Assembly (NCBI GenBank): GCA_010093605.1
Contig: MU004197.1
Coordinates: 1,364,001-1,428,000 of the forward strand
Length of the DNA: 64,000 bases
Reading direction: 5' to 3'
Source: Lophium mytilinum
Lineage: Eukaryota; Ascomycota; Dothideomycetes; Mytilinidiales; Mytilinidiaceae
Shown: positions 1 to 64,000 of the stretch, piece by piece
Position numbering within the stretch: position 1 is the stretch's first letter
Layout of the letters: every line of letters starts with the position of its first letter
The notes under the pieces: model-generated
The model's input: only the letters and a program-made list of their open reading frames with translations
Databases searched by the model: none
What the model was told of the DNA's origin: nothing
Position numbers and translations under genes: made by a program

Positions 1-599
1 CTCAGCCAGCTAGCGACGGGTTTGGCCGTTGGACTATTTAGATCATCATACTCCATAATGGTACTCTCAACTCTACACTTTACATCGCATCTGCATTTTT
101 GAAAGACTATGGGTGCATCCTAAGAGGTGGTGAACAAATAAATGAACACCCTCGTTGTGAAGCAGTACACGAGGCGGTACTTCTTATGTTACCCGTAGGG
201 CTCTTCACATCATCTACGGTCATCTCAAAAGCTCGACAGCGACGACGAGGCTTCACAAAATTGCAACGATTATCTATGATCATGACGCCAGTCAATGTGC
301 TATACTGCTGTGACGGGAATCGGGCACACCAGGTACACTTCCAATCTGTGTAGGCCGTGTTGACACTGTCTGGAGTAGCCTCGCGAGTCTACTAGTAGTT
401 CAAAATATCGTGCCTTTCCCTCATTCGGCACGCTGAAAGTACCACAAGGCTCCTCAAACCGTGGTAAATGAGTGTACGGATTTCTATAAAAAGTTATTGC
501 ACTAACACCTGGTCTATCTAATCCGATTCAAACAACACCGACTCCCGGGCCCCTCCTGCAAACCCATTATTACGGGTCAACCTTTATTAGAGGCACTTT
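1..599. other. non-genic left edge
   Basis: No convincing gene is visible. Short open frames on both strands lack splice context and protein-like composition. A stretch near 230-270 resembles one near 1167-1215 (both run through a 'caaaagctcgaca/tcaagagcccgac'-like core into 'aaaattg/gaaattg'), which suggests that the degenerate repeats of the next region begin here. Confidence 0.5.
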
Positions 600-2260
600 G
601 GGAATGAGACTGCCTCTTGACTAGCTGGCTACCTGACAACTGGGCTACTCCTGACAGTGATGCCTGGCTTCCAAAGTCGCTCTCAAGCCTTGCTGGTATC
701 CATGTGGGTAGGTGCGTAGCTACTCTAATGCGCCATTGAGGTCTACGCAGTAGCTTTTAGACTTCCCTTTGGCTGGCTAGCTTGCCGATAACGGTGCCAC
801 TCCTCACAGCGGCATCTAGCTTCCAAAGCAGTCTTCGAGCAGCCAGCCTAAATTGGAGAACGGCATCGCACATAACCTAGAGACTCTTCTCGGCGATTCC
901 CCCCGGACGATGATTAGGAACCGGAAGTGCCCGTGGACTGGTACAGCTATGCGGTCTTCGATTGCCAACACGATGCAGAGGTCTACGCAGTGAAAAATAG
1001 ACCCTCCTTTGACTACTTCAGCTCATGCTGAACGAGCTCCTCCTCACGGTAGCCTCGAGCGGCCAAGAGCAGGACATTTGGAGTCCCATTTCCGGGTGCC
1101 CGGCTCAAGAATATTACAGTATTTTGTGCAGTACTCCGACCTTCTATGAATCACTTACGGCAATGTCAAGAGCCCGACTGCGAAGACTGGACTGTACGAA
1201 ATTGTAGGTGTTTTTAACAATTTCGAGATCCTTCAACGTGCTACAGATGGTGTAAGAGCACGAGGTCTAAACTGGTGTGTCTAGAACGTTACATTCACAA
1301 AAAATGATCTTGAAAGGTTCTGAGGCAGTCTGCTAGGTCATTTACGAGTGGAAACCTCTTGTCCGCAATATCTTTTAAGGCCAGTCCAAGTACTATCCAT
1401 GCTGTAACAGTACGAGGTCTCATTTACGGTGTGTAGAGCATTACTTTCAATGTGAACCGTCTTGACAGGGTCTAAGGTAGTCTAGTAGGTTGACTACGGT
1501 TGTAAAACTCTTGTTCTCAATGACTCTGAGGTTAGCCAGCATGCTACACATGCTGTAAGAGTACTGGATTTGATATAGGGTGTCTAGAGTGTTACATTCA
1601 GCGACTTCGATCTCAAAAGGGCCTGAGGTAGTCTGCAGGGCCTACTAAGGGTGAAACGATCTTCTTCCCAATAGCTTTGAGGGTATTCAACTTGCCATAC
1701 GTGCCGTGGGAACACCGAGTCTAGTTTGGGGCGTGTAGAACCTTACACTCATCAAAACTAATCTTCAAAGGGACTGAGGTAGTCTGCCAGGCCTACTACG
1801 TGTGCAAATCTCTTATTCTCAATATTTCTGAGGCCAGTCCACCTGCTATAAATGCCGTATGACCATCAGCTCTAATCTAGGGTGTGTAGAGCGGTACATT
1901 CACTGAGAATGGTCTTAAAAGGGTCTGAAGGAGTTTGCTGGGTCTATCACGTGTTCAAATCTCTTACATGAGCTGCTGAACTTGAAGCTTCCAGCAACGT
2001 AGTGGATAGGGCTAGAATTAGCAACCGTGAGCTTCAAATAGCAGCGTCTGAGGTGCTCAAATATACTGTCAAAACTTCAAGTGCGATGTCAAAACCTCAA
2101 CTGTTTAGACTGAACTTGAGGAAAATGCAGCCATTCTCGACATTCCTGAAGCTATCCAACGTGCTATTAGGGCTGCCGTTCGCTCACCTCGTTGATCCGG
2201 TGATTGAAGTGATTAACGTTAACGTTAATTACTTTAACCGGACGGTCTACTAAAATAAGG
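600..2260. repeat. degenerate tandem repeat, ~151 bp period
   Basis: A recurring core ('ctgaggtagtctgc' followed by 'aggtctact') occurs at about 1321, 1473, 1624, 1775 and 1926, that is every 151-152 bp. An earlier related unit is seen as two similar blocks near 620-690 and 770-840. Copies are diverged but colinear, so this is a true tandem array and not dispersed copies. No reading frame is kept between units. Confidence 0.8.
2197..2241. repeat. 45-bp imperfect palindrome at the edge of the AT-rich block
   Basis: The segment begins and ends with CCGG and centres on the perfect 18-bp palindrome attaacgttaacgttaat (2212-2229). Most of the differences between the two arms are G-to-A type, as RIP would leave. 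It lies just outside the left border of the AT-rich block. Confidence 0.7.
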
Positions 2261-2378
2261 TTCACTTACTTAATCTAGAGAGGCCCATTAATTAAACTAT
2301 TAAAGTGCTGTTAAAGCTATTATAAAATTATAGATTTTAGCTACTAGAAGTTAGTAATTCTAGGTTTTTATTATAGCT

Positions 2379-2410
<32 letters not shown>

Positions 2411-5330
2411 AATATTAAGAATAACCCTATATTAACGCGCCTTACCTTTATAGTACCTAAGGGATTAGTATAGATAAAGAAGTTAAGTAGATTAGGTAAG
2501 TTAAAATCTTAGCTATATCTATATAATATTGCTAAGAATATCTATATTAATTAATTAATTACTTTAACTATTAATATTAATTAATTACTTAATAAAGAGC
2601 TTTACTAACTAAGGCTTTTAATTACTTAACGGGGAGGGGCCGTTAATAGTAAGTAATTAAACGGTAGCCCTATATATTATATATACTATAAGAGCTTATA
2701 GTCTAATATAGAGTATATAGAGCTTTATATATACTAAATATTAGTTTAAAATAGTCTAGAGCAGTCTACTAGATTTACTATAAATATAAATATTCTATAT
2801 AGCTCTTCTAATTTAGAAATATATTTATTAAAGCTAAAATATTTAAAAAATACTTTTATATGCTAGTGTTTAAGGTTCCCTACTATATTATTAGAATTAT
2901 AAACACAATATTAAAAGCCTAGAAGCGTAAACTAGTTAGTATAAGTATCTAGCTATTCTTAGTAAGTTTAAAGCTATTTAACGCGCCGTATTTCCCGTAA
3001 AACTACTAGCTCTAATTAGGAGTGCGTTTATTATTATATTTACTATTATTATTCTTAAAATAGTATAGGGTAGTATACTATATTTACTATATACGCAGAA
3101 CTTATATACTACCTATCTAGTCTTAAATGTAAAGCTTTTTATTCTATTTACACTAATTTCCTAATAATAGTAAAGCTATTTAACGCGCTATATATACTAT
3201 AAGCCTATAGGTTCTAATCTAGGGCTTATAGATATATATCTTTACTATAAATATTTTTAGAGCAGTATAGAGTAGTACGCTATATTTACTATTTATATAG
3301 AACTTATATTTAAGCTTTCTACTTTAGAGTTTAAAGCTTTTTAGCCTATTTATACCTATTTCTAATAATTTTAAAGCCCTTTAATGCTAGAAATAGTATA
3401 GAAGTATAGGTTCTAATTTAAGATATATAGATACTTATATTTACTATAACTATTTTTAGAATAGGGTAGAGTAGTCTACTATACTTACTATTTATATAAA
3501 GCTTCTATATAAGCTATTAAATCTAGAATATAAAGCTTTTTAATCTATATATACCTGCCGTTAATACTTCTAAAGCTATTTAACTTAGTATATATAGTTT
3601 AGAAGTATAGTATTTAATCTAGGGCGCGTATATATTTATATTAAATATAATTATTCTAAGAATAGGGTAAGGTAGTCTACTATACTTACTATATCTATAA
3701 AACTCCCTTTTAAGCCCTATACTTTAGAATATAAAGCTATTTAATTTTTACTACGCTACTTTTAATAATTTTAAAGTTATATAATATACTATTAGTATTT
3801 AGAAAAACTAGAGTCTAATATCTAGCCTAGAGATTATTACGTTTACTAAATTTAATTTTAGAATAGCGCGGGGAGGTATACTATATTTACTACGTCCGTA
3901 AAACTCTTATAAGAGCCCTCTACTTTAAAAGGCAAGGTAATTTAATAAGTTCCCGGCTACTTCTAGTAATTCTAAAGCCCGTTAATACGCTATTTATACT
4001 TAAGAAATAGAGTATCTAATTTAGGCTATATAGATCTTTATATCTATTAGATTTATTTTTAAAATAATATAGAGCGGCACGCTATATTTACCGCGTATAT
4101 AAAACGCGACTATAAATTATCTAATATAGGCTATAAAGCTAGTTAGTATAGTATTATAATAGTAGAGAACTAGAGGCTAATATAGAATATAAACGCCTTT
4201 ATATTATATTCTCTCTTTTTAAGAATAGTATAGAGAGGTATACTATACTTACTATATATATAGAACTTTATTATAATATAAAATCTTAAGACTTTAACAT
4301 CCTATGCTCTAGATTTATTCTAAGAAGAGCTACCTCTAACGCCGCTGTACGGCTATTAAAGCCTCTATTTCTATTCTTTATAATATAAGGTCTTAGGAAT
4401 TTAATATTATACGCACGGTATTATACCCTTATAAGCTACCTTAAATAGTACTAGATAGCTATTAAAGTCTACTAATTATACTATATCTAATATAAGGCCT
4501 TTATACTTTAATATTATATATACCCCTTTTAACTTTCTTATAAGCTACTCTAAATGCTATTAAAAATCTCTAAAAATAATATAATTCTACCTTATTTAAT
4601 ATAAAGTCTTAAAACCTTAATATTCTATTTAAATTACACTTATAGTTATAGGCTACCTTAAACGCTATTAAATACCCCTTAAAACCCTATAGATCTATCT
4701 AATTTAATATAAAGCCCTAAAACCTTTATATTCTATTATATTATACTTATAGTTATAGGGTACTCTAAACGCTATTAAATACCCCCTAAAATGCTGTAAT
4801 TCTACTCTATTTAATATAAAGCCTTAAAACCTTTATATCCTCTTTAATTATACTTATAGTTACGGGCTACCTTAAATGCCGCCATACACCTATTAAGATC
4901 CCCGGATACTATCCCTTATAATATAAGCTTGTTGGAATTTTATATTATATGCACGGTATTTACGCCCTTATAAGCTACCTTAGATAGTACTAAACTACTA
5001 TTAAAATACTATAATTCTACCTTATTTAATATAAAGCCTTAAAACCTTTATATTCTATTTAACTTATATTTATAGTTACGGGTTACCTTAAACGCCGTTA
5101 TATACCTATTAAAAGCCCCTAATTCTATCTCTTATAATCTAAGGTTTTAGGAATATAATATTATATACACGGTATTTACGCCCTTATAAGCCACCTTAAA
5201 CGGTACTAAATAGCTATTAAACTACTATAGTCTTGCCTCTTCTAATATAAAGCCTTAAAACCTTAACATTAGAAGCCTAATATCTATACCCCTTAAGCTA
5301 CCTTAAACGACCTTAAAGACCCCTTAAAAC
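2260..5330. repeat. AT-rich, RIP-mutated block
   Basis: Base composition shifts abruptly near 2260 to very AT-rich sequence dominated by TA steps, with CpA and TpG dinucleotides nearly absent, and grades back to normal composition around 5300-5400. This is the expected outcome of repeat-induced point mutation in Pezizomycotina. Inside it a repeat core ('gtagtatactatatttacta'-like) recurs near 3067, 3268, 3469, 3670, 3870, 4070 and 4231, so a ~200 bp tandem period is still readable. No intact coding sequence is present. Confidence 0.85.
2379..2410. repeat. (TAC)n microsatellite
   Basis: About ten uninterrupted TAC/ACT trinucleotides lie within the AT-rich block. Confidence 0.95.
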
Positions 5331-6200
5331 GATGCAGGCTTATAGAGAACTAGGGGAGCTAAAGTAGGGTGCATTTACTTTAACATTACGCACCCAGCAT
5401 CCCATCTATCATGAGCCACCTTAAACGCTGCTAACTACCTATTAAGAACCCTTTTTACACAAGACTTCTACCTCGAGGAGCCACCTTAAACGCCAACAAC
5501 TAGCTATTAAAAGCTCGAAATCAAGCAGCTTCCAATATAAATCCATGAGACTCTAACATCGCGTGCAACACATTTACGCCTCGAGGAGCCACCTCAAACA
5601 CCACCAACCAGCTATTAAAGCCCTAAATCAGGCAGCTTCCAATATGAATCCATGCAACTTTGACATCGTATGCACCCCTTTTTAACCTCGATGTGCCACC
5701 TCAGACGCCGCTATTCATAGGGTAAAAGCCCCCAATCCGGCCCCTTCCAATATACGCTCTTCAGGCTTTGACATCGTGAGCACCAGATTCACACCTCGAT
5801 GAGCCACCTCGAATGCCGCTATTCACATGTCAAGAGTCCCCAACCAGCCCCCTTCTAACCTCAATGAGCCACCTCAAACACCGCTGTCACATGTCACAAG
5901 CCCCCAATCAGCCCACTTCCAATGTATACTCTTCAGACTTTGACATCGTGAGCACCAGATTTGCACCTCGATAAGCCGCCTCAGACAGTGCCAACTAGCT
6001 GTCAAAAGCTCGTATGCACCACATTTTGACCTCGATAGACCACCTCAAACACCGCTATTCACATGTCAAAAGCGCCCAAACAGCCCCATTCCAATATATG
6101 CTTTTCAGACTTTGACAACGTGTGCACTAGATTCACACCTCGATGAGCCACCTCAAACACCGCCAACTCGCTGTCAAAAGCCCCGAATCAGGGTGCTTGC
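4330..6200. repeat. tandem repeat, ~108 bp period with 65-bp short units
   Basis: A core reading 'gccacctcaaac' in the unmutated part and 'gctaccttaaac' in the RIP part occurs near 4330, 4435, 4544, 4652, 4760, 4866, 4974, 5082, 5190, 5297, 5415, 5480, 5588, 5695, 5803, 5868, 5975, 6039 and 6147. Most steps are 105-109 bp; three are 64-65 bp, as if 43 bp were missing. The same unit runs across the border of the AT-rich block, so the AT-rich and normal parts are one array. Confidence 0.85.
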
Positions 6201-6890
6201 AATATGAAGCCTTGAGACTTTGACATCGCGTTTATCCTTTCTTGGAATGGTGTGGGGAGTATTCTACGTTTATCATGTACACAAACCTCTATTACAGAAC
6301 GTCTAATATAGGACGTGAAGCTATTCGGACTATATCTGGGCATGTGAAGACCTGGATGCTAATATAGGGCGTGTTTCCCTTTACATTCACTTGTAACATT
6401 TACAAAATGGCTTGGGGGGGTATGCTATGCCTACCACGTGCGCAGAACTTTACACTATACCGTTCAACATAGGCTGTGAAGCGCTTCCGACGGCATCTAG
6501 GCATGTAGACCACCGGAGACTGATATAGGATGTACTCACCTTTACATTCACTAATAAAACTCTTAGAATGGCGTGGGGGGCCATGCTACATCTATCACGT
6601 GTGCACATCACCAACACAACCCCTCTGATTTAGGACGTGAAGCAATCCCTAATACTATCAAGCATGTAGATAGCGAAGGGCTGATATAGGCTATGTTCAC
6701 CTTTACATTCACTAATAATATTTTCAGAATGGTATGGGCGGTTTATTGTATCTACCACGTGTGCAGCACTCCATCCCAACCCCTCCATTTTAAGACGTGA
6801 AGCTATTTGATCTACTATCAAGCATGTAAATAACGAAGGGCTAAGATAGGGTGTATTCACCTTGACATCACGGTCATCCGTTTTCAGCAC
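6200..6890. repeat. tandem repeat, ~160 bp period
   Basis: The core of the ~200 bp family, here not AT-mutated (for example 'ggggggtatgctatgcctac'), recurs near 6247, 6416, 6576 and 6736, spaced 160-169 bp. Together with the 108-bp family it forms the right flank of the satellite. Confidence 0.75.
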
Positions 6891-7336
6891 AGCATGAGGC
6901 GCAACAGATCCATAACCACGATGTCGAAGTCACACATGAAGAGATTCAGTTTGATCAGTGCATGATTCCATTAACTGCATATCTGATCCCCAGTAGTGCC
7001 CATTCCTACGACGTACAGTGGAATCCCTCCCCTCATTATCATCCACCTAGTCAAGAGCAAACTACAAAACCTCCAGAAAACAGTGCCCAATTGACCAATC
7101 CTGCCAGACCACAGTGCAACTTGAAGTCCCCCCAACAACACAGACAGTTAGTGTTCCGGTCCAGGAGGTTGTCGAAGACGGGAGCCAACCGCCAAAGTCG
7201 AGTGCCACGCCATCCGGATCCAGGAGCATTGGTCACGCAGTCACAAGAATCAAAGCAGAATCATAGTCAAAGCAAGGTCCTCCCAACTCAAAGCCCAAGA
7301 CAAGAGCAAGACAGAAGGGAAGATGATACCGTACCT
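6891..7336. other. short non-genic spacer with a possible coding relic
   Basis: Between the satellite and the first gene (7337), two overlapping plus-strand frames have Pro/Gln/Ser/Thr-rich, protein-like composition (about 6962-7110 and about 7053-7258) but no shared frame, no intron signals and no matching start. This may be the frameshifted tail of a dead gene, or chance. The transcript end of the minus-strand F-box gene must also lie here. Confidence 0.3.
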
Positions 7337-9128
7337 TTAGAAGTCGACAGGATCCTCGTTGACCATCAGACTTGCACCAGAAAGATTGAACCGGCGTTCA
7401 ATTCGCCGGTGGAGCGTCCCAAGGTAGTACCTGCCAAGAGCGGACGCATGAATATAGACGTAGCGCTCTTCCCAAGGGTTGGCTGCCCACAATATTGCAA
7501 GTCGCTCCAGCTGGAAGGCGAACCGGAACGGCAAGTCTTCCAGATCATTCTCGGCCGAATAGCCCGTCAAGTCGACAGTCTTGACACACATAGGTATGTC
7601 CTCAGCGAGCAGGAACATTGGCTGAGTCACGGGTCCCCACGCGATGGCCATCGGCGGAAGATGCAGTGTGCCCAATTGTGGAAAGGTGTTGAGATCGCCA
7701 AGATCCTGGAGTGAGTTGGGAGTCGGGGAGTAGAAGTCCAGACCGAGCAGGCGTAGAGACTTCTTGTGATGGCTCCCGATGCGACACAGACGGTGGACAT
7801 TAATATCTTCCGCCGTATAGGGAACATGGATATCGAGTTCCTCTAGGTGTTTGCATCCCTGAACCAAGGCCTCATAGTTGTCCATGCCGGCATAGAAGCC
7901 CTTTAAGCTGAGGGTGATGATTCCGGAGGACGACTGCGGAACATGACAGGCTGTGTTGTCATATTCTTTCAGACAGAACAAGCCGAAGCCGGCAAAGTGG
8001 CGAATCGACGGAAGCGCAAAGATGGCAGTGAGGTTGGCGATAGGTATTCCGTCCATACAGATGCTGACGTTCTTCAGAGCCCGGAAAGAGTGTTGAACCG
8101 TCAGATTAGACCGAGTGAACACAGCTCGGCCTAGGGATATATCCTTCAAGATGATAGCGTGAGGGGACTGGACCTGGTCATGTTCCAAAGTCCTCAGGTC
8201 GTTGCGACGAATCATTGGGTCCATGAACGCAGAGCCGTTCAGAAGGAGTGTCTGCAGATTTGGGGTGAGCATCAAGATGATGCCCAGCTGCGCCGATGGG
8301 TTGGCAGTCTGAAGGAGATTCGTGAGGTTGATGTTCGTGCCTTGAAGTTGAACAGAGTTGAGGAGCGCTGCGGAGCTCAGGCCTAGGTGGTCAATGAAAT
8401 GACCCAAGGCGTGAGACGGTATCAGCGGAATTTCGTTGGTCATGAACTCCAGACGCCGCACATAGTGACCGATGCTCGGATCCTTGAGCAGCTTGGCCAG
8501 GAAAGATTTGCAAGCTATGTCATGGTTCAGAGCAACGTCGCTGTACACGAAGCGCTCAAGAAGGTCGTAGTAGCGCGTCGACGTAACGTGAAGGTTGTAA
8601 AGCGCGCTTGAGCACGATGGATCACGTGGATTGGCCGGCAAGGAAGCAGTTCCGGCATTGCCATCATCAAGCGAGTGCGGAGTAGCAAGACGACCGACAA
8701 TGTTGAAGAGTATCTCTTGTGGGATAGTGTCCAACGAGGGTGGAACACGGTCCGGGTCCTGCCAAAGCAGCAGGAAGGCTGCCATCTTAGCCTTGGCGAT
8801 GGCCTCAGCCTCCTTGGCCTTGGCCTTAGCCTCAGCGTCGGTGTTGACATCGGCGGTGGTCTGGGTAGCGACCTGGGCAGCGAGATGGGTAACGATCTTG
8901 GCGATAACCTGCTCAACACCTTCGGCTACGTCATGTTCAGATTAGCTTGCTCATAGACTTGTGGTTACATGCGATCAGATTCTGGCCGTGGATACGATCA
9001 CCTTCATCAGCAGGAGTTTGATCTGCAGTCGAGCCGGTAGACACAGCGGACGTGTCGGACGCGTCGGACGAGTCGCAACCTTCGGCAATGAAACGCTCGA
9101 TGGCGAAGGTGAGGTGGCCGGCAGACAT
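7337..9128 (-). CDS. F-box-like protein, two exons
   Basis: Exons are 9128-9002 and 8925-7337, joined over a 76-nt intron (gtgatc...gacgtag), giving 571 residues. The start is the ATG at 9128, preceded by CT-rich leader sequence. The N-terminus is Ser/Asp/Thr-rich, followed by an Ala/Glu/Lys-rich stretch (about residues 72-88) that is likely helical. An F-box-like segment follows near residues 105-125 (LDTIPQEILFNIVGRL). The rest is leucine-rich without a clear repeat, as in many fungal F-box proteins that recruit substrates to SCF ubiquitin ligases via Skp1. The family assignment rests on the short F-box match; substrate and process are unknown. An ATG at 8785 would give a 482-residue version lacking the first exon. 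Confidence 0.65.
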
Positions 9129-9660
9129 GATGAATGGCTGCAGGTTCTGTGAATGACTGGATGTCGTTGAGAGGGACTGATGAAGCGTGACGCGCGAAGT
9201 GTGAAACGAAGGAAGCTCACGTCGAGAGTGGTGGAAGGAAGGAGGAGAGCAGACAGGCGACGAGAATTTAAACGAAAATGTGGGCGCCAAGGCGCGCTAA
9301 GCACGCGCACAGGAGTCTTCGACGCGTCTGCCTGGCTTCCGAGGGGTCGGCCCGGCCACAGTGAGCCCGGCCCGGCAGGCAAGGCAGCCTCACGTGCGTG
9401 GAGCAGCTTGAGCAAGGCCTGATACGCTATCAGAGGCCTCCTAGACACAGGAAGCCGTGGCGCATAGTGTGTTGAGAGCATGATGAAGACCTGACGGGCA
9501 GGGCTCATGGCCTCCTCTCTGCCGATGTACAGCCCCCGACGACTGAAGGTAGAAGGCTGTTTCGCCATCGGCGGATACTGACAGAGATCGCATAGGTAGC
9601 CATTCGAAATATCGTCTCCTCGTTCAGCACCGAGAGTTGACGTGTGCGAATAGACAGACG
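9129..9660. promoter_or_regulatory. upstream region of the F-box gene at 7337-9128
   Basis: On the minus strand this stretch is pyrimidine-rich just before the ATG, typical of fungal 5' leaders. Overlapping short frames on both strands have no recognisable protein features and are not called. Confidence 0.4.
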
Positions 9661-9662
9661 GT

Positions 9663-9960
9663 GATCAACCTGGAGGAAGACTTCGCTACGCTGCCAGGCG
9701 GCAGCTATGCAGCCAGACCGCCTGGCCACCATAAGCCTTTGGCGTTGGAGTGGAATAGGAAACACAGTGGAGTGTAGGAACGATGGAGGAGGAGGGCCGG
9801 GTTCCACGTCCTTGATGATCAACTTGGAGGAAGACGCCGCTACGCTGCCAGGCGGCCGCTATGCAGTCAAACCGCCTGGCCACCATAGGCTTTTGGTGTT
9901 GGAATAGAATAGGAACACAGTCGAGTGTAGGAGCAATGGAGAGGACCACCAGGCGGCGAG
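9663..9960. repeat. two ~154-bp units with a CCAGGCGG hairpin
   Basis: The block starting 'gatcaacctggaggaag' at 9663 is repeated at 9817, 154 bp later, with few changes. Each unit contains an inverted repeat, gccaggcgg/ccgcctggc (arms 9693-9701 with 9718-9726, and 9847-9855 with 9872-9880), around the same ~16-base loop. Confidence 0.85.
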
Positions 9961-11085
9961 CGTTTCAATGCAACAGGCCCAGCACATACGGGGCAGGCAC
10001 CTAGCTAGCCTGCCCCGTATGAAGAACAGAGTTGAAGAGACGAGGAGAGCAGAGTAGGAGGAATAGTTGGATGTAGGAGGGAGGGAGGACTGCCCAGCGA
10101 TGGAAGCTTGTCGATGACAAAACTAGTATATACGGGGCAGACAACTGACTGATCTACCCCGTATGAAGAATAGAAGCTTAAGGGTCGAGAGTGGACGGAG
10201 CGCAATGGGGGAGGGAAAGTGGAATGTAGGAGGGAGAGAGGAGGAGGGCCGGGTGAGGGCTTATAAGGACGGCGGGATTAGCGTATACGGGGCAGGCACC
10301 TAGCCAACCTCCTCGTCAACGGCCAGTGCACACCCTAGTACACACCGCCCTCCGACCACCGGAGCCCTAGCCAGCACTCGGACCGGTCGATTCAATGCCA
10401 TTGGAGCAGATGGGCGGGTGCTGGGACGTCCCCGACACCCGCCACGATTGTTTGGGACCCATGGACCCTGCCTCGTAAGAAGAATGGAGTAGAAGAGAGG
10501 AGATTGAACGGAGTGCAGGAGGAAGAGTGGAATGTAGGAGGGAGGGAGGAGGGGGGCCGGTCGAGGGCTTACGAAGACAGCAGGATCAGCGTATACGGGG
10601 CGGGCACCTAGCTAGCCTACCCCGCATGAAGAATAGAGCAGAAGAAAGGAGCTCAAAAAGAGTGAAGGGGAAAAGTTGGTGTGTAAGAGGGAGAGGAGAG
10701 GAGAGCCGGGCGAGAGACTTATGAAGACATCATGATCAACGTGTACGAGCCAGGCACCTAGCAACCCCCTAAAAAGAATAAAGCTGAAGAAATAAGAGTG
10801 AACGGAGTGCAGGAAGAAAAGTGGAGTGCAGGAGGGAAAGAGGAAGATGGCCGGGCGAAAGACTTATAAAGACGCCAGGATCAGCATCTACGGGGCAGGC
10901 AAGTACTCAACGTGCCTCTCATAAAGGGAAGAAGCCGAAGAATCGGGGGTAAGCGGAGCGTAGCGTAGGAGGAAAAGCGGGATTTACGAGAAAGAGAGAA
11001 GGGCTGAGCCACTAGATCTCATCAGCGACAAGATCAGCACATACAGGACAGACACCTAATAGCCTATCTCGCATGAAGAAGAGCA
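9961..11085. repeat. ~150-bp tandem repeats with a TACGGGGCAGG hairpin
   Basis: Units begin near 9980, 10129, 10281, (10435, weak), 10590, 10739, 10885 and 11036. The best hairpin has perfect 13-bp arms atacggggcaggc/gcctgccccgtat at 9986-9998 and 10008-10020 around a 9-base loop. Later copies decay mostly by transitions. Between hairpins a purine-rich backbone ('tgtaggagggag...ggagggccggg') is shared, and it also resembles the backbone of the neighbouring 154-bp units. Confidence 0.85.
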
Positions 11086-12107
11086 GGTTAGCCGAGACTT
11101 TTGCACCGAATAGGTCCAACGAGATTGATCCCAAGTCCAGGGCCAAAATAAGGTACCCTATAGGGACTACATGACGCCGACAAGGAGAGAGATTTATTGA
11201 GAAATCTGGAGCTCAACGTGCAGACAGAGCCTACAGGTCTTCGGGATGGATGCCATCGAGAAGAGATATCCGTGGCGGCGAATGCTGGTAAGCTCCCTAC
11301 CTAGTCTTTCAGCGACGTACTAAGACCAACCGGCTACTTTCTCAATCAAGACGCAACGCCAACAGCACGCCAAAAGACCCGGAGAGGCTTCCCGCAGTAT
11401 CCGACTAGAATACCTCAATGCTCTGGTGTGCTCTGCTCTCCAGAATGAAGGAGACACCAGACTAAAGAAAGGTTATAGGCAACCTTAGTCCACCACTTTC
11501 ACATCAGTGCATCCTAGACACCATACCGAGCATTGACTATGGGAATGGCTTGGAGATATCCGAACGAGAAACGGTATCTGCCACGCTGTCATTTAGCGAA
11601 AGCTGATAGAAGAACGGAAAACGCCAACACCCGCCAAACCATATTCAATGACAGCACCGTTGTGAAGACTGATCTTCTAGAAAAGCTGCAGACAGGCCAA
11701 ATTGACATGTCGGGTCTGGCACAAACTGGAACGAAAGGATGATGGTGAACGCAGGTCCGATGCCTGGACGATGACGTTCTCCGGACATGAGAAACGCCAA
11801 GAACACGACGCCTGAGCGACACGAGGACAAAAGATGGTGAAGGACCAGCAGAGCACTCTTCAAGATGTCTCCATGTACATCCCGAGCTTTTGGACGATAT
11901 GAAGAAGTGGGCAAGGTGTAGTGGTGGAGAGACGCAGTAGGCATTCTAGTGGTGAGGTTGGGAAAAGCTTTGTTGCGGCATTCCCACCAAATGGAAAGGG
12001 TGGGGGAGGCCAACCCACATCCGCTTAGCTCAAGCGCGCGACTTCTCCTCATCCGCGGACCTTTTGCCATTACAATCGTGCATACCCTCCGTCGACCCAT
12101 CGCGACC
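11086..12107. other. intergenic region
   Basis: No supported gene. A weak similarity between about 11264-11385 and about 11549-11640 (both 'agatatccg' followed by 'aacgccaacac/agcac') hints at another degenerate repeat of about 285 bp. The last few hundred bases should contain the promoter of the F-box gene that starts at 12108. Confidence 0.4.
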
Positions 12108-13517
12108 ATGGCAATCGGCCCCAATCTCCTGCTGGAACTTCCCGGGGAACTGTTGGAGCATGTGCTTTCATTCCTCCCCCCCAGTGACATTGTCCACTTC
12201 GGCCGTACTTGCCGCACCGCCTACGACTTCACACGCCCGTCGAACAAGCTGCTCTGGCGCTCGGCCTTCTTGCACGCTTTCGACGATCCCCGGGACGTCT
12301 GGGCCGAGTTGCTGCCCTCAGCTCGCGCCCTGACGAAGACCCGGGAAGCCGGATGGGACTGGCACGACGAGTTAGGCCGGAGAATGCGCGTTCTGAGAGT
12401 GTTCCAGGACGATGATGTCGATGCCATCCAAGGGAACCACGATGAAATCACCGGCATCATCCTCGACACTTTCGACACGACTTACATTGCCACGTCTCGG
12501 AATCTGACCTATCTGAACCAGGTCTTCCAGGCTTCCTCCAATGCCGAAAGACTCGTTCACGATTTCCACAAGGGTATTGAGAACTATCACGCATCTAATG
12601 ATTTGCGCGTTGACCGTTCCATGGTCACGAGATCTATGATCCCTAGACAGCCGGTGTCGCCTGATTCCTCGAAATTGCACGTTTTGTACGGACCAACCCG
12701 CCGAGAGTTCGCCTCGAAGCGATCTCGAGTAGGAGCGAGGGCCGTCGTCTACGACTGGTCTATTACGGGCCCCGATGCGGACCATGGGCCATTTATCAAG
12801 GATCTAAGCGGTCAAGTCAATTGGACATCTCTGGAAGCGATCGCTAGCCTCATGTCTCGCAACTTTGACTCTGCAAAGGACGTGCATCTAGAAACTCCGA
12901 CTGGTTTTCGGAACAATCTCCGCCATCTATCGCCCCAAAATCCCGAATTCCCCGGCGACTGGGCTGGTGTATCTGGAAAATGGATTGGTACTTACGCTTT
13001 CCTTGACTATAGGGACTTGGTGCATTACAATTTCGCTCCTGGCCCAGAGCATGGCGCAGGTTTGGAGTCTTACGAAGAGGCGACCGGAGATCTTATGCTC
13101 TTGGACCTCAGACTCGACGAGTCTGAGGAAGCCAAAACGGATCCCAGATTCCGCACGCCGCTACCAGTATGCGAGGATCTTCCTGTGTTGTATTTCTCCG
13201 GCATCTCACGAAGCCACCGTGCGCACACGCCACGTATCAGCATCCGGGGAAGTGTGTCTCTAGTCCCGGGAGCCAGAGAGGTTCGATGGCGCTTCCTTAT
13301 CAAGTGAGTCCTTTCTTCATGTCACGGCCGTCATTACTGACCGAAAACTAGTTACGCGGGCGCCGACCAATGGCAACTTGAAGGAGTCCAGCCCGGAGGC
13401 GTTCGCTCAGGGGGTATCTTTGGCATATGGACGCATTGCGATCACGATGAGAATGGTCCGATTGGTCCATTCTGCTACTACCCTTATTCGCTTTGTGAAA
13501 ACCAGGAAGACTTTTGA
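12108..13517 (+). CDS. F-box domain protein, two exons
   Basis: Exons are 12108-13303 and 13352-13517, with a 48-nt intron (gtgagt...ctgac...ctag), giving 453 residues. The start at 12108 has a good context (cgaccATGGC); an in-frame ATG at 11949 would add 53 unremarkable residues. A clear F-box occupies about residues 5-45 (LLELPGELLEHVLSFLPPSD, then GRTCRTAYD). The C-terminus, completed only by the second exon, has a GG-x-R-SGGIFG-x-W turn and a DENGPIGPFCYYPY segment, which I recall from a fungal F-box family. Likely a substrate receptor of an SCF ubiquitin ligase; target unknown. Confidence 0.88.
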
Positions 13518-14158
13518 TTACAGTGAGACTTAGGTAGCTATGCACACTTATCAGGTTTGATTTCTTCGTTGTTCTCGACATTCTTCTCAGCTTCACGTAA
13601 TTTCACAGCACTGGTACTGTAAAAGCCTATCTCATCTGGGTGCGATTAAATCTGGAGATTGACGTCACATTTGTCACGTGATCAACGCGGCCTTGGCGGA
13701 GTCACTGGTCCGTTTGTTGAGTACTGGAAGCTCGAACTCACTTTTCCTCTGCGAATCCTGCCCGTGATGCGAAGAAACAGGCATGCTGCAAAATGGTTGT
13801 GACATCGTTTCCTGGACCCTCGCGTTGTCCATATATTGTTTCCAGACCAGATTCACAAAATGCCACTTCGAAACTTATCCAGTCCGGCCACTTTGAAGGA
13901 CAACCATGGAGTCCTTTGTTAGCTGTTCACTGGGATCAAAGAAACATCAATGCTTTTGTTCGATATCCGCTACTTTCACGCCACATTTCTTTGTTGTCGA
14001 AGCAATCCTGTAGTCGGGCTGTCAAAGACGGGAAGCATCTATTTAATTGACAATGGCTTCATCGTTTCGAGGACTTCACAATCCGCTTTCGAATTCTCGA
14101 GAAATATCGTGTTATCACTTGCTAAAACATCACACAATTCTAGTTCCTCAACTCAAAC
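13518..14158. other. intergenic region
   Basis: Nothing recognisable beyond short chance frames. It separates the F-box gene from the small basic protein gene and should contain that gene's promoter. Confidence 0.4.
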
Positions 14159-14575
14159 ATGGCACCACGACGTAAGGCTGCCACCGAAGCTGCAAAGGCG
14201 TCGGCTGCGCTAAAAGCTGGAAGATTCAGGTCCACATATGGAGTACCCACCCCGCGCCAACCTTCTCCTAGTCCCCCACTCGCGCCAAAAACTCCTACGC
14301 CTATCAAGAAGGCCAGGAAGGCGCGGGCGGCGGAGACTCGTCGCCAGAAAAACGCACGGATGGTCAAAACGTGGGCCACGAGACGTGCAAACGCGGCGGA
14401 AGCGGCTCGGCAGAAGCAAGAAGAGGAAGAGAGCGACGCGGCAGAGAGGGAGTCGCAGATAGACGAGAGGGATAACCGTGCCGCGTTTAGAGAGTACTAT
14501 CGTTCGAGGAACGCGCTGATTCTCAGGATAAGAGCGGATATGCGGACTGCGAGGAGGCTTGAGAGGAACAGCTGA
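14159..14575 (+). CDS. small basic, Ala/Arg-rich hypothetical protein
   Basis: Single-exon frame of 138 residues with a good start context (aaacATGGC). It opens with a basic MAPRRK, has a Pro/Ser-rich segment (about residues 30-50), then a long Ala/Arg/Glu/Lys-rich stretch (about residues 55-135) likely to be charged alpha-helix or coiled coil. No conserved domain is recognised. The composition would suit a nuclear or nucleic-acid-binding protein, but that is inference. A 152-codon frame lies opposite on the minus strand; the plus frame is preferred for its ATG context and biased composition. Confidence 0.45.
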   Translation: MAPRRKAATEAAKASAALKAGRFRSTYGVPTPRQPSPSPPLAPKTPTPIKKARKARAAETRRQKNARMVKTWATRRANAAEAARQKQEEEESDAAERESQIDERDNRAAFREYYRSRNALILRIRADMRTARRLERNS

Positions 14576-14677
14576 AATGCTAGAAAGGGGGTTGAAGGCA
14601 AGGCAAGTGCCCGTGGTTAGGATACCTTCATGTGTAGCTCTTATAAAGCTGTCTATTAGCGCTAACACCGAGTTTAG

Positions 14678-15459
14678 TTGGTCGAGAATTCAGATCCTTC
14701 TATTAAAGTATCTCCTGTTAGCTCTTCAAGCACCTCTAACCCGCCAAAGTCTCCCGTGAAAGATTCTGCTATCACTGCTCCAAGTGTGGAAGCCTTACAC
14801 GATGGATACAGCAAGATCGACAATCTCGCAGACAGAGGTATAATCGCCGTTCCCAATGTCTTTGCCATAGAGAAATTCTTTCGATGGGTCAAAGACTCTG
14901 TCATTTTCAAAGACAGATGCAACGACTGAGTCGTCTCTGCCTGTACCTACGTCGCCCCGGTACTCCACAATGGCAGCCCCAATCCATTTGTAGCCAGAGA
15001 GCTGGATTTCAAGTAGGACGCTGATGTCGAAAATATCGCTATGCTAATTCACGCCATGGTCGATGAGAAGAGTTTCCTACTTGATGATGCCCGGCTGGAA
15101 AAGACACTCGTGATATCGACGACGTTGAAGAAGATGAGGACCATTACGCCAGCATCGCTACCCTCGCGAAGCTTGCCAACTACCCTGAATACGTCGCCAC
15201 AACAGCTAAGCGGCTCATCAAGTACCTGAAGGATAGGGATGATATGGAGCCTTTCGACACCCTCCGCCTTCATCTCGTCTTGACATTTCAGATCGCAAGA
15301 CGTTACTGTAGCACGCCGGAGAGCATCAAGGAAGCTTCCAAACTTACTGACGTAGCTGACGAGACGTGCGACATGCCGTATGCTTTTGTGTTCTTAGACC
15401 TCAAGGACTCACTTCCCCAATCCGCTCGTACCCTAAGCTGCGCACCGAAGAAGCCATGA
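14678..15459 (+). pseudogene. decayed protein-coding gene, family not recognised
   Basis: One reading frame from about 14678 stays protein-like through a TGA (near 14927) and a TAG (near 15014) to about 15118, and continues one frame away to a stop at 15459. Both internal stops fit single C-to-T changes (CGA to TGA, CAG to TAG). The conceptual product has an N-terminal Ser/Pro-rich stretch, then a helical region containing ASIATLAKLANYPEY and RLIKYLKDRD. No usable ATG or family is evident. Two nonsense changes plus a frameshift make a functional product unlikely. Confidence 0.55.
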
Positions 15460-15913
15460 CTTCCCACGCGTTCCAGCACCACCCATGGCCACTGAACCCG
15501 TACTGTGGGGATCCCCGCCTGATGGGTTTCTCCGCTCGAGCTCCTTGGTAGCTTTGGAGCACCTATTATGTAACGTTTGTTCCACCGCAATGTCTAATAT
15601 CGCAACAATGCTAGCTACCGAAAACACGAAACATTAATCCTTGTCTCTAGTCGTATGGAAAAGATAGAATATGAACGACGAGGTTCCACGGTTATCTATG
15701 GGCATAGACAATGCTAACATTCACATTGTGCATAACATAGGTTTAGACGCAAATGATAAATATGTTGCGACCACGTCACCCCAATACTCCCCAACTTCAC
15801 CCAACTTCTGAATTCTAGGTCCTCACCGCCTGTCGAACCTTCCTAGCTTCTAGCGATCTTCGACATCAACGATTCATTCGAACATACGTCCAACCTCTAT
15901 AACGACGACTAGA
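15460..15913. other. intergenic region upstream of the membrane microprotein array
   Basis: No gene is seen. The ~100 bases before 15914 are CT/AC-rich, typical of a fungal core promoter and leader. Confidence 0.4.
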
Positions 15914-16330
15914 ATGGCGTCGAAGATTACCAGCTCCAGCGCGCTTGAGGCCGCGTTCCCATCGAGCACCACTACCCCCACCCAGACGCTGTTGTCGGCG
16001 CCGAATTCAAGTGCCATCGCGCTCATCACAGCCGCTATCATTGTTGTAGTGCTGGCGACCGTTGTTATCGTTGCCTTGGTCTGTGTTCTTCGCAGGCGCA
16101 AACGCAAGGCACGCGCCAACATGGAGCGCGGTTTCGAGCGCGAGTCGGGATTCAAGACAGTCCCGCTCCAGAACCTGGTCGGGACCAAGATGGCCCATGT
16201 ACTGATCAAAGATATCCCATCCAAGCATCCATCTTCGCCGAAGCATGATCCTCGGTTCGTGATCGGCGACGATGGCGATTCCGATGATGAGAGCAAGGTC
16301 CATCACGACCCCAAGAATGGGGACCGATAG
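15914..16330 (+). CDS. single-pass membrane microprotein, array copy 1
   Basis: 138 residues, no intron. Residues 1-35 are Ser/Thr/Pro-rich. A single transmembrane helix follows (about 36-58, very rich in Ile/Val/Ala), then a basic stop-transfer run LRRRKRKAR and the array's shared motif MERG-x4-SGFKTVPL-x-x-L. An acidic tail (GDDGDSDDES) ends the protein. With no cleavable signal peptide, the expected topology is N-terminus out and basic C-terminus in the cytosol. It is the first of four head-to-tail paralogues at 15.9-19.0 kb and has the longest tail. Function unknown; a membrane adaptor or sensor subunit is only a guess. Confidence 0.75.
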   Translation: MASKITSSSALEAAFPSSTTTPTQTLLSAPNSSAIALITAAIIVVVLATVVIVALVCVLRRRKRKARANMERGFERESGFKTVPLQNLVGTKMAHVLIKDIPSKHPSSPKHDPRFVIGDDGDSDDESKVHHDPKNGDR

Positions 16331-16447
16331 GTGGCCGATGAGAGCAGCTAATACGGCTTGGTTAAAAACTCAAATACGTATCGACAACGACCACTTAGTA
16401 CCGTGTTTGTATTAGGTGGCTAAAATCTAAAGAGACCTTCGCACTAC

Positions 16448-16490
16448 CTATGAGCCGCGCGAGGGCGAAGAATGAAATCCCTTTCTCCTG
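16448..16490 (+). repeat. conserved 3' element, copy 1
   Basis: A block beginning 'ctatgagccgcgcgagg' lies about 118 bases after the stop of copy 1. Related blocks follow copy 3 (18252) and copy 4 (19152) at nearly the same distance, so the duplicated unit includes its 3' flank. It may be part of the 3'UTR or polyadenylation region. Confidence 0.6.
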
Positions 16491-16678
16491 ATTTGTTTAT
16501 GCACAATACTTTCGTGACATTGAAACTTTCAGTGTAAGTTACGTTTCCATCTAGAGGTATACACAATGCTAAAATCCCCAATGTTTAGATATGTATCCAG
16601 GAAGCAAACAATATATAAGTTTCAACTAAACCTCTGGAAATACTCCCAAACCGGACTATTCTATCGAAATTCAAAGCA

Positions 16679-17056
16679 ATGGGACCAATTCCGAACCCGC
16701 CAACCGGCTTCAAGCTTCCGCGGCCGCTCAATCTCACATCACCAGAGTCTGACACCCTGCTCCCACCCAGCAACTTTACCGAGCTTTCGCCTGATTTTCT
16801 GGGACCATTCTTAGATCCTTCTTCGATTGAATACGTGTACAGTGAGCAGTTTCTCGACATAGTGATTATCCTCGGTGTCGTAATGTTCGTGTTCGTGGCT
16901 GCGACCTTGTGCGTGCTCTCGATCTGTGCTTACTGTAGACGTAGGAAGTACGCTGAGGTGGACGCTGAAAGTGGTCTCGAGCAAGACTTGGGCTTCAGGA
17001 CCGTCCCACCGAGATGGTTGAGAGGCGCTCATACAAACCCGTGCTTTTATAGATAA
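16679..17056 (+). CDS. single-pass membrane microprotein, array copy 2 (divergent)
   Basis: 125 residues. The N-terminal ~55 residues are Pro/Ser/Asn-rich, with NLT and NFT sequons. One transmembrane helix (about 60-83) is followed by CRRRKYAEVDAESG and LGFRTVPPRWLRG, a diverged form of the array motif. A TATA-like atatataag lies about 65 bases upstream of the ATG. The frame stops early: just after the stop, in another frame, a segment reads LVFGDEEDS, close to FVIGDDGDS in the tail of copy 1, so this copy appears to have lost its acidic tail through a frameshift. Confidence 0.65.
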   Translation: MGPIPNPPTGFKLPRPLNLTSPESDTLLPPSNFTELSPDFLGPFLDPSSIEYVYSEQFLDIVIILGVVMFVFVAATLCVLSICAYCRRRKYAEVDAESGLEQDLGFRTVPPRWLRGAHTNPCFYR

Positions 17057-17796
17057 AAGGTGATCTCCGATTGGTCTTCGGCGATGAAGAAGACTCGCAT
17101 GCCGATGATTCCCGATCCCAGCGCCAACAGGTTGGCTATTGAGAGAGCGGAGACGCGTCCTCGAAGAAAAATGGCATCTTTCCAGCGCCAACACGGACCG
17201 ATTTCTGTTGCTAGGTGAGTGAGCCCTAGAAGGGTCTATGCGCTGGCGCGTGCAAATGAAACTTGATTTCAATTTCCCCGCAACCGGAACAACCACAATT
17301 CATGCTTCATCATCATCGATATCTCGATCGTTCCATTTAACTCCACCTAAATCACTAGATATGTATCATATTGTTTCCATTACCATCATCGTCACCGCTC
17401 GCTCTTCTTTGTCTGCCAATGTTCTCTGAAATTTCTGACTTTTTTTTCCGGATCCTTCACATTGCCTTCGGACTTCGTTCATCTCTCGTGTCTCATTTGC
17501 CCCGTCCTCTATGCGATCCCACATTGTAAGTGTCTTTCTCACAGCGAACATTCCATGCTTGTCTATAATTGTACAATGTTTACGTCTTTTCCGCATTGTT
17601 CAAATACGTATCTTGGAACGAAATAGTATATAGCTTGCACCTGTCACTACAAACGCTCATCAACTCAGTCTTGTCTTTCCAGTTTAGGATCCATAGAACC
17701 AAAGTTTCTCTGTTCCTAGCTATCAGTCAAGCAATTGAAACGTTCCTGTTTCATATCTCAAACCTGGAACACTTCCACTCAACCACGCCAACAAGC

Positions 17797-18147
17797 ATGG
17801 AAACCCACTTCCACCGCCCAGGCGAGCTCCAATCCACCGAGGCCCCGTCTCCCACTCCTACCATTAATCCCGGACAGCGATTCCTACATGATGCTCAATA
17901 CCGGACTGTGGTGCTGGTAGCTGCCGCCGCTATTGCGGTGCTCCTAGTAACCATAGGCATCGTAGTTTGGGTCTGCGTCTGCCGCAGGCGTAAGCGAAAA
18001 GCGCGCGCTGTCGCTGATGTAGAGCGCGGCTACAAGAACCGAACAGGCTTCAATTCCATCCCACTCCACTGGCTCAAAGGCCCTGGAGGAAAGCCGGCCT
18101 CTAACCAAATAGGACCACACCATGGCTCCAAACCTGGTGGCCGATAG
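17797..18147 (+). CDS. single-pass membrane microprotein, array copy 3
   Basis: 116 residues from the ATG at 17797 (gcATGGAA). Upstream in-frame codons read like leader sequence and not protein. After a Pro/Thr/Ser-rich N-terminus (residues 1-38) comes one transmembrane helix (about 39-64), the basic run CRRRKRKAR, then VERG-x4-TGFNSIPLHWLKG and a Gly/His/Pro-rich tail. It is closest to copy 4 in the motif region. Confidence 0.75.
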   Translation: METHFHRPGELQSTEAPSPTPTINPGQRFLHDAQYRTVVLVAAAAIAVLLVTIGIVVWVCVCRRRKRKARAVADVERGYKNRTGFNSIPLHWLKGPGGKPASNQIGPHHGSKPGGR

Positions 18148-18251
18148 GTGAAGAGCTAAGGGGTTAGAGCCCCCTTCGACTGACAGGGTGCGATATTCGC
18201 ACCCGATCACTATGTGTTAGCCTATCGGGACCCTAACATGTGTCGCGCTGC

Positions 18252-18300
18252 CTATGAGACGCGCTAAGGTAAACAACGAACCACTTTCCCTCCGAACTTA
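18252..18300 (+). repeat. conserved 3' element, copy 3
   Basis: A block beginning 'ctatgagacgcgctaagg', about 105 bases after the stop of copy 3, matches the blocks at 16448 and 19152. Confidence 0.6.
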
Positions 18301-18726
18301 AGTTCCATGCAGTCCTGATGTGAAGTCTTTCCAGTGTCATAAAACATACCTTTCTAAACTTTCATACCCACTTTGTTCTTCCGCCATGTCTAGAACTCAA
18401 CACCGTTTACTGTGCCGGGACACTTCTTTTCTCGTGTCTAGCCTTTCATTGCCTGTACCAGCATTGGGTGAGTATATGAACATTGGGTACCCATTCTTGC
18501 CTAGATTCAGAACACTAATAGTCACATTGTGCAGATACAATATAATCTGAATTATAGGTATATATATCTTATCCACACCTCTACAAGCGCTTCGTACTTC
18601 ATTGACTGTTTTCGAAACTGGGAACCACATGTCAAATTGTTCCACCTCCAGCTTTTCAAAAGTCACAAGATTTACCCCACAATCGTGAACGCCTTGGAGG
18701 CCTCCACGCCGTCCAAGCTGGTCACA

Positions 18727-19029
18727 ATGACCACGGACTTCCTTCGACCTCGTTCCACCGAGGTCGCTTCAGCCACACCCACCTCCACGCCAGGTGCCTC
18801 GCCAGGCAAGTCTGGATTGAACCGCAACATCGCCATCGTTGTCTTCGCAGTCCTCCTTACGACCGTCATCGTTGTGGTTCTCTGCATACACCGCAGGCGC
18901 CTGAAGAAGGCGGAGGCCGACATTGAGCGCGGATACGAAGACGAATCCGGGTTCCACTCCATCCCGCTGCATTGGCTTCAAGGGCCTGGAGTGAACCGCA
19001 CTCCTTCTTCACCGACGCCGAATGCATAG
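18727..19029 (+). CDS. single-pass membrane microprotein, array copy 4
   Basis: 100 residues from the ATG at 18727 (gtcacaATGACC). A Thr/Ser/Pro-rich N-terminus (1-35) is followed by one transmembrane helix (about 37-57), HRRRLKKAEAD, then IERG-x4-SGFHSIPLHWLQG and a short Pro/Ser tail. The motif IPLHWL is identical to copy 3, so these two are the youngest pair or are kept alike by selection or conversion. Confidence 0.75.
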   Translation: MTTDFLRPRSTEVASATPTSTPGASPGKSGLNRNIAIVVFAVLLTTVIVVVLCIHRRRLKKAEADIERGYEDESGFHSIPLHWLQGPGVNRTPSSPTPNA

Positions 19030-19151
19030 AGGTAGGAAACCTTATTCGTAGTTCCAACTCATCTGCGAGAAAGTGGGTGCGAAATACCCACCCTGGACCT
19101 GCCACCGCCGCTGTGAGGCAATTAGTATCTGAACAAGCCTTTGAGCTGCCC

Positions 19152-19200
19152 CTACGACGCGCTAAGGTAGACAATAAACCACATTCCCCCAAACTTCCTG
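19152..19200 (+). repeat. conserved 3' element, copy 4
   Basis: A block beginning 'ctacgacgcgctaaggtag', about 123 bases after the stop of copy 4, matches those after copies 1 and 3. Confidence 0.6.
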
Positions 19201-19405
19201 TACCATGCTCACGTGATATTGCCAGTGCTTCATGCTATACAGAAGACCCCAGTCTGTCAGAAATAAAATGAAAGATACCAAAACCCACTCTATTTCCGAC
19301 CCATGCCACGTGGAATGCTAACAAGACATCCTCTAGATATATAATTACCTCGCTGCCCCAACTCCTCTTCTGCTTGCCCAACACCACTGCCATGAGCGCC
19401 CCTAG

Positions 19406-20131
19406 CTAACTGCCACCAGCCGCCCCAAAAGATAGTTCACCAACTCCCACCCCAACCGGCCCAACCAACCTACCCGCAACCCCCCTCTCCATCCCCCACA
19501 CCTCCCCCAGATACTCCAACAATCTCCTCCTCGCCACCCCAACCGCACAAATCCTATCCACCTTCTCCCTCACCGACTTGGCCATTAGACTCTCCCACAA
19601 CATTACCCCATTATCATTGGGCGGGTGGGTCCCCTGCTTAACCTCAGCTTTCGCCTCCAACACCCCATCCCTCCTCCCCTTCGCCTCCCCCACCTCCCTC
19701 ACAATCTCCGCAATGTACGACGCAACAAACTTCTCCGGTCCGAATCCATGGCGCGCGAGCAAGTCGTCCCACCGCTGCCACGTCGCGGGCAAGTTATAGC
19801 GATCCAGCACCGGGAATGTCAGACACAGGGCCCAGAGATGGCGGAAGAGGGTGATGCGGTCGAGTGCGCGGGCGTGCGCGGAGTCGAGGGATGAGCTGTG
19901 CGAAAGGTCGCCCACCCGGCGCTGGCGGGAGGTGTTGAGGGTGTGGAAGCCGGGGAGGGTAGGTGGGGTAGAGGAGTAAGGGGAGCGCTTCAACGGTGGG
20001 AGAACCCTCCCACCCGGGAAGTCGAGACGGCGTTTCTTGTGCGGCGGCTGGGGAATTGATGGGTCTGGAGATGCTGGGTCGGGTTTGAGGAGGCGGGGGT
20101 CGATGGGCTGTGGCGGGTTAGTAGGTGACAT
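19406..20131 (-). CDS. hypothetical protein with a basic nuclear-type signal
   Basis: Single exon, 241 residues from the ATG at 20131. The frame is open to 20245, but the extra 38 residues look like leader sequence. Residues 1-40 are Pro/Asp-rich and hold HKKRRLDF, a candidate nuclear localisation signal. From about residue 85 the protein is helical, with LDRITLFRHLWALC and WQRWDDLLARHGF, and it ends in a Gly/Val-rich tail. I do not recognise the family. It converges with the membrane microprotein array. Confidence 0.6.
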   Translation of the reverse strand: MSPTNPPQPIDPRLLKPDPASPDPSIPQPPHKKRRLDFPGGRVLPPLKRSPYSSTPPTLPGFHTLNTSRQRRVGDLSHSSSLDSAHARALDRITLFRHLWALCLTFPVLDRYNLPATWQRWDDLLARHGFGPEKFVASYIAEIVREVGEAKGRRDGVLEAKAEVKQGTHPPNDNGVMLWESLMAKSVREKVDRICAVGVARRRLLEYLGEVWGMERGVAGRLVGPVGVGVGELSFGAAGGS

Positions 20132-21177
20132 TTTGAGAGCGTTCTCAAAGATCTTACAGGTAGTGGCGGCGGTATCATGTATTGTTCTTCGGCGGACATA
20201 TTGACATAGCAGAGATGACCGGCACCTCGATGTAGTAATAATCAAATATCTCTATGAGTGCGACAAGATATTCGTAGAAGCACTTCCCAGAAAATTCGTT
20301 ATATCAATATGAGTGAGTACTAAGAATCATGTATAGTAGACGTACGCAACACCGAATCGAACTCTTGAACAGTTAATTCCATCACTCGTGACTCACGGTT
20401 GAATCGAAACACACACTCACTCGGTCACTGGTCAGGGGCGCCTCAAAGCGTTGAACCACCCACGTGACCCACCCTCGAAAATAGTCAGTCTTCTACTTCG
20501 CGTTGCGTGAGAAATACTTGAATTGAATCTTTGTTAGCTCGTTTGCAAGTTATCTCCTTGGTTTAATGTTCTCATAATATGGGAGAGGCAGGGGCAAATT
20601 CCGTGATGAAATCATTAAAGATGCGATATTGACTCGTCGGAGAACAATGAATTAGGCGCTAACAACTGGGAACGCGTCAGCTTTTTGATACGATGTGTCG
20701 TTCTAGATGCGCGTACACCACATACCGCTGTATAAAGTCCGTCAACATAAAACCGGTTTGCACAACCCGAGAACTTGCTGAGCTACCTCAGAGGGCGGTA
20801 ACAGCACCCAATAATGTTATGTTAAAGGCGGACGTTGATAGAACAACGATACCTTTATCGCTATCTGTAGAACTTAAAAAGCGCTGAACTCATTTTATCC
20901 CTGAATCTTAACCGATACTGTGGTGGCGGAGGATCACGTTAACCAAGGGGGATAGAGAGTGGGAGAGGATAACATCAATTGTATCGTATCAAAGGAGAGG
21001 TCTTAGCCGTCGTGCTACCTAAGGCAGACTTAACAAGAAGGAGAGATGGTAGATGATGGTGCGCTGACATCCGCAATCGAGAAGAGATCTGATCGCTCAT
21101 CAAGTGTCGCTCTTATACCTGCACCGATCTACCCTGCACCGATCTACCTTGCACCGGTCTACCTCACCACAACACCA
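20132..21177. other. intergenic region
   Basis: It holds the promoter of the minus-strand gene ending at 19406 and the 3' side of the P450. No gene is seen; short plus-strand frames at about 20693 and 21046 have no supporting features. Confidence 0.4.
21119..21163. repeat. three 15-bp direct repeats
   Basis: The unit 'cctgcaccgatctac' occurs three times in a row, the third copy with two changes, just beyond the stop codon of the P450 gene. Confidence 0.85.
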
Positions 21178-22976
21178 TCAATGAGCTTCTTCCTTCTCAA
21201 GCCCACGTTCACCGTCATACCTCCTCCTCACCCTGAACGGAATCGTCTTGTTCGGCCGCAAGACACCGAGCCCTAACTTCCCCATGTCCATATCCACTGA
21301 CTTGTTCATGATCTCCAAGTCAAAGCGATCCGCCATCAGCGCAATTCCGAGGATGATGATGTTCTTTGCCAGGAAGCGTCCAGGACAGATCGCATTTCCG
21401 CCTATCAGTGTTAATAGTGTGTCCACTGAGTCAGAAAACAGGTACTAACTACTAACCTCCATAGGGTAACCAGCTTCCGTCCAGTCCCTCCAGCGAGAAC
21501 TCTCCCTTCGCATTCAGGAACCGATCTGGCCAGAACGTCTGTGCTGGGTACGAGGGATGCGTCTTATTCCACACGCCGGGGTCCATATGAGAGACACGCG
21601 AGTTGACCATCGCGATCCCGCCTTTCGGGAGCATCCACTGGCCGAGCGGAGTAGCAGAGTGAGGCGAGTTGGTGGCGAAGTAGGAGTTGGTGTAGACACG
21701 GAGGGTCTCGGCGTAGATGGAGGAGAGAAGGGGGATCTGCACCAGAGCTTTGAGGTCGAATCCTGAACCATCGATGCGGCAAGTACCATCCGCGAGAACA
21801 GCGCGGATGCGCTCCAGGAGTCCCGATTCCGTGAAGAGGTGGTATGTCGCCATTACAGTCGAAGGGACAACGTTTGCGACGGACCTGTAGCCATTAGTCA
21901 ATGCCCATACTGCGAAAGGGAAGGCAGAAAATGAAGGGATAAAGAGCCCAACTTACGCCCACACAAGCCCCAGATCGACTGCCGCCATCGCATCCTCGTC
22001 CAGGCCATCCACAATTCCCAGTGTCTCCTGCCTGTCTCTCATAAGGCTCGAGCCCCACGCCAGATCCCCGTTCACTTCAGTCCCCTCCTCACACCGCTCC
22101 CTAGCATACCTATGCCACTTGATCATCATCGCCTTCAATCTCTCCCTCCGCCTCGTCGCCCTCGGCATCAGAAACGCGGGAATTCCGTGTCCGAACCACG
22201 GTATAGTCTTGTCAAATTCCCAGAACTCATCGACGAAACTTGGATTGAGTTCCAAGAATGCTGGCCCCGCTAAAGCTTCCATAACCGATCTCCCAATCAC
22301 CTCCACCATCAGCGTGAAGAGATCAGGCTTCTCCACCCATCCGCCCACTACCCCTGTTTCAAGCCCTTTCACCCGGCCCAACATCCCTCCAACCGTTCGC
22401 GTCGTGAACGGTCCCAGCCCCACTCCCGTCAGCCCGGTCAGTAAGACCGAATGCGTGATGTAGCCCACCCGATCCTTCTCCAGCACCGTACTGCCCGAAT
22501 GTGGCTTCCGAAACGGGCCAGAGTCGTCGGCTCGATAGACCTTGAGCGCGGCGGAACGCATGCCGAAGAAGTGATCCAAGACGTAGACATACAAGGCCAT
22601 AGGGCTAGCGAGGGCGGGAGATTTCCAGAGGGCACGAATGATAGAGGGGTCTTGCAAGATGTAGACAGGGGTGACGACGAGGGTGAGGCGGGAGCAAGTT
22701 AGGTGCCCGGCATAGGTGCTGCGGAAAAGTAATGAGTGCGGGGACTTTGGAAAAGGGATTGAAGATTGGAGAAGTGGGATGTACTTACCTAGCTCGTCCG
22801 AGAAAGCTTGGGCCAATAATGAGGAGGGAGAGGAGGTGGCCCAAGAACGGGATGAAGGTTGGATAGGTTGGGGGGAGTTGGTTTGGGGAGACGTGGCGGC
22901 GTTGGTAGAGGTATTTCAGCCATTCTATTGCGTAGTTGACGAGGAGGGCAAGGATGAGAGTGATGGCGATGTTCAT
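21178..22976 (-). CDS. cytochrome P450, CYP7/CYP8-like
   Basis: Four exons: 22976-22789, 22718-21957, 21884-21457 and 21401-21178 (introns of 70, 72 and 55 nt), giving 533 residues. The start is the ATG at 22976, which opens a membrane anchor (MNIAITLILALL); an ATG 33 codons upstream is also in frame. The ExxR pair is in YAETLR (E376, R379) and the haem-cysteine loop is PYGGGNAICPGR (C465). The I-helix around residue 315 reads WASVANVVPST, without the usual acid-alcohol pair and with Asn and Pro where the CYP7/CYP8 class has them. Those enzymes include sterol hydroxylases and isomerase-type P450s. Expected to be ER-bound and haem-dependent; the substrate cannot be inferred. Confidence 0.9.
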
Positions 22977-23973
22977 GGTAGCTGCACTCTTCGTGTCGCC
23001 GAAAGCCTGGCTTAGAAACGACCGCTTGAGTGGCTGGTAATGGCCTTCTGTCTCGTTCAAGCTAGTGAGAGACATGCTTTGGGAAGAATGAAGAAAGTGG
23101 CTTGAAGTAGAGGTTGGTGACGAGGAAGAGACTCGATATCACACGAATCTTGACTTGATAGAAGTGCTAAGCAGCAAGGCGTTGATGAACCTTACAGCAA
23201 TTACCTTGGCCGCGGTGCTGAGAACACTTCAGCAGCGGCTCGGTGGTGGCGAAGTATTGTTGAGGTTGAGGTTGAGGCTGAGGAGTGTGTGAGTGAGTGT
23301 GGAAACTGATAATAAAGAAAGGAGCAGATATATGCCTCGTGGCTACGAGATTGCGTAGGGTCCCATCGAGGTAGCTGGATACGGAGTTGATGCCGCTGCT
23401 GGCCACTTCCAGGATTCACCATATGCGCCCCATCGGCAAAGACCGACTTACTGTGGCCCATGCCCAGTTGTTGCTATCTGCACACGTACTCTGTAGTGAA
23501 TGTTGAGAAATGCACATGTCTATGCAAGGACTTGATGAGTTATTTGTTGATGGGCAATACTATACCTCTTGTGCTCGTGCTAGCATCTATATGTAGCACT
23601 CTTCCGGCTTCGATGTCTTCGCCACACTCTAATCAATACCTGGAATCCCTCGAATGGCATGTACCACCTGAGTCTCCTTCTTAGGCTAATGATGGATTCC
23701 TGCACGTGGCGGCCTTTTGCACCTTCGCAGGACAAAGTTTTATATCCTGGGATAATGGTATGTAGCTTCCGTAAGACAACCTCGCAACAAAGAAATTGAG
23801 GAAACACTTATCCAACTCCCTTTATTGAGCACCAGGCCGTGACCACAGGTACCGGGTAACACCCAGCGGGTATGTACTCCTTGAAGTGACGTCGGCAGCC
23901 CGCATCAAGCATCAGCCGACGTTCCTCATAAGACTGCGCCGCGAGAACCACTCTCGTAACACCCCTCGACATT
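22977..23973. other. intergenic region
   Basis: P450 promoter side and the 3' side of the dioxygenase gene. Short frames exist but none is supported. A run of 'gaggttgaggttgaggctgagg' hexamer-like repeats lies near 23261-23283. Confidence 0.4.
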
Positions 23974-25137
23974 CTATCCCGTCGTCTCGTCCCTCATCTG
24001 CTTCAAAAACCCAATCACCGGCGCCCCACCCGTCCCCTTCACCTCCCCAACCCCCTCCTCTTTCCCATCTTTCTTCGCCGGCAAAACAACATACCGCGTA
24101 ACCACAATAATATGCCCATTCCTAAACACCTTCAACGCCTCAAGGCAACCCCGATACGCAGCAGCCAACCCGCCCTCCATTCCCCTTTCCTCCACAAACC
24201 GCCTCACATCCGCCACAGCACCAACATCCTCCAAAAACCTCCGATGCGCTCCAGGCATCAGCGCCCTCATCTCGCTAACAACACACGCCGCCTCCTCACC
24301 ATGCTGAATCCCAAGCACAACATCGCAAAGCTGGAACAGGGAGCTCTGCGCCGCGCTCCCGCCGCCATACCGCCCTACCCTCTCCTCTGTCCCCGTGGTA
24401 GCGCCAACGTCGTAGACTAACCCGTTGGGGAGACTCCGGCTACCTGCGAGGAAGGGGCGGATATCGCAATAGAAGCGGCGCGGGTTGAGCCGCTCGTGCA
24501 TGCGCTGCAGCAGCGGCGCCAGCTCCGTCAAAACATCTGTTACCGCTTGCAGATTCGTAGTCAAAGCTTCAACATCGGTGCGACGAACCGCTTCGATGGC
24601 GCTGAGAAGGTTGGGGATTATCGGCGCGCCGCGGGATTCGATCGCGACGGAGACCATGTAGAACCAGCTCTCGTCTTCTGTGGCTGTGAAGGTATGCAAC
24701 GCTTTTAGATTGGCTGGGTCGTTTAGCGGCTGGCCTTGAAGGGGACGGAAGTTCCAGAGGCATAGTGCCGCGTATGTGATGGTTGGGGGTATGTCGAGCT
24801 TGTCGCATACCTCTAGCAATGGGATTGAGAGGCTGGCGGGAAGCTTTTCGGCTGGGGGTTGCTCGCCCCAGATGTAGGCATGGGCGAGGAAGGTAAGAAG
24901 AGTGTAGGCGCGCTGGTACTCGGGTACTGTGTTCAGGTTGGTTGTAGAAAGAGTTGGCAGGGCATGGATGGAGGAGCGGATGATTTTCGAGGAGATGTGG
25001 CGGGGGAGGTTGGCGATGGTGGATTCCCACGGGGTGTAGTGAGGATCAGAGAGATGGGCTAGAGGCGGGTTTGGAGGAAGGAAGCCAGTGGTAGCGCTCA
25101 TGCCGTAGTCTTCCAGTTTGGGGATTTGGGGATGCAT
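23974..25137 (-). CDS. ido: indoleamine 2,3-dioxygenase family protein
   Basis: Single exon, 387 residues, close to the usual family length. Family landmarks in order: LWNFRPL, RFYCDIRPFLAGS, GGSAAQSSLFQLCD, MPGAHRRFL and FRNGHIIVVTRYV, where H342 is the expected proximal haem ligand. IDO opens the pyrrole ring of tryptophan to N-formylkynurenine, the first step toward NAD in fungi, in the cytosol. Filamentous fungi often carry several IDO paralogues with different affinities, so this may be the housekeeping BNA2-type enzyme or a low-activity paralogue. Neighbours give no further clue. Confidence 0.93.
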   Translation of the reverse strand: MHPQIPKLEDYGMSATTGFLPPNPPLAHLSDPHYTPWESTIANLPRHISSKIIRSSIHALPTLSTTNLNTVPEYQRAYTLLTFLAHAYIWGEQPPAEKLPASLSIPLLEVCDKLDIPPTITYAALCLWNFRPLQGQPLNDPANLKALHTFTATEDESWFYMVSVAIESRGAPIIPNLLSAIEAVRRTDVEALTTNLQAVTDVLTELAPLLQRMHERLNPRRFYCDIRPFLAGSRSLPNGLVYDVGATTGTEERVGRYGGGSAAQSSLFQLCDVVLGIQHGEEAACVVSEMRALMPGAHRRFLEDVGAVADVRRFVEERGMEGGLAAAYRGCLEALKVFRNGHIIVVTRYVVLPAKKDGKEEGVGEVKGTGGAPVIGFLKQMRDETTG

Positions 25138-25858
25138 GTTGGTAGTCGGCTTGACGATGCGATACGCGAAGGTTATCTCTAAAATTTCGAAGGCAGGGCA
25201 ACAAAGTTTTTCTGATTCAGAGGACTTTCTGATGACTTAAGTATTTATTTCCATGGATTAGACTTGAAGTTAGCGCTAAATTCGGCTCAAACATGAATGT
25301 AGTCCATAGGGCGTGACGTCTTGGCGAAACACGTAGTGGACCTTTATACGAAGTGGCGCGGCTGGACTTCGCAGTAAAGTCAACGCACTAGATGACGTCG
25401 ACAATGCTAAGCTAATTAGCCGTTTTGATTTGAGAAATGAGGCTGAGGGTTATACTAGGAAAATGCGATAGTCGGGCAAACACTACGCTTGTAGAAGACA
25501 GTCATACTCGGAAAAAACAACGCTGGTTGGTGATTCGCATGATGGGTGGGATGCGTGGGCAGAGGTGTACTGGTTTGAAACCGCTTGAGTGCGGCATCGA
25601 GCTTAGCAGTCGGGCAAGAGGAGAAGGGACGAAAAAGAAATTAACCCGCCATGCTAAAACATGCTCGGAGCGGCAGTACGCATCCTTTAAGCGGTAAAGT
25701 AGAAAACTATGATAGATTGAATAGCCTGGCCAAGACGTACCTGTACCAAAGAGCGTCATTCCTATACGCCGCCGCTAAGTCGCCGCCCATCAAACCGTTC
25801 CGATTTTCCATCATATCCTTAGTAATACATAAGTTTTCCATTCCATTCCTAGCCCAGT
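25138..25858. other. intergenic region
   Basis: Promoter side of the dioxygenase gene and 3' side of the histidine kinase gene. No gene is visible. Confidence 0.4.
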
Positions 25859-28800
25859 TCAGTACGGTCGATCCCGTCCACCCTCCTTCTCTTGTTTATC
25901 CGGCACCAAAGTCTCCGAGCTCTCTCCTGCGCCATCGAGATCTCTCGCAATCGGTTTCCTCAAACTCTCCCCTTTGGCGACGACTCGCTTGATCAGCGCG
26001 ACTAGTTCGTCGACTTTGAATGGTTTGGAAATGACTTCGTCCATCCCCGAACCTAGCATCTCCGACCTTTGTTCCTCGCGGACATTGGCAGATACCCCGA
26101 CGATCGGACCCCAGCCTACCTCTTCCGCTTCCATGAGCTCGCGGATCACGAGTGTGGCGGAGTTGCCATCCATGACGGGCATTTCTTGGTCCATCAAGAT
26201 ACAAGAGAAAGAAGGAAGCTTGGTGGACGTGAGGTAATCATGAGCGGGCGGAGAAGGTGACGGTGTAGGTAGAGCTTGAGCCAAGGAATGGTGAGAGCTA
26301 ACAGCATGTGGAGCTGAGGATTTAGCAAGGGCTTTAACAGCATCAATAGCCTCCTGGCCATTGTTTGCCGTTGTAACCACGAAGCCTTTAGACTGTAGCT
26401 GGCGCTTGAGGACCTTTTGGTTGATGAGGTTGTCCTCGGCAAGGAGGAGGGTGGGTTTCGGCTCTGCCTCTTTTTCTGGGAGCTGGGTTGATGCATCTAT
26501 GCCATCGGCGACGCCATTAGCTTTCACACTGCTCATTTGCTTTGCCGTAGCGGGCTCTTCTTTCTCCTCCCTCTTCTGTTGTCGTTTGCTCTGCCCAGTC
26601 TTCCGATCTATCCCTCCAGGCAGCTTCTGCCTTCGACGTTCCGGGTCATCCTCGATCTTTTTGTCGACTATTCTTGACACCTTTGCTGTTTCCTCGTGAC
26701 GATCACTGCTATATTCGCCTGGGTGGGCCTCAGGCCTGTATTCGACAGGCGGTTCATTTAGAGTCTTCGGTATCTCTTCCCCCGTAACTCCAGGCTGCGA
26801 GCTTATGCTGACAATCTTAGGCCTTTGACTCCCTGCGCTGGCTGGGCTGAGACTACTCCCCGCGCTGCTTGGGCTTAAACTTTCGTTTGATTCATCAACC
26901 TCCCAGGGCTTAGGTCCCCTCTCCATGACCGTATCGATGCTCATGGTGGAGATGTTTCTATTGTAGGCTGGTCTGTTGCTGAAGGCAGATGGGCTGACGG
27001 CGGATTTACTTCTGCTGTATGACGGACGGGGAGAAAGCTGTGATGGGCGTGGAGAGACTTGTGGGATAGTGCTGCTGGAGGCCGTTCGGGACGACCTAAC
27101 GGAAACGCCGCGGGAGAGAGGAGGGCGACCGGACTCAGAGGACCCGTCTGAGCGGCGGACTTTGAAGAAAAACCCAAACGTGCTGCCTTCGCCTTCTTTG
27201 CTGCTGACGCCAATGTCACCGCCGTGGAGCTGGCAGACTAGGAAGTTTCAGCCAAGAGCTTAGTTAGAAAGAGCCAAGAGATCTAACTTACGTTTCCGAG
27301 AGATGAACAAGCCTAGTCCAGAGCCGCCATACTTCTCCTGCGTCTTTGGTGTGGCCTGCCTGAACCGCTCGAATAGTTTAACCTGGTTTTCTAAGTTGAT
27401 GCCAATCCCAGTATCCTTGATTGCAACCATAAGGTAAAGTGACTGTCCGCTTCCCCAATCGCTACTCATCGTGGAGTCCATATGAAATGCGTCCGTTTCC
27501 GAGTCGAAGAATACTACATTCGGCGGATAACTTGTCGGGCGTTCCAAACTAGCGCCCATTGCCACTGTGATCTTCCTCTCACCATGCTTTTTGGCCGTGA
27601 ATTTGATCGCGTTGGTGACCAGATTCACAAGCACTTGTTTAATGCGATTGATGTCGGCAACTACATAGTCGATTTCTTGATTCTGGTAGGACACGTCCAT
27701 GGCGTACTCAAATTCGATCTTCTTCGCCTTGAACTCGGAGCTAAAGACTTTGAGCGATTTAGACAAATCCCATTTTGGCTGAACAACACGAGGAATTAGG
27801 GAGAGCATCATTGAGTCGAGTTTGGAGAATGATAAAATGTCGTCGACGAGCACGGATTGGTGTGAGACACATAGGAGTATAGTGTCGGCTGCGTCTTTGA
27901 TATCTTCGAGCTGTTGCTCTTGCCCTTTGACTACCTTTGAGATCTCGGTAGACACATCCTTGATTTCTTCTGCTAAATGAAGAACAGCGCTGAGCGGGTT
28001 CCGGATCTGCCATGCATCAGTCTGCAAGTGCTCTTCGACTACGATTAAATGGACATACCTCGTGAGATACCATATCAATAAATCCTACAAGTGATTTTAG
28101 TTGTCGTTTCGATATTCTAACTATGACGGCTGGACACTTACTCTCTTGCTGTTCCTTCCTCTCCTGCGCATTATTCGCGACCTTCTCCTGTGCAATCTCG
28201 GCGCACTTAATCTCTGTAATGTCCACGAGTGCACAGATAAACCCGGCTTCGGCTTCGTCGCTCAACGGCCTCAGTAGAAATAACCTCCACTGCTCACTAT
28301 CATCCTGAGACAGACATCTGAATTCCACCCGTAACTCATCCCGGGCTGAGAAGGCTCTCCGATATGCAGTCATGACACGTTCGTAGTCCCTGGGATCGAT
28401 GCTCTCTGGCCAAGCGCGAAAATCTTTGCTCGTCTTATTTGTTGTCAGCTTGAAAAAGCCGTCATTAACGAACACCGCTTCGGCTTCTGAGTCCAGAATG
28501 GCGAGGCCGTTGGGCAGCAGCTCCGCAAAACGCCGGAAGAGCTGTGTCTGCTTCTCATCGACTTGGTGGTCCTCTTTTCGCGTTTGTTGGCTCCCTGAGC
28601 CCTTTGTCCGCGTAGCATCGTGTTGCTGCATCGAAAGTCCAGCCCAAGATATAGAGCGCTCGACGGTCGAATTCTGTAGTAGCTGAGCGAGCACGCCGGT
28701 GCGATGACCGTTAGCTTCGAGGAGGGTACTCATGATAATTGTAGAGTCGGGTTCGTAGTCTGGGGTATTTGGTAGGAAGAACCTGCTCGCTATTCCGAAT

Positions 28801-29249
28801 TCTGCGTTAGTTCTTCAACTGGCCGCAGTAGAGGAGCTCGCGGTGTGCTTACCGACCTTGACCGTATGGCCCCGTACGCTCGTCTTGATGCACCCCAATG
28901 CCTCCCCTTCAAAGCCATCGTGTGCCCTTATGCCCTGTCCATCTAGATTACCCGTCGCCTTTCCCCAGGCTAGATTGTGTACGAGGGCGAGGTTGTCGCC
29001 CCAGAAGACGCATGCGGGATGCGGAAAAGTGGTAATGAGGTTGACATAGCAAGTGAGAGTCTGAGACCAGTCTTCACGAAGGCCGAGTGGGGTTTGGGAC
29101 CTGCAGCGCACGAATCAGTATGTCTTACTTCTGCAACGAGGACAAAGAATTCAAAGTGGTGTTGGCTACCAATCGGTCTGGTCGAGGTACTCGGAATTGA
29201 GGTCGTAGAGCGAGCAGCCCGCGACCGTAAGCCGGTCCAGATTCTCCAT
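25859..29249 (-). CDS. hybrid sensor histidine kinase (PAS-HisKA-HATPase-REC)
   Basis: Six exons: 29249-29170, 29100-28853, 28789-28142, 28084-28059, 28006-27292 and 27237-25859 (introns of 69, 63, 57, 52 and 54 nt), giving 1031 residues. The N-terminus is a fungal PAS/GAF-like sensor region (WSQTPLGLREDWSQTL; FFLPNTPDYEPDSTI); a PAS domain follows near residues 180-310. H333 in SHEIRNPLS is the phospho-acceptor, and the 26-nt fourth exon encodes just this box. The ATPase shows an N-box (TNAIKF, N466), DTGIGI (D532) and GGSGLGL (561-567). A C-terminal receiver (about 835-990) has ED840-841, phospho-acceptor D922 (LMDQEMPVMDG) and K977, with a Ser/Pro-rich insertion. No transmembrane segment, so probably cytosolic, passing phosphate to the Ypd1-Ssk1/Skn7 branch. 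The ligand is unknown. The start is uncertain: the frame upstream of 29249 is open beyond one TAA. Confidence 0.88.
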
Positions 29250-30115
29250 GAATTATATCTTCTGCTCGGGTGCTGCATTCATGGCGTTTGGAGGATGTTT
29301 GTGTGGGCGGCGCAGGTCGTTGCACCCTTCGTTGGCGAAGGTGCGATGAGCGCATCGAAGCGCTACGTCACTGGACCCTGGATTCTCAAAGTCTTGGCGC
29401 GGAAGTCCCAAAGTGGGCTGATTCCGGCCCCTCTCCCGCCTCCGACGTACGAAACGATTAGTAGGCTACAAAGGTATGAGAGGTGAGGCTATTGTACTCA
29501 GGGCTCATCAAACAGAATGGCAGGCTGTTCTAACAGTTTGTAAGGCGGCCCGAAAAGCTATCAGGCTTTCCAAAACCGGTGTCTTCATAACAAGTCAAAG
29601 TCCTCCAACAGGCTCCACAAAGGTATACCAGCACAGAGAGACCGTGTATCTCAGAGAACTCAGCTTCGAAATCAGAACCGTAGAGTCGTGGACTGCCACT
29701 TTTGGTGGAAGGAAGCCCAAAACCCGGCATGGTGAATCAAAAAGAAAACCCAAATGCAAAGATTTTGACCTGAAGCATGCATGTAGAGAGTGGCGAGATA
29801 CGCAAGGAGGTGACGGTGGCTGGTGATGAGTATCTCACGACTTTCGAGCAGTGCTATAGCCTCCTTTCACCACAGTCACGTGCCATCGAGGACTGATGTA
29901 TGAGCGCACAAAAGTACTCTTGACTGCTACCCTCTAACTTACTCCAACAGCTTATCAAGACTCAGAAAACACTCAAATCAAGGCAGCGCAATCAGACCTG
30001 AGGGTTTCAACATGCTAAATGGCTTCGTACTTAGCACGCTCACGTGACATCCGCTATATCTCCATCTTCCCCCACTTTCGACAATCATTCCTTCAACACC
30101 GCAAACATCTATACC
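29250..30115. promoter_or_regulatory. divergent intergenic region between histidine kinase and dehydrogenase genes
   Basis: The two genes are transcribed away from each other, so both promoters lie here. On the minus strand, the first ~200 bases next to the kinase form a protein-like frame cut by one TAA. A plus-strand frame at 29476-29826 has an ATG but no protein-like features. Confidence 0.5.
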
Positions 30116-31496
30116 ATGTCTGGAAAATTTGCAGGAAAGGTCGTTCTCATCACAGGAGCTGGAAGCGGCATTGGGTAAAACATCAATCCCACCATCCTAC
30201 TTGAACGCGATGCTAACGAATCCTCTCAGCCGGGCAACCGCCATCTTGCTCTCAAAACACGGTGCAACCCTAGAATTGACCGATATTAATGAAGCTGGCC
30301 TCAAGGAAACTGCCACTTTACTCTCCCAATCCCAAGACTTCGCGCTCAAACCCCTCGATATCGGCTCCTCGGAAGCTGTCACTGCGTGGATTAAAGATCT
30401 CGCTTCCAAGCACCCGAATGGGATCAACCACATTTTCAACTGCGCAGGCGTCAATCCAACTTCAATCCCTACGGAAGAGCTCACAGATGCCTACTACGAC
30501 AAGCTCATGAACGCGAATCTTCGCGGCCTCTTCAATGTCACGAGGGCTGTGATACCCCACCGTAAGTTAGGACAATTTTCGTTGAGCAAATTCTAGTCCA
30601 GTGCCATGCGGTCAGCCCTTTTACACTGTCAAATCACTATCGGGGATTCTTCGATGCTTTCTCAGAGAACTGAAAACGTTGGCCGTTTTCGTCAGCCCCA
30701 TCTCGTGCCCAGATAGCTCATCTCAAGGCCCTGTACTCTCACACATATATCCGAAGAGGCATTTTGCGGTTCCAGAATGGTTTAAGCGCGTCTAAACGAT
30801 CCTTTATCATACAACTACAAGCCATAAGTCTGGGCACACTCCTCCGCCACTGCTAGAGGTATCTCTAGAGTACATCAAAGACTCAAGAGCGATGTCGAGT
30901 TTCAAGCAGGTGTAGACTAGAAACCCTCTTGACCAAATGTCTACTCAACAGCCACTCCACCCCCAGCAGTGGCGCTGAGTGAGCAACATTTGAGCAACAC
31001 TAGCGTCAAGCGCTGTAAGACTAGTGTGCCCAGATCCGTAGTCTAGTACCATACACCCACATCCCCAACCCTTCTCCATCCACTTCACACAGCACCGCAA
31101 CCCCTCAACCCCTCAACCCCCACTAATACATCCCCAGTCTCCCCCAGCGCCTCCTTCGTCAACGTCTCCTCCATCTCCGGCCTCCGCCCCACCGCCACGC
31201 ACGCCATCTACTGCGCCACCAAATACGGCATCATCGGCTTCTCCAAATCCATGGCACTCGAACTCGGTCCACGCGGCATCCGCACCAACATCATCGCCCC
31301 CGGCTACATTGACACACCTACGAACGCCGGGGTCGTGAAAGGCGGCGAGTTCATCACGAAGATGGAGAACGGGAACGCGTTGGGAAGGATGGGCACGCCG
31401 GAGGAGATCGCGGAGGTGGTCATGTTTCTTTTTAGTGAGGAGAGTCGGTATATGAATGGGAGTGTGGTGGAGATTGATGGGGGGTTGAAGGGGTAG
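30116..31496 (+). CDS. short-chain dehydrogenase/reductase (classical SDR)
   Basis: Exons are 30116-30174, 30230-30561 and 31138-31496, with introns of 55 and 576 nt, giving 249 residues, the normal classical SDR length. It has the cofactor motif TGAGSGIG (13-20), NCAGVNP, the catalytic Ser in VSSISG (S142) and the Y155-x3-K159 pair in YCATK. The C-terminal part (PGYIDTPTN; FLFSEESRYMNGSVVEIDGG) is typical of fungal SDRs. It should reduce or oxidise a small alcohol or ketone with NAD(P)(H) in the cytosol. The second intron is about ten times longer than others nearby and holds an inverted-repeat insertion; its acceptor is preceded by a good branch site (cactaatac), so splicing may still work. 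Confidence 0.9.
30829..31034. mobile_element. foldback/MITE-like insertion in an intron
   Basis: Perfect 12-bp inverted ends tctgggcacact (30829-30840) and agtgtgcccaga (31023-31034) enclose about 180 bases without coding capacity. A second, nested 10-bp inverted pair (cgccactgct at 30845-30854 and agcagtggcg at 30965-30974) lies inside. It sits in the unusually long second intron of the dehydrogenase gene. No clear target-site duplication is visible, so the exact borders are uncertain. Confidence 0.5.
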
Positions 31497-32631
31497 GGGG
31501 GTTTGGGCTTGGGATGGTGAGGCAGGGGGGCGGGGGAGGGGGGGAGGGGATATTTACCGTATGCGAGGAAATCCACTAGAAATTTTCTGATGTAGGCTGT
31601 GAAGGTGTTAGGTCTATCACTAAGCTTCCACAGAACTAGGAGCTAAAACCGGGTCTGTTAACCTTAGGGGACGCTAATAGCACACTCCCCCTACTTACTC
31701 TACGTACACGCCTCTTTCACTTAAGTACAACCGACCTCCCGTCTAATCTCATAACTCACTAGAGTGTCCGATTAAGCTCCTCCGAACCTCTTCTCGAGCG
31801 CATAGGTGAGCGAGTGCTATCAGCAATGCTGGCGGCGATGCTGGCGGGCTAAGTTGATGGAAAAGACCCGCCTCTATAAGGTAAGAATTAGATAGTTTTA
31901 GCACCGTCCTAGATAGTTGGGCGTGGCAGGTAGCAATGTAACAATGTAGAGAGGCTCCGCGTACGGCTTAAAGTACTGCTGTATAGACGGCCTTACGTAC
32001 GGCCTCTCTTATAGTTATAAATATAGCTAGATAAGATGGAGGGGTTGCAAAAGCGGATAGATGTAGAGGGAAATGCCCTAAGGACCCATCTAAGCTAATG
32101 AGAAGGTGGTAAAGTGATAAGAGATAAAGACGTGTGTATGTAGAGTGAGAGAGGGTTATTCTAGAGGTGATAGAAACCTATCTAGTATATTCAATAGTAC
32201 CAATCTAGTTAGTAGAAGGACGAAGAGGAAGAAGTAAAAGCAAGAAAGAGCCTCCTGCAAACCAGGGTATATATCTGCATTTATTTACTTCATCGTCAGA
32301 AATGAACCACTCAACACCCTGCACCTTGTCAGTATTGGCGCGATGCGGGGAGGGGAATGAATCACCAAGTGACGGCCTCGCCAGAACTAAGTCTACCTCG
32401 TCAGTTCGAGGGTTCATTCTTGCAGTTTGAAACTTGAGTTCGAGCCGCGGGGCAGCATTTTTTTTGAAATTGCTAGTATATGCATATTCACCTCATAAGG
32501 TGGTATTGACAAGAAGAAAGGAAATAGGGATCATGGGATTCATAAAAGATAATCCTGTCAATCAGTACGTAGAATATATTCAAACACAATCCTACAACAC
32601 CCCAACCATCTTCCTCCCCGCACTCACCCCC
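31497..32631. other. repeat-bearing intergenic region
   Basis: No gene. The first part is G-rich, the middle (31.85-32.06 kb) is a degraded dispersed repeat, and the last part leads to the 3' end of the transporter gene. An eight-to-nine base T run lies near 32457-32465. Confidence 0.5.
31850..32060. repeat. degraded dispersed repeat, copy A
   Basis: The stretch around 31875-31940 ('tataaggta...gttttagca...aggtagcaat') matches 57308-57374 in the same order, and both copies continue into 'tacggc...acgtacggcctc'-type sequence and a 'ttatagttat/ttatatatag' run. This is likely a relic of a transposon or its LTR. Confidence 0.55.
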
Positions 32632-34364
32632 CTATATCACATACCTAAACCGCTTATTCTCCCTATCCGTCAAATCCCTAAACTCCACATTCCCCACCCC
32701 CTTCTCCTCCACCACCTCCTCTCCCACCAACCTCTCCCGCCGCCTATTCTCCCACAAATTCAGCGCCAAAAACGCCACCAGAACCAGGATACTCACCACC
32801 CACAGCACAATCAGCGAAATCTTGGCATGCGCATAAAACGGCGGATCGCGGAACGTCTGAGGGCCAATAAAATACGCGGCGCCAAGCGTCACGAAGACGA
32901 CCGAGTTCAGCGTCGTCTTCTTCGTCGTGCCGAGCACGTTGGAGCTGATCATGGAGATGACCATGTACCAGGCTGTGCTGCCGGAGCCGGACATGAAGAA
33001 GTAGGCGACGAGTTGGCCGTACTGGGTGTTGTTGTTAGTAGACGATAAGCAAAGCCAGGAGAAAAATAGATTATAGGGCTGTTCAAGGGAACAGAGAAGT
33101 GGGAGGAACCTGTGTATTTACCTTTGCGTAAAAATGGCCATGGTTTCCGAGGCCAACGTACAGCGCTGCCCAGAACAGGCTGAATATCGCGGCGCCGATG
33201 GCGGCGCCGGAGCGGTGCTTTGTCCACTGGGAGAGCACGCCGAAGCCGGCGTTACAGAGGATGGAGATGAAGCCCTGGGGGATGTTGAGGAGGAGCGTTT
33301 CTTTGGTGGAGAAGCCGAGGCTTTTGATGAGGATGGATTGGAGGAGAACGAGGCCGCCGCTGGGGATGGTGTTGGAGAGGACGAAGATGACATACAACCA
33401 GGTCTGCAATGGTGGCGTTAGTAGGAGAGGTTTGAATAGAATAGAGAGGGGAAAGTGGTACCCGGACGTCCGTGAGCGCTTCGACGGCCTGGTAGCGTTT
33501 GTATTGCTGCGATCCGCCGCCCTGATGATTTTCACGGAGTCTCTCGACGGCGAGCGTTCGTTCTTCTTCTGTAAAGAACTTGGCCTGGACGACAGATGGG
33601 GCCATCCACCGCCACATCCCTGCCCCGTACACGATAGATATCAGACCCGTCACTAGCGCTAGGATCTTTCAGCTCGAGTACTGGCCCGGGTTCTTTTGCT
33701 GCCCAGTAACACAGCCAAAGGCAATCAGTCCGCCAATCATTGTTGCAATCCCCGTGCAGGCCGACCATACACCCACCCTCGACCCGTGCTCGTGTTTTTT
33801 ATACCACGCCGCCGTGATAAGCGCGAAGCCGCAATTGATACTCGCCTCCAGCGCACCGAGAAAGGTGCGCTGGATCATGAGCCCAGTCCAGTTATGGCAG
33901 GCAGTCATACAGCACAATACGACCCCCCACGTGACCACGCAGCCGGCGATCCATTTCGAGGGCGGGAATTGCTGAAAGGCGCGGTTGTGGATGGGCGCCG
34001 CCACGATGTAGCCAGCGTAGTAGATAGAGCCGAGCCAGGTGTATTCGGAGGAGGTCATGTTGGTTTCTTTCTGGATGCCCATGACGCCGGCGTAGGAGAG
34101 GACGCCCTTGTCTAGGTACTGTAGAACGTACAATCCACATAGCCACGGCAGCACGTTCATGTCAATCTTTCGACATAGCCTTTTGTTTGTTTCTTCGTCG
34201 ATGATGGTAGAGTTTGTGTTCGCGTATGCGAGGTACTTGTCTCCGTTTAGTTCTTCTACTGCGTGCGCGGTGGTATCGGCTTTGCGTTTTTCGATCCTAT
34301 CATCATCGAAGATGGTGGTTGGTGATTTCGGGTTCACGATGGTAGGCTCGGCCTGCTTCTCCAT
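32632..34364 (-). pseudogene. MFS transporter (anion:cation symporter family) with an internal stop
   Basis: Exons are 34364-33462, 33403-33122 and 33021-32632 (introns of 58 and 100 nt), which would give 524 residues. All parts of a Dal5/Tna1-like permease are present: LCRKIDMNVLPWLCGLYVLQYLDK (shown here in part only as DMNVLPW and LQYLDK), SEYTWLGSIYY, RTFLGALEASI, KFFTEEER and a C-terminal ENRRRERL tail. A single TGA at 33671-33669 interrupts helix 7 where relatives have Trp (YSS*KILALVTGL), as from TGG to TGA. The protein would end at about residue 231, after six helices. The alternative is a 54-nt intron with a weak donor (gtgtta...cctag) that would bypass the stop but delete the start of helix 7. 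Family substrates include allantoate, nicotinate and other organic anions. Confidence 0.75.
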
Positions 34365-34828
34365 GGCGGCCGACGATCGACGAAAATAACACACTTGAGG
34401 AGGTCTGGAACGAATGGGATGGTAGGTTCAGAAGCCATGGTCAGGCCGTTATGTATGGCCATTCTAAAGGTGGGATGTCATTGCAATGATGGAATTTGAT
34501 GCTCAACGCTCAACTGCCGAACCAGTAGGACTTTTCGGCGAACGGAAAGATGCCGATGGGAGCGTATAGGGTAGGACACATGTATCCGAAGTTTTCAGTG
34601 TTATATGTAAGCCTTTGGTTGCTCGAAATGCGGGGGGAGTCATGGTCATGATAAGCAATGCCTGTAGCTTGTGTCGATAACTTCCGGATGAGGCAAAAGT
34701 GGACGGTTAGCTATTCTGTCGACTTTAGTCCCACTATTTGCGCAACGGTCTTTAGGCGCAGACGGTTATACCCTGGCATCGGTAATGGGTCATTTGTTGC
34801 TAAAGCATATTTCGTCGCGCTGGGACGT
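34365..34828. promoter_or_regulatory. upstream region of the transporter gene
   Basis: The region between the transporter start and the end of the next minus-strand gene. No gene is seen. Confidence 0.4.
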
Positions 34829-36042
34829 CTACGCAGTAATTGCCTGCGCGGTCGGCATATCCTGCACTAAAGGCGCCGGTTTCCCATTATTCGAAGGATG
34901 CTGCCACCTGGCCGCCTTCAATCTCTCCATGAAATAGTCGCCAGCATTGATATCTTCATAGATCTGGCCCTTGTCGCGGCAGTTAGGCACGACTGACAGC
35001 ATTGCCTCGCGGTTCGGGGAAAAGAAAAACGGCATCGAGTACCGCTCCTCTCCACTCTTGTTCAGCACCCTATGCACGGTTGACTTGAACTTGTTGTTCG
35101 TGATTCGACTCAGAAAGTCGCCAACATTGACAACGTAAGTTCGTGGTTGCGGAGGCGCATCGATCCAAATACCGTTGGCATTCAGCACTTGCAGCGCTGC
35201 GACGTTCTCTTGCTGCACGAGTGTGAAGAAGTCGTAGTCTGTATGTGCACCTAGGCCGATATCGTCTGCGTTCGGCTTTTCTTGTGGTGGGTAGTGCAGC
35301 GCTCTGATTCCGAGCATTAGGAAGGATATGGCCGCATCGAAGAAGTTCTCTGGAAGATCCAAAGCTAGAGCGAAGATCCGCATCAAAGCCTGAGAGAATG
35401 CCTTTACGCGGTTGAAGTAATCGTACATTGCTGGGCGGAATCCCGGGTATGCACTAGGCCAAGCGTTGGCACGCTTTGGAGCATCCGGACCTGGTTTGAA
35501 CGGCGCATTTTGCTCCGGCTCGTGGGGATCGTCGCCAAAAGAGAAGGCTTCTTTCATGTCTGAAAACCGTTAATATTTAGGGCTTATATGCTGGCACTAA
35601 GGCGCCAATACCTCCTTTGCCGGCCCCTTCCATCTTCGTTTCGTATAAAGGCTCATAGCCTCTTATCGACGGGTTTTTATGGATGTGGATTTCCATCTTG
35701 TCTTCATGGGACATGGCAAAGAAGTTCTTTACCACTTCGAACGTGTTTCCCACGACTTCTTCAGGCACGTTGTGGTTCTTAGCGTAGAAGAACCCAACTT
35801 CACGACATGCTTTGCCAACCTCTGCTGCAACTTTCTTGCGATTCTCTATGTCCTTTGAGAACATTCCCGAAACGTCAACGACAGGAATGGACGAGAATGT
35901 TTCCTTTGCGGCGGCGCCTAGAAGGACTGGACGAGCGCCCCGCTTGCCTCCGGCATGGTAGTACACGTACTGAAGCAGTCAGCATGACTTCGTGATAGGT
36001 GATTGGAGAGGAGTAAGAGACCTCTGGCTCTTTGATAGTCAT
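34829..36042 (-). CDS. 2-oxoglutarate/Fe(II)-dependent oxygenase, isopenicillin-N-synthase-like
   Basis: Exons are 36042-36022 (only 21 nt), 35969-35612 and 35559-34829, with two 52-nt introns, giving 369 residues. The N-terminal DIOX_N part includes IPVVDVSGMF and GFFYAKNHNVPEE. The catalytic domain shows H232 and D234 in GAHTDYD, H289 in STVHRV, and R299-x-S in RYSMPFF, which binds 2-oxoglutarate. All metal and cosubstrate ligands are present, so it should be an active hydroxylase, desaturase or similar on a small molecule. It lies between a transporter and a phosphatase in the oxidoreductase-rich 30-45 kb stretch. Confidence 0.92.
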
Positions 36043-36548
36043 ATTGGTTGGAATGGTATTGGAGGAAAGAAATTTGTGTTTAGTGAAAATGAGGTCTTGC
36101 AAAATGTACCGCTAGTGAAGACTGGGCATAATAAGTGGCCATAAATAGGCGGCAGATGTATTGAGCTTCTAATGTGCTCACTTTCCCCACTCCTAGATGC
36201 GAGGACCCTAGTAGCGCATCGTGTCACGTCGGATGTGCCGATATTCCCGTACGCACTGATAAGGCGATAGGAACAACTCCGAACGCTACCTACCTCTACG
36301 CTAGCCAATTTGAATATAGATGCATCCTCCCGAGTTAATAAAGTCAATATGGACGTGAGCGAAGTAGTTTCTGTCAGGCCTTTTACAGAGGTTCAGTGCC
36401 ATCTGAATTGTTGGTCGGGTCTTTGCCATCAAGGAAAGGCACCAACAAAGTCGGCCCAAAGTCCTGAGGCTCATCGCTGTCGCAATTCAACCCAAGCCTA
36501 TCCTTCTCAAGCTCATCGTCCCGAGCAAATCTGTATGTGCGAGATTCT
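36043..36548. promoter_or_regulatory. upstream region of the 2-oxoglutarate oxygenase gene
   Basis: Promoter side of the oxygenase and 3' side of the phosphatase gene, both on the minus strand. Nothing else is recognised. Confidence 0.4.
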
Positions 36549-37161
36549 CTAAAAGTTAGTAGTGGGAAGGTGCGGTTTTATTCCGTTGGACGCACCACAG
36601 TTTGGAAACCTCGTTCCTTTGACTAGATATGAAATGAAGCATCTATGAGTGACCACAGCAATGCTCAAGTACTCAGTCGAGAGATCTTTGAGCCGCTTCC
36701 GCACCACTTCAGCTCTCTCTAGAGCGCTTTCCAACGTATGAGGCGGGTGGTCCCATTCTTCAGGACAACCCGCGAAGTCGAAGTCGGGGAACTTCCGCAT
36801 GATCTCTCCGCGACTGAGCCCTTTGTTGCAAGGGGCATCATGAGTTTCACGAAGCTCAGGCCAAATATGGACGTCTACTGGGAAAGGAGCTTGACCGAAA
36901 AGAGCTGGGAAGGCATTGATTGCAGTCTGAATGGTTCGAGTCATTGGCGAGATAATGATCAAATCCGGCACAACGGGTGTCTTGATTTCTTTGGTAGTGC
37001 TGTGGCCCAATTCCGTCAATGGCGGATCGTGGTACGGATACTCCCGATCGACACTAAACCTAAAATTAGCAAACTGTAGGACTAACATGGAAGTTGCATG
37101 TGTACTTGTGGATAGCTTGTCCGTGACGGATGATGTGGATCAAAGGGACTTGCGAGCTCAT
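36549..37161 (-). CDS. histidine phosphatase (phosphoglycerate-mutase-like) family protein
   Basis: Exons are 37161-37106 and 37059-36549 with a 46-nt intron, giving 188 residues, somewhat short for this fungal group. The catalytic RHG is at residues 12-14 (IIRHGQ). DPPLTELGH, SPMTRTIQTA, the acid in ELRETHDAP and the second His in VVTHRCFISYL follow in the expected order. Enzymes of this kind remove phosphate from small metabolites through a phospho-histidine intermediate; the true substrate is not predictable. It probably acts in the cytosol. Confidence 0.88.
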
Positions 37162-38238
37162 GTCTGGCGGCCCTGTATGTGACTTGGAAGCGTTGTTGTG
37201 GTGGGAAATAGATTGTGTGAGTACCTAGATCTTGAAAGCTTTACTCTGTACGCTTAATAATAAGACGGTGAGAAAATCAAGTAGGGAGGCAGCCGCTGGT
37301 TCTAGTGAATTAACAACCCTTGTATGTCGCGTTTCGTTAGTTCCTTGAACGACAGCAAGTCCATGCACTGAGACCACAGTCTACTTTAAATCATTTCCAA
37401 GAGCAGCTACGTGTTTGCTCGAAGCAATGGTTACAGATATGTGTTGGACGTATGAACAGCTGGGTCTTTGAGCAGATGAGTCTTTAGGACAAGTGTATGA
37501 TGGATGTCCTCGAACCGGAATGCCACGGCGCCTTGCTGTCCCTTGGTCTGTCAGACGACTGAGACAGATGTTGGAAGCAATTGATATCGATGAAGTGGAG
37601 AGTACAGAACTCAGGGCCGATGCCTCGGAAAACCCCTGTCGCTCCTGTTCCCAAAGCGGGAAGGAGCAATTCTGAAACAGCACGTGACATATAATAACAC
37701 ATCTCTCAGATGGAACAAGGAGGACACAGCGCCGAGAAACACTACGTCTGTGGCAGATATTAATGATCATAGAGCACAAAGCCGGCTCATAATCAACAGT
37801 CGTAGTCGTTTCTGTGGCTAGTTGTACGTCATTTCGTGAAGGGCCGGATCGGCGGATCTTCACCACTATCTCCAATTATCACCGCCCCATTTCAGCCGTC
37901 TCGCCTTGGGGCCGCACCACGCGAAGCACAGCCAACAACACGTCGCAATGCTGGCCAATTGCGCGCAATTATCTACAAGCGGTCAAGGGGCCCTCTCCGC
38001 CAAGGCTTCACCGGGCTTGGTTTGTCCCAATTCTGTGAGGCTTGGTCAAAGCTCATTAGCAGACTTCCGCCAGCGTTTGCTTCATCTCGAAACCTTCATA
38101 TGGGGCCCGGGGTCTCTTCCACCTGCCTTATGCCTCGGTTAACCACTCCTTGAACTATCTTCTTCCTTACACCCAAACTTGAGAGCCTGAAGCATCACTC
38201 CAGAGCCGGGCGCATAGATCGCGTCGACGATCTTGATC
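37162..38238. promoter_or_regulatory. divergent intergenic region
   Basis: It contains the promoters of the minus-strand phosphatase gene and the plus-strand LtrA-like gene. Overlapping short frames in all directions lack features, and no RNA gene is recognised. Confidence 0.45.
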
Positions 38239-39928
38239 ATGTCGTCCCTGGAACAATACTTCTTCAAGAGGCCCCGTGCACTCCAATATGTCTATGCTGG
38301 ACGTGAATATCGCGCCGGCGACTCCCATGAAGCTGGAAACGACCATGCGCTTCTTCCGAGCAACACGGACGCCTCAGCGGAGACGACGAGAAGTAAATCC
38401 AACGAAAAATCAGAAGCTGATCCCATTTTACATCGGACACATCTCGACCTCTTCATTGATTTGATCTTCGTTGGCATTATCGGCAACATCGCTGAACATA
38501 CCAGCGAGCGCCTCTTCGTTGCCCCCAGCGGCCATGAAGGCACCTCTACCGATGCATTCAAGGCAATCCTGGAGTTTGCACTCGAATTTTTGCTCACCTG
38601 GCGGATCTGGAACTATCTACGAAACTTTACGAATATGTTCTTCCAAGACGACCTGACACAACGGTTATTCATTATCTGGATTCTTGCTCTGGCTCTCATC
38701 TTCGGTAACAATGTGACATCTACCTTCGTCAACTACAAGGGCGCAAGCTTCACGTTCTCGGTATATCTCATCATTCGCGCTTCCTTCTTTTATATCGAGG
38801 GGATTTACTGCATCTTCATACGCTGGATGTGGAAAGAATGGCTCCTCTCTGTGGTCACCTCGCTCCCTGCGTCTGGGCTCTGGATCGGCGCCATCTTTAC
38901 TTCAGGATGGGCACAGCTTGGCCTCGTGATGGGTGCACTCGCAATCGACTATTCTGGCGCCATTTTCCGGAATTCTCCACTATTCGATCGTCTTCTATCT
39001 AAGAACCACCGCAAGACACCAGATTTAGATCACTACGTTGAACGTATCAGTTCCTTCTACGTGATCATCCTCGGAGAGGGAGTCCTGAACCTCATCAAAG
39101 GCAGTCCTCTTGGAGAAGGACTAACCGCAGAGGTTGGATCTGGTATTGCGACTTTAGCTATGTATTTCCTATTGCATATGCTATACTTCAAGTCGCAGGC
39201 GAGCGGCGAAGGGTTTCGCGCGGTACGAATGTCACACTTTCAAGGGGCGCTCTGGCAACTGTAAGTCGTTTTTCGCCTCACTCTTCTACCAATACTGATC
39301 TCCTAATAGCGCTCATGTGTTGATCTTTGGCGCTCTCCTGCTCCTGGACGTCTCGAACATCTTTTTGGTTGCCCATCAAGGTGTCTCGGCCCTAGATCCT
39401 CCCGAAACAGAACCCGCATTGCCAGAAAAGCGACGCCCCCTTGCGCTGTTCTCTCGACCCTCGACGGAAGAACCAACCGAAGAAGAGCTCCCGCATTTCG
39501 TCCGAGTCGCCCTCTATACAAGCTCTGGAGCCCTCGCCGTCGTACTATTCGGAATCACCGTCGTGACCCTCCTACACCACTCGCAGTTCTACAAGTCGAT
39601 GAAGGACAAGACTCTCCTCGATCATCCATTCATCCGAGCAATCCCCCGCGTCATCTTGATAATCATCTACCCGTGTCTTCCGCTCATGGGAGTTCAAATT
39701 GGCCGGAGTTGGCTGGGCATCGCGGTCGGCTCGCTGTCCGGGCTCACGATGCTGGAGCTTTTCATGGCGTATCGGAGGCGCGGGAGCGGTGTCGTGGAGC
39801 CCGCACCAAAAGTGAACGAGAAGCACAACACAGGGACTAGATTGAACACTTTTTCGACCGATTCGCCGCAGTCACCTGTGGATGTGCCAGAGTCACCGAA
39901 GAGTTTGCGGCACCCTTTTACTGCATGA
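38239..39928 (+). CDS. low-temperature-requirement A (LtrA)-like membrane protein
   Basis: Exons are 38239-39260 and 39310-39928 with a 49-nt intron, giving 546 residues. The start is the ATG at 38239 (gatcATGTCG). After a ~60-residue hydrophilic N-terminus there are about nine or ten hydrophobic helices. LtrA-family landmarks are HLDLFIDLIFVG, YVERISSFYVIILGEGVL and SHFQGALWQLAH, the last spanning the splice site. The C-terminus is hydrophilic with SP-rich sites (SPQSPVDVPESP). The family is widespread in bacteria and fungi, with poorly known function, possibly small-molecule or ion transport. Confidence 0.85.
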
Positions 39929-40443
39929 ACGACCTGTGGTAAGGCATTCCAATTGCTGGACATTTTTAATCAAACGGGACTGACGGGGAACTTCACTGCA
40001 GATCTTCAAGTACTATTAGCGAGCCTTATGACATGATGATACCCCGTTATTTAGACAGACAACCGCAGACTATTAGACAGTTTTGAGATGCTGTTTGACG
40101 CCGGCAAGATTCCCAACGGATGCGAAAACTATCTACCGTTTATATCCGAATATCGCTTAGCGCGCAACCCGACATCCACACGATTCTTGCGACCAAGGAG
40201 GTACTCAAGAACAGTCGCCGGGCGGCTAGTACCGTCCTTGGTCGTAAGCCGTGGCAGAGAAGATTCGCTCGTTCTAGACATCTACTACTTGTGAGTGACG
40301 TGGGCGGTTAGGCCGTATCCACGAAAGGAGGATATACGACGTCGAGGCTCTTTAGTATTTCCATGTATCTACAGATGAAGTACTCAACATACCCCTTTAT
40401 AATTCCTTCGGTGCCCTTCCCACCAACGTTTTCTTAAACCACC
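39929..40443. other. convergent intergenic region
   Basis: It lies between the 3' ends of the LtrA-like gene (plus) and the acyl-CoA ligase gene (minus). Two shadowing short frames near 40088-40311 are not supported. Confidence 0.4.
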
Positions 40444-42324
40444 TCACAACTTCGCCCTATCCCCCCTCTCCGCCAACGCCCTCAGATCCTTCCTCAGAAT
40501 CTTCCCCACCGCACTCCTGGGTATCTGATCCAAAAACACCACCCCACCCCTCAACTGCTTATACGACGCCGCCTTACTCTTCACAAACTCCTTCACATGC
40601 TCCTCCGCCACCTTCTTCCGATCCGCTACCACATACGCCCTCGGCGCCTCCGTCCCCTCCCACGGCACCCCAATAACCGCCGCATCCTCAATCAACGGAT
40701 GACTGAGCAACAAGCCCTCCAACTCCGCCGGCGCCACCTGCAGTCCCTTGTACTTAATCAGCTCCTTCTTCCGATCCGTCACATACCACAGCCCGTTCCT
40801 CAGCTGCAGCACATCGCCCGTGCGAAACCACCCATCGCTCGTAAACGCCTCCCGCGTCGCCTCCGCATTCCCGTAATACCCGCGCGTCACGATCGGCCCT
40901 TTGACCAGCGCCTCCCCCGGCTCGCCCTCGGGCACGTCGTTCTCGTCGTCGTCTACTAGCCGCATCATCGTGTTCGGGTGCAGCACACCCACGCTGCCCG
41001 AGTCGTCGTACACGCCCCGCGGCAGGCTCGTCACCGACCCCGTCGTCTCGCTCAGCCCCCACGTGCCGCCGACGACGATGTTCCCGGCGGCGCCGAGCCG
41101 CGCGCCTGCGGTGCGCTGCAGCTCGGCGTCCATGGGGGCGGCGCCGGAGAGCGCGCCTTGGAGGGTGGCGAAGTGGTCGGCGACGTCGGGGGATTTGGCG
41201 ATGCGCGCGTAGATGGCGGGGACGGTGAAGAAGGTGGTGATTTTGTAGGCTTTGTTGTAGCGCAGGAAGTCGCGCCAGTTGTACTTCTGCATCCAGTAGA
41301 TGGAGGCGCCGTTGTAGGTGGGGCCGATGAAGTAGCCGCTGACGCCGGCGATGTGGGCGGCGGGGAGGTGGGCGAGGGTGCGTTGGGGGGTGGGTTTGAT
41401 TTCGCCGGAGAGGATGCGGGGAGCGGACCATTCGCGCGCGATTTGGGCGGTGTTGGTTACTTGGGAGACGAAGGTGAGGTGGGTCATCATTACGCCTGGG
41501 GAGCTGTTAGCAGATCTACTCTCACTGTCCTCCCTATCCCTCTCTCTCTCCGTCATAAAAAATTTATAGGGAACTCACCCTTCGGCACACCCGTCGTCCC
41601 GCTCGAATACAACAAACACACCACCCGCTCCGCCAAGACGCTCGGCTCTTCAATCCGCTCCCAATCCAACCTCTCCGGCCGCCCAAACAACTCCCTCCCC
41701 CCTTCCGCTTTTACACTCCACGCCCCCGCCTCACTCTTCAACACCAGCACCCGCCCCGCATCTAACCCACACAACCGCGCCGCCTCCAGCGCCGTCGCCT
41801 TTAAGTCTTCGCTGCATATCAACAACCGCGCCCCGCCCTGCGTCACCTGCCGCGCGAGCTCCGGCGCTGTGAAGGAGTGGCTCGCCATGGAGAAGACGCC
41901 GCCGGCCGCGATGGTGCCGTAGAAGGCGATTGGCAAGAGGATTTGCAGGGAGGAGAAACAGACGACGACATCGGGGCTGTTGGGCAGGTTGGGGGAGGTT
42001 GCGGGGTGGGTGGGGTGCGGGCCGATGGAGTAGTCGGCGCGCAGGGAGGCGGCGAGGGCGCGGGTGAGGTCGCGCGCCGTGTCTTTGGTGATGTGGTTGG
42101 AGGGGTTGGCGGCGTCGATGTGAAGTTGGGTCGTTTCGGTCGCGAGGCCGTGCGGGGAGTCTTGGGGAGCTGTTAGCTTTTTGCCCGTAGAAGGAAAAGA
42201 AGTCTTGGGTTTGGAGGTTTGCGTGCTGTGGATTGGGATACAACGTACCGAATAGCAGAGTCAGTAAATCTAAACTCGGGAACTTGTAATGCCGTTGCGC
42301 GTAGTAGATCTTTTGTTGTGGCAT
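40444..42324 (-). CDS. acyl-CoA / 4-coumarate-CoA ligase-like AMP-forming enzyme
   Basis: Exons are 42324-42249, 42169-41579 and 41495-40444, with introns of 79 and 83 nt, giving 572 residues. AMP-binding motifs: YSSGTTGVPKG (213-223, completed across the second intron), GGTWGLSETTGS, GWFRTGDV, YVTDRKKELIKYKG and PRSAVGKILRKDL with the C-terminal catalytic Lys. The last three residues are AKL, an accepted peroxisomal targeting signal type 1. It should activate an aryl or fatty acid with ATP and CoA in the peroxisome, as in side-chain shortening or secondary metabolism. G+C at third positions is very high in the last exon. Confidence 0.92.
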
Positions 42325-43203
42325 CTTCGTTTTCTTTACACCGAGCTCGAACAGCTCAAGCTTCCTAGTAGCTGGTATGCGGTATCCCTCCTACAGCTGG
42401 CGAAAACGAGTCTCCTCTAAGGTATAAAGCAACACGCTCCCTCGACAGCAGGAAGCCGGAAAACAAAGAAACGGAAAAGCGACGGTAAGACAAGACTCTC
42501 GTAGTTGGCCTATGAATCTACCCGTATTACTCGCCCTCTTATTTACCTTAACTCTCCCGCGTCCGCTCGACGACCTCGCCTTGGGAACGCCGGTAATTCC
42601 TGGGGAGAAAATAAAGCGCCGGGGTGTGGGGATGGGGTGCGGGGAACTTCGGCGATTTGGGCAGGGTTGGCCGAGGCGAGGCTTGAGAATGCTTGAGTTG
42701 CAGGAGATGGAAAGTGTGAGTGGGTAGGATTAAGTATCTAGATACAGGTGTACACACTTGTGGAGAGGATTCCAAGATGTAAGAGCTAGTTCTAATTGTT
42801 GCGAATAATGGTGGTTCTTCGTCTTTGCAGTGCCGAGGCGCGAGCTGCTTGAGCCGCGATGGTCGCGATGGAGCTGCAGGAAGCCGTTGCGCAGGGGAGC
42901 TAGGAGCTAAACAAAGTAGTAATACCGAGGGACGGGGCACAATGAATTGGGTTTGATTGGGTAAGCAGCGCGTAGGCGTAGGATCAAGAGTGGTAATTCG
43001 TGCGAGTGTGGGGTGTCTGCTTATGCACAACGATGCGGTGAGGTGGAATACTGCACGAGAAGAAGACGTGGCGAGGACACATTTCCTTGGAGTGCAAAAG
43101 TGAGTTAGGTTCATGGCGATGTATACGGCCGAGTAATAAATAACCCTTTGTAGATTCTCGGAAAAGGTAAATCCATCACGTGACCAGTATCCGAAGACCC
43201 TCC
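42325..43203. other. intergenic region
   Basis: Promoter side of the ligase gene and 3' side of the flavin monooxygenase gene. A 235-codon minus frame (42548-43255) overlaps the end of the monooxygenase gene and reads as Pro/Ser/Arg/Leu-rich noise, so it is not called. Confidence 0.45.
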
Positions 43204-45074
43204 TCAAGCCTTCACAACGTTGAATCCAGTCCAGCCATCTATCATCTCCCGACAAGTCTTCTCATATCTCTCTATCCCACCCACGTAGTTCATATTCTCT
43301 GCCTTCTTGCCGGGAATGTTCCCGCCATCCCACCAGCTCGATGTGAACGGGTACAGTGTTAGCTTATTCATAGCATTGAGCGCAGCCTTCCAATCCTCCT
43401 GTGCTTCCAACTTAGCCTCAATCGACTTGGCGCCCGTTTCCTCGAGACGCGAAATGATTTCTGTCACGACGTCGCATTGGCATTCGATGATTGTGATGCC
43501 GTTCGAGAGAGCAGTAGGTGCTATACACGCTATTAGTTAAGGCGGAACGGAGAAGGGGGGCCAACAATACATTGAGGGCTGTAGACCATGAAGGCGTTTG
43601 GAAAGCCGCCGATTAGCAAGCCGAGGTAGGTGGACATTCCTTTACTCCAGATGTCTTTGATGTCGACACCGTCTTTACTCTTAAGACCCATGTTCGACAT
43701 TCTGAAAAGGATTAGATTAGGGCGCTGTACTAAGGGTTTCATATGGGAAGATACTTACGAGCCAGTGAAGCTGTCGAAGCCTGTTGCGAGCACTACGCAA
43801 TCGAAATCATGCGTGCTGCCATCCTCCAGCTCGAGGCCAGTTTCGGTGAACGACTTGAGCGGAGCTTTTGTCAAGTCTACGATCTCCACATTGGGCTGAT
43901 CTAAAATCTCGTAGTAGTCTTTCTCGAGCGGATTCCTCTTGGTGGCAAAATAGTATGGGGGCTCCTCCGGTGCCATCAACTCTTGCTTCTTCGGATCAGT
44001 CATCCTAGCCCTAATCTTCTTCTTCCAGAAATCATAAACAACCCGGTTCGCCTCCTTGTCAATAAGAAAACTGCCGTAGTTGCCCATCATGTAATTGAAA
44101 GCACCTCGGTCCCAAAGCTCATTAAAGAGTGCTTCTCGCTCCTCTAGCGAATCGTCGAAGAGGTTGCCTTGTTTACGAGTACTGGGGAATCCAGAGAAGG
44201 AAAGCCGGCCTTCTTTGAATAGGCGGTCGTAGTATGGCCTCCAGCCGTTCTGTTCCTGCACGGTAAACTCACGCTGACCCATGGGTAAGCAGTAACTTGG
44301 CCGTCGCATAAACATCGTTAGGTGCTCCGCCTCCTTTCCAAGCTCTTGCACCACTTGCACGCTCGTCGCGCCGGCACCGACCACGGCGACCTTCTTCCCC
44401 TTTACACTCACGCCTTCTGGCCAGGCGCCAGTATGATGGACAACGCCTTTATACTCGCTCAGACCGGGAAAGTCTGGAATGTACGTATGATGCAGCAAGC
44501 CGCTGCATAGCATCAGATACTTCGCACTCGCCACGTCTCCTGAAGCTGTCTTGATCGTCCATCGCCCTGCGCCGTCGTCCCAGGCCGCGTCTACTACTTT
44601 AGAATTGAAGCTGGTGTCTTTTCGTACGTTGAGCGTCTTATCGATGTGCGCAAAGTACTTCCGAAGCTCAACGTGGTCGGGGAAGCGAACGCTAAAGTTC
44701 CACGTACGGTACACCTCAGGGATGTTGAGCTGGTAAAAAGGAGTTTCGGAATCAACCCTGGCTCCTGGATAACGATTCCAGTACCACACGCCACCAAAGT
44801 CAGTGCCGGCCTCGAAGATATGCGCCGAGAGGCCCAATTTGCGGAATCGGTGGAGGGCGGAGATGCCGCTGAAGCCGGCGCCGACGATGATACAGTCGTA
44901 GGACGCAGGCGATGCAGAGACGCCGTTTCCATTCGATGAAGTCTTGTGATGAAGTCCGTCTCCATTGACGGAATCGGCGGGAGTGCCGTTGGTCTGGGAA
45001 GTTGCCATTATGTCACCTCGTGTTCGCGTTTTGCGTTTCTTCGACGGTTGGGAGGTCCTGTGGACTTCGGTCAT
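43204..45074 (-). CDS. Baeyer-Villiger-type flavin monooxygenase
   Basis: Exons are 45074-43759, 43701-43571 and 43520-43204, with introns of 57 and 50 nt, giving 587 residues. It has the FAD motif GAGFSG (65-70), the Baeyer-Villiger fingerprint YKGVVHHTGAWP (Tyr replaces the usual Phe), the NADPH motif VVGAGATSVQ and LATGFDSFTGS. The N-terminus is a hydrophilic extension with KKRKTRTR; translation could instead begin at the ATG at 45008. Expected to insert oxygen into ketones or aldehydes using NADPH and O2. Its neighbours are a CoA ligase and, further off, other oxidoreductases. Confidence 0.92.
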
Positions 45075-46849
45075 AGCAATAAGAAAAGGTGGATTTGTAA
45101 GGGACGGTAGTTAGTTTTAATCGCAAAGGATTCTACGCGATCTTGGTGGATCATTCAACTATCCAAAATTGGACTCTGACGCGAAGGAGTCTGACGGAAC
45201 AAGGTACTAAGAGGCCTAGAGAGCTTTAAGGGCCCCATATAGTCCATCAAGTGACCATACGGATCGGACGGCCACCACGAAGCCGTCGTTGCCCCTCCTT
45301 AATCTAAGGCGAAGCTCAGCCGATTTAGAAGACATCAGATCATAACCCTCCTATCAAGGCATAGGAAGAAGGGCCGTTGGGCGTATTGGCGTATAATGCG
45401 GGGAAGCCGAGGCTTAAATGATTTCCGGATTGGTTATGGTGTTACTCCTGGATGACATTGTCGGGATGTTGAATCGATTCCGCTGTGTCGCACATCGTCA
45501 TCGGCCGGGTTGCGAGATGCCGGTTGCCGTCTCGGTACAGTTCCCGTTTCTGGTGGGCTTAACGATTGATTATTATTGCCACACACCAGTGGACCAGGCG
45601 AGGTATCCGCTGTGCCACTATTCTTCAAGCCAACATTCTGTCGTCAGACCTTTAGATCCTTCTACGACTTCACTGCTGAGATATCTGCCGAGGCGTTCCA
45701 TTGCGAGGGTACACACCTTCTCAAACATCAGAATGTTTGTGAAAAAAAGACTATATTGTACAGGATTGACGAGGAAGATGATTTAAGCTATGATACAGAG
45801 ACAGGGCGGTTGAGATTAGAGATAGGAGATTAACGACGGGAGGCTTGAGGCCTCCAGCTCTGGCGTCGCGCTAAGACTAAATGGGATGAACGTCTTCCCC
45901 CTCAACACCAATGAAGTATCAGTTTCAAATTAGACAGAGAGCAAGAGGATCAAGTACGTTCGAGGAGATGAAACTGAACCAAAGTACATACGATAGGTAT
46001 CGTGATCACGTGAGCTTCGTGTTTCCTGGTCCCGGCTTCACTTTCCCCACTTACAACGCCATATCTCAAGCTCCCTTTCGGTCTATGTCGTTCAGTCAGA
46101 TTCTTCTCGTCGGCCGCTACCCGCTTCAATAAATCTCAATGAAAGCATCTTCGGGGTCTGTTATATACTCTCCCAACGTCCCTTTCTTCGCCCAGAAGAC
46201 AGCCGGAAGAAGAGACTTCGCATCCCGGAACGGCCTTTTGGTTCTCGAACGCCTCTCGCTTCCTAGGTGCTTAGGTCGGGGGCCAATATGCAGAGTTCTT
46301 ATCTCGAATGCAGAAAGCTGTCTGGGCGCCAAGAATTTCTGCAAGGCTGAGAATACTGGCCATCAATTGGAGCCTCAGGCCGGGCGTAAAGGGCACGGGT
46401 CCTGTACGGGCTTGCAGATACGAGACCTCGTCCTATGCCACGTAAGGCGCTATCGGATGTCTACTCGGATTCCTTGAAGGGCACACCATCGACAACGAAG
46501 AACGTGGCGCACGGGCAGTCCAAAATGCATGTTGGGTAGGCTGTGCTCTGTGTCGGCTGCAATTGAGTCAATCTTCTACCGCTTAGGCATAGTCATATGA
46601 ATACCATGTGGATTGAAAGAGACTTGGGACGACTTTAATGCTGGCACTTGCATGAGGCAGCATGTCGAGACGCAGAAGAGCGATCTAGGTTCACGGGAGC
46701 CTCTTCTTCGGTGACTTGGGCGTTTAAAGCGGTTAAGGTATTAAGACAGCCTTCCTCCTCTCTTGCCGGCTCTTTTCTTGTTCAGCCTCGTCGAAAGAAT
46801 CTCTGCATTGTAGTTTTCTCAGCGTCCAATCCATCTTCAAAGTACCGCC
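45075..46849. other. long intergenic region
   Basis: About 1.8 kb between divergently transcribed genes. Several frames of 60-122 codons occur (for example 45418-45786, 45576-45833, 46139-46477), but they overlap one another in different frames and show no domain, splice pattern or start context. Confidence 0.45.
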
Positions 46850-48076
46850 ATGATGCGGGGATTTGCTGTGATTTGCTTTCTCGCCCCACTGCTGCACGCT
46901 GGCGCAGCCGCATTTGATGAATTTGAAGGCTCAGTCCCAATGAAATTTGGCAATCTCGATGGCCCAGTTCAATCGCCAAACAACCTTACCTCAGATCTTG
47001 AAAAGAGAGATGACGTGGGCTGCTACTTCCACGGATTGAGTGGTCATTATTGCTTTGTCGGCCAGATTTGTTGCTATGACAATCAGAACAACGAAGGCTG
47101 TTGTCCAAGTGACGGCCGGTGCTGCGGTACTATATGCTGTTTGTCTGGGTACGTTCGCCTTCCACGTCCCCAAAATGACTATTGAGTTGCAATAGGACAC
47201 CGCTGACGACTATATACTTCCAGATACCAGTGTGCATGGTCTGACCAGTAAGTTCAATATTTCCGTTTGATCTCGGAAGACTTCGAGTTGATCAATATAC
47301 TTAGAACCTCACAAGCATGCTGTCCTATCGGCGGAAATTGTGGTGATCCAACAGTGACCGACACAGTAACAGAGACCGATTATATCACCCAGACGGAGGT
47401 CGAGACAACGGTGGACAACGTCTACATCACGGATTTTGAGACCGTCACAAACGTCCAATACGTCACCGACCTCGCGACCGAGACTCGCGATAACACCATT
47501 CGAGAAACTCAGACGAAAGACAACACGGTCCACGAGACCCAGGTCAATACCATCACCAAAGAGGCCTCCACGGTTGTCCTGACCCAAATTTTTATCAGCG
47601 TCAACAGCGCTGGCCAAACCATCGTCCAGACCACGGCCGTCCAGTCCGTTGTATCGGCGGCAGCAGCGACGAACTCCGACGTGTGTATTGGCACCTCAAA
47701 GAAACAAAGCGACGTCGGAGCCATCGTTGGTGGTGCCGTAGGCGGCGTGGCTTTCATCGCTCTTCTCGCCGCCCTGCTCTTCATCGGCAATAAGAAGGGC
47801 TATTTCGAAAAGAAAGAGAAACATCCCACCTATCCACCCGTTTCGCTTCCTGTGCCCCTTGGTGGCGAGCCTAAGGGATTTGGCCAGCCTCAGTCAGTTC
47901 CAATGTCACCAGCGAGCACGACTCGGAACACGATGACACCGGTTCCACCGTACGCTGCGCAACCCTACGCAGCGCAACCGCAATCTGGATATGTGCAAAG
48001 GCCGCATTACGCGAATGAGATGGAAGCAAGTGGGCGCGGGTGGGACAATTCCACCAATAGTCAGCATTATCGTTAG
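46850..48076 (+). CDS. cysteine-rich single-pass cell-surface protein
   Basis: Exons are 46850-47148, 47224-47247 (a 24-nt micro-exon) and 47305-48076, with introns of 75 and 57 nt, giving 364 residues. A signal peptide (MMRGFAVICFLAPLLHAGAA) precedes a cysteine-rich ectodomain with CC pairs (residues about 58-118) and a Thr/Glu/Val-rich, probably O-glycosylated stalk. A glycine-rich transmembrane helix follows (AIVGGAVGGVAFIALLAALL), then a Pro-rich cytosolic tail with two PYAAQ repeats. The layout is like fungal wall-stress sensors and other Cys-rich surface proteins; no specific family is identified. The YQCAWSD micro-exon keeps the cysteine spacing, which supports the splicing. Confidence 0.8.
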
Positions 48077-48789
48077 GAGAAGAGAGATCATGTTCTCCCA
48101 AGCTAGCATCTCATCGTCGTTTTATACTACCTGCGCAGCGTTAATTTTCTCTCTGCTACGAGACTTTTTTGACGGTGGTGCTTACCGGAAAGCATCATGT
48201 CGATTCTTACTCTCTCAATGCGAAACTACTATCTCGTTGAGTTTGAAAAATAGCCTTGTGACAAGGGTCTGCTTACACCTTTCTACCACGCCTGAAGGCA
48301 CTCGCGAACACATGGAGTGACAGATTATATGTTTGATCTGCTCACGCCTGTTTCCCGGCACCTGAGGTGGCCAAGCAGAGTATCATGTCTATTAGCAGAT
48401 CCATATGCGATGTCGTGCCAACTAATCCGGAAGCCAAATCTGCGCCCAGGGTCACAATTGAAGATGTCGCTGAAGTCCGGCATTGATAGTTGCATGGCTA
48501 GTCATGGTCACATAAGAAATTCAAAGTTTGAAGTGTTATAGTCTATTTTCTTTTTTTTTTTTTATGATTTATATGATATGACCCACTGACCAATGGGCGA
48601 GTGACCGACTGCTAACATATGCATTTACATGCATACCCACCAAGCATGGTCGCTATTTTTAAAGACACAGAGACAAAATGCCGTAGACCTCAGAGGTTCT
48701 AGTAACTTCATGAGCCTGTCCGAAGATCTGTATGTAGTGCAAGAACTTCATTGCTCCGGCTACCAACAAAACCCATCCCCTGCCTTGAC
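48077..48789. other. convergent intergenic region
   Basis: It lies between the 3' ends of the cysteine-rich protein gene and the first coiled-coil gene. A T-run of more than a dozen bases lies at about 48549-48563. No gene. Confidence 0.5.
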
Positions 48790-51700
48790 TTACACATCTC
48801 CAATACTGATCGTCGTCGGCTTGTTATCCTGTCCTGGCACAGGCGCTCTCATGCCGAATCCCGTATCGGCACCCATGTTGAATACTTGCCGCTCCAAGAC
48901 AAGTAGATGCGCATCATACAAGGTGAACCTCTCCGGATACCTCTTCACGTAAGGCAGACCCTTCTCATAGATCAACCTAAACGGGCCCCCCATCTTGCGA
49001 ATAATATCGATATCTGCTGGTAGATATCCTTTCCCTTCCTTCCCTTCGTTCGGGTAGACATCGTCCTCGATTTGTATTCCATTCTGTCTAGCAACACGGT
49101 GGATGTTCCTATCCAATGCATCAGGGTACTTGACGTTGTTAGTCTGTTCTATCGGAGCCCATGACGGCTCTCCGCACTTCTCTTGGAGCTCGACGATCTT
49201 TTTGAGGAGGCGATCGTGCTCCGGAACTGCTTCGTGGTAGAACATGTTGCTGTAGAACTCGCGGCCATAATTGGCCTTCGAGATTTCATGATCGCAGTGC
49301 TGTTTGAGAACTGCCTTCTCGGTTTGAAGGGTAGTGACAGCGTTCTCGAGTGGAAGCTGCCTGCCTCGGAGCTCAGAAGTTGTCTTCTCCAAGGCCTGGA
49401 TGCGGATGTATTGCTTAGCAATGATGTCCGTATCGCGGGTAGTATTGATCCGGAGTGACTGGAGCTTCTCGTGTTCAAGTGTCGCAATCTTTGCTGCCTT
49501 GATGCGAAGCTCGTTCTCAATCACAGCGATCTTACGAAGGAGTCCCGGTTGTGCCGCTTGAGCGGTTTCCTCCTTCATGAGCATCTTGCTCTCCTCGTCA
49601 ACGAGGTTGGAGATCTTCTCGTCCTTCTCTTCAAGCTCCATCTTGAGCTTGAGGACCTGTTGTTTCATTTCTGAGATCTGATCACGCGCTTTTATCTCAG
49701 CGTCAACCCGAGCTTCTGATTGTTCAGCCAAGAAATGGACGGCCTCGGATGGAATATCCCTCAGCAACTTCGCCATGTCCTTGACCAAGCTTCGGCTGGA
49801 CATCAAGTCTTCCTGACACTCTTTGAGAGCTTCTGCCAGCTTCTGTATTTCGTGCCGCGCCTCCTGGTATTGGGTATTGACGACGATATACCCATTCTGA
49901 ATGTCGCCGATAGCCGACTTTCGATTCTCCTCCAAATGCAGCATATCCTCGATATCTTTCATCGCATCGTCCACCTTCTTCTCCAGAATCTCGTTCTTCT
50001 TAGTCACTCGGGCATTCTCTTCCTGGAGTGCCTTCACAAAGACTTTGAATCGTTCGTCGTCCCCAAAGCAGTTTCGATATGTTTGCACCTCCTGATGGAG
50101 GAAAGCACGCTCTTCTTCGGCTTTGGTGATTTCGGCCTTCGACTCTTCGCGCAACTGCTTCAACTCCCACTCAAGTCGCTCGATCTCCAGATCGGCTTTC
50201 TTCTCCTGATCTTCGCTCTGCTTGCGGTTGATCTTCGTCGCTTCGACGAACTCTTTAGTTAGCTTCTTGGTTGGCTCCATCTCTTTTTCGAGGATGGCAA
50301 GCTCTTTGTTCTTCTGCTCCAATTCCGACTGGCCCTGAATAGCCAGCTCCTGGAAGTGTGCCTTTTCCTTGCGAGCTTCAAGGACCTTCTTGCGGAGAAG
50401 AAGGTTCTGCTGGTCCTTCTTCTCCACTTCATCTTCCAACTCGGACACGTTCATGGTCGTGCGATAGGCCAGTCGGTTGAGTTTCTTGATTTCTCGCTGT
50501 GCCGTCTCGAGCTGCCGTTGTAAGTCCACGGTTGATGGGAGTTCTGATCCCTCGTCATGCTCTTCGTTTCGATCAGCATGCTCATCGTCATGGCTACTAG
50601 CGTCATCTTCGTCATCTTCAGAACCGTCCTCTTCACTATCAGAGCCCTTGCCGTCACTAGCAAGATCCTCATCGTCGAGGTCATAGTCGTCGCCCTCAAT
50701 ACCAGTGCCCTCGTCGTTTTCCAGCTCCCGGTCGAGAAGTTCGTCCTCATCTTGTACAACCTCCTCAACATCTTTATTGACCGAGGTCTCCTTTTCGTTC
50801 GAGGGGCTACTGCAGCTAGTGTCTGTTTTGTTGAGAGAGCCCGAGCAATAGCTAGCTTTGTTCACAGAAGACGCGTAACTGATGGCTGCATCTTCTGTCG
50901 CCGATTTCGTGAGCTGTTCAGGGCTGAAGATGATATCGAACGCAGCCTGCTCTTTCCGCATGAACGAAGGGTCAGCCTGGGCGATCATCTCCAGCCTGTT
51001 ACGCATAAAAGCGGGCAGTTCGGTTGGCAATCCGAAATCATCAGATGAGCCGAGATTGGAGCTGTCCTCTTCGTTGAAATCTTCGTCGCTCTCATATGAG
51101 AAGCGATTTGCTTCTTCGCTGCAGTCGTTCTCATTCTGGACGTGGTCGAGGATGTGCTTGGCGGCATGAGCGAGTTCCTCGGGGTTCTCCAGGATGTATT
51201 CACGCTCTTTTTGGATGTCCTCGGACTCCTGGCAGATCTCGAGGTTCTCTTCCTCGACATCATCAAGCTGTGGATGTGAAAGGTCCAGGAGGACCACAGA
51301 GATGCTGAAGGGCTTCCAAAGAGTAAGAGCCAGTGATCCGGATTCCGCCTTCCAGATTTCCAACCGAAGAAGCTCGTACTCGTCCTGCTCCCATTCGACG
51401 AAGAGACCAATAGAGAAGTTTGAGAAGTCCAGAATGTTCTCGATGTTCAAAACTGGGAGCGTGGCCTTCTGAATCGTAGTCTTGGGGGATGGTATGAAGG
51501 TCAAGGCAGGAATGCCCATGTACTCGGGCTTTCGTGCAGGGCCGTAGGGGACACGAGAGACAGAATAGGGAATGTAAGGGGCATTGACTGTATGAAGAGC
51601 CAATGCAGCTTCTTGCTCACGTTCGAAGATGGCGAACAGTCGAGCAGAGGCGGTGAAAGCTTCCAACAAACCCTGGAAATGGGAGAGGGAAAGGTAGACC

Positions 51701-52293
51701 TCAACATTCTTCGCCAACGGGATTGATACGATCACCGGACGAGGAGGGCCGAATTGAGGTCGATACACTATCAAAGACTTGCAGGCGACCAGAGCCAGAG
51801 AGGCAGCCGGCACATGGTTTACCGCAGTCTTGAAGAGAGGTGTAGAGTCCGTAGAGGAGGAGGTAGAAGTCGGATCGGTAAGGTGAATGGATTGGTCGTC
51901 GGTCCAGACGAGGTCATCAGAGTTGAGCTCCAGGCAAGAGATGGTCTCAATGGTGGTATTGGATACTGCATCATGTAAGCTACCTTCAGAGTATTGCAGG
52001 TTATAACACTTACCGCTGGAAAAGTAGTGACTACACGATTCCTTGATCATGGAGCCGAACGACTCGCCCTCAAGGTAGTGAAGGTATGGAACTTCTCCAT
52101 TGAGCATCCTAATCGAGGTTGATCGAGAGGACTGCTGGCTGTAGCATCGCTGCAGACGTTCGGTTGTGATCGTGGCACCCTCAATGCGGTTGAGTGTATG
52201 AGGTGATGCTTTTGAAGGCCTTCCTAGCTTTAGGAACTCGTGCACCAGGAAGGCCGATGGTACAGCGAGCAAGAAAATATCTAAAGAATCCAT
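48790..52293 (-). CDS. large coiled-coil protein with N-terminal hydrophobic anchor
   Basis: Open over the whole length for 1167 codons. A 48-nt stretch at 52013-51966 has intron signals (gtaagt...gcag) and removes exactly 16 codons, giving exons 52293-52014 and 51965-48790 and 1151 residues. A hydrophobic N-terminus (LDIFLLAVPSAFLVHEFL) could anchor it in a membrane. Residues about 340-600 are very acidic (Asp/Glu/Ser), then about 600-1060 form a long heptad-type coiled coil rich in Glu/Lys/Gln. The C-terminal ~100 residues are globular and basic (DIDIIRKMGGPFRLIYEKG). No named family is recognised; a scaffold or tether role is plausible. Confidence 0.8.
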   Translation of the reverse strand: MDSLDIFLLAVPSAFLVHEFLKLGRPSKASPHTLNRIEGATITTERLQRCYSQQSSRSTSIRMLNGEVPYLHYLEGESFGSMIKESCSHYFSSGKCYNLQYSEGSLHDAVSNTTIETISCLELNSDDLVWTDDQSIHLTDPTSTSSSTDSTPLFKTAVNHVPAASLALVACKSLIVYRPQFGPPRPVIVSIPLAKNVEVYLSLSHFQGLLEAFTASARLFAIFEREQEAALALHTVNAPYIPYSVSRVPYGPARKPEYMGIPALTFIPSPKTTIQKATLPVLNIENILDFSNFSIGLFVEWEQDEYELLRLEIWKAESGSLALTLWKPFSISVVLLDLSHPQLDDVEEENLEICQESEDIQKEREYILENPEELAHAAKHILDHVQNENDCSEEANRFSYESDEDFNEEDSSNLGSSDDFGLPTELPAFMRNRLEMIAQADPSFMRKEQAAFDIIFSPEQLTKSATEDAAISYASSVNKASYCSGSLNKTDTSCSSPSNEKETSVNKDVEEVVQDEDELLDRELENDEGTGIEGDDYDLDDEDLASDGKGSDSEEDGSEDDEDDASSHDDEHADRNEEHDEGSELPSTVDLQRQLETAQREIKKLNRLAYRTTMNVSELEDEVEKKDQQNLLLRKKVLEARKEKAHFQELAIQGQSELEQKNKELAILEKEMEPTKKLTKEFVEATKINRKQSEDQEKKADLEIERLEWELKQLREESKAEITKAEEERAFLHQEVQTYRNCFGDDERFKVFVKALQEENARVTKKNEILEKKVDDAMKDIEDMLHLEENRKSAIGDIQNGYIVVNTQYQEARHEIQKLAEALKECQEDLMSSRSLVKDMAKLLRDIPSEAVHFLAEQSEARVDAEIKARDQISEMKQQVLKLKMELEEKDEKISNLVDEESKMLMKEETAQAAQPGLLRKIAVIENELRIKAAKIATLEHEKLQSLRINTTRDTDIIAKQYIRIQALEKTTSELRGRQLPLENAVTTLQTEKAVLKQHCDHEISKANYGREFYSNMFYHEAVPEHDRLLKKIVELQEKCGEPSWAPIEQTNNVKYPDALDRNIHRVARQNGIQIEDDVYPNEGKEGKGYLPADIDIIRKMGGPFRLIYEKGLPYVKRYPERFTLYDAHLLVLERQVFNMGADTGFGMRAPVPGQDNKPTTISIGDV
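51966..52013 (-). other. 48-nt frame-preserving intron candidate
   Basis: It begins GTAAGT and ends GCAG on the minus strand, is 16 codons long and has no stop, so both retained and spliced transcripts would be translatable. Confidence 0.6.
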
Positions 52294-53478
52294 GACAGTA
52301 GGTTGTGGCTGCGCCGTGGAGAAGAGTAGGTATTGGTGTGACGATGCAGTGTGAGGTGGTGGGTTGAGGGAGGGTGTGGAAATGAAGAGGTCGACAGCAA
52401 CGACGGAGGTTTAAATAAGCAGCTCGAAGCAGAACCCGCGCAGGCAGGCCGTTGAGCTCGCCCGCGGCGGGTAAACACTCCAGGTAGTGAATGTTCACAG
52501 GCAGCAGGCGGGGCAGAGAGGCGGATTGTTTGATGGTGAGAATCGCCAAATACTCGCACCACTAGAGAGGAATACGTCATAGAAACGCAACCACTTGGCA
52601 AGCAGATTAGATTTCAGTACGGTGATTAGGAAGTGTTGATCTAAAGGGATAAATAGCGTATGTTTATATGGTGGAAGAGGGAGTCTTTGCTTGAAAGATC
52701 AGCTATAAAGGTGTCCCTGAGATGATGTAGAGCTATAGATTTCTCTAAAAGATATGCATATGAAGTCGGAGGCCTGTACAATATGTATGTGCGCAGCGGT
52801 GTATTGAGCATGATACATGTCCTGCGAACAAAAGGAGGCCTGAAGGCTGTAGGGCGTACACGCAAAGTGGATGTTTGGTAAAGTCTACGTGCAGCCAGAA
52901 CCTCCCTCGTGCTACCGATATTTAGAAGAGAACGTTATTAGGGCTACTTTTCCTATCGGCTCGTGGACAAGAGCCTCATGAACTGCCTTCTGCTGTAGTG
53001 GTTCAGTGGTCGAAGACCCTCAGGCGCAACTTCAAGGTTAGCAGAGCAATCGCAGATAGCTTCTGTTTCGTGGCCGCGACCTAAGGGTACAAATCATTAG
53101 TGTGTAAAGCTGTTCTATTTACTTGCCGGACTGTCTCGCATGTTTGCATGTGCAGAATGACCTCAAGCTGAAAGATAACAATCAAAGACGCAAGCAGGCT
53201 CGTTTGAAATCGATGATAAGATCATGTGCTGGGAATACATTACTCCATATCACGTATAAAGGCGAGAGGTCGGGTTTTTATTTGATTTTTGAATAGGTGT
53301 ATGTATACTACAAGTGCAGCAAAAGCCTCTCACTACCCATATCGACACGCACGCTCATCAGCAAACTCCCACTCTGATCTTCTGCACGAGTTGAGGAACG
53401 CTGGAATATCCCGTTTCGTTTGGCCTAAGTCCTCTAGAGAGCATCACCATAACCCTCTTGGCACTTCTATTCGCATCA
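52294..53478. other. intergenic region
   Basis: Promoter side of the first coiled-coil gene and 3' side of the second. A tRNA-like A-box (tagtggttcagtggtcg, near 52998) is present, but no matching B-box or foldable cloverleaf. Confidence 0.45.
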
Positions 53479-56372
53479 CTAGAGCTCCTCCTCGTCGTTC
53501 GCCTCCAATTCCTTCTCGTGGTCTTGCCAATTCTCTACCACCAAGCCTCGCCTCACTACTTCACTCAATACGAACGGTGTTGCCCGAGGAACCGCTCGGA
53601 TTGGCCTCTCTAGCTGGAACGAGTCGATCTTATCCTCTGGGTTGAGATAATCTGGGCGTGGGATTCCCGCTTGATCAAGGTGGAACTCTTCGTTGGTGCG
53701 ATCATCTTCAACGAAGTTCTCCATACCCTCAGGAACATGCTTTTGAATCAACTCTTGAGAGATTCCGGGGTCCTGCCCTGCCATTCTACGCACATGCATC
53801 CGCTCCGCTGCCTCGTTTATCTGCCGGAGAGCGGGGTCTCTGATCGGCTCAGGTTCCGGAGGGCCATGTATCTCTGCTTCTTGCGCCTCGTGGGGATCCT
53901 TGGACTCGAGGGTGAATTGCGGCTCATATATCCGAATATGCTCGGCCAGTTTCTCTGTCTCGTTTTTCTTCTCCCTCTCAAGGTCTATGAACTTCTTCGT
54001 GCTCTCGACTTCCTGGCTTTGCATCTGCTGCTTCGTGGCCTTGAGTTGTTCGTACAGAGGCTCTTGCTCTTCGGTCAACTGATCAACTCTGTCTCGCAGA
54101 CCATCGATCTGGGCCTGTGCCTTAGGCCCTATATCGATTATACCGTATTGTAGAGCCCAATGGTGTCTTCGCTCCCTCTCGAGCTCCGCGTTGCGAGTCT
54201 TGTAGTATAGGAACCGCAACCGGAAGTTATGGTAGATTGGGGTCATAGTCTCGATCATCGATTGAGCGGTCTGCTCCTTGAGCTCCCACTGCAAAACGAT
54301 ATCATCCAACTTCGAATTCCGGGCCTCCACTTCGTCGATCCACTTGTCCTTTGTCTCGATTGTTGCCTTTAGCTCACGAATCTGCTCATGAGCGGCTTCA
54401 AGTCGTCGCGATTTCTCTTCCGCATCTTTTTCTTCGGCTATATTCGAGTTGACGAAAGTCTCAATGTCCTTGTACTGAATCATGACAGCCTCTTCAAGCT
54501 GTGCAATACATCGGACAGGGTCGAACGGAAGCCCCTCGGCGTCCTCCAAGATGGTTCCATTGAACCAGTTTGCGGCGGCGACTTCCGAACTGATGTTCGC
54601 GAACACGCGCTCGAGTTGTCTTTTGAGGGATACAAGCGACTTCTTGGTTTCGCTTCGGCGAAGGGTATTTTCGGGCTCCTCAGCATCGCATCGGCTAATC
54701 GTGGCCTCGCGAGCTTCAAGCTCTTTTCGGAGCTTTTGGGTTTCATCCGAAGCCTCGTGGCACTCGGAGATCAATTGCTGGTTTCGCTCTTGCACGTACT
54801 TGATCCGAGAGTCAGACGTCTTAATTGCGAGTTCTGTAGCAATGACTGCGTTGTGATTGAGCTCGGATTGCTCAAGCGCGGCTTTCAGCTCGATCTTGAG
54901 AGCCTCCACTTGGTTCTCAAGATAGCCAAACCTCTCGTCGTTGATTTGTCCCATATCGTGGTTGTCTCGATCGGTAAGGGCATTGATTTGTCGCTGGAGA
55001 ATGGCTTTCATATTCTCAGCTTCCCGGCATCTCGTTTTCCATTTCTCTTTAGAAGCGCCCTTCTTCTTGTACGCATCTTGAGTCTTATCCAATTTCTCTT
55101 TGTAGTGGCGGAGCTCACGAGTATTGGCCGCAAAACCCCGATTGAACTCATACTCTAGATGCTCTTCCTGTTTCTTGATGTACGCATCGTCTTTCGCCTT
55201 CGACACCGCAGCCTTCTCCTGAGCATCGCTGAGTTGCTTATTCAGAGCATCGGTGGATGTATTGATCCTCCGTGAGAGAGCTGCAATCTCGGCGTCCTTT
55301 CCCCTGACAACGGTCTCCCAATCCTGTTTGCTCTTCGCGATTTGTCTTTTTGCCGAAGAGATGAGACGCTTTGCCTGATGCTTGTACCGCCTTGCAACAC
55401 GCACCACGTTCGTCATATCTTGTGCGACGACGGAGGGGGTCTCGGTGTTCAATAAGTCGCTGTCTGTCGACATCTCCTCGTCAGAGCAGTCCGTGGCGGA
55501 ACCAATAACAGCGGTTTCAAACCCCCAGGGCTTAGAATACATCTCAACTACAGTTGCTTCAGTGGGCATGACTGCCTCTGGAACAGTCCCGGTTGACATC
55601 TTTTCTCCGTCCGTGTCAGGCTCCAAGGCCCAGGGCACTGTGTCAGCTTCATCTCTACCGGCCTTCGTGTCGTTCCTCTTGCTCCCAGCAGTCGCGGTCA
55701 AGTACTCCTCGTCGTGCGCATGAGTGAGCGCAAACCGGATGTGACCACGATAGTCAGTGTCGACAGAAGAGATGCTGCCGGTGGATGTCACGATAGTGGG
55801 CAGGGTGGGCCAAGAGGAGGACCGCTTGACAGGGCATGGCGTTCGCGGAGAGGACGGCGGCGTAGTAGAGCTACAAGAACTGGGAGATTCTTGGACCGTG
55901 GAGATGGAGCCTTCGGCGGCAATGCTGCCATCAACCTTCTTCGAGACGGAGAAGTCAAGGCGATGTGCGAATATGATTGCGATGACAACAACGCGAAGCG
56001 ACGGATAGGTAGGGCGAGCTGGAGCCCCATGGGACAATGTTGTAGCATCGTTGATCGATGGCGAGGCTTCGCTGGCGCGAGGAGGCGTAGGGATTGGAAC
56101 TTGGTGGGACGGGGGGGCGTTGACTTGGTCTATTCAGTCAGCCTAGTTGAAACCATAGACCACACGCATAGACGCATACCGTCCTGCCGACTCTCATGAC
56201 GGACGCTCTTGATCATCGCGTCGAACGAGTCAAGCTGCGCCACAGAAAGCGAACCAGAGGTAGACTGCGCATTGCGAGATCGTTTATGCTGAGCAGATGG
56301 TGATGATGTTGACTTCAAGGAAGTAGGCCTCTTCCTCTTGAAGTGCTCTCGCAACTTCGTGCGGAGACCCAT
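53479..56372 (-). CDS. large coiled-coil protein with basic N-terminus
   Basis: Exons are 56372-56180 and 56129-53479 with a 50-nt intron (gtatgc...gactgaatag), giving 947 residues. The first exon is strongly basic (MGLRTKLREHFKRKRP) and Ser-rich. A Ser/Pro-rich, probably disordered region follows to about residue 270, then a coiled coil from about 310 to 830 rich in Glu/Lys/Gln/Arg. The end is acidic (ELEANDEEEL). No family is recognised. It sits next to, and on the same strand as, another giant coiled-coil gene; sequence similarity between the two is not obvious beyond composition. Confidence 0.78.
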
Positions 56373-57249
56373 TGTACCGGCGGCTCTTCGCGCACTGGGG
56401 TGGGCCAGTCAGCGCGGCGAAGGGAGGTGTCGAAACGATGGATAGGTAGCAGTGGATTGCGAGTGGAGAAGTTGTTGTATGGAGGAGGGAGTGAGAATTA
56501 CACACGAGGTTAAGGCTGCGTGGATGACGGTGGAAGCTCTTGAGGGATGTAAACAAGGCCAAGTTCAGCGTAGCGGCGCCGCGAATAAGACTTGAAATGC
56601 GGAGACTATCTCAATGTCACGTGGACTCGGCTGCTGGTGGTGAATGATATACGTCGACTTGGGAGCTACCTCGCCATGCCCGGGGAAACTGGGCGATGCA
56701 GGCGAAAGGCTAATAAAGCCTAGAATCTGAGCGGATCTAACCGTAGACGAAAATCGTGGAATATAATGGGACTTGGCTAAATACTTTAAAACACCTCTCT
56801 GTATAATAGAAAGAGCAAAAAAAGATTGAAAGAGCAAAACGCCACATTCCCCGATGGAAGGTGTAGAAAACCCTACGCGGGTTATTCGCTGTAGCCAAGT
56901 TCCATGCTCGCGCCGCAAGCGACGAGTTCTGTTACGAATTTCCTTATTGCATGTTCCATAAGGCTAATTCTCGAGGAACGGTCGGAATCGAACGCAGGTG
57001 TCCTCGAGTTGGCGACGTCGGCCGGGTCGGTTGGTAAGTGGCGGGCTGTTGGCTCGCACTTTTATTTAGAGCTCTAGTAGCCGGCCGCCTGGCTCAAAGA
57101 AGGGCATAACAGAAGAAGGCAGCACAGCAGCACCACAAAAGAGAGTATAGCGGCCGAATAGCGCCCAACCTAAGCCTCAGCCTTATCCTCAGCCTCAAGC
57201 AGCGCGGCTTAGCCATGCGGAGCTCCTACGTCAGCTTGCATCCTATAAG

Positions 57250-57580
57250 GAAGAAAGGGAAGGGGCAGCGGCAATATAGGGGGGCCAGGTTTAATACGAA
57301 GAGGCCGTTATAAGGTAGGGATTTAACTGTTTTAGCATACTTATAGGCATATAGCCACGTAGGTAGCAATACAACGGCCTATATACACTAGAGGAAACAG
57401 GAAGTATACTATAGTAAAACGGGTATACTGCACAGCCTCGCCATAAGTACGGCGTTACGCACGACCTCACATAACAGTCTTATCTACGGCTTCGTCTACG
57501 GCCTCGTCTACGGCCTCATCTACGGCCTCACGTACAGCGCGCGGTTATATATAGGTTGCTGGAAACGGTAAGAATGCACA
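57250..57580. repeat. degraded dispersed repeat, copy B, with four 12-bp tandem units
   Basis: 57308-57374 matches 31875-31940 (copy A). Within this copy the unit 'tctacggcctcg' occurs four times in a row at 57483-57530, with one- or two-base variation. Confidence 0.6.
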
Positions 57581-59066
57581 ATAGAATAGTAAGGCTTCAC
57601 AGCCTTCCCATAGAACACGGATGCGCGTGCGAATTAAGCACCGGAGCAGTAATCCGAAGCCTCCGAGCCAACCAGACGATCAGACGGAAGGGGGGTGTAA
57701 TTGGAGTGAAAAAGGGGTGTGATTCGAGCTAAAAGGGGGTGCGGAGTTAGCAACGCCCTAATTTTAGTCGTAGTTGTCGCAAATATGCGTTAAGTATCTG
57801 TGCAACATCATAGAAATAAGGAGCCTTACAAATATATGAAATTAGAGCACGGCTCTCGCATATCTAGGCGCGACGGATAGGCGCTGTTTTTAAGGAAGAT
57901 GGAGGGCGTGGACCATTAGTGTTGAGGCAGGTAAAATCACGTGGAGATTATGGGAATAGAAGGAATTAAAGCTAGAGAATCCCGAAGTCCATTTAAAAGT
58001 TTTTTACTACTGTAGAACTATCTCGTGCAAAATTGTAGCGATGAGACTTATATAGCAGCTTCCTGTAGCCACGTAGCTAGGGGCCCCCCCTTGTACCCGG
58101 CTATGAATATACATCGCTAAGCGGCAGTAAAATAGAATAAGACAAGAAGTGGGGCTTAAGAATGTTGTATTCATGATGGTGAGGAAGCTAGCTATTCCTT
58201 GTAAGGAGTAAAGATATACAAGCGGCTGAGTAAGTAATAGCTGGGAAGGGGCTAACATCGCCAATTACCGATTTGTTTTTAGATAGAGCAGTGGATCAAT
58301 TCTAGGGTAGGAAACTATTTGCTGGAGTACGAGTACGTAAGCTAATTTCGCAGAAGCTGCCGACGTCTAGCTCTGAACTCGAACACCGGCACATTCCCAA
58401 TCTTTTCCGATTTCAACACGCAATTCAAAATTCTATGCAGCGAGATTCCAGCTACCTCCTGATAGACTGGCTAGCCAGCAGTCGGTTCTGCGATACGTGT
58501 CTTTCATGCAGCCTTCTTTCTTGGCTCCTGCACCTGCGTCCCCCCCAGTTTCTCCATATCTAATAGAACTTGTCGGATGCGCTCCTCGCGAGATGGTCCC
58601 GGGCTCGCTCCATCTTGCGTGCATGCTAGCAGAGGCATGTCTTCGCGACTTTGGAGGAACCGCGCCATTCCAAATGAGAGATCGGAGTTGGAGTGACTGG
58701 TGCACTGAGTAAGAAATCAGCCAATCACGTGATGTTGTGTCTTATCTTACTTGGCCTCAACACTTCCTGAATCTTTATTCGTAAGACAAGTCATTGCGAT
58801 GATGTTGATTTATTTTTCTATTCTTGTCAGTTGCTGTCTTCGAAGAATCATAATTTGGGTTCATACCTTTAGAATATTTCCTTTCCAACTGTTCGAGATT
58901 CAATCGGCTTGATGGGGCGTTCTTCATCCTCGCGGGACTTGAGTCTCTTATACGCCTTTGTTCTGACATGATGGACAACTTTTCTTTGAATCATATCTTC
59001 GCGATACTCGAAATTGAGGTTTGGGGTGCTTCTTGTGGAGTTGTGCGTATGTTCAAAATGAGCGTC

Positions 59067-59177
59067 GCACATATGTGCTGCATATCAAGACCCCTGGCTC
59101 AATCGCAGTCTATCATTGGCACTTGGCACCGCCACATTTCCGCTCTTTCCCACCTCAGCCGCATCGCACATATGTGC
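59067..59177. repeat. two identical 12-bp palindromes 99 bp apart
   Basis: gcacatatgtgc occurs at 59067-59078 and 59166-59177, each preceded by 'tc/atc' and followed by 't'. The pair lies 340-450 bases before the kinase start codon, where binding sites for dimeric regulators would be expected, although function is not shown. Confidence 0.6.
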
Positions 59178-59513
59178 TATGCAAGGCCCATTGTGGCTTA
59201 GCGTAATGTCTGGGCGGCTAACTTCTTGTTAATCTTCAGCCTGATCACACGAAGATAGACTTTCTTCTCTATCACGACACGAACAAGCGCATCTTGGTAG
59301 CCATTTGCAGCATCACGGGAAACACAGACCAAGTTGCGCATATCGAGTGCAGAGCAAATGGAGCGGTGCCGTTGATACCACTGCCTATGCGGAGCCAACT
59401 TCAAGCCCGAAAAGTCGAAAGCCAGTACCCGCAAAAGAACGAGATAGCTAAGACTTCGCAGGATCATGTTCATCCTCTTTTCGCGTTCTCGCCAGTAGTC
59501 AGTTTCCGTCATC

Positions 59514-62500
59514 ATGGCGGATTCAGCCGAACTTTTGAGCTCCGAGAGTCTTTACGAGAGGTTCAAGGACAAGTTGGCCACCGAGTGGAAACGTGAAGCA
59601 GCTTGCGGAGCTGAGTACGAAGGCAAACAGTTCTTTGTCGCCACTGAGAAACTGGCGGAATGGATGTTACGAAAAGACCCACACAGAAGCTCGCCCAACG
59701 CAGCCAAACTCCTCCTTGAAGCCTATCGTCGCAACCATCGAGAGACTTTCCAGCCTGAATTCTCAGTTCCGATATTCACCGGAGACAAGCGCTGCATTCT
59801 TGTCTTCAGCATACTCCTGACCCTGGATATAGGCGACTTAGTGGATATTTTCCAGAGAGCCAGGATCTATGACAAAAATCTCGCGTTTGCCCACAGATGT
59901 TACAAAGATCTCGAAGAGGAGCTGAAGATGAGGAACATCCAAGATGTGGCGCGAATCATCATCAAATTCGAGGAAGCGAAATGGTCCTACTGTCCTGCTC
60001 GAATCAGTATGGACATGGAGGAGAGATTTCATAGAGGAACGATACTACCATTTTGCAGACGTCAACGCGTCAATACCGAAGGCGGCACTGCAGAAGTTTA
60101 TCGAGTATCTCTACAAGAGGATCTTGTTCCGGATGAAATGAAGAAGATCATACGGCGTTCGAAGCACGTGGATAAAGACTACGGAGTCGTGAGTAAACCT
60201 GCTTGAGCTGAGCAACGCGCGGACAACTTTGCTGACCCCTCTTAGTGCTACAGACTCGCTTTAAAATCATTCAATTCTCGAAATCAAGCCTTTTACACCT
60301 GGGAAAAGAACGCGTTTCTCAGCATCCGGGAAAAAGAGGGAGTGGTTCAATACCTCGGCGATTTCTCCTGCGACGGCGGCCCAGCCTACGATCCAACGCC
60401 AAGGACATACAACATGTTGCTCGAATACGGAGATCAGGATCTCGATGGATACTTCGCCGATCAGGAATCATACCCCCCTGTGCGGACGACCGAAATCCTT
60501 GTCTTCTGGAAATCCTTGTTCAAAGTCGCAGATGCTATAAGCACAATCCAGACCCTTCCATCCCGCTACGAAGATGGCAGCGTCGAGCTTTATCATGGGT
60601 ATCTTCTCTCTGCATTGCATTTCATAAGCTTTTCTAACCATGTTATAGATGCCATGCGGACGCCAAGCCTGGTAATATATGGAGAGTCCATGGTGAATTC
60701 AAGTTAGCGGACTTTGGTTTCGCCAAGTTCAAGCGCAAAGGCAAGACCGTTCCCTCCTACGGTTGTGTTCTATCCATCGCGGCGACGTGGATTGTCCTTG
60801 GCTTTCAAGGCGTGCGCCAATTCGAGGCTGTTAGAATGCTGGCGTTAAAGAAGTTGAAGAGGCAGAACGCGAATGACCGATTAATCAGCACACCCACCGC
60901 GGACGATGCATTCTATGATGGTACGGACCCGCTGCCAGAGGTGCTTGAGTGGCACCAATATCTCCGAGGTCATCTCCGCATCTCAGACACGGTAACGCTA
61001 CGTGTGTTGAACCTCGTAGATGAAGCCATGCTTCTTGCCCTTCCTAATAGGCGCATATCATCTGAGAAGCTCTGTGAGAGACTTGGGAAGATTCTGGCCT
61101 TGTGTGACATCGACCGTGATAAGAGGAACCCCGCAATGGATCCTTCCAAGAACGTCTTAGAAGCGCTTCTGGAGTACGAAAAGAAAGCAGAGCAAACGAC
61201 TAATGCTCGCGGATTGGACTCTACCCGGACGCCGAGTAGCACCGATACGGGCAGTCAAGAATCCTCCCTGCTTATCTCGGGAGACCGGCATTACCGGAAA
61301 TCAAAGCGTGTTGGCAAAATTGAAAAATTGGACAACGTGCGACATGCACAAACAGCTGGCCGCGCGGAAATGCTGGAAGAAGAATTGAAGCCGGACTCTA
61401 AAGTACTAGCTCGCGACGATAGATCTACCCTTCCATCAAACGAAGCTCCCAGGCCGGAGCTAGGCACCGTCTATGAAAACGGTCATGGAGACCTTTCGCC
61501 TGACCAGACGAGGAAGCACGGAAAGAGCCGATACTCTGAACGCAGACGAAGCCCATTTTCACCGACGAGGCACCCTTTAGTGACTTTCGCCGAACCTGAA
61601 GAGAGCCAGCAACGAGCGTTGAAGGGGCCTAGGCCTGATACCCAGAGGGGCGGCTTCTGGGGAGGTCGCGGAGGGTCGGGCTTCGGAAGAGGCCGAAGTG
61701 GTACGGGAGGTAATAGAGGAGGTGGACCGTGGAGAGGCGGCGGTAGGGGTGGTCTTTCGACTGTGCACACTGCTAGTCATCCATTCGAGCAGGGCTTCTT
61801 TTACGATAGTCCACGGGAACACGACGAAGATATGTCTAGGCATACAAAATACCGGGGGCGAGAGCCTCTTCCGCGAAACCCTAACTTACTGCGAAACCTA
61901 TCGCAAAGTTCAAGGGCCGAATCTAGCGAGGATGAGACAGAGGCTCCTAGCGTGTCTGAGACCCATGCCAGACAATCAGAGCCCCATTCTCCAAAGATCT
62001 CGACTGTAAAAGTCAAGGTTTCCTCTCCTTCTACTATTCCAATTGAAGAGCCGAATGCAGCCCCAGGAAGCTCCCAGCGAAAGCTTCGGCAGGATGCCAT
62101 TGGGCTAGCGTTATCTAACGCGACGAGAAGCACTGTTGTAGATCCCGCTTCAATTTACACTAGCCAGCAGAAGTTCTTTCCGCCCACGGTACATCTGGAG
62201 GCAGTTGTTGAGAATCTTGGAGAACGAATTGATCAGAGCGCCAACCAGACGTTTCAGGCACAGACTGGTGCTGCCGAAAGTACTAACGAAGGGCATCTCA
62301 AGGTCAAAACGCTTCGGGAAGAATCTCCTCCGTCGATATCGCATGATGGTATTACTAGTAATCGGCCGCCGTTACTGCCTGACCGGAATGAGGTAGCGAT
62401 GGCCGCAGACATGAGCTATCTAGAATACGGCACATCTGCACCAATCTCTCACCCTGAGCAAGAAAATCTCGCAAACACAGACGAGGCCACTGATGGTACT

Positions 62501-64000
62501 TGTCAGGACACTGCCACTCCTGGGCCAATTCTATTTCCTTCAGCTTTAGCAACTAAGGTTAGCCCATCATTCGATATCTATCAGGTACGGCAAGAATTCG
62601 GCAAAGTCTGGCCAACTGGGATGGGTGCGAAGCTTCTTTCCTTTGCGGGATTGACCCCAACTAAGAAAGACGCCGTTCTCAAGGATTACATGAAAAACCG
62701 AAATATTGTGAGTTCGTCCACTTCAATCATCTTGTGCTAGCTAACAGCTGTGGGTAGAAATTCGTTGTAGACAACGCAACGACGATGCTCCCGTTCTGGG
62801 AAGTGGCAACCTTCGTGGCTGAGACGCTGGCGATGAAACTAGCAGGGTTGGACGATGATGGTCTGGACCTCATGTGCACTCTTGGTGATGTCAATTTGGA
62901 AAACGAGAAGGGCCTCCAGGCCCCGATCAACATCAGACACGCCATGGACCGCGCCCGACCTTCCAGCGACGGTAACGCGAAGACAGACATGCGAGAGACC
63001 CTAGAGGACATTTTTGAGGACTTTCTCGGGAACAGAAAGTTGGCGAAGGACCGGAAAATGACGTTGATCGTACTTACTGATGGTATCTGGAAAGGCCCGG
63101 TACCCCTGGAAAGCGTGGAGGCAAAAATCGAAGAGTTTGTGAAGCAGCTTAATACCTTGAAAGACCGCGCCTTCAGCATCCAGTTCATCCGGTTCGGCGA
63201 CGACGCAGAAGCGATCGAACGACTAAGACGGCTCGATGATGATCTGTCTAAGAAGCCTGACATGCGGTTAGCATTCCATCGACTTCTCTTCTTTCAAGGT
63301 ACTAATACGGAATCAGAGACATCATTGACACCGTCCCGTGGACAGGCAAAGTCCGTAGGATGATCATCGGAAGCTTCAATTCTGCGGAAAGTGCGGATAT
63401 GATGAATTCACAAGGCCAGTTGCATGCAGACCCAAATGAATCACCGGAAAGGACCAGTGCCAATATTGCGAGCCGTAGACCCCCATTGAAACTTTGGAAG
63501 ATGATGGGCATTGGCAAAGGCTCCGATAAGCGACGTAAAACTGCCGCGGGGCATCTGGATAAGACCCAGTCACTGCAAACAGACCCTTCCTCCACTGACG
63601 CCCCCAAGATTCACAACAATGCCAGTAGTCAGCCCTCAAATCCTAGAATGCCCCCCATCTCGCAAGTATCCCACGCGGCGACTTCCGCATTGCTACATGA
63701 ATCCGCGGAGCAAGAACAAAATCCGGTACCACCTCCGCGACCCTCGAGTAACGAAACCGGTAATTTACCGATGCAAGAGCTCGCGAGCAAGCCTCGTATG
63801 GCCGACCACATGATGGAAGACGGCGCGCATCCACAAAATTCAGCTTCTGAATCTTTACAAGATCCAGAAAACTACACTTCATCCACGGAGATCATCGTTG
63901 ATACCCCACAAGATCTAGAATCCTACACTTCATCCACGGAGATCATCGTTGATACCTCACAAGATACAGAAATCTACACTTCATCCACGGAGATCATCAT
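59514..64000 (+). CDS. kinase-like / RGG-box / vWA protein (cut by the window end)
   Basis: Exons are 59514-60188, 60246-60598, 60649-62707, 62758-63266 and 63317 to beyond 64000 (introns of 57, 50, 50 and 50 nt); at least 1426 residues. After a ~180-residue helical N-terminus comes a kinase-like domain: GGTAEVY loop, K232 (ALKSF), catalytic loop HADAKPGN (D347) and DFG (364-366). The sequence then jumps from AKFKRKGKTVP straight to SYGCVLSIAATW, so the activation segment with APE is absent. A disordered linker carries an RGG/GAR region (about 676-714). A vWA-type domain follows (FVVDNATTM near 1031; LIVLTDGIW), then a Ser/Pro-rich tail with 17-residue repeats. Kinase-plus-vWA fusions are, as I recall, a fungal family; the missing segment suggests a pseudokinase. 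Confidence 0.82.
63858..64000 (+). repeat. 51-bp in-frame tandem repeat
   Basis: Units start at 63858, 63909 and 63960, each encoding 17 residues around YTSSTEIIVDT. The third is cut by the window end, so the true copy number is unknown. Confidence 0.95.

Follow-up and report, generated by a model that had tools for sequence, protein, structure and literature searches.

The window, which is the whole 64-kb stretch of DNA that was analysed, carries four tandem genes (g1 to g4) that together with a dispersed fifth copy (g5) form a real family of small membrane proteins, unnamed, of an ordinary kind and with at least five members. The five are true paralogues, and the family is under constraint at the protein level that is strongest just inside the membrane. 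With a probability of roughly 0.45, we read them as an unnamed family whose members span the membrane once, N-out/C-in, and whose short inner peptide docks or lies along the inner leaflet; it would have multiplied by tandem duplication of whole units and have loosely held ends.

The four genes of the array lie head-to-tail on the forward strand, all are ATG-initiated, and they encode proteins of 138 (g1, 15914..16330), 125 (g2, 16679..17056), 116 (g3, 17797..18147) and 100 aa (g4, 18727..19029), so that the array of four genes for 100-138 residue proteins described in an earlier note on this DNA was confirmed. The first was assigned as a single-pass membrane protein from its ORF, paralogy, hydropathy and charge, and is the member with the longest tail, which is acidic (GDDGDSDDES). 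The assignments of the other three are based on ORF (with an ATG start in g4), homology and an inner-segment profile; g2 is the most diverged of the tandem members, and the frame of g3 stays open further upstream. In the own genome (43.18 Mb, 24 contigs) the array is located at contig C17:1379914-1383029. By hydropathy, each of g1-g4 has a single hydrophobic helix (2.9-3.2 as the best mean over 21 residues), in agreement with the one membrane helix per protein that had been proposed. Across g1-g5, the sole hydrophobic segment begins at residue 35-61 and the outer stretch ahead of the helix comprises 32-63 residues.

The paralogy was examined by similarity searches within the own genome. Using g3 as tblastn query, matches were obtained to g4 (E 3e-18), g1 (2e-14), g2 (2e-5) and g5 (5e-4), and the other members used as queries agree with this result. 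Given that the helix and the arginines by themselves match many proteins weakly, the inner segment was tested alone. Among 905 reading frames, which came from the window together with a 30-kb part of contig C23, leave-one-out profiles of this segment recovered the held-out member at E 4e-11 (g1), 1e-5 (g2), 6e-13 (g3), 7e-17 (g4) and 7e-6 (g5), with the top non-member at E 0.076. The previous claim of an array of four paralogues was thus borne out, with E values of 1e-5 to 7e-17 over five members. Weaker own-genome matches on C1, C2, C4, C6 (three), C7, C9, C12, C14 (two) and C18 were rejected as members: none couples a helix to the inner motif, as judged by reading the frames for 10 of the 12 and from ORF lists for the other two. 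The C1 match (L012) has IPLKCL in common with g5, but its frame has no helix and lies opposite a 311-aa frame. The own-genome member counts are lower bounds, as they cover the best candidates in six frames. When the g3 inner segment was used as the genome query, g1-g4 and one more match were found (C17:236461, a 59-aa frame, E 1.5) and g5 was missed, which means that such a query may also overlook other kinds of proteins with the motif. For comparison, the motif pairs of fungal amyloid signalling are marked by a second copy of their short motif on an NLR-type receptor of the genome concerned.

The fifth member, g5 (C23:569348-569671, reverse strand, 107 aa), was identified by own-genome tblastn and by the inner-segment profile. 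It has the same helix and an RRRK run; the inner peptide that follows reads GYEHQSGFPTIPLKCL and is preceded by a two-residue insertion (ER-AK-GY). The gene is found ~18.5 kb from the end of contig C23, and no telomere repeat is present in the last 30 kb of this contig. It sits within a run of five same-strand ORFs (C23:566053-570609, reverse strand), each with one likely helix, four of them called by hydropathy and that of the Pro-rich ORF by eye. The run consists of an ORF of 96 aa (ending in PPPAAYKP), g5, the Pro-rich ORF, whose start is uncertain (ending in PPSYREHRQSIS), one of ~187 aa and one of 152 aa (ending in LPVYEEDMPPVYKT). As a background rate, 13 of the 83 ATG ORFs of at least 90 aa in the window carry exactly one helix, g1-g4 counted in. 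Of the four neighbours of g5, three show gene-like codon choice, whereas the Pro-rich one does not (252/1000 nulls). None of the neighbours had a Pfam match above cut-off, and for the three other than the 96-aa ORF no clear paralogue was found in the own genome (other matches at E 0.018 and 0.028). The 187-aa neighbour was rejected as a divergent member, with E 3.9 in one search and 0.076 at best in the inner-segment profiles. Two of the neighbours have PPxY ends, which recall the adaptors of the Rsp5 ligase.

Regarding the motif, the inner ERG-x4-GF signature noted before is real as a shared feature, but its spacing is x5, and the full form, E-R-G-[YF]-x4-G-F-x-[ST]-[IV]-P-L-x-x-L, is present in three of the five members only (g1, g3 and g4). 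The g2 variant (ESGL...GFRTVPPRWL) shows three departures (S for R, L for Y/F and P for L), that of g5 carries the two inserted residues, and the W before the last L occurs in g2, g3 and g4 only. Similarly, a basic run does follow the helix, but the pattern RRR-x-x-K/Y-A does not describe all members, since the run of g2 is one residue shorter (RRRKYA). The residues M1, C, R, E, G, G, F, P and L are invariant in g1-g5. A Ser/Thr/Pro-rich N-terminus, also part of the original description, applies to g1 (50%) and g4 (47%) but is not constant, with 37% in g2, 31% in g3 and 17% in g5; given the value of g5, this richness is not a family-defining feature. The outer parts of g1 and g4, combined with a single helix and a short conserved inner tail, would suit miniature wall-stress sensors like Wsc/Mid2, which would monitor the wall through an O-mannosylated stub on the outside and recruit a signalling factor with the tail inside; PMC6469404 describes Wsc/Mid2 as Ser/Thr-rich on the outside, with a short Rom2p-binding tail. 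We consider such a role quite improbable, given the lack of a signal-peptide-like segment, an outer part of 32-63 aa, the composition of g5, and the absence of the cysteine-rich WSC domain (Wsc branch) among the Pfam matches of g1-g5 listed at E up to 5.

The DNA around the genes was compared using 300-nt stretches, aligned pairwise and scored against 500 dinucleotide shuffles. The upstream DNA of g1-g4 beats all 500 shuffles in five of six pairs, the exception being g2-g4 (80/500 shuffles reach the score), and the downstream DNA in three of six (exceptions: g1-g2, 14/500; g2-g3, 292/500; g2-g4, 490/500). Since the flanks of the tandem copies align, g1-g4 probably arose by duplication of whole units. 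All the blocks are on the forward strand. The g1 upstream block (15627..15819) aligns to the upstream region of g2 and contains CACATTGTGC, with the pairs g1-g2, g1-g3 and g1-g4 all above 500/500 shuffles. The upstream blocks of g3 (17517..17796) and g4 (18456..18718) align to each other; the latter contains CACATTGTGC and then GTATATATA, and the former has CATTGT ~30 nt ahead of GTATATA, that is, ahead of a TATATA box in the same arrangement as in g4. Downstream, the g3 block (18247..18319) shares 71% identity over 73 nt with its g4 partner (19145..19217). The sequence CACATTGT, possibly an HMG-box site judging by its core, is found upstream of g1 and g4, with CATTGT upstream of g3 and CAATGT upstream of g2. 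The upstream similarity suggests that g1-g4 may be under common regulation. For g5, none of the eight comparisons of its flanks with those of g1-g4 went beyond all shuffles, and no promoter similarity was found upstream of it.

Within the array, g2 might be drifting and perhaps decaying as a copy. This is suggested by its altered motif and by the DNA past its stop, where 17053..17142 (forward strand), overlapping the stop codon in another frame, may be what is left of an acidic tail like that of g1; in the local alignment to the g1 tail, its score is reached by 16 of 5000 shuffles. A g2 intron that would join the end of the gene to the acidic-tail frame was considered but set aside, as the donor is poor by eye and splicing would cost part of the motif.

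Several other features were observed in the window. About 10 kb to the left of the array, an AT-rich island (2001-6000) has a GC content of 27% and 34% in two 2-kb blocks, versus 48-60% elsewhere, and could represent a transposon altered by repeat-induced mutation. An indoleamine 2,3-dioxygenase gene (PF01231, E 6e-129) lies at 23974-25137 (reverse strand). A hybrid histidine kinase can be read in several exon-like ORFs (25859-28733, reverse strand), with Response_reg at 25862-26944 and HisKA and HATPase_c at 27260-28078. Further on, 46850-48076 (forward strand) encodes a cysteine-rich part, followed in a second ORF by a stretch rich in Thr, a single helix and a cytosolic tail; Pfam gave no match at E 0.01 or better, and the arrangement resembles that of the larger surface proteins, spanning the membrane once, that are common in fungi.

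Sequence divergence among the members was used as a measure of constraint. The inner-segment dN (0.23-0.68) is below that of the helix (0.35-0.90) and that of the outer part (0.61-1.68) in all ten pairs of g1-g5, which supports the claim that the motif part is the best conserved, even if once marginally, by 0.01 (g1-g3, 0.34 versus 0.35 in the helix). Whole-protein dS ranges from 1.28 to saturated in the ten pairs, which makes dN/dS ratios rough. The comparison of outer and inner parts that had been proposed as a check therefore confirms that constraint is strongest on the inner part, but with dS this high no positive selection can be inferred on the outer parts. Loose constraint suffices to account for their divergence, short disordered stubs being free to drift. 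The same numbers bear on the possibility that these proteins are pump or transporter regulators like FXYD or Pmp1, in which the helix is active and the basic inner segment merely anchors. The proteins fit such a regulator in size, in having one helix with a basic flank and in their pattern of charges; however, the dN of the helix exceeds that of the inner peptide in 10/10 pairs (one by just 0.01), and no such Pfam family is listed for g1-g5 at E up to 5, which makes this reading unlikely. Helices tolerate hydrophobic swaps, and the lower conservation of the helix is therefore no proof that function resides in the inner peptide, which would be the likeliest working part. Sequence-based membership tests place the family neither among the pump regulators nor among the wall sensors, although the proteins may still work like either.

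The synonymous codon preference of g1-g5, scored against nine long ORFs of the window that were assumed to be genes, is gene-like, with 0, 4, 0, 0 and 0 of 1000 composition-matched nulls reaching the respective values. In the six-frame codon score, the gene frame comes top in two of the five (g1 and g4), and an antisense frame is slightly higher in g2, g3 and g5. The frame scores of these three would be compatible with a young orphan family that undergoes birth-and-death and has little function, its similarity stemming from recent duplication and not from selection, as would the degenerate state of g2, the single tandem cluster with diverging flanks, and the lack of a relative beyond the own genome in the viral, prokaryote and plasmid collections searched. 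Against this stands the excess of third-position divergence (third codon positions are the most divergent in 10/10 whole-protein pairs), which with a dS of at least 1.28 indicates that the copies are not recent, and the inner peptide has nonetheless been held. Moreover, the dispersed g5 retains most of the motif despite unalignable flanks, and synonymous codon choice is gene-like. We give the orphan scenario a low probability.

For the reading as N-out/C-in single-pass proteins, the 15 residues that follow the helix carry a net charge of +7, 0, +6, +3 and +5 in g1-g5, versus 0, -3, +1, +1 and +1 ahead of it, from which an N-out/C-in topology is inferred by the positive-inside rule. The basic C-terminal part would face the cytosol, and the short N-terminal part the lumen or the outside. 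As no signal-peptide-like segment was detected by hydropathy before the helix in g1-g5, the helix would double as a (reverse) signal anchor, and a polybasic stop-transfer run just inside the membrane would be followed by the conserved, probably unstructured peptide. An AlphaFold2 model of g1, based on the four-sequence alignment, shows one helix (residues 30-78) at an overall mean pLDDT of 58.9; the block means are 85-97 for residues 31-60, 69 for 61-70, 51 for 71-80 and 44-50 beyond, and no folded module is predicted with confidence past the helix. The anchored docking module of the earlier note is therefore not supported: with an inner part that has no confident predicted fold in g1, it would act as a linear motif or along the membrane, a linear peptide at best. 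Its wider functional picture, in which a common inner part docks and variable outer parts are presented, is plausible. The inner peptide would most likely dock to one common partner or lie along the inner leaflet, whereas the outer stub and the tail, loosely constrained, would be free to diverge. The four tandem copies would derive from duplication of whole transcription units, promoter and 3' end included, and the fifth would have dispersed, with flanks that can no longer be aligned. The genes are presumably expressed.

A more far-reaching proposal sees in the inner peptide a membrane-proximal docking signal of an undescribed kind, with tandem co-regulated proteins routing or presenting different outer stubs to one partner and the five-gene run on C23 as a second assembly of the same system. 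We regard this as quite unlikely. Small fungal membrane proteins of such a class are mostly annotated as hypothetical, and the inner peptide, if truly a docking signal, would offer a way to approach them.

No named family was recognised in the earlier note, and the library searches agree. Pfam and NCBIfam profiles gave nothing above curated cut-offs for g1-g5, and membership in a library family was rejected, all matches being sub-threshold. The best NCBIfam match (E 1.5e-4) is that of g5 to DsbI, at 21.2 bits versus 212 required, and the best Pfam scores are 17.4 versus 23.3 bits for DAG1 (g3), 17.8 versus 28.9 for EphA2_TM (g1) and 14.3 versus 27.1 for TM_ErbB1 (g1). The best PHROG match (E 3e-4, one member) is to an entry with no name or function, and the best PDB matches are to beta-dystroglycan (0.0073, g3) and the alphavirus E2 tail (0.016, five-member profile). 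In viral contigs, 191 (g3) and 21 (g1) pattern matches were obtained and none was confirmed, nor was any of the 80 found in prokaryote genomes with three members as queries; plasmids searched with g3 yielded no relative. Absence from these three collections is as expected. Among the titles and abstract openings listed in literature searches, none describes such a family.

Among known systems, the transmembrane-juxtamembrane segments of beta-dystroglycan, EphA2 and ErbB resemble g1-g5 at weak scores in having a hydrophobic helix followed by arginines and lysines. They differ in that all remain below the Pfam curated cut-offs and many of the matched stretches end before GF; some, such as EphA2_TM in g1 and g4, extend to GF, at sub-threshold scores. 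Rsp5 adaptors of the Rcr/Bsd2 type are small fungal membrane proteins with PPxY tails, and are alike in being small and in carrying a short cytosolic linear motif; PPxY is absent from all five sequences. The Wsc/Mid2 sensors share the Ser/Thr-rich outer part (with some members), the one helix and the short cytosolic tail. Their outer parts are far longer, however, and a long Ser/Thr-rich outer part of this type is not seen here, where 32-63 residues with a Ser+Thr+Pro content of 17-50% precede the helix, without a signal-peptide-like segment. Finally, FXYD and yeast Pmp1 are single-span, membrane-embedded regulators of pumps and ATPases, and the family resembles them in size, single helix, N-out/C-in charge pattern and post-helix arginines, but its conservation peaks after the helix rather than within it.
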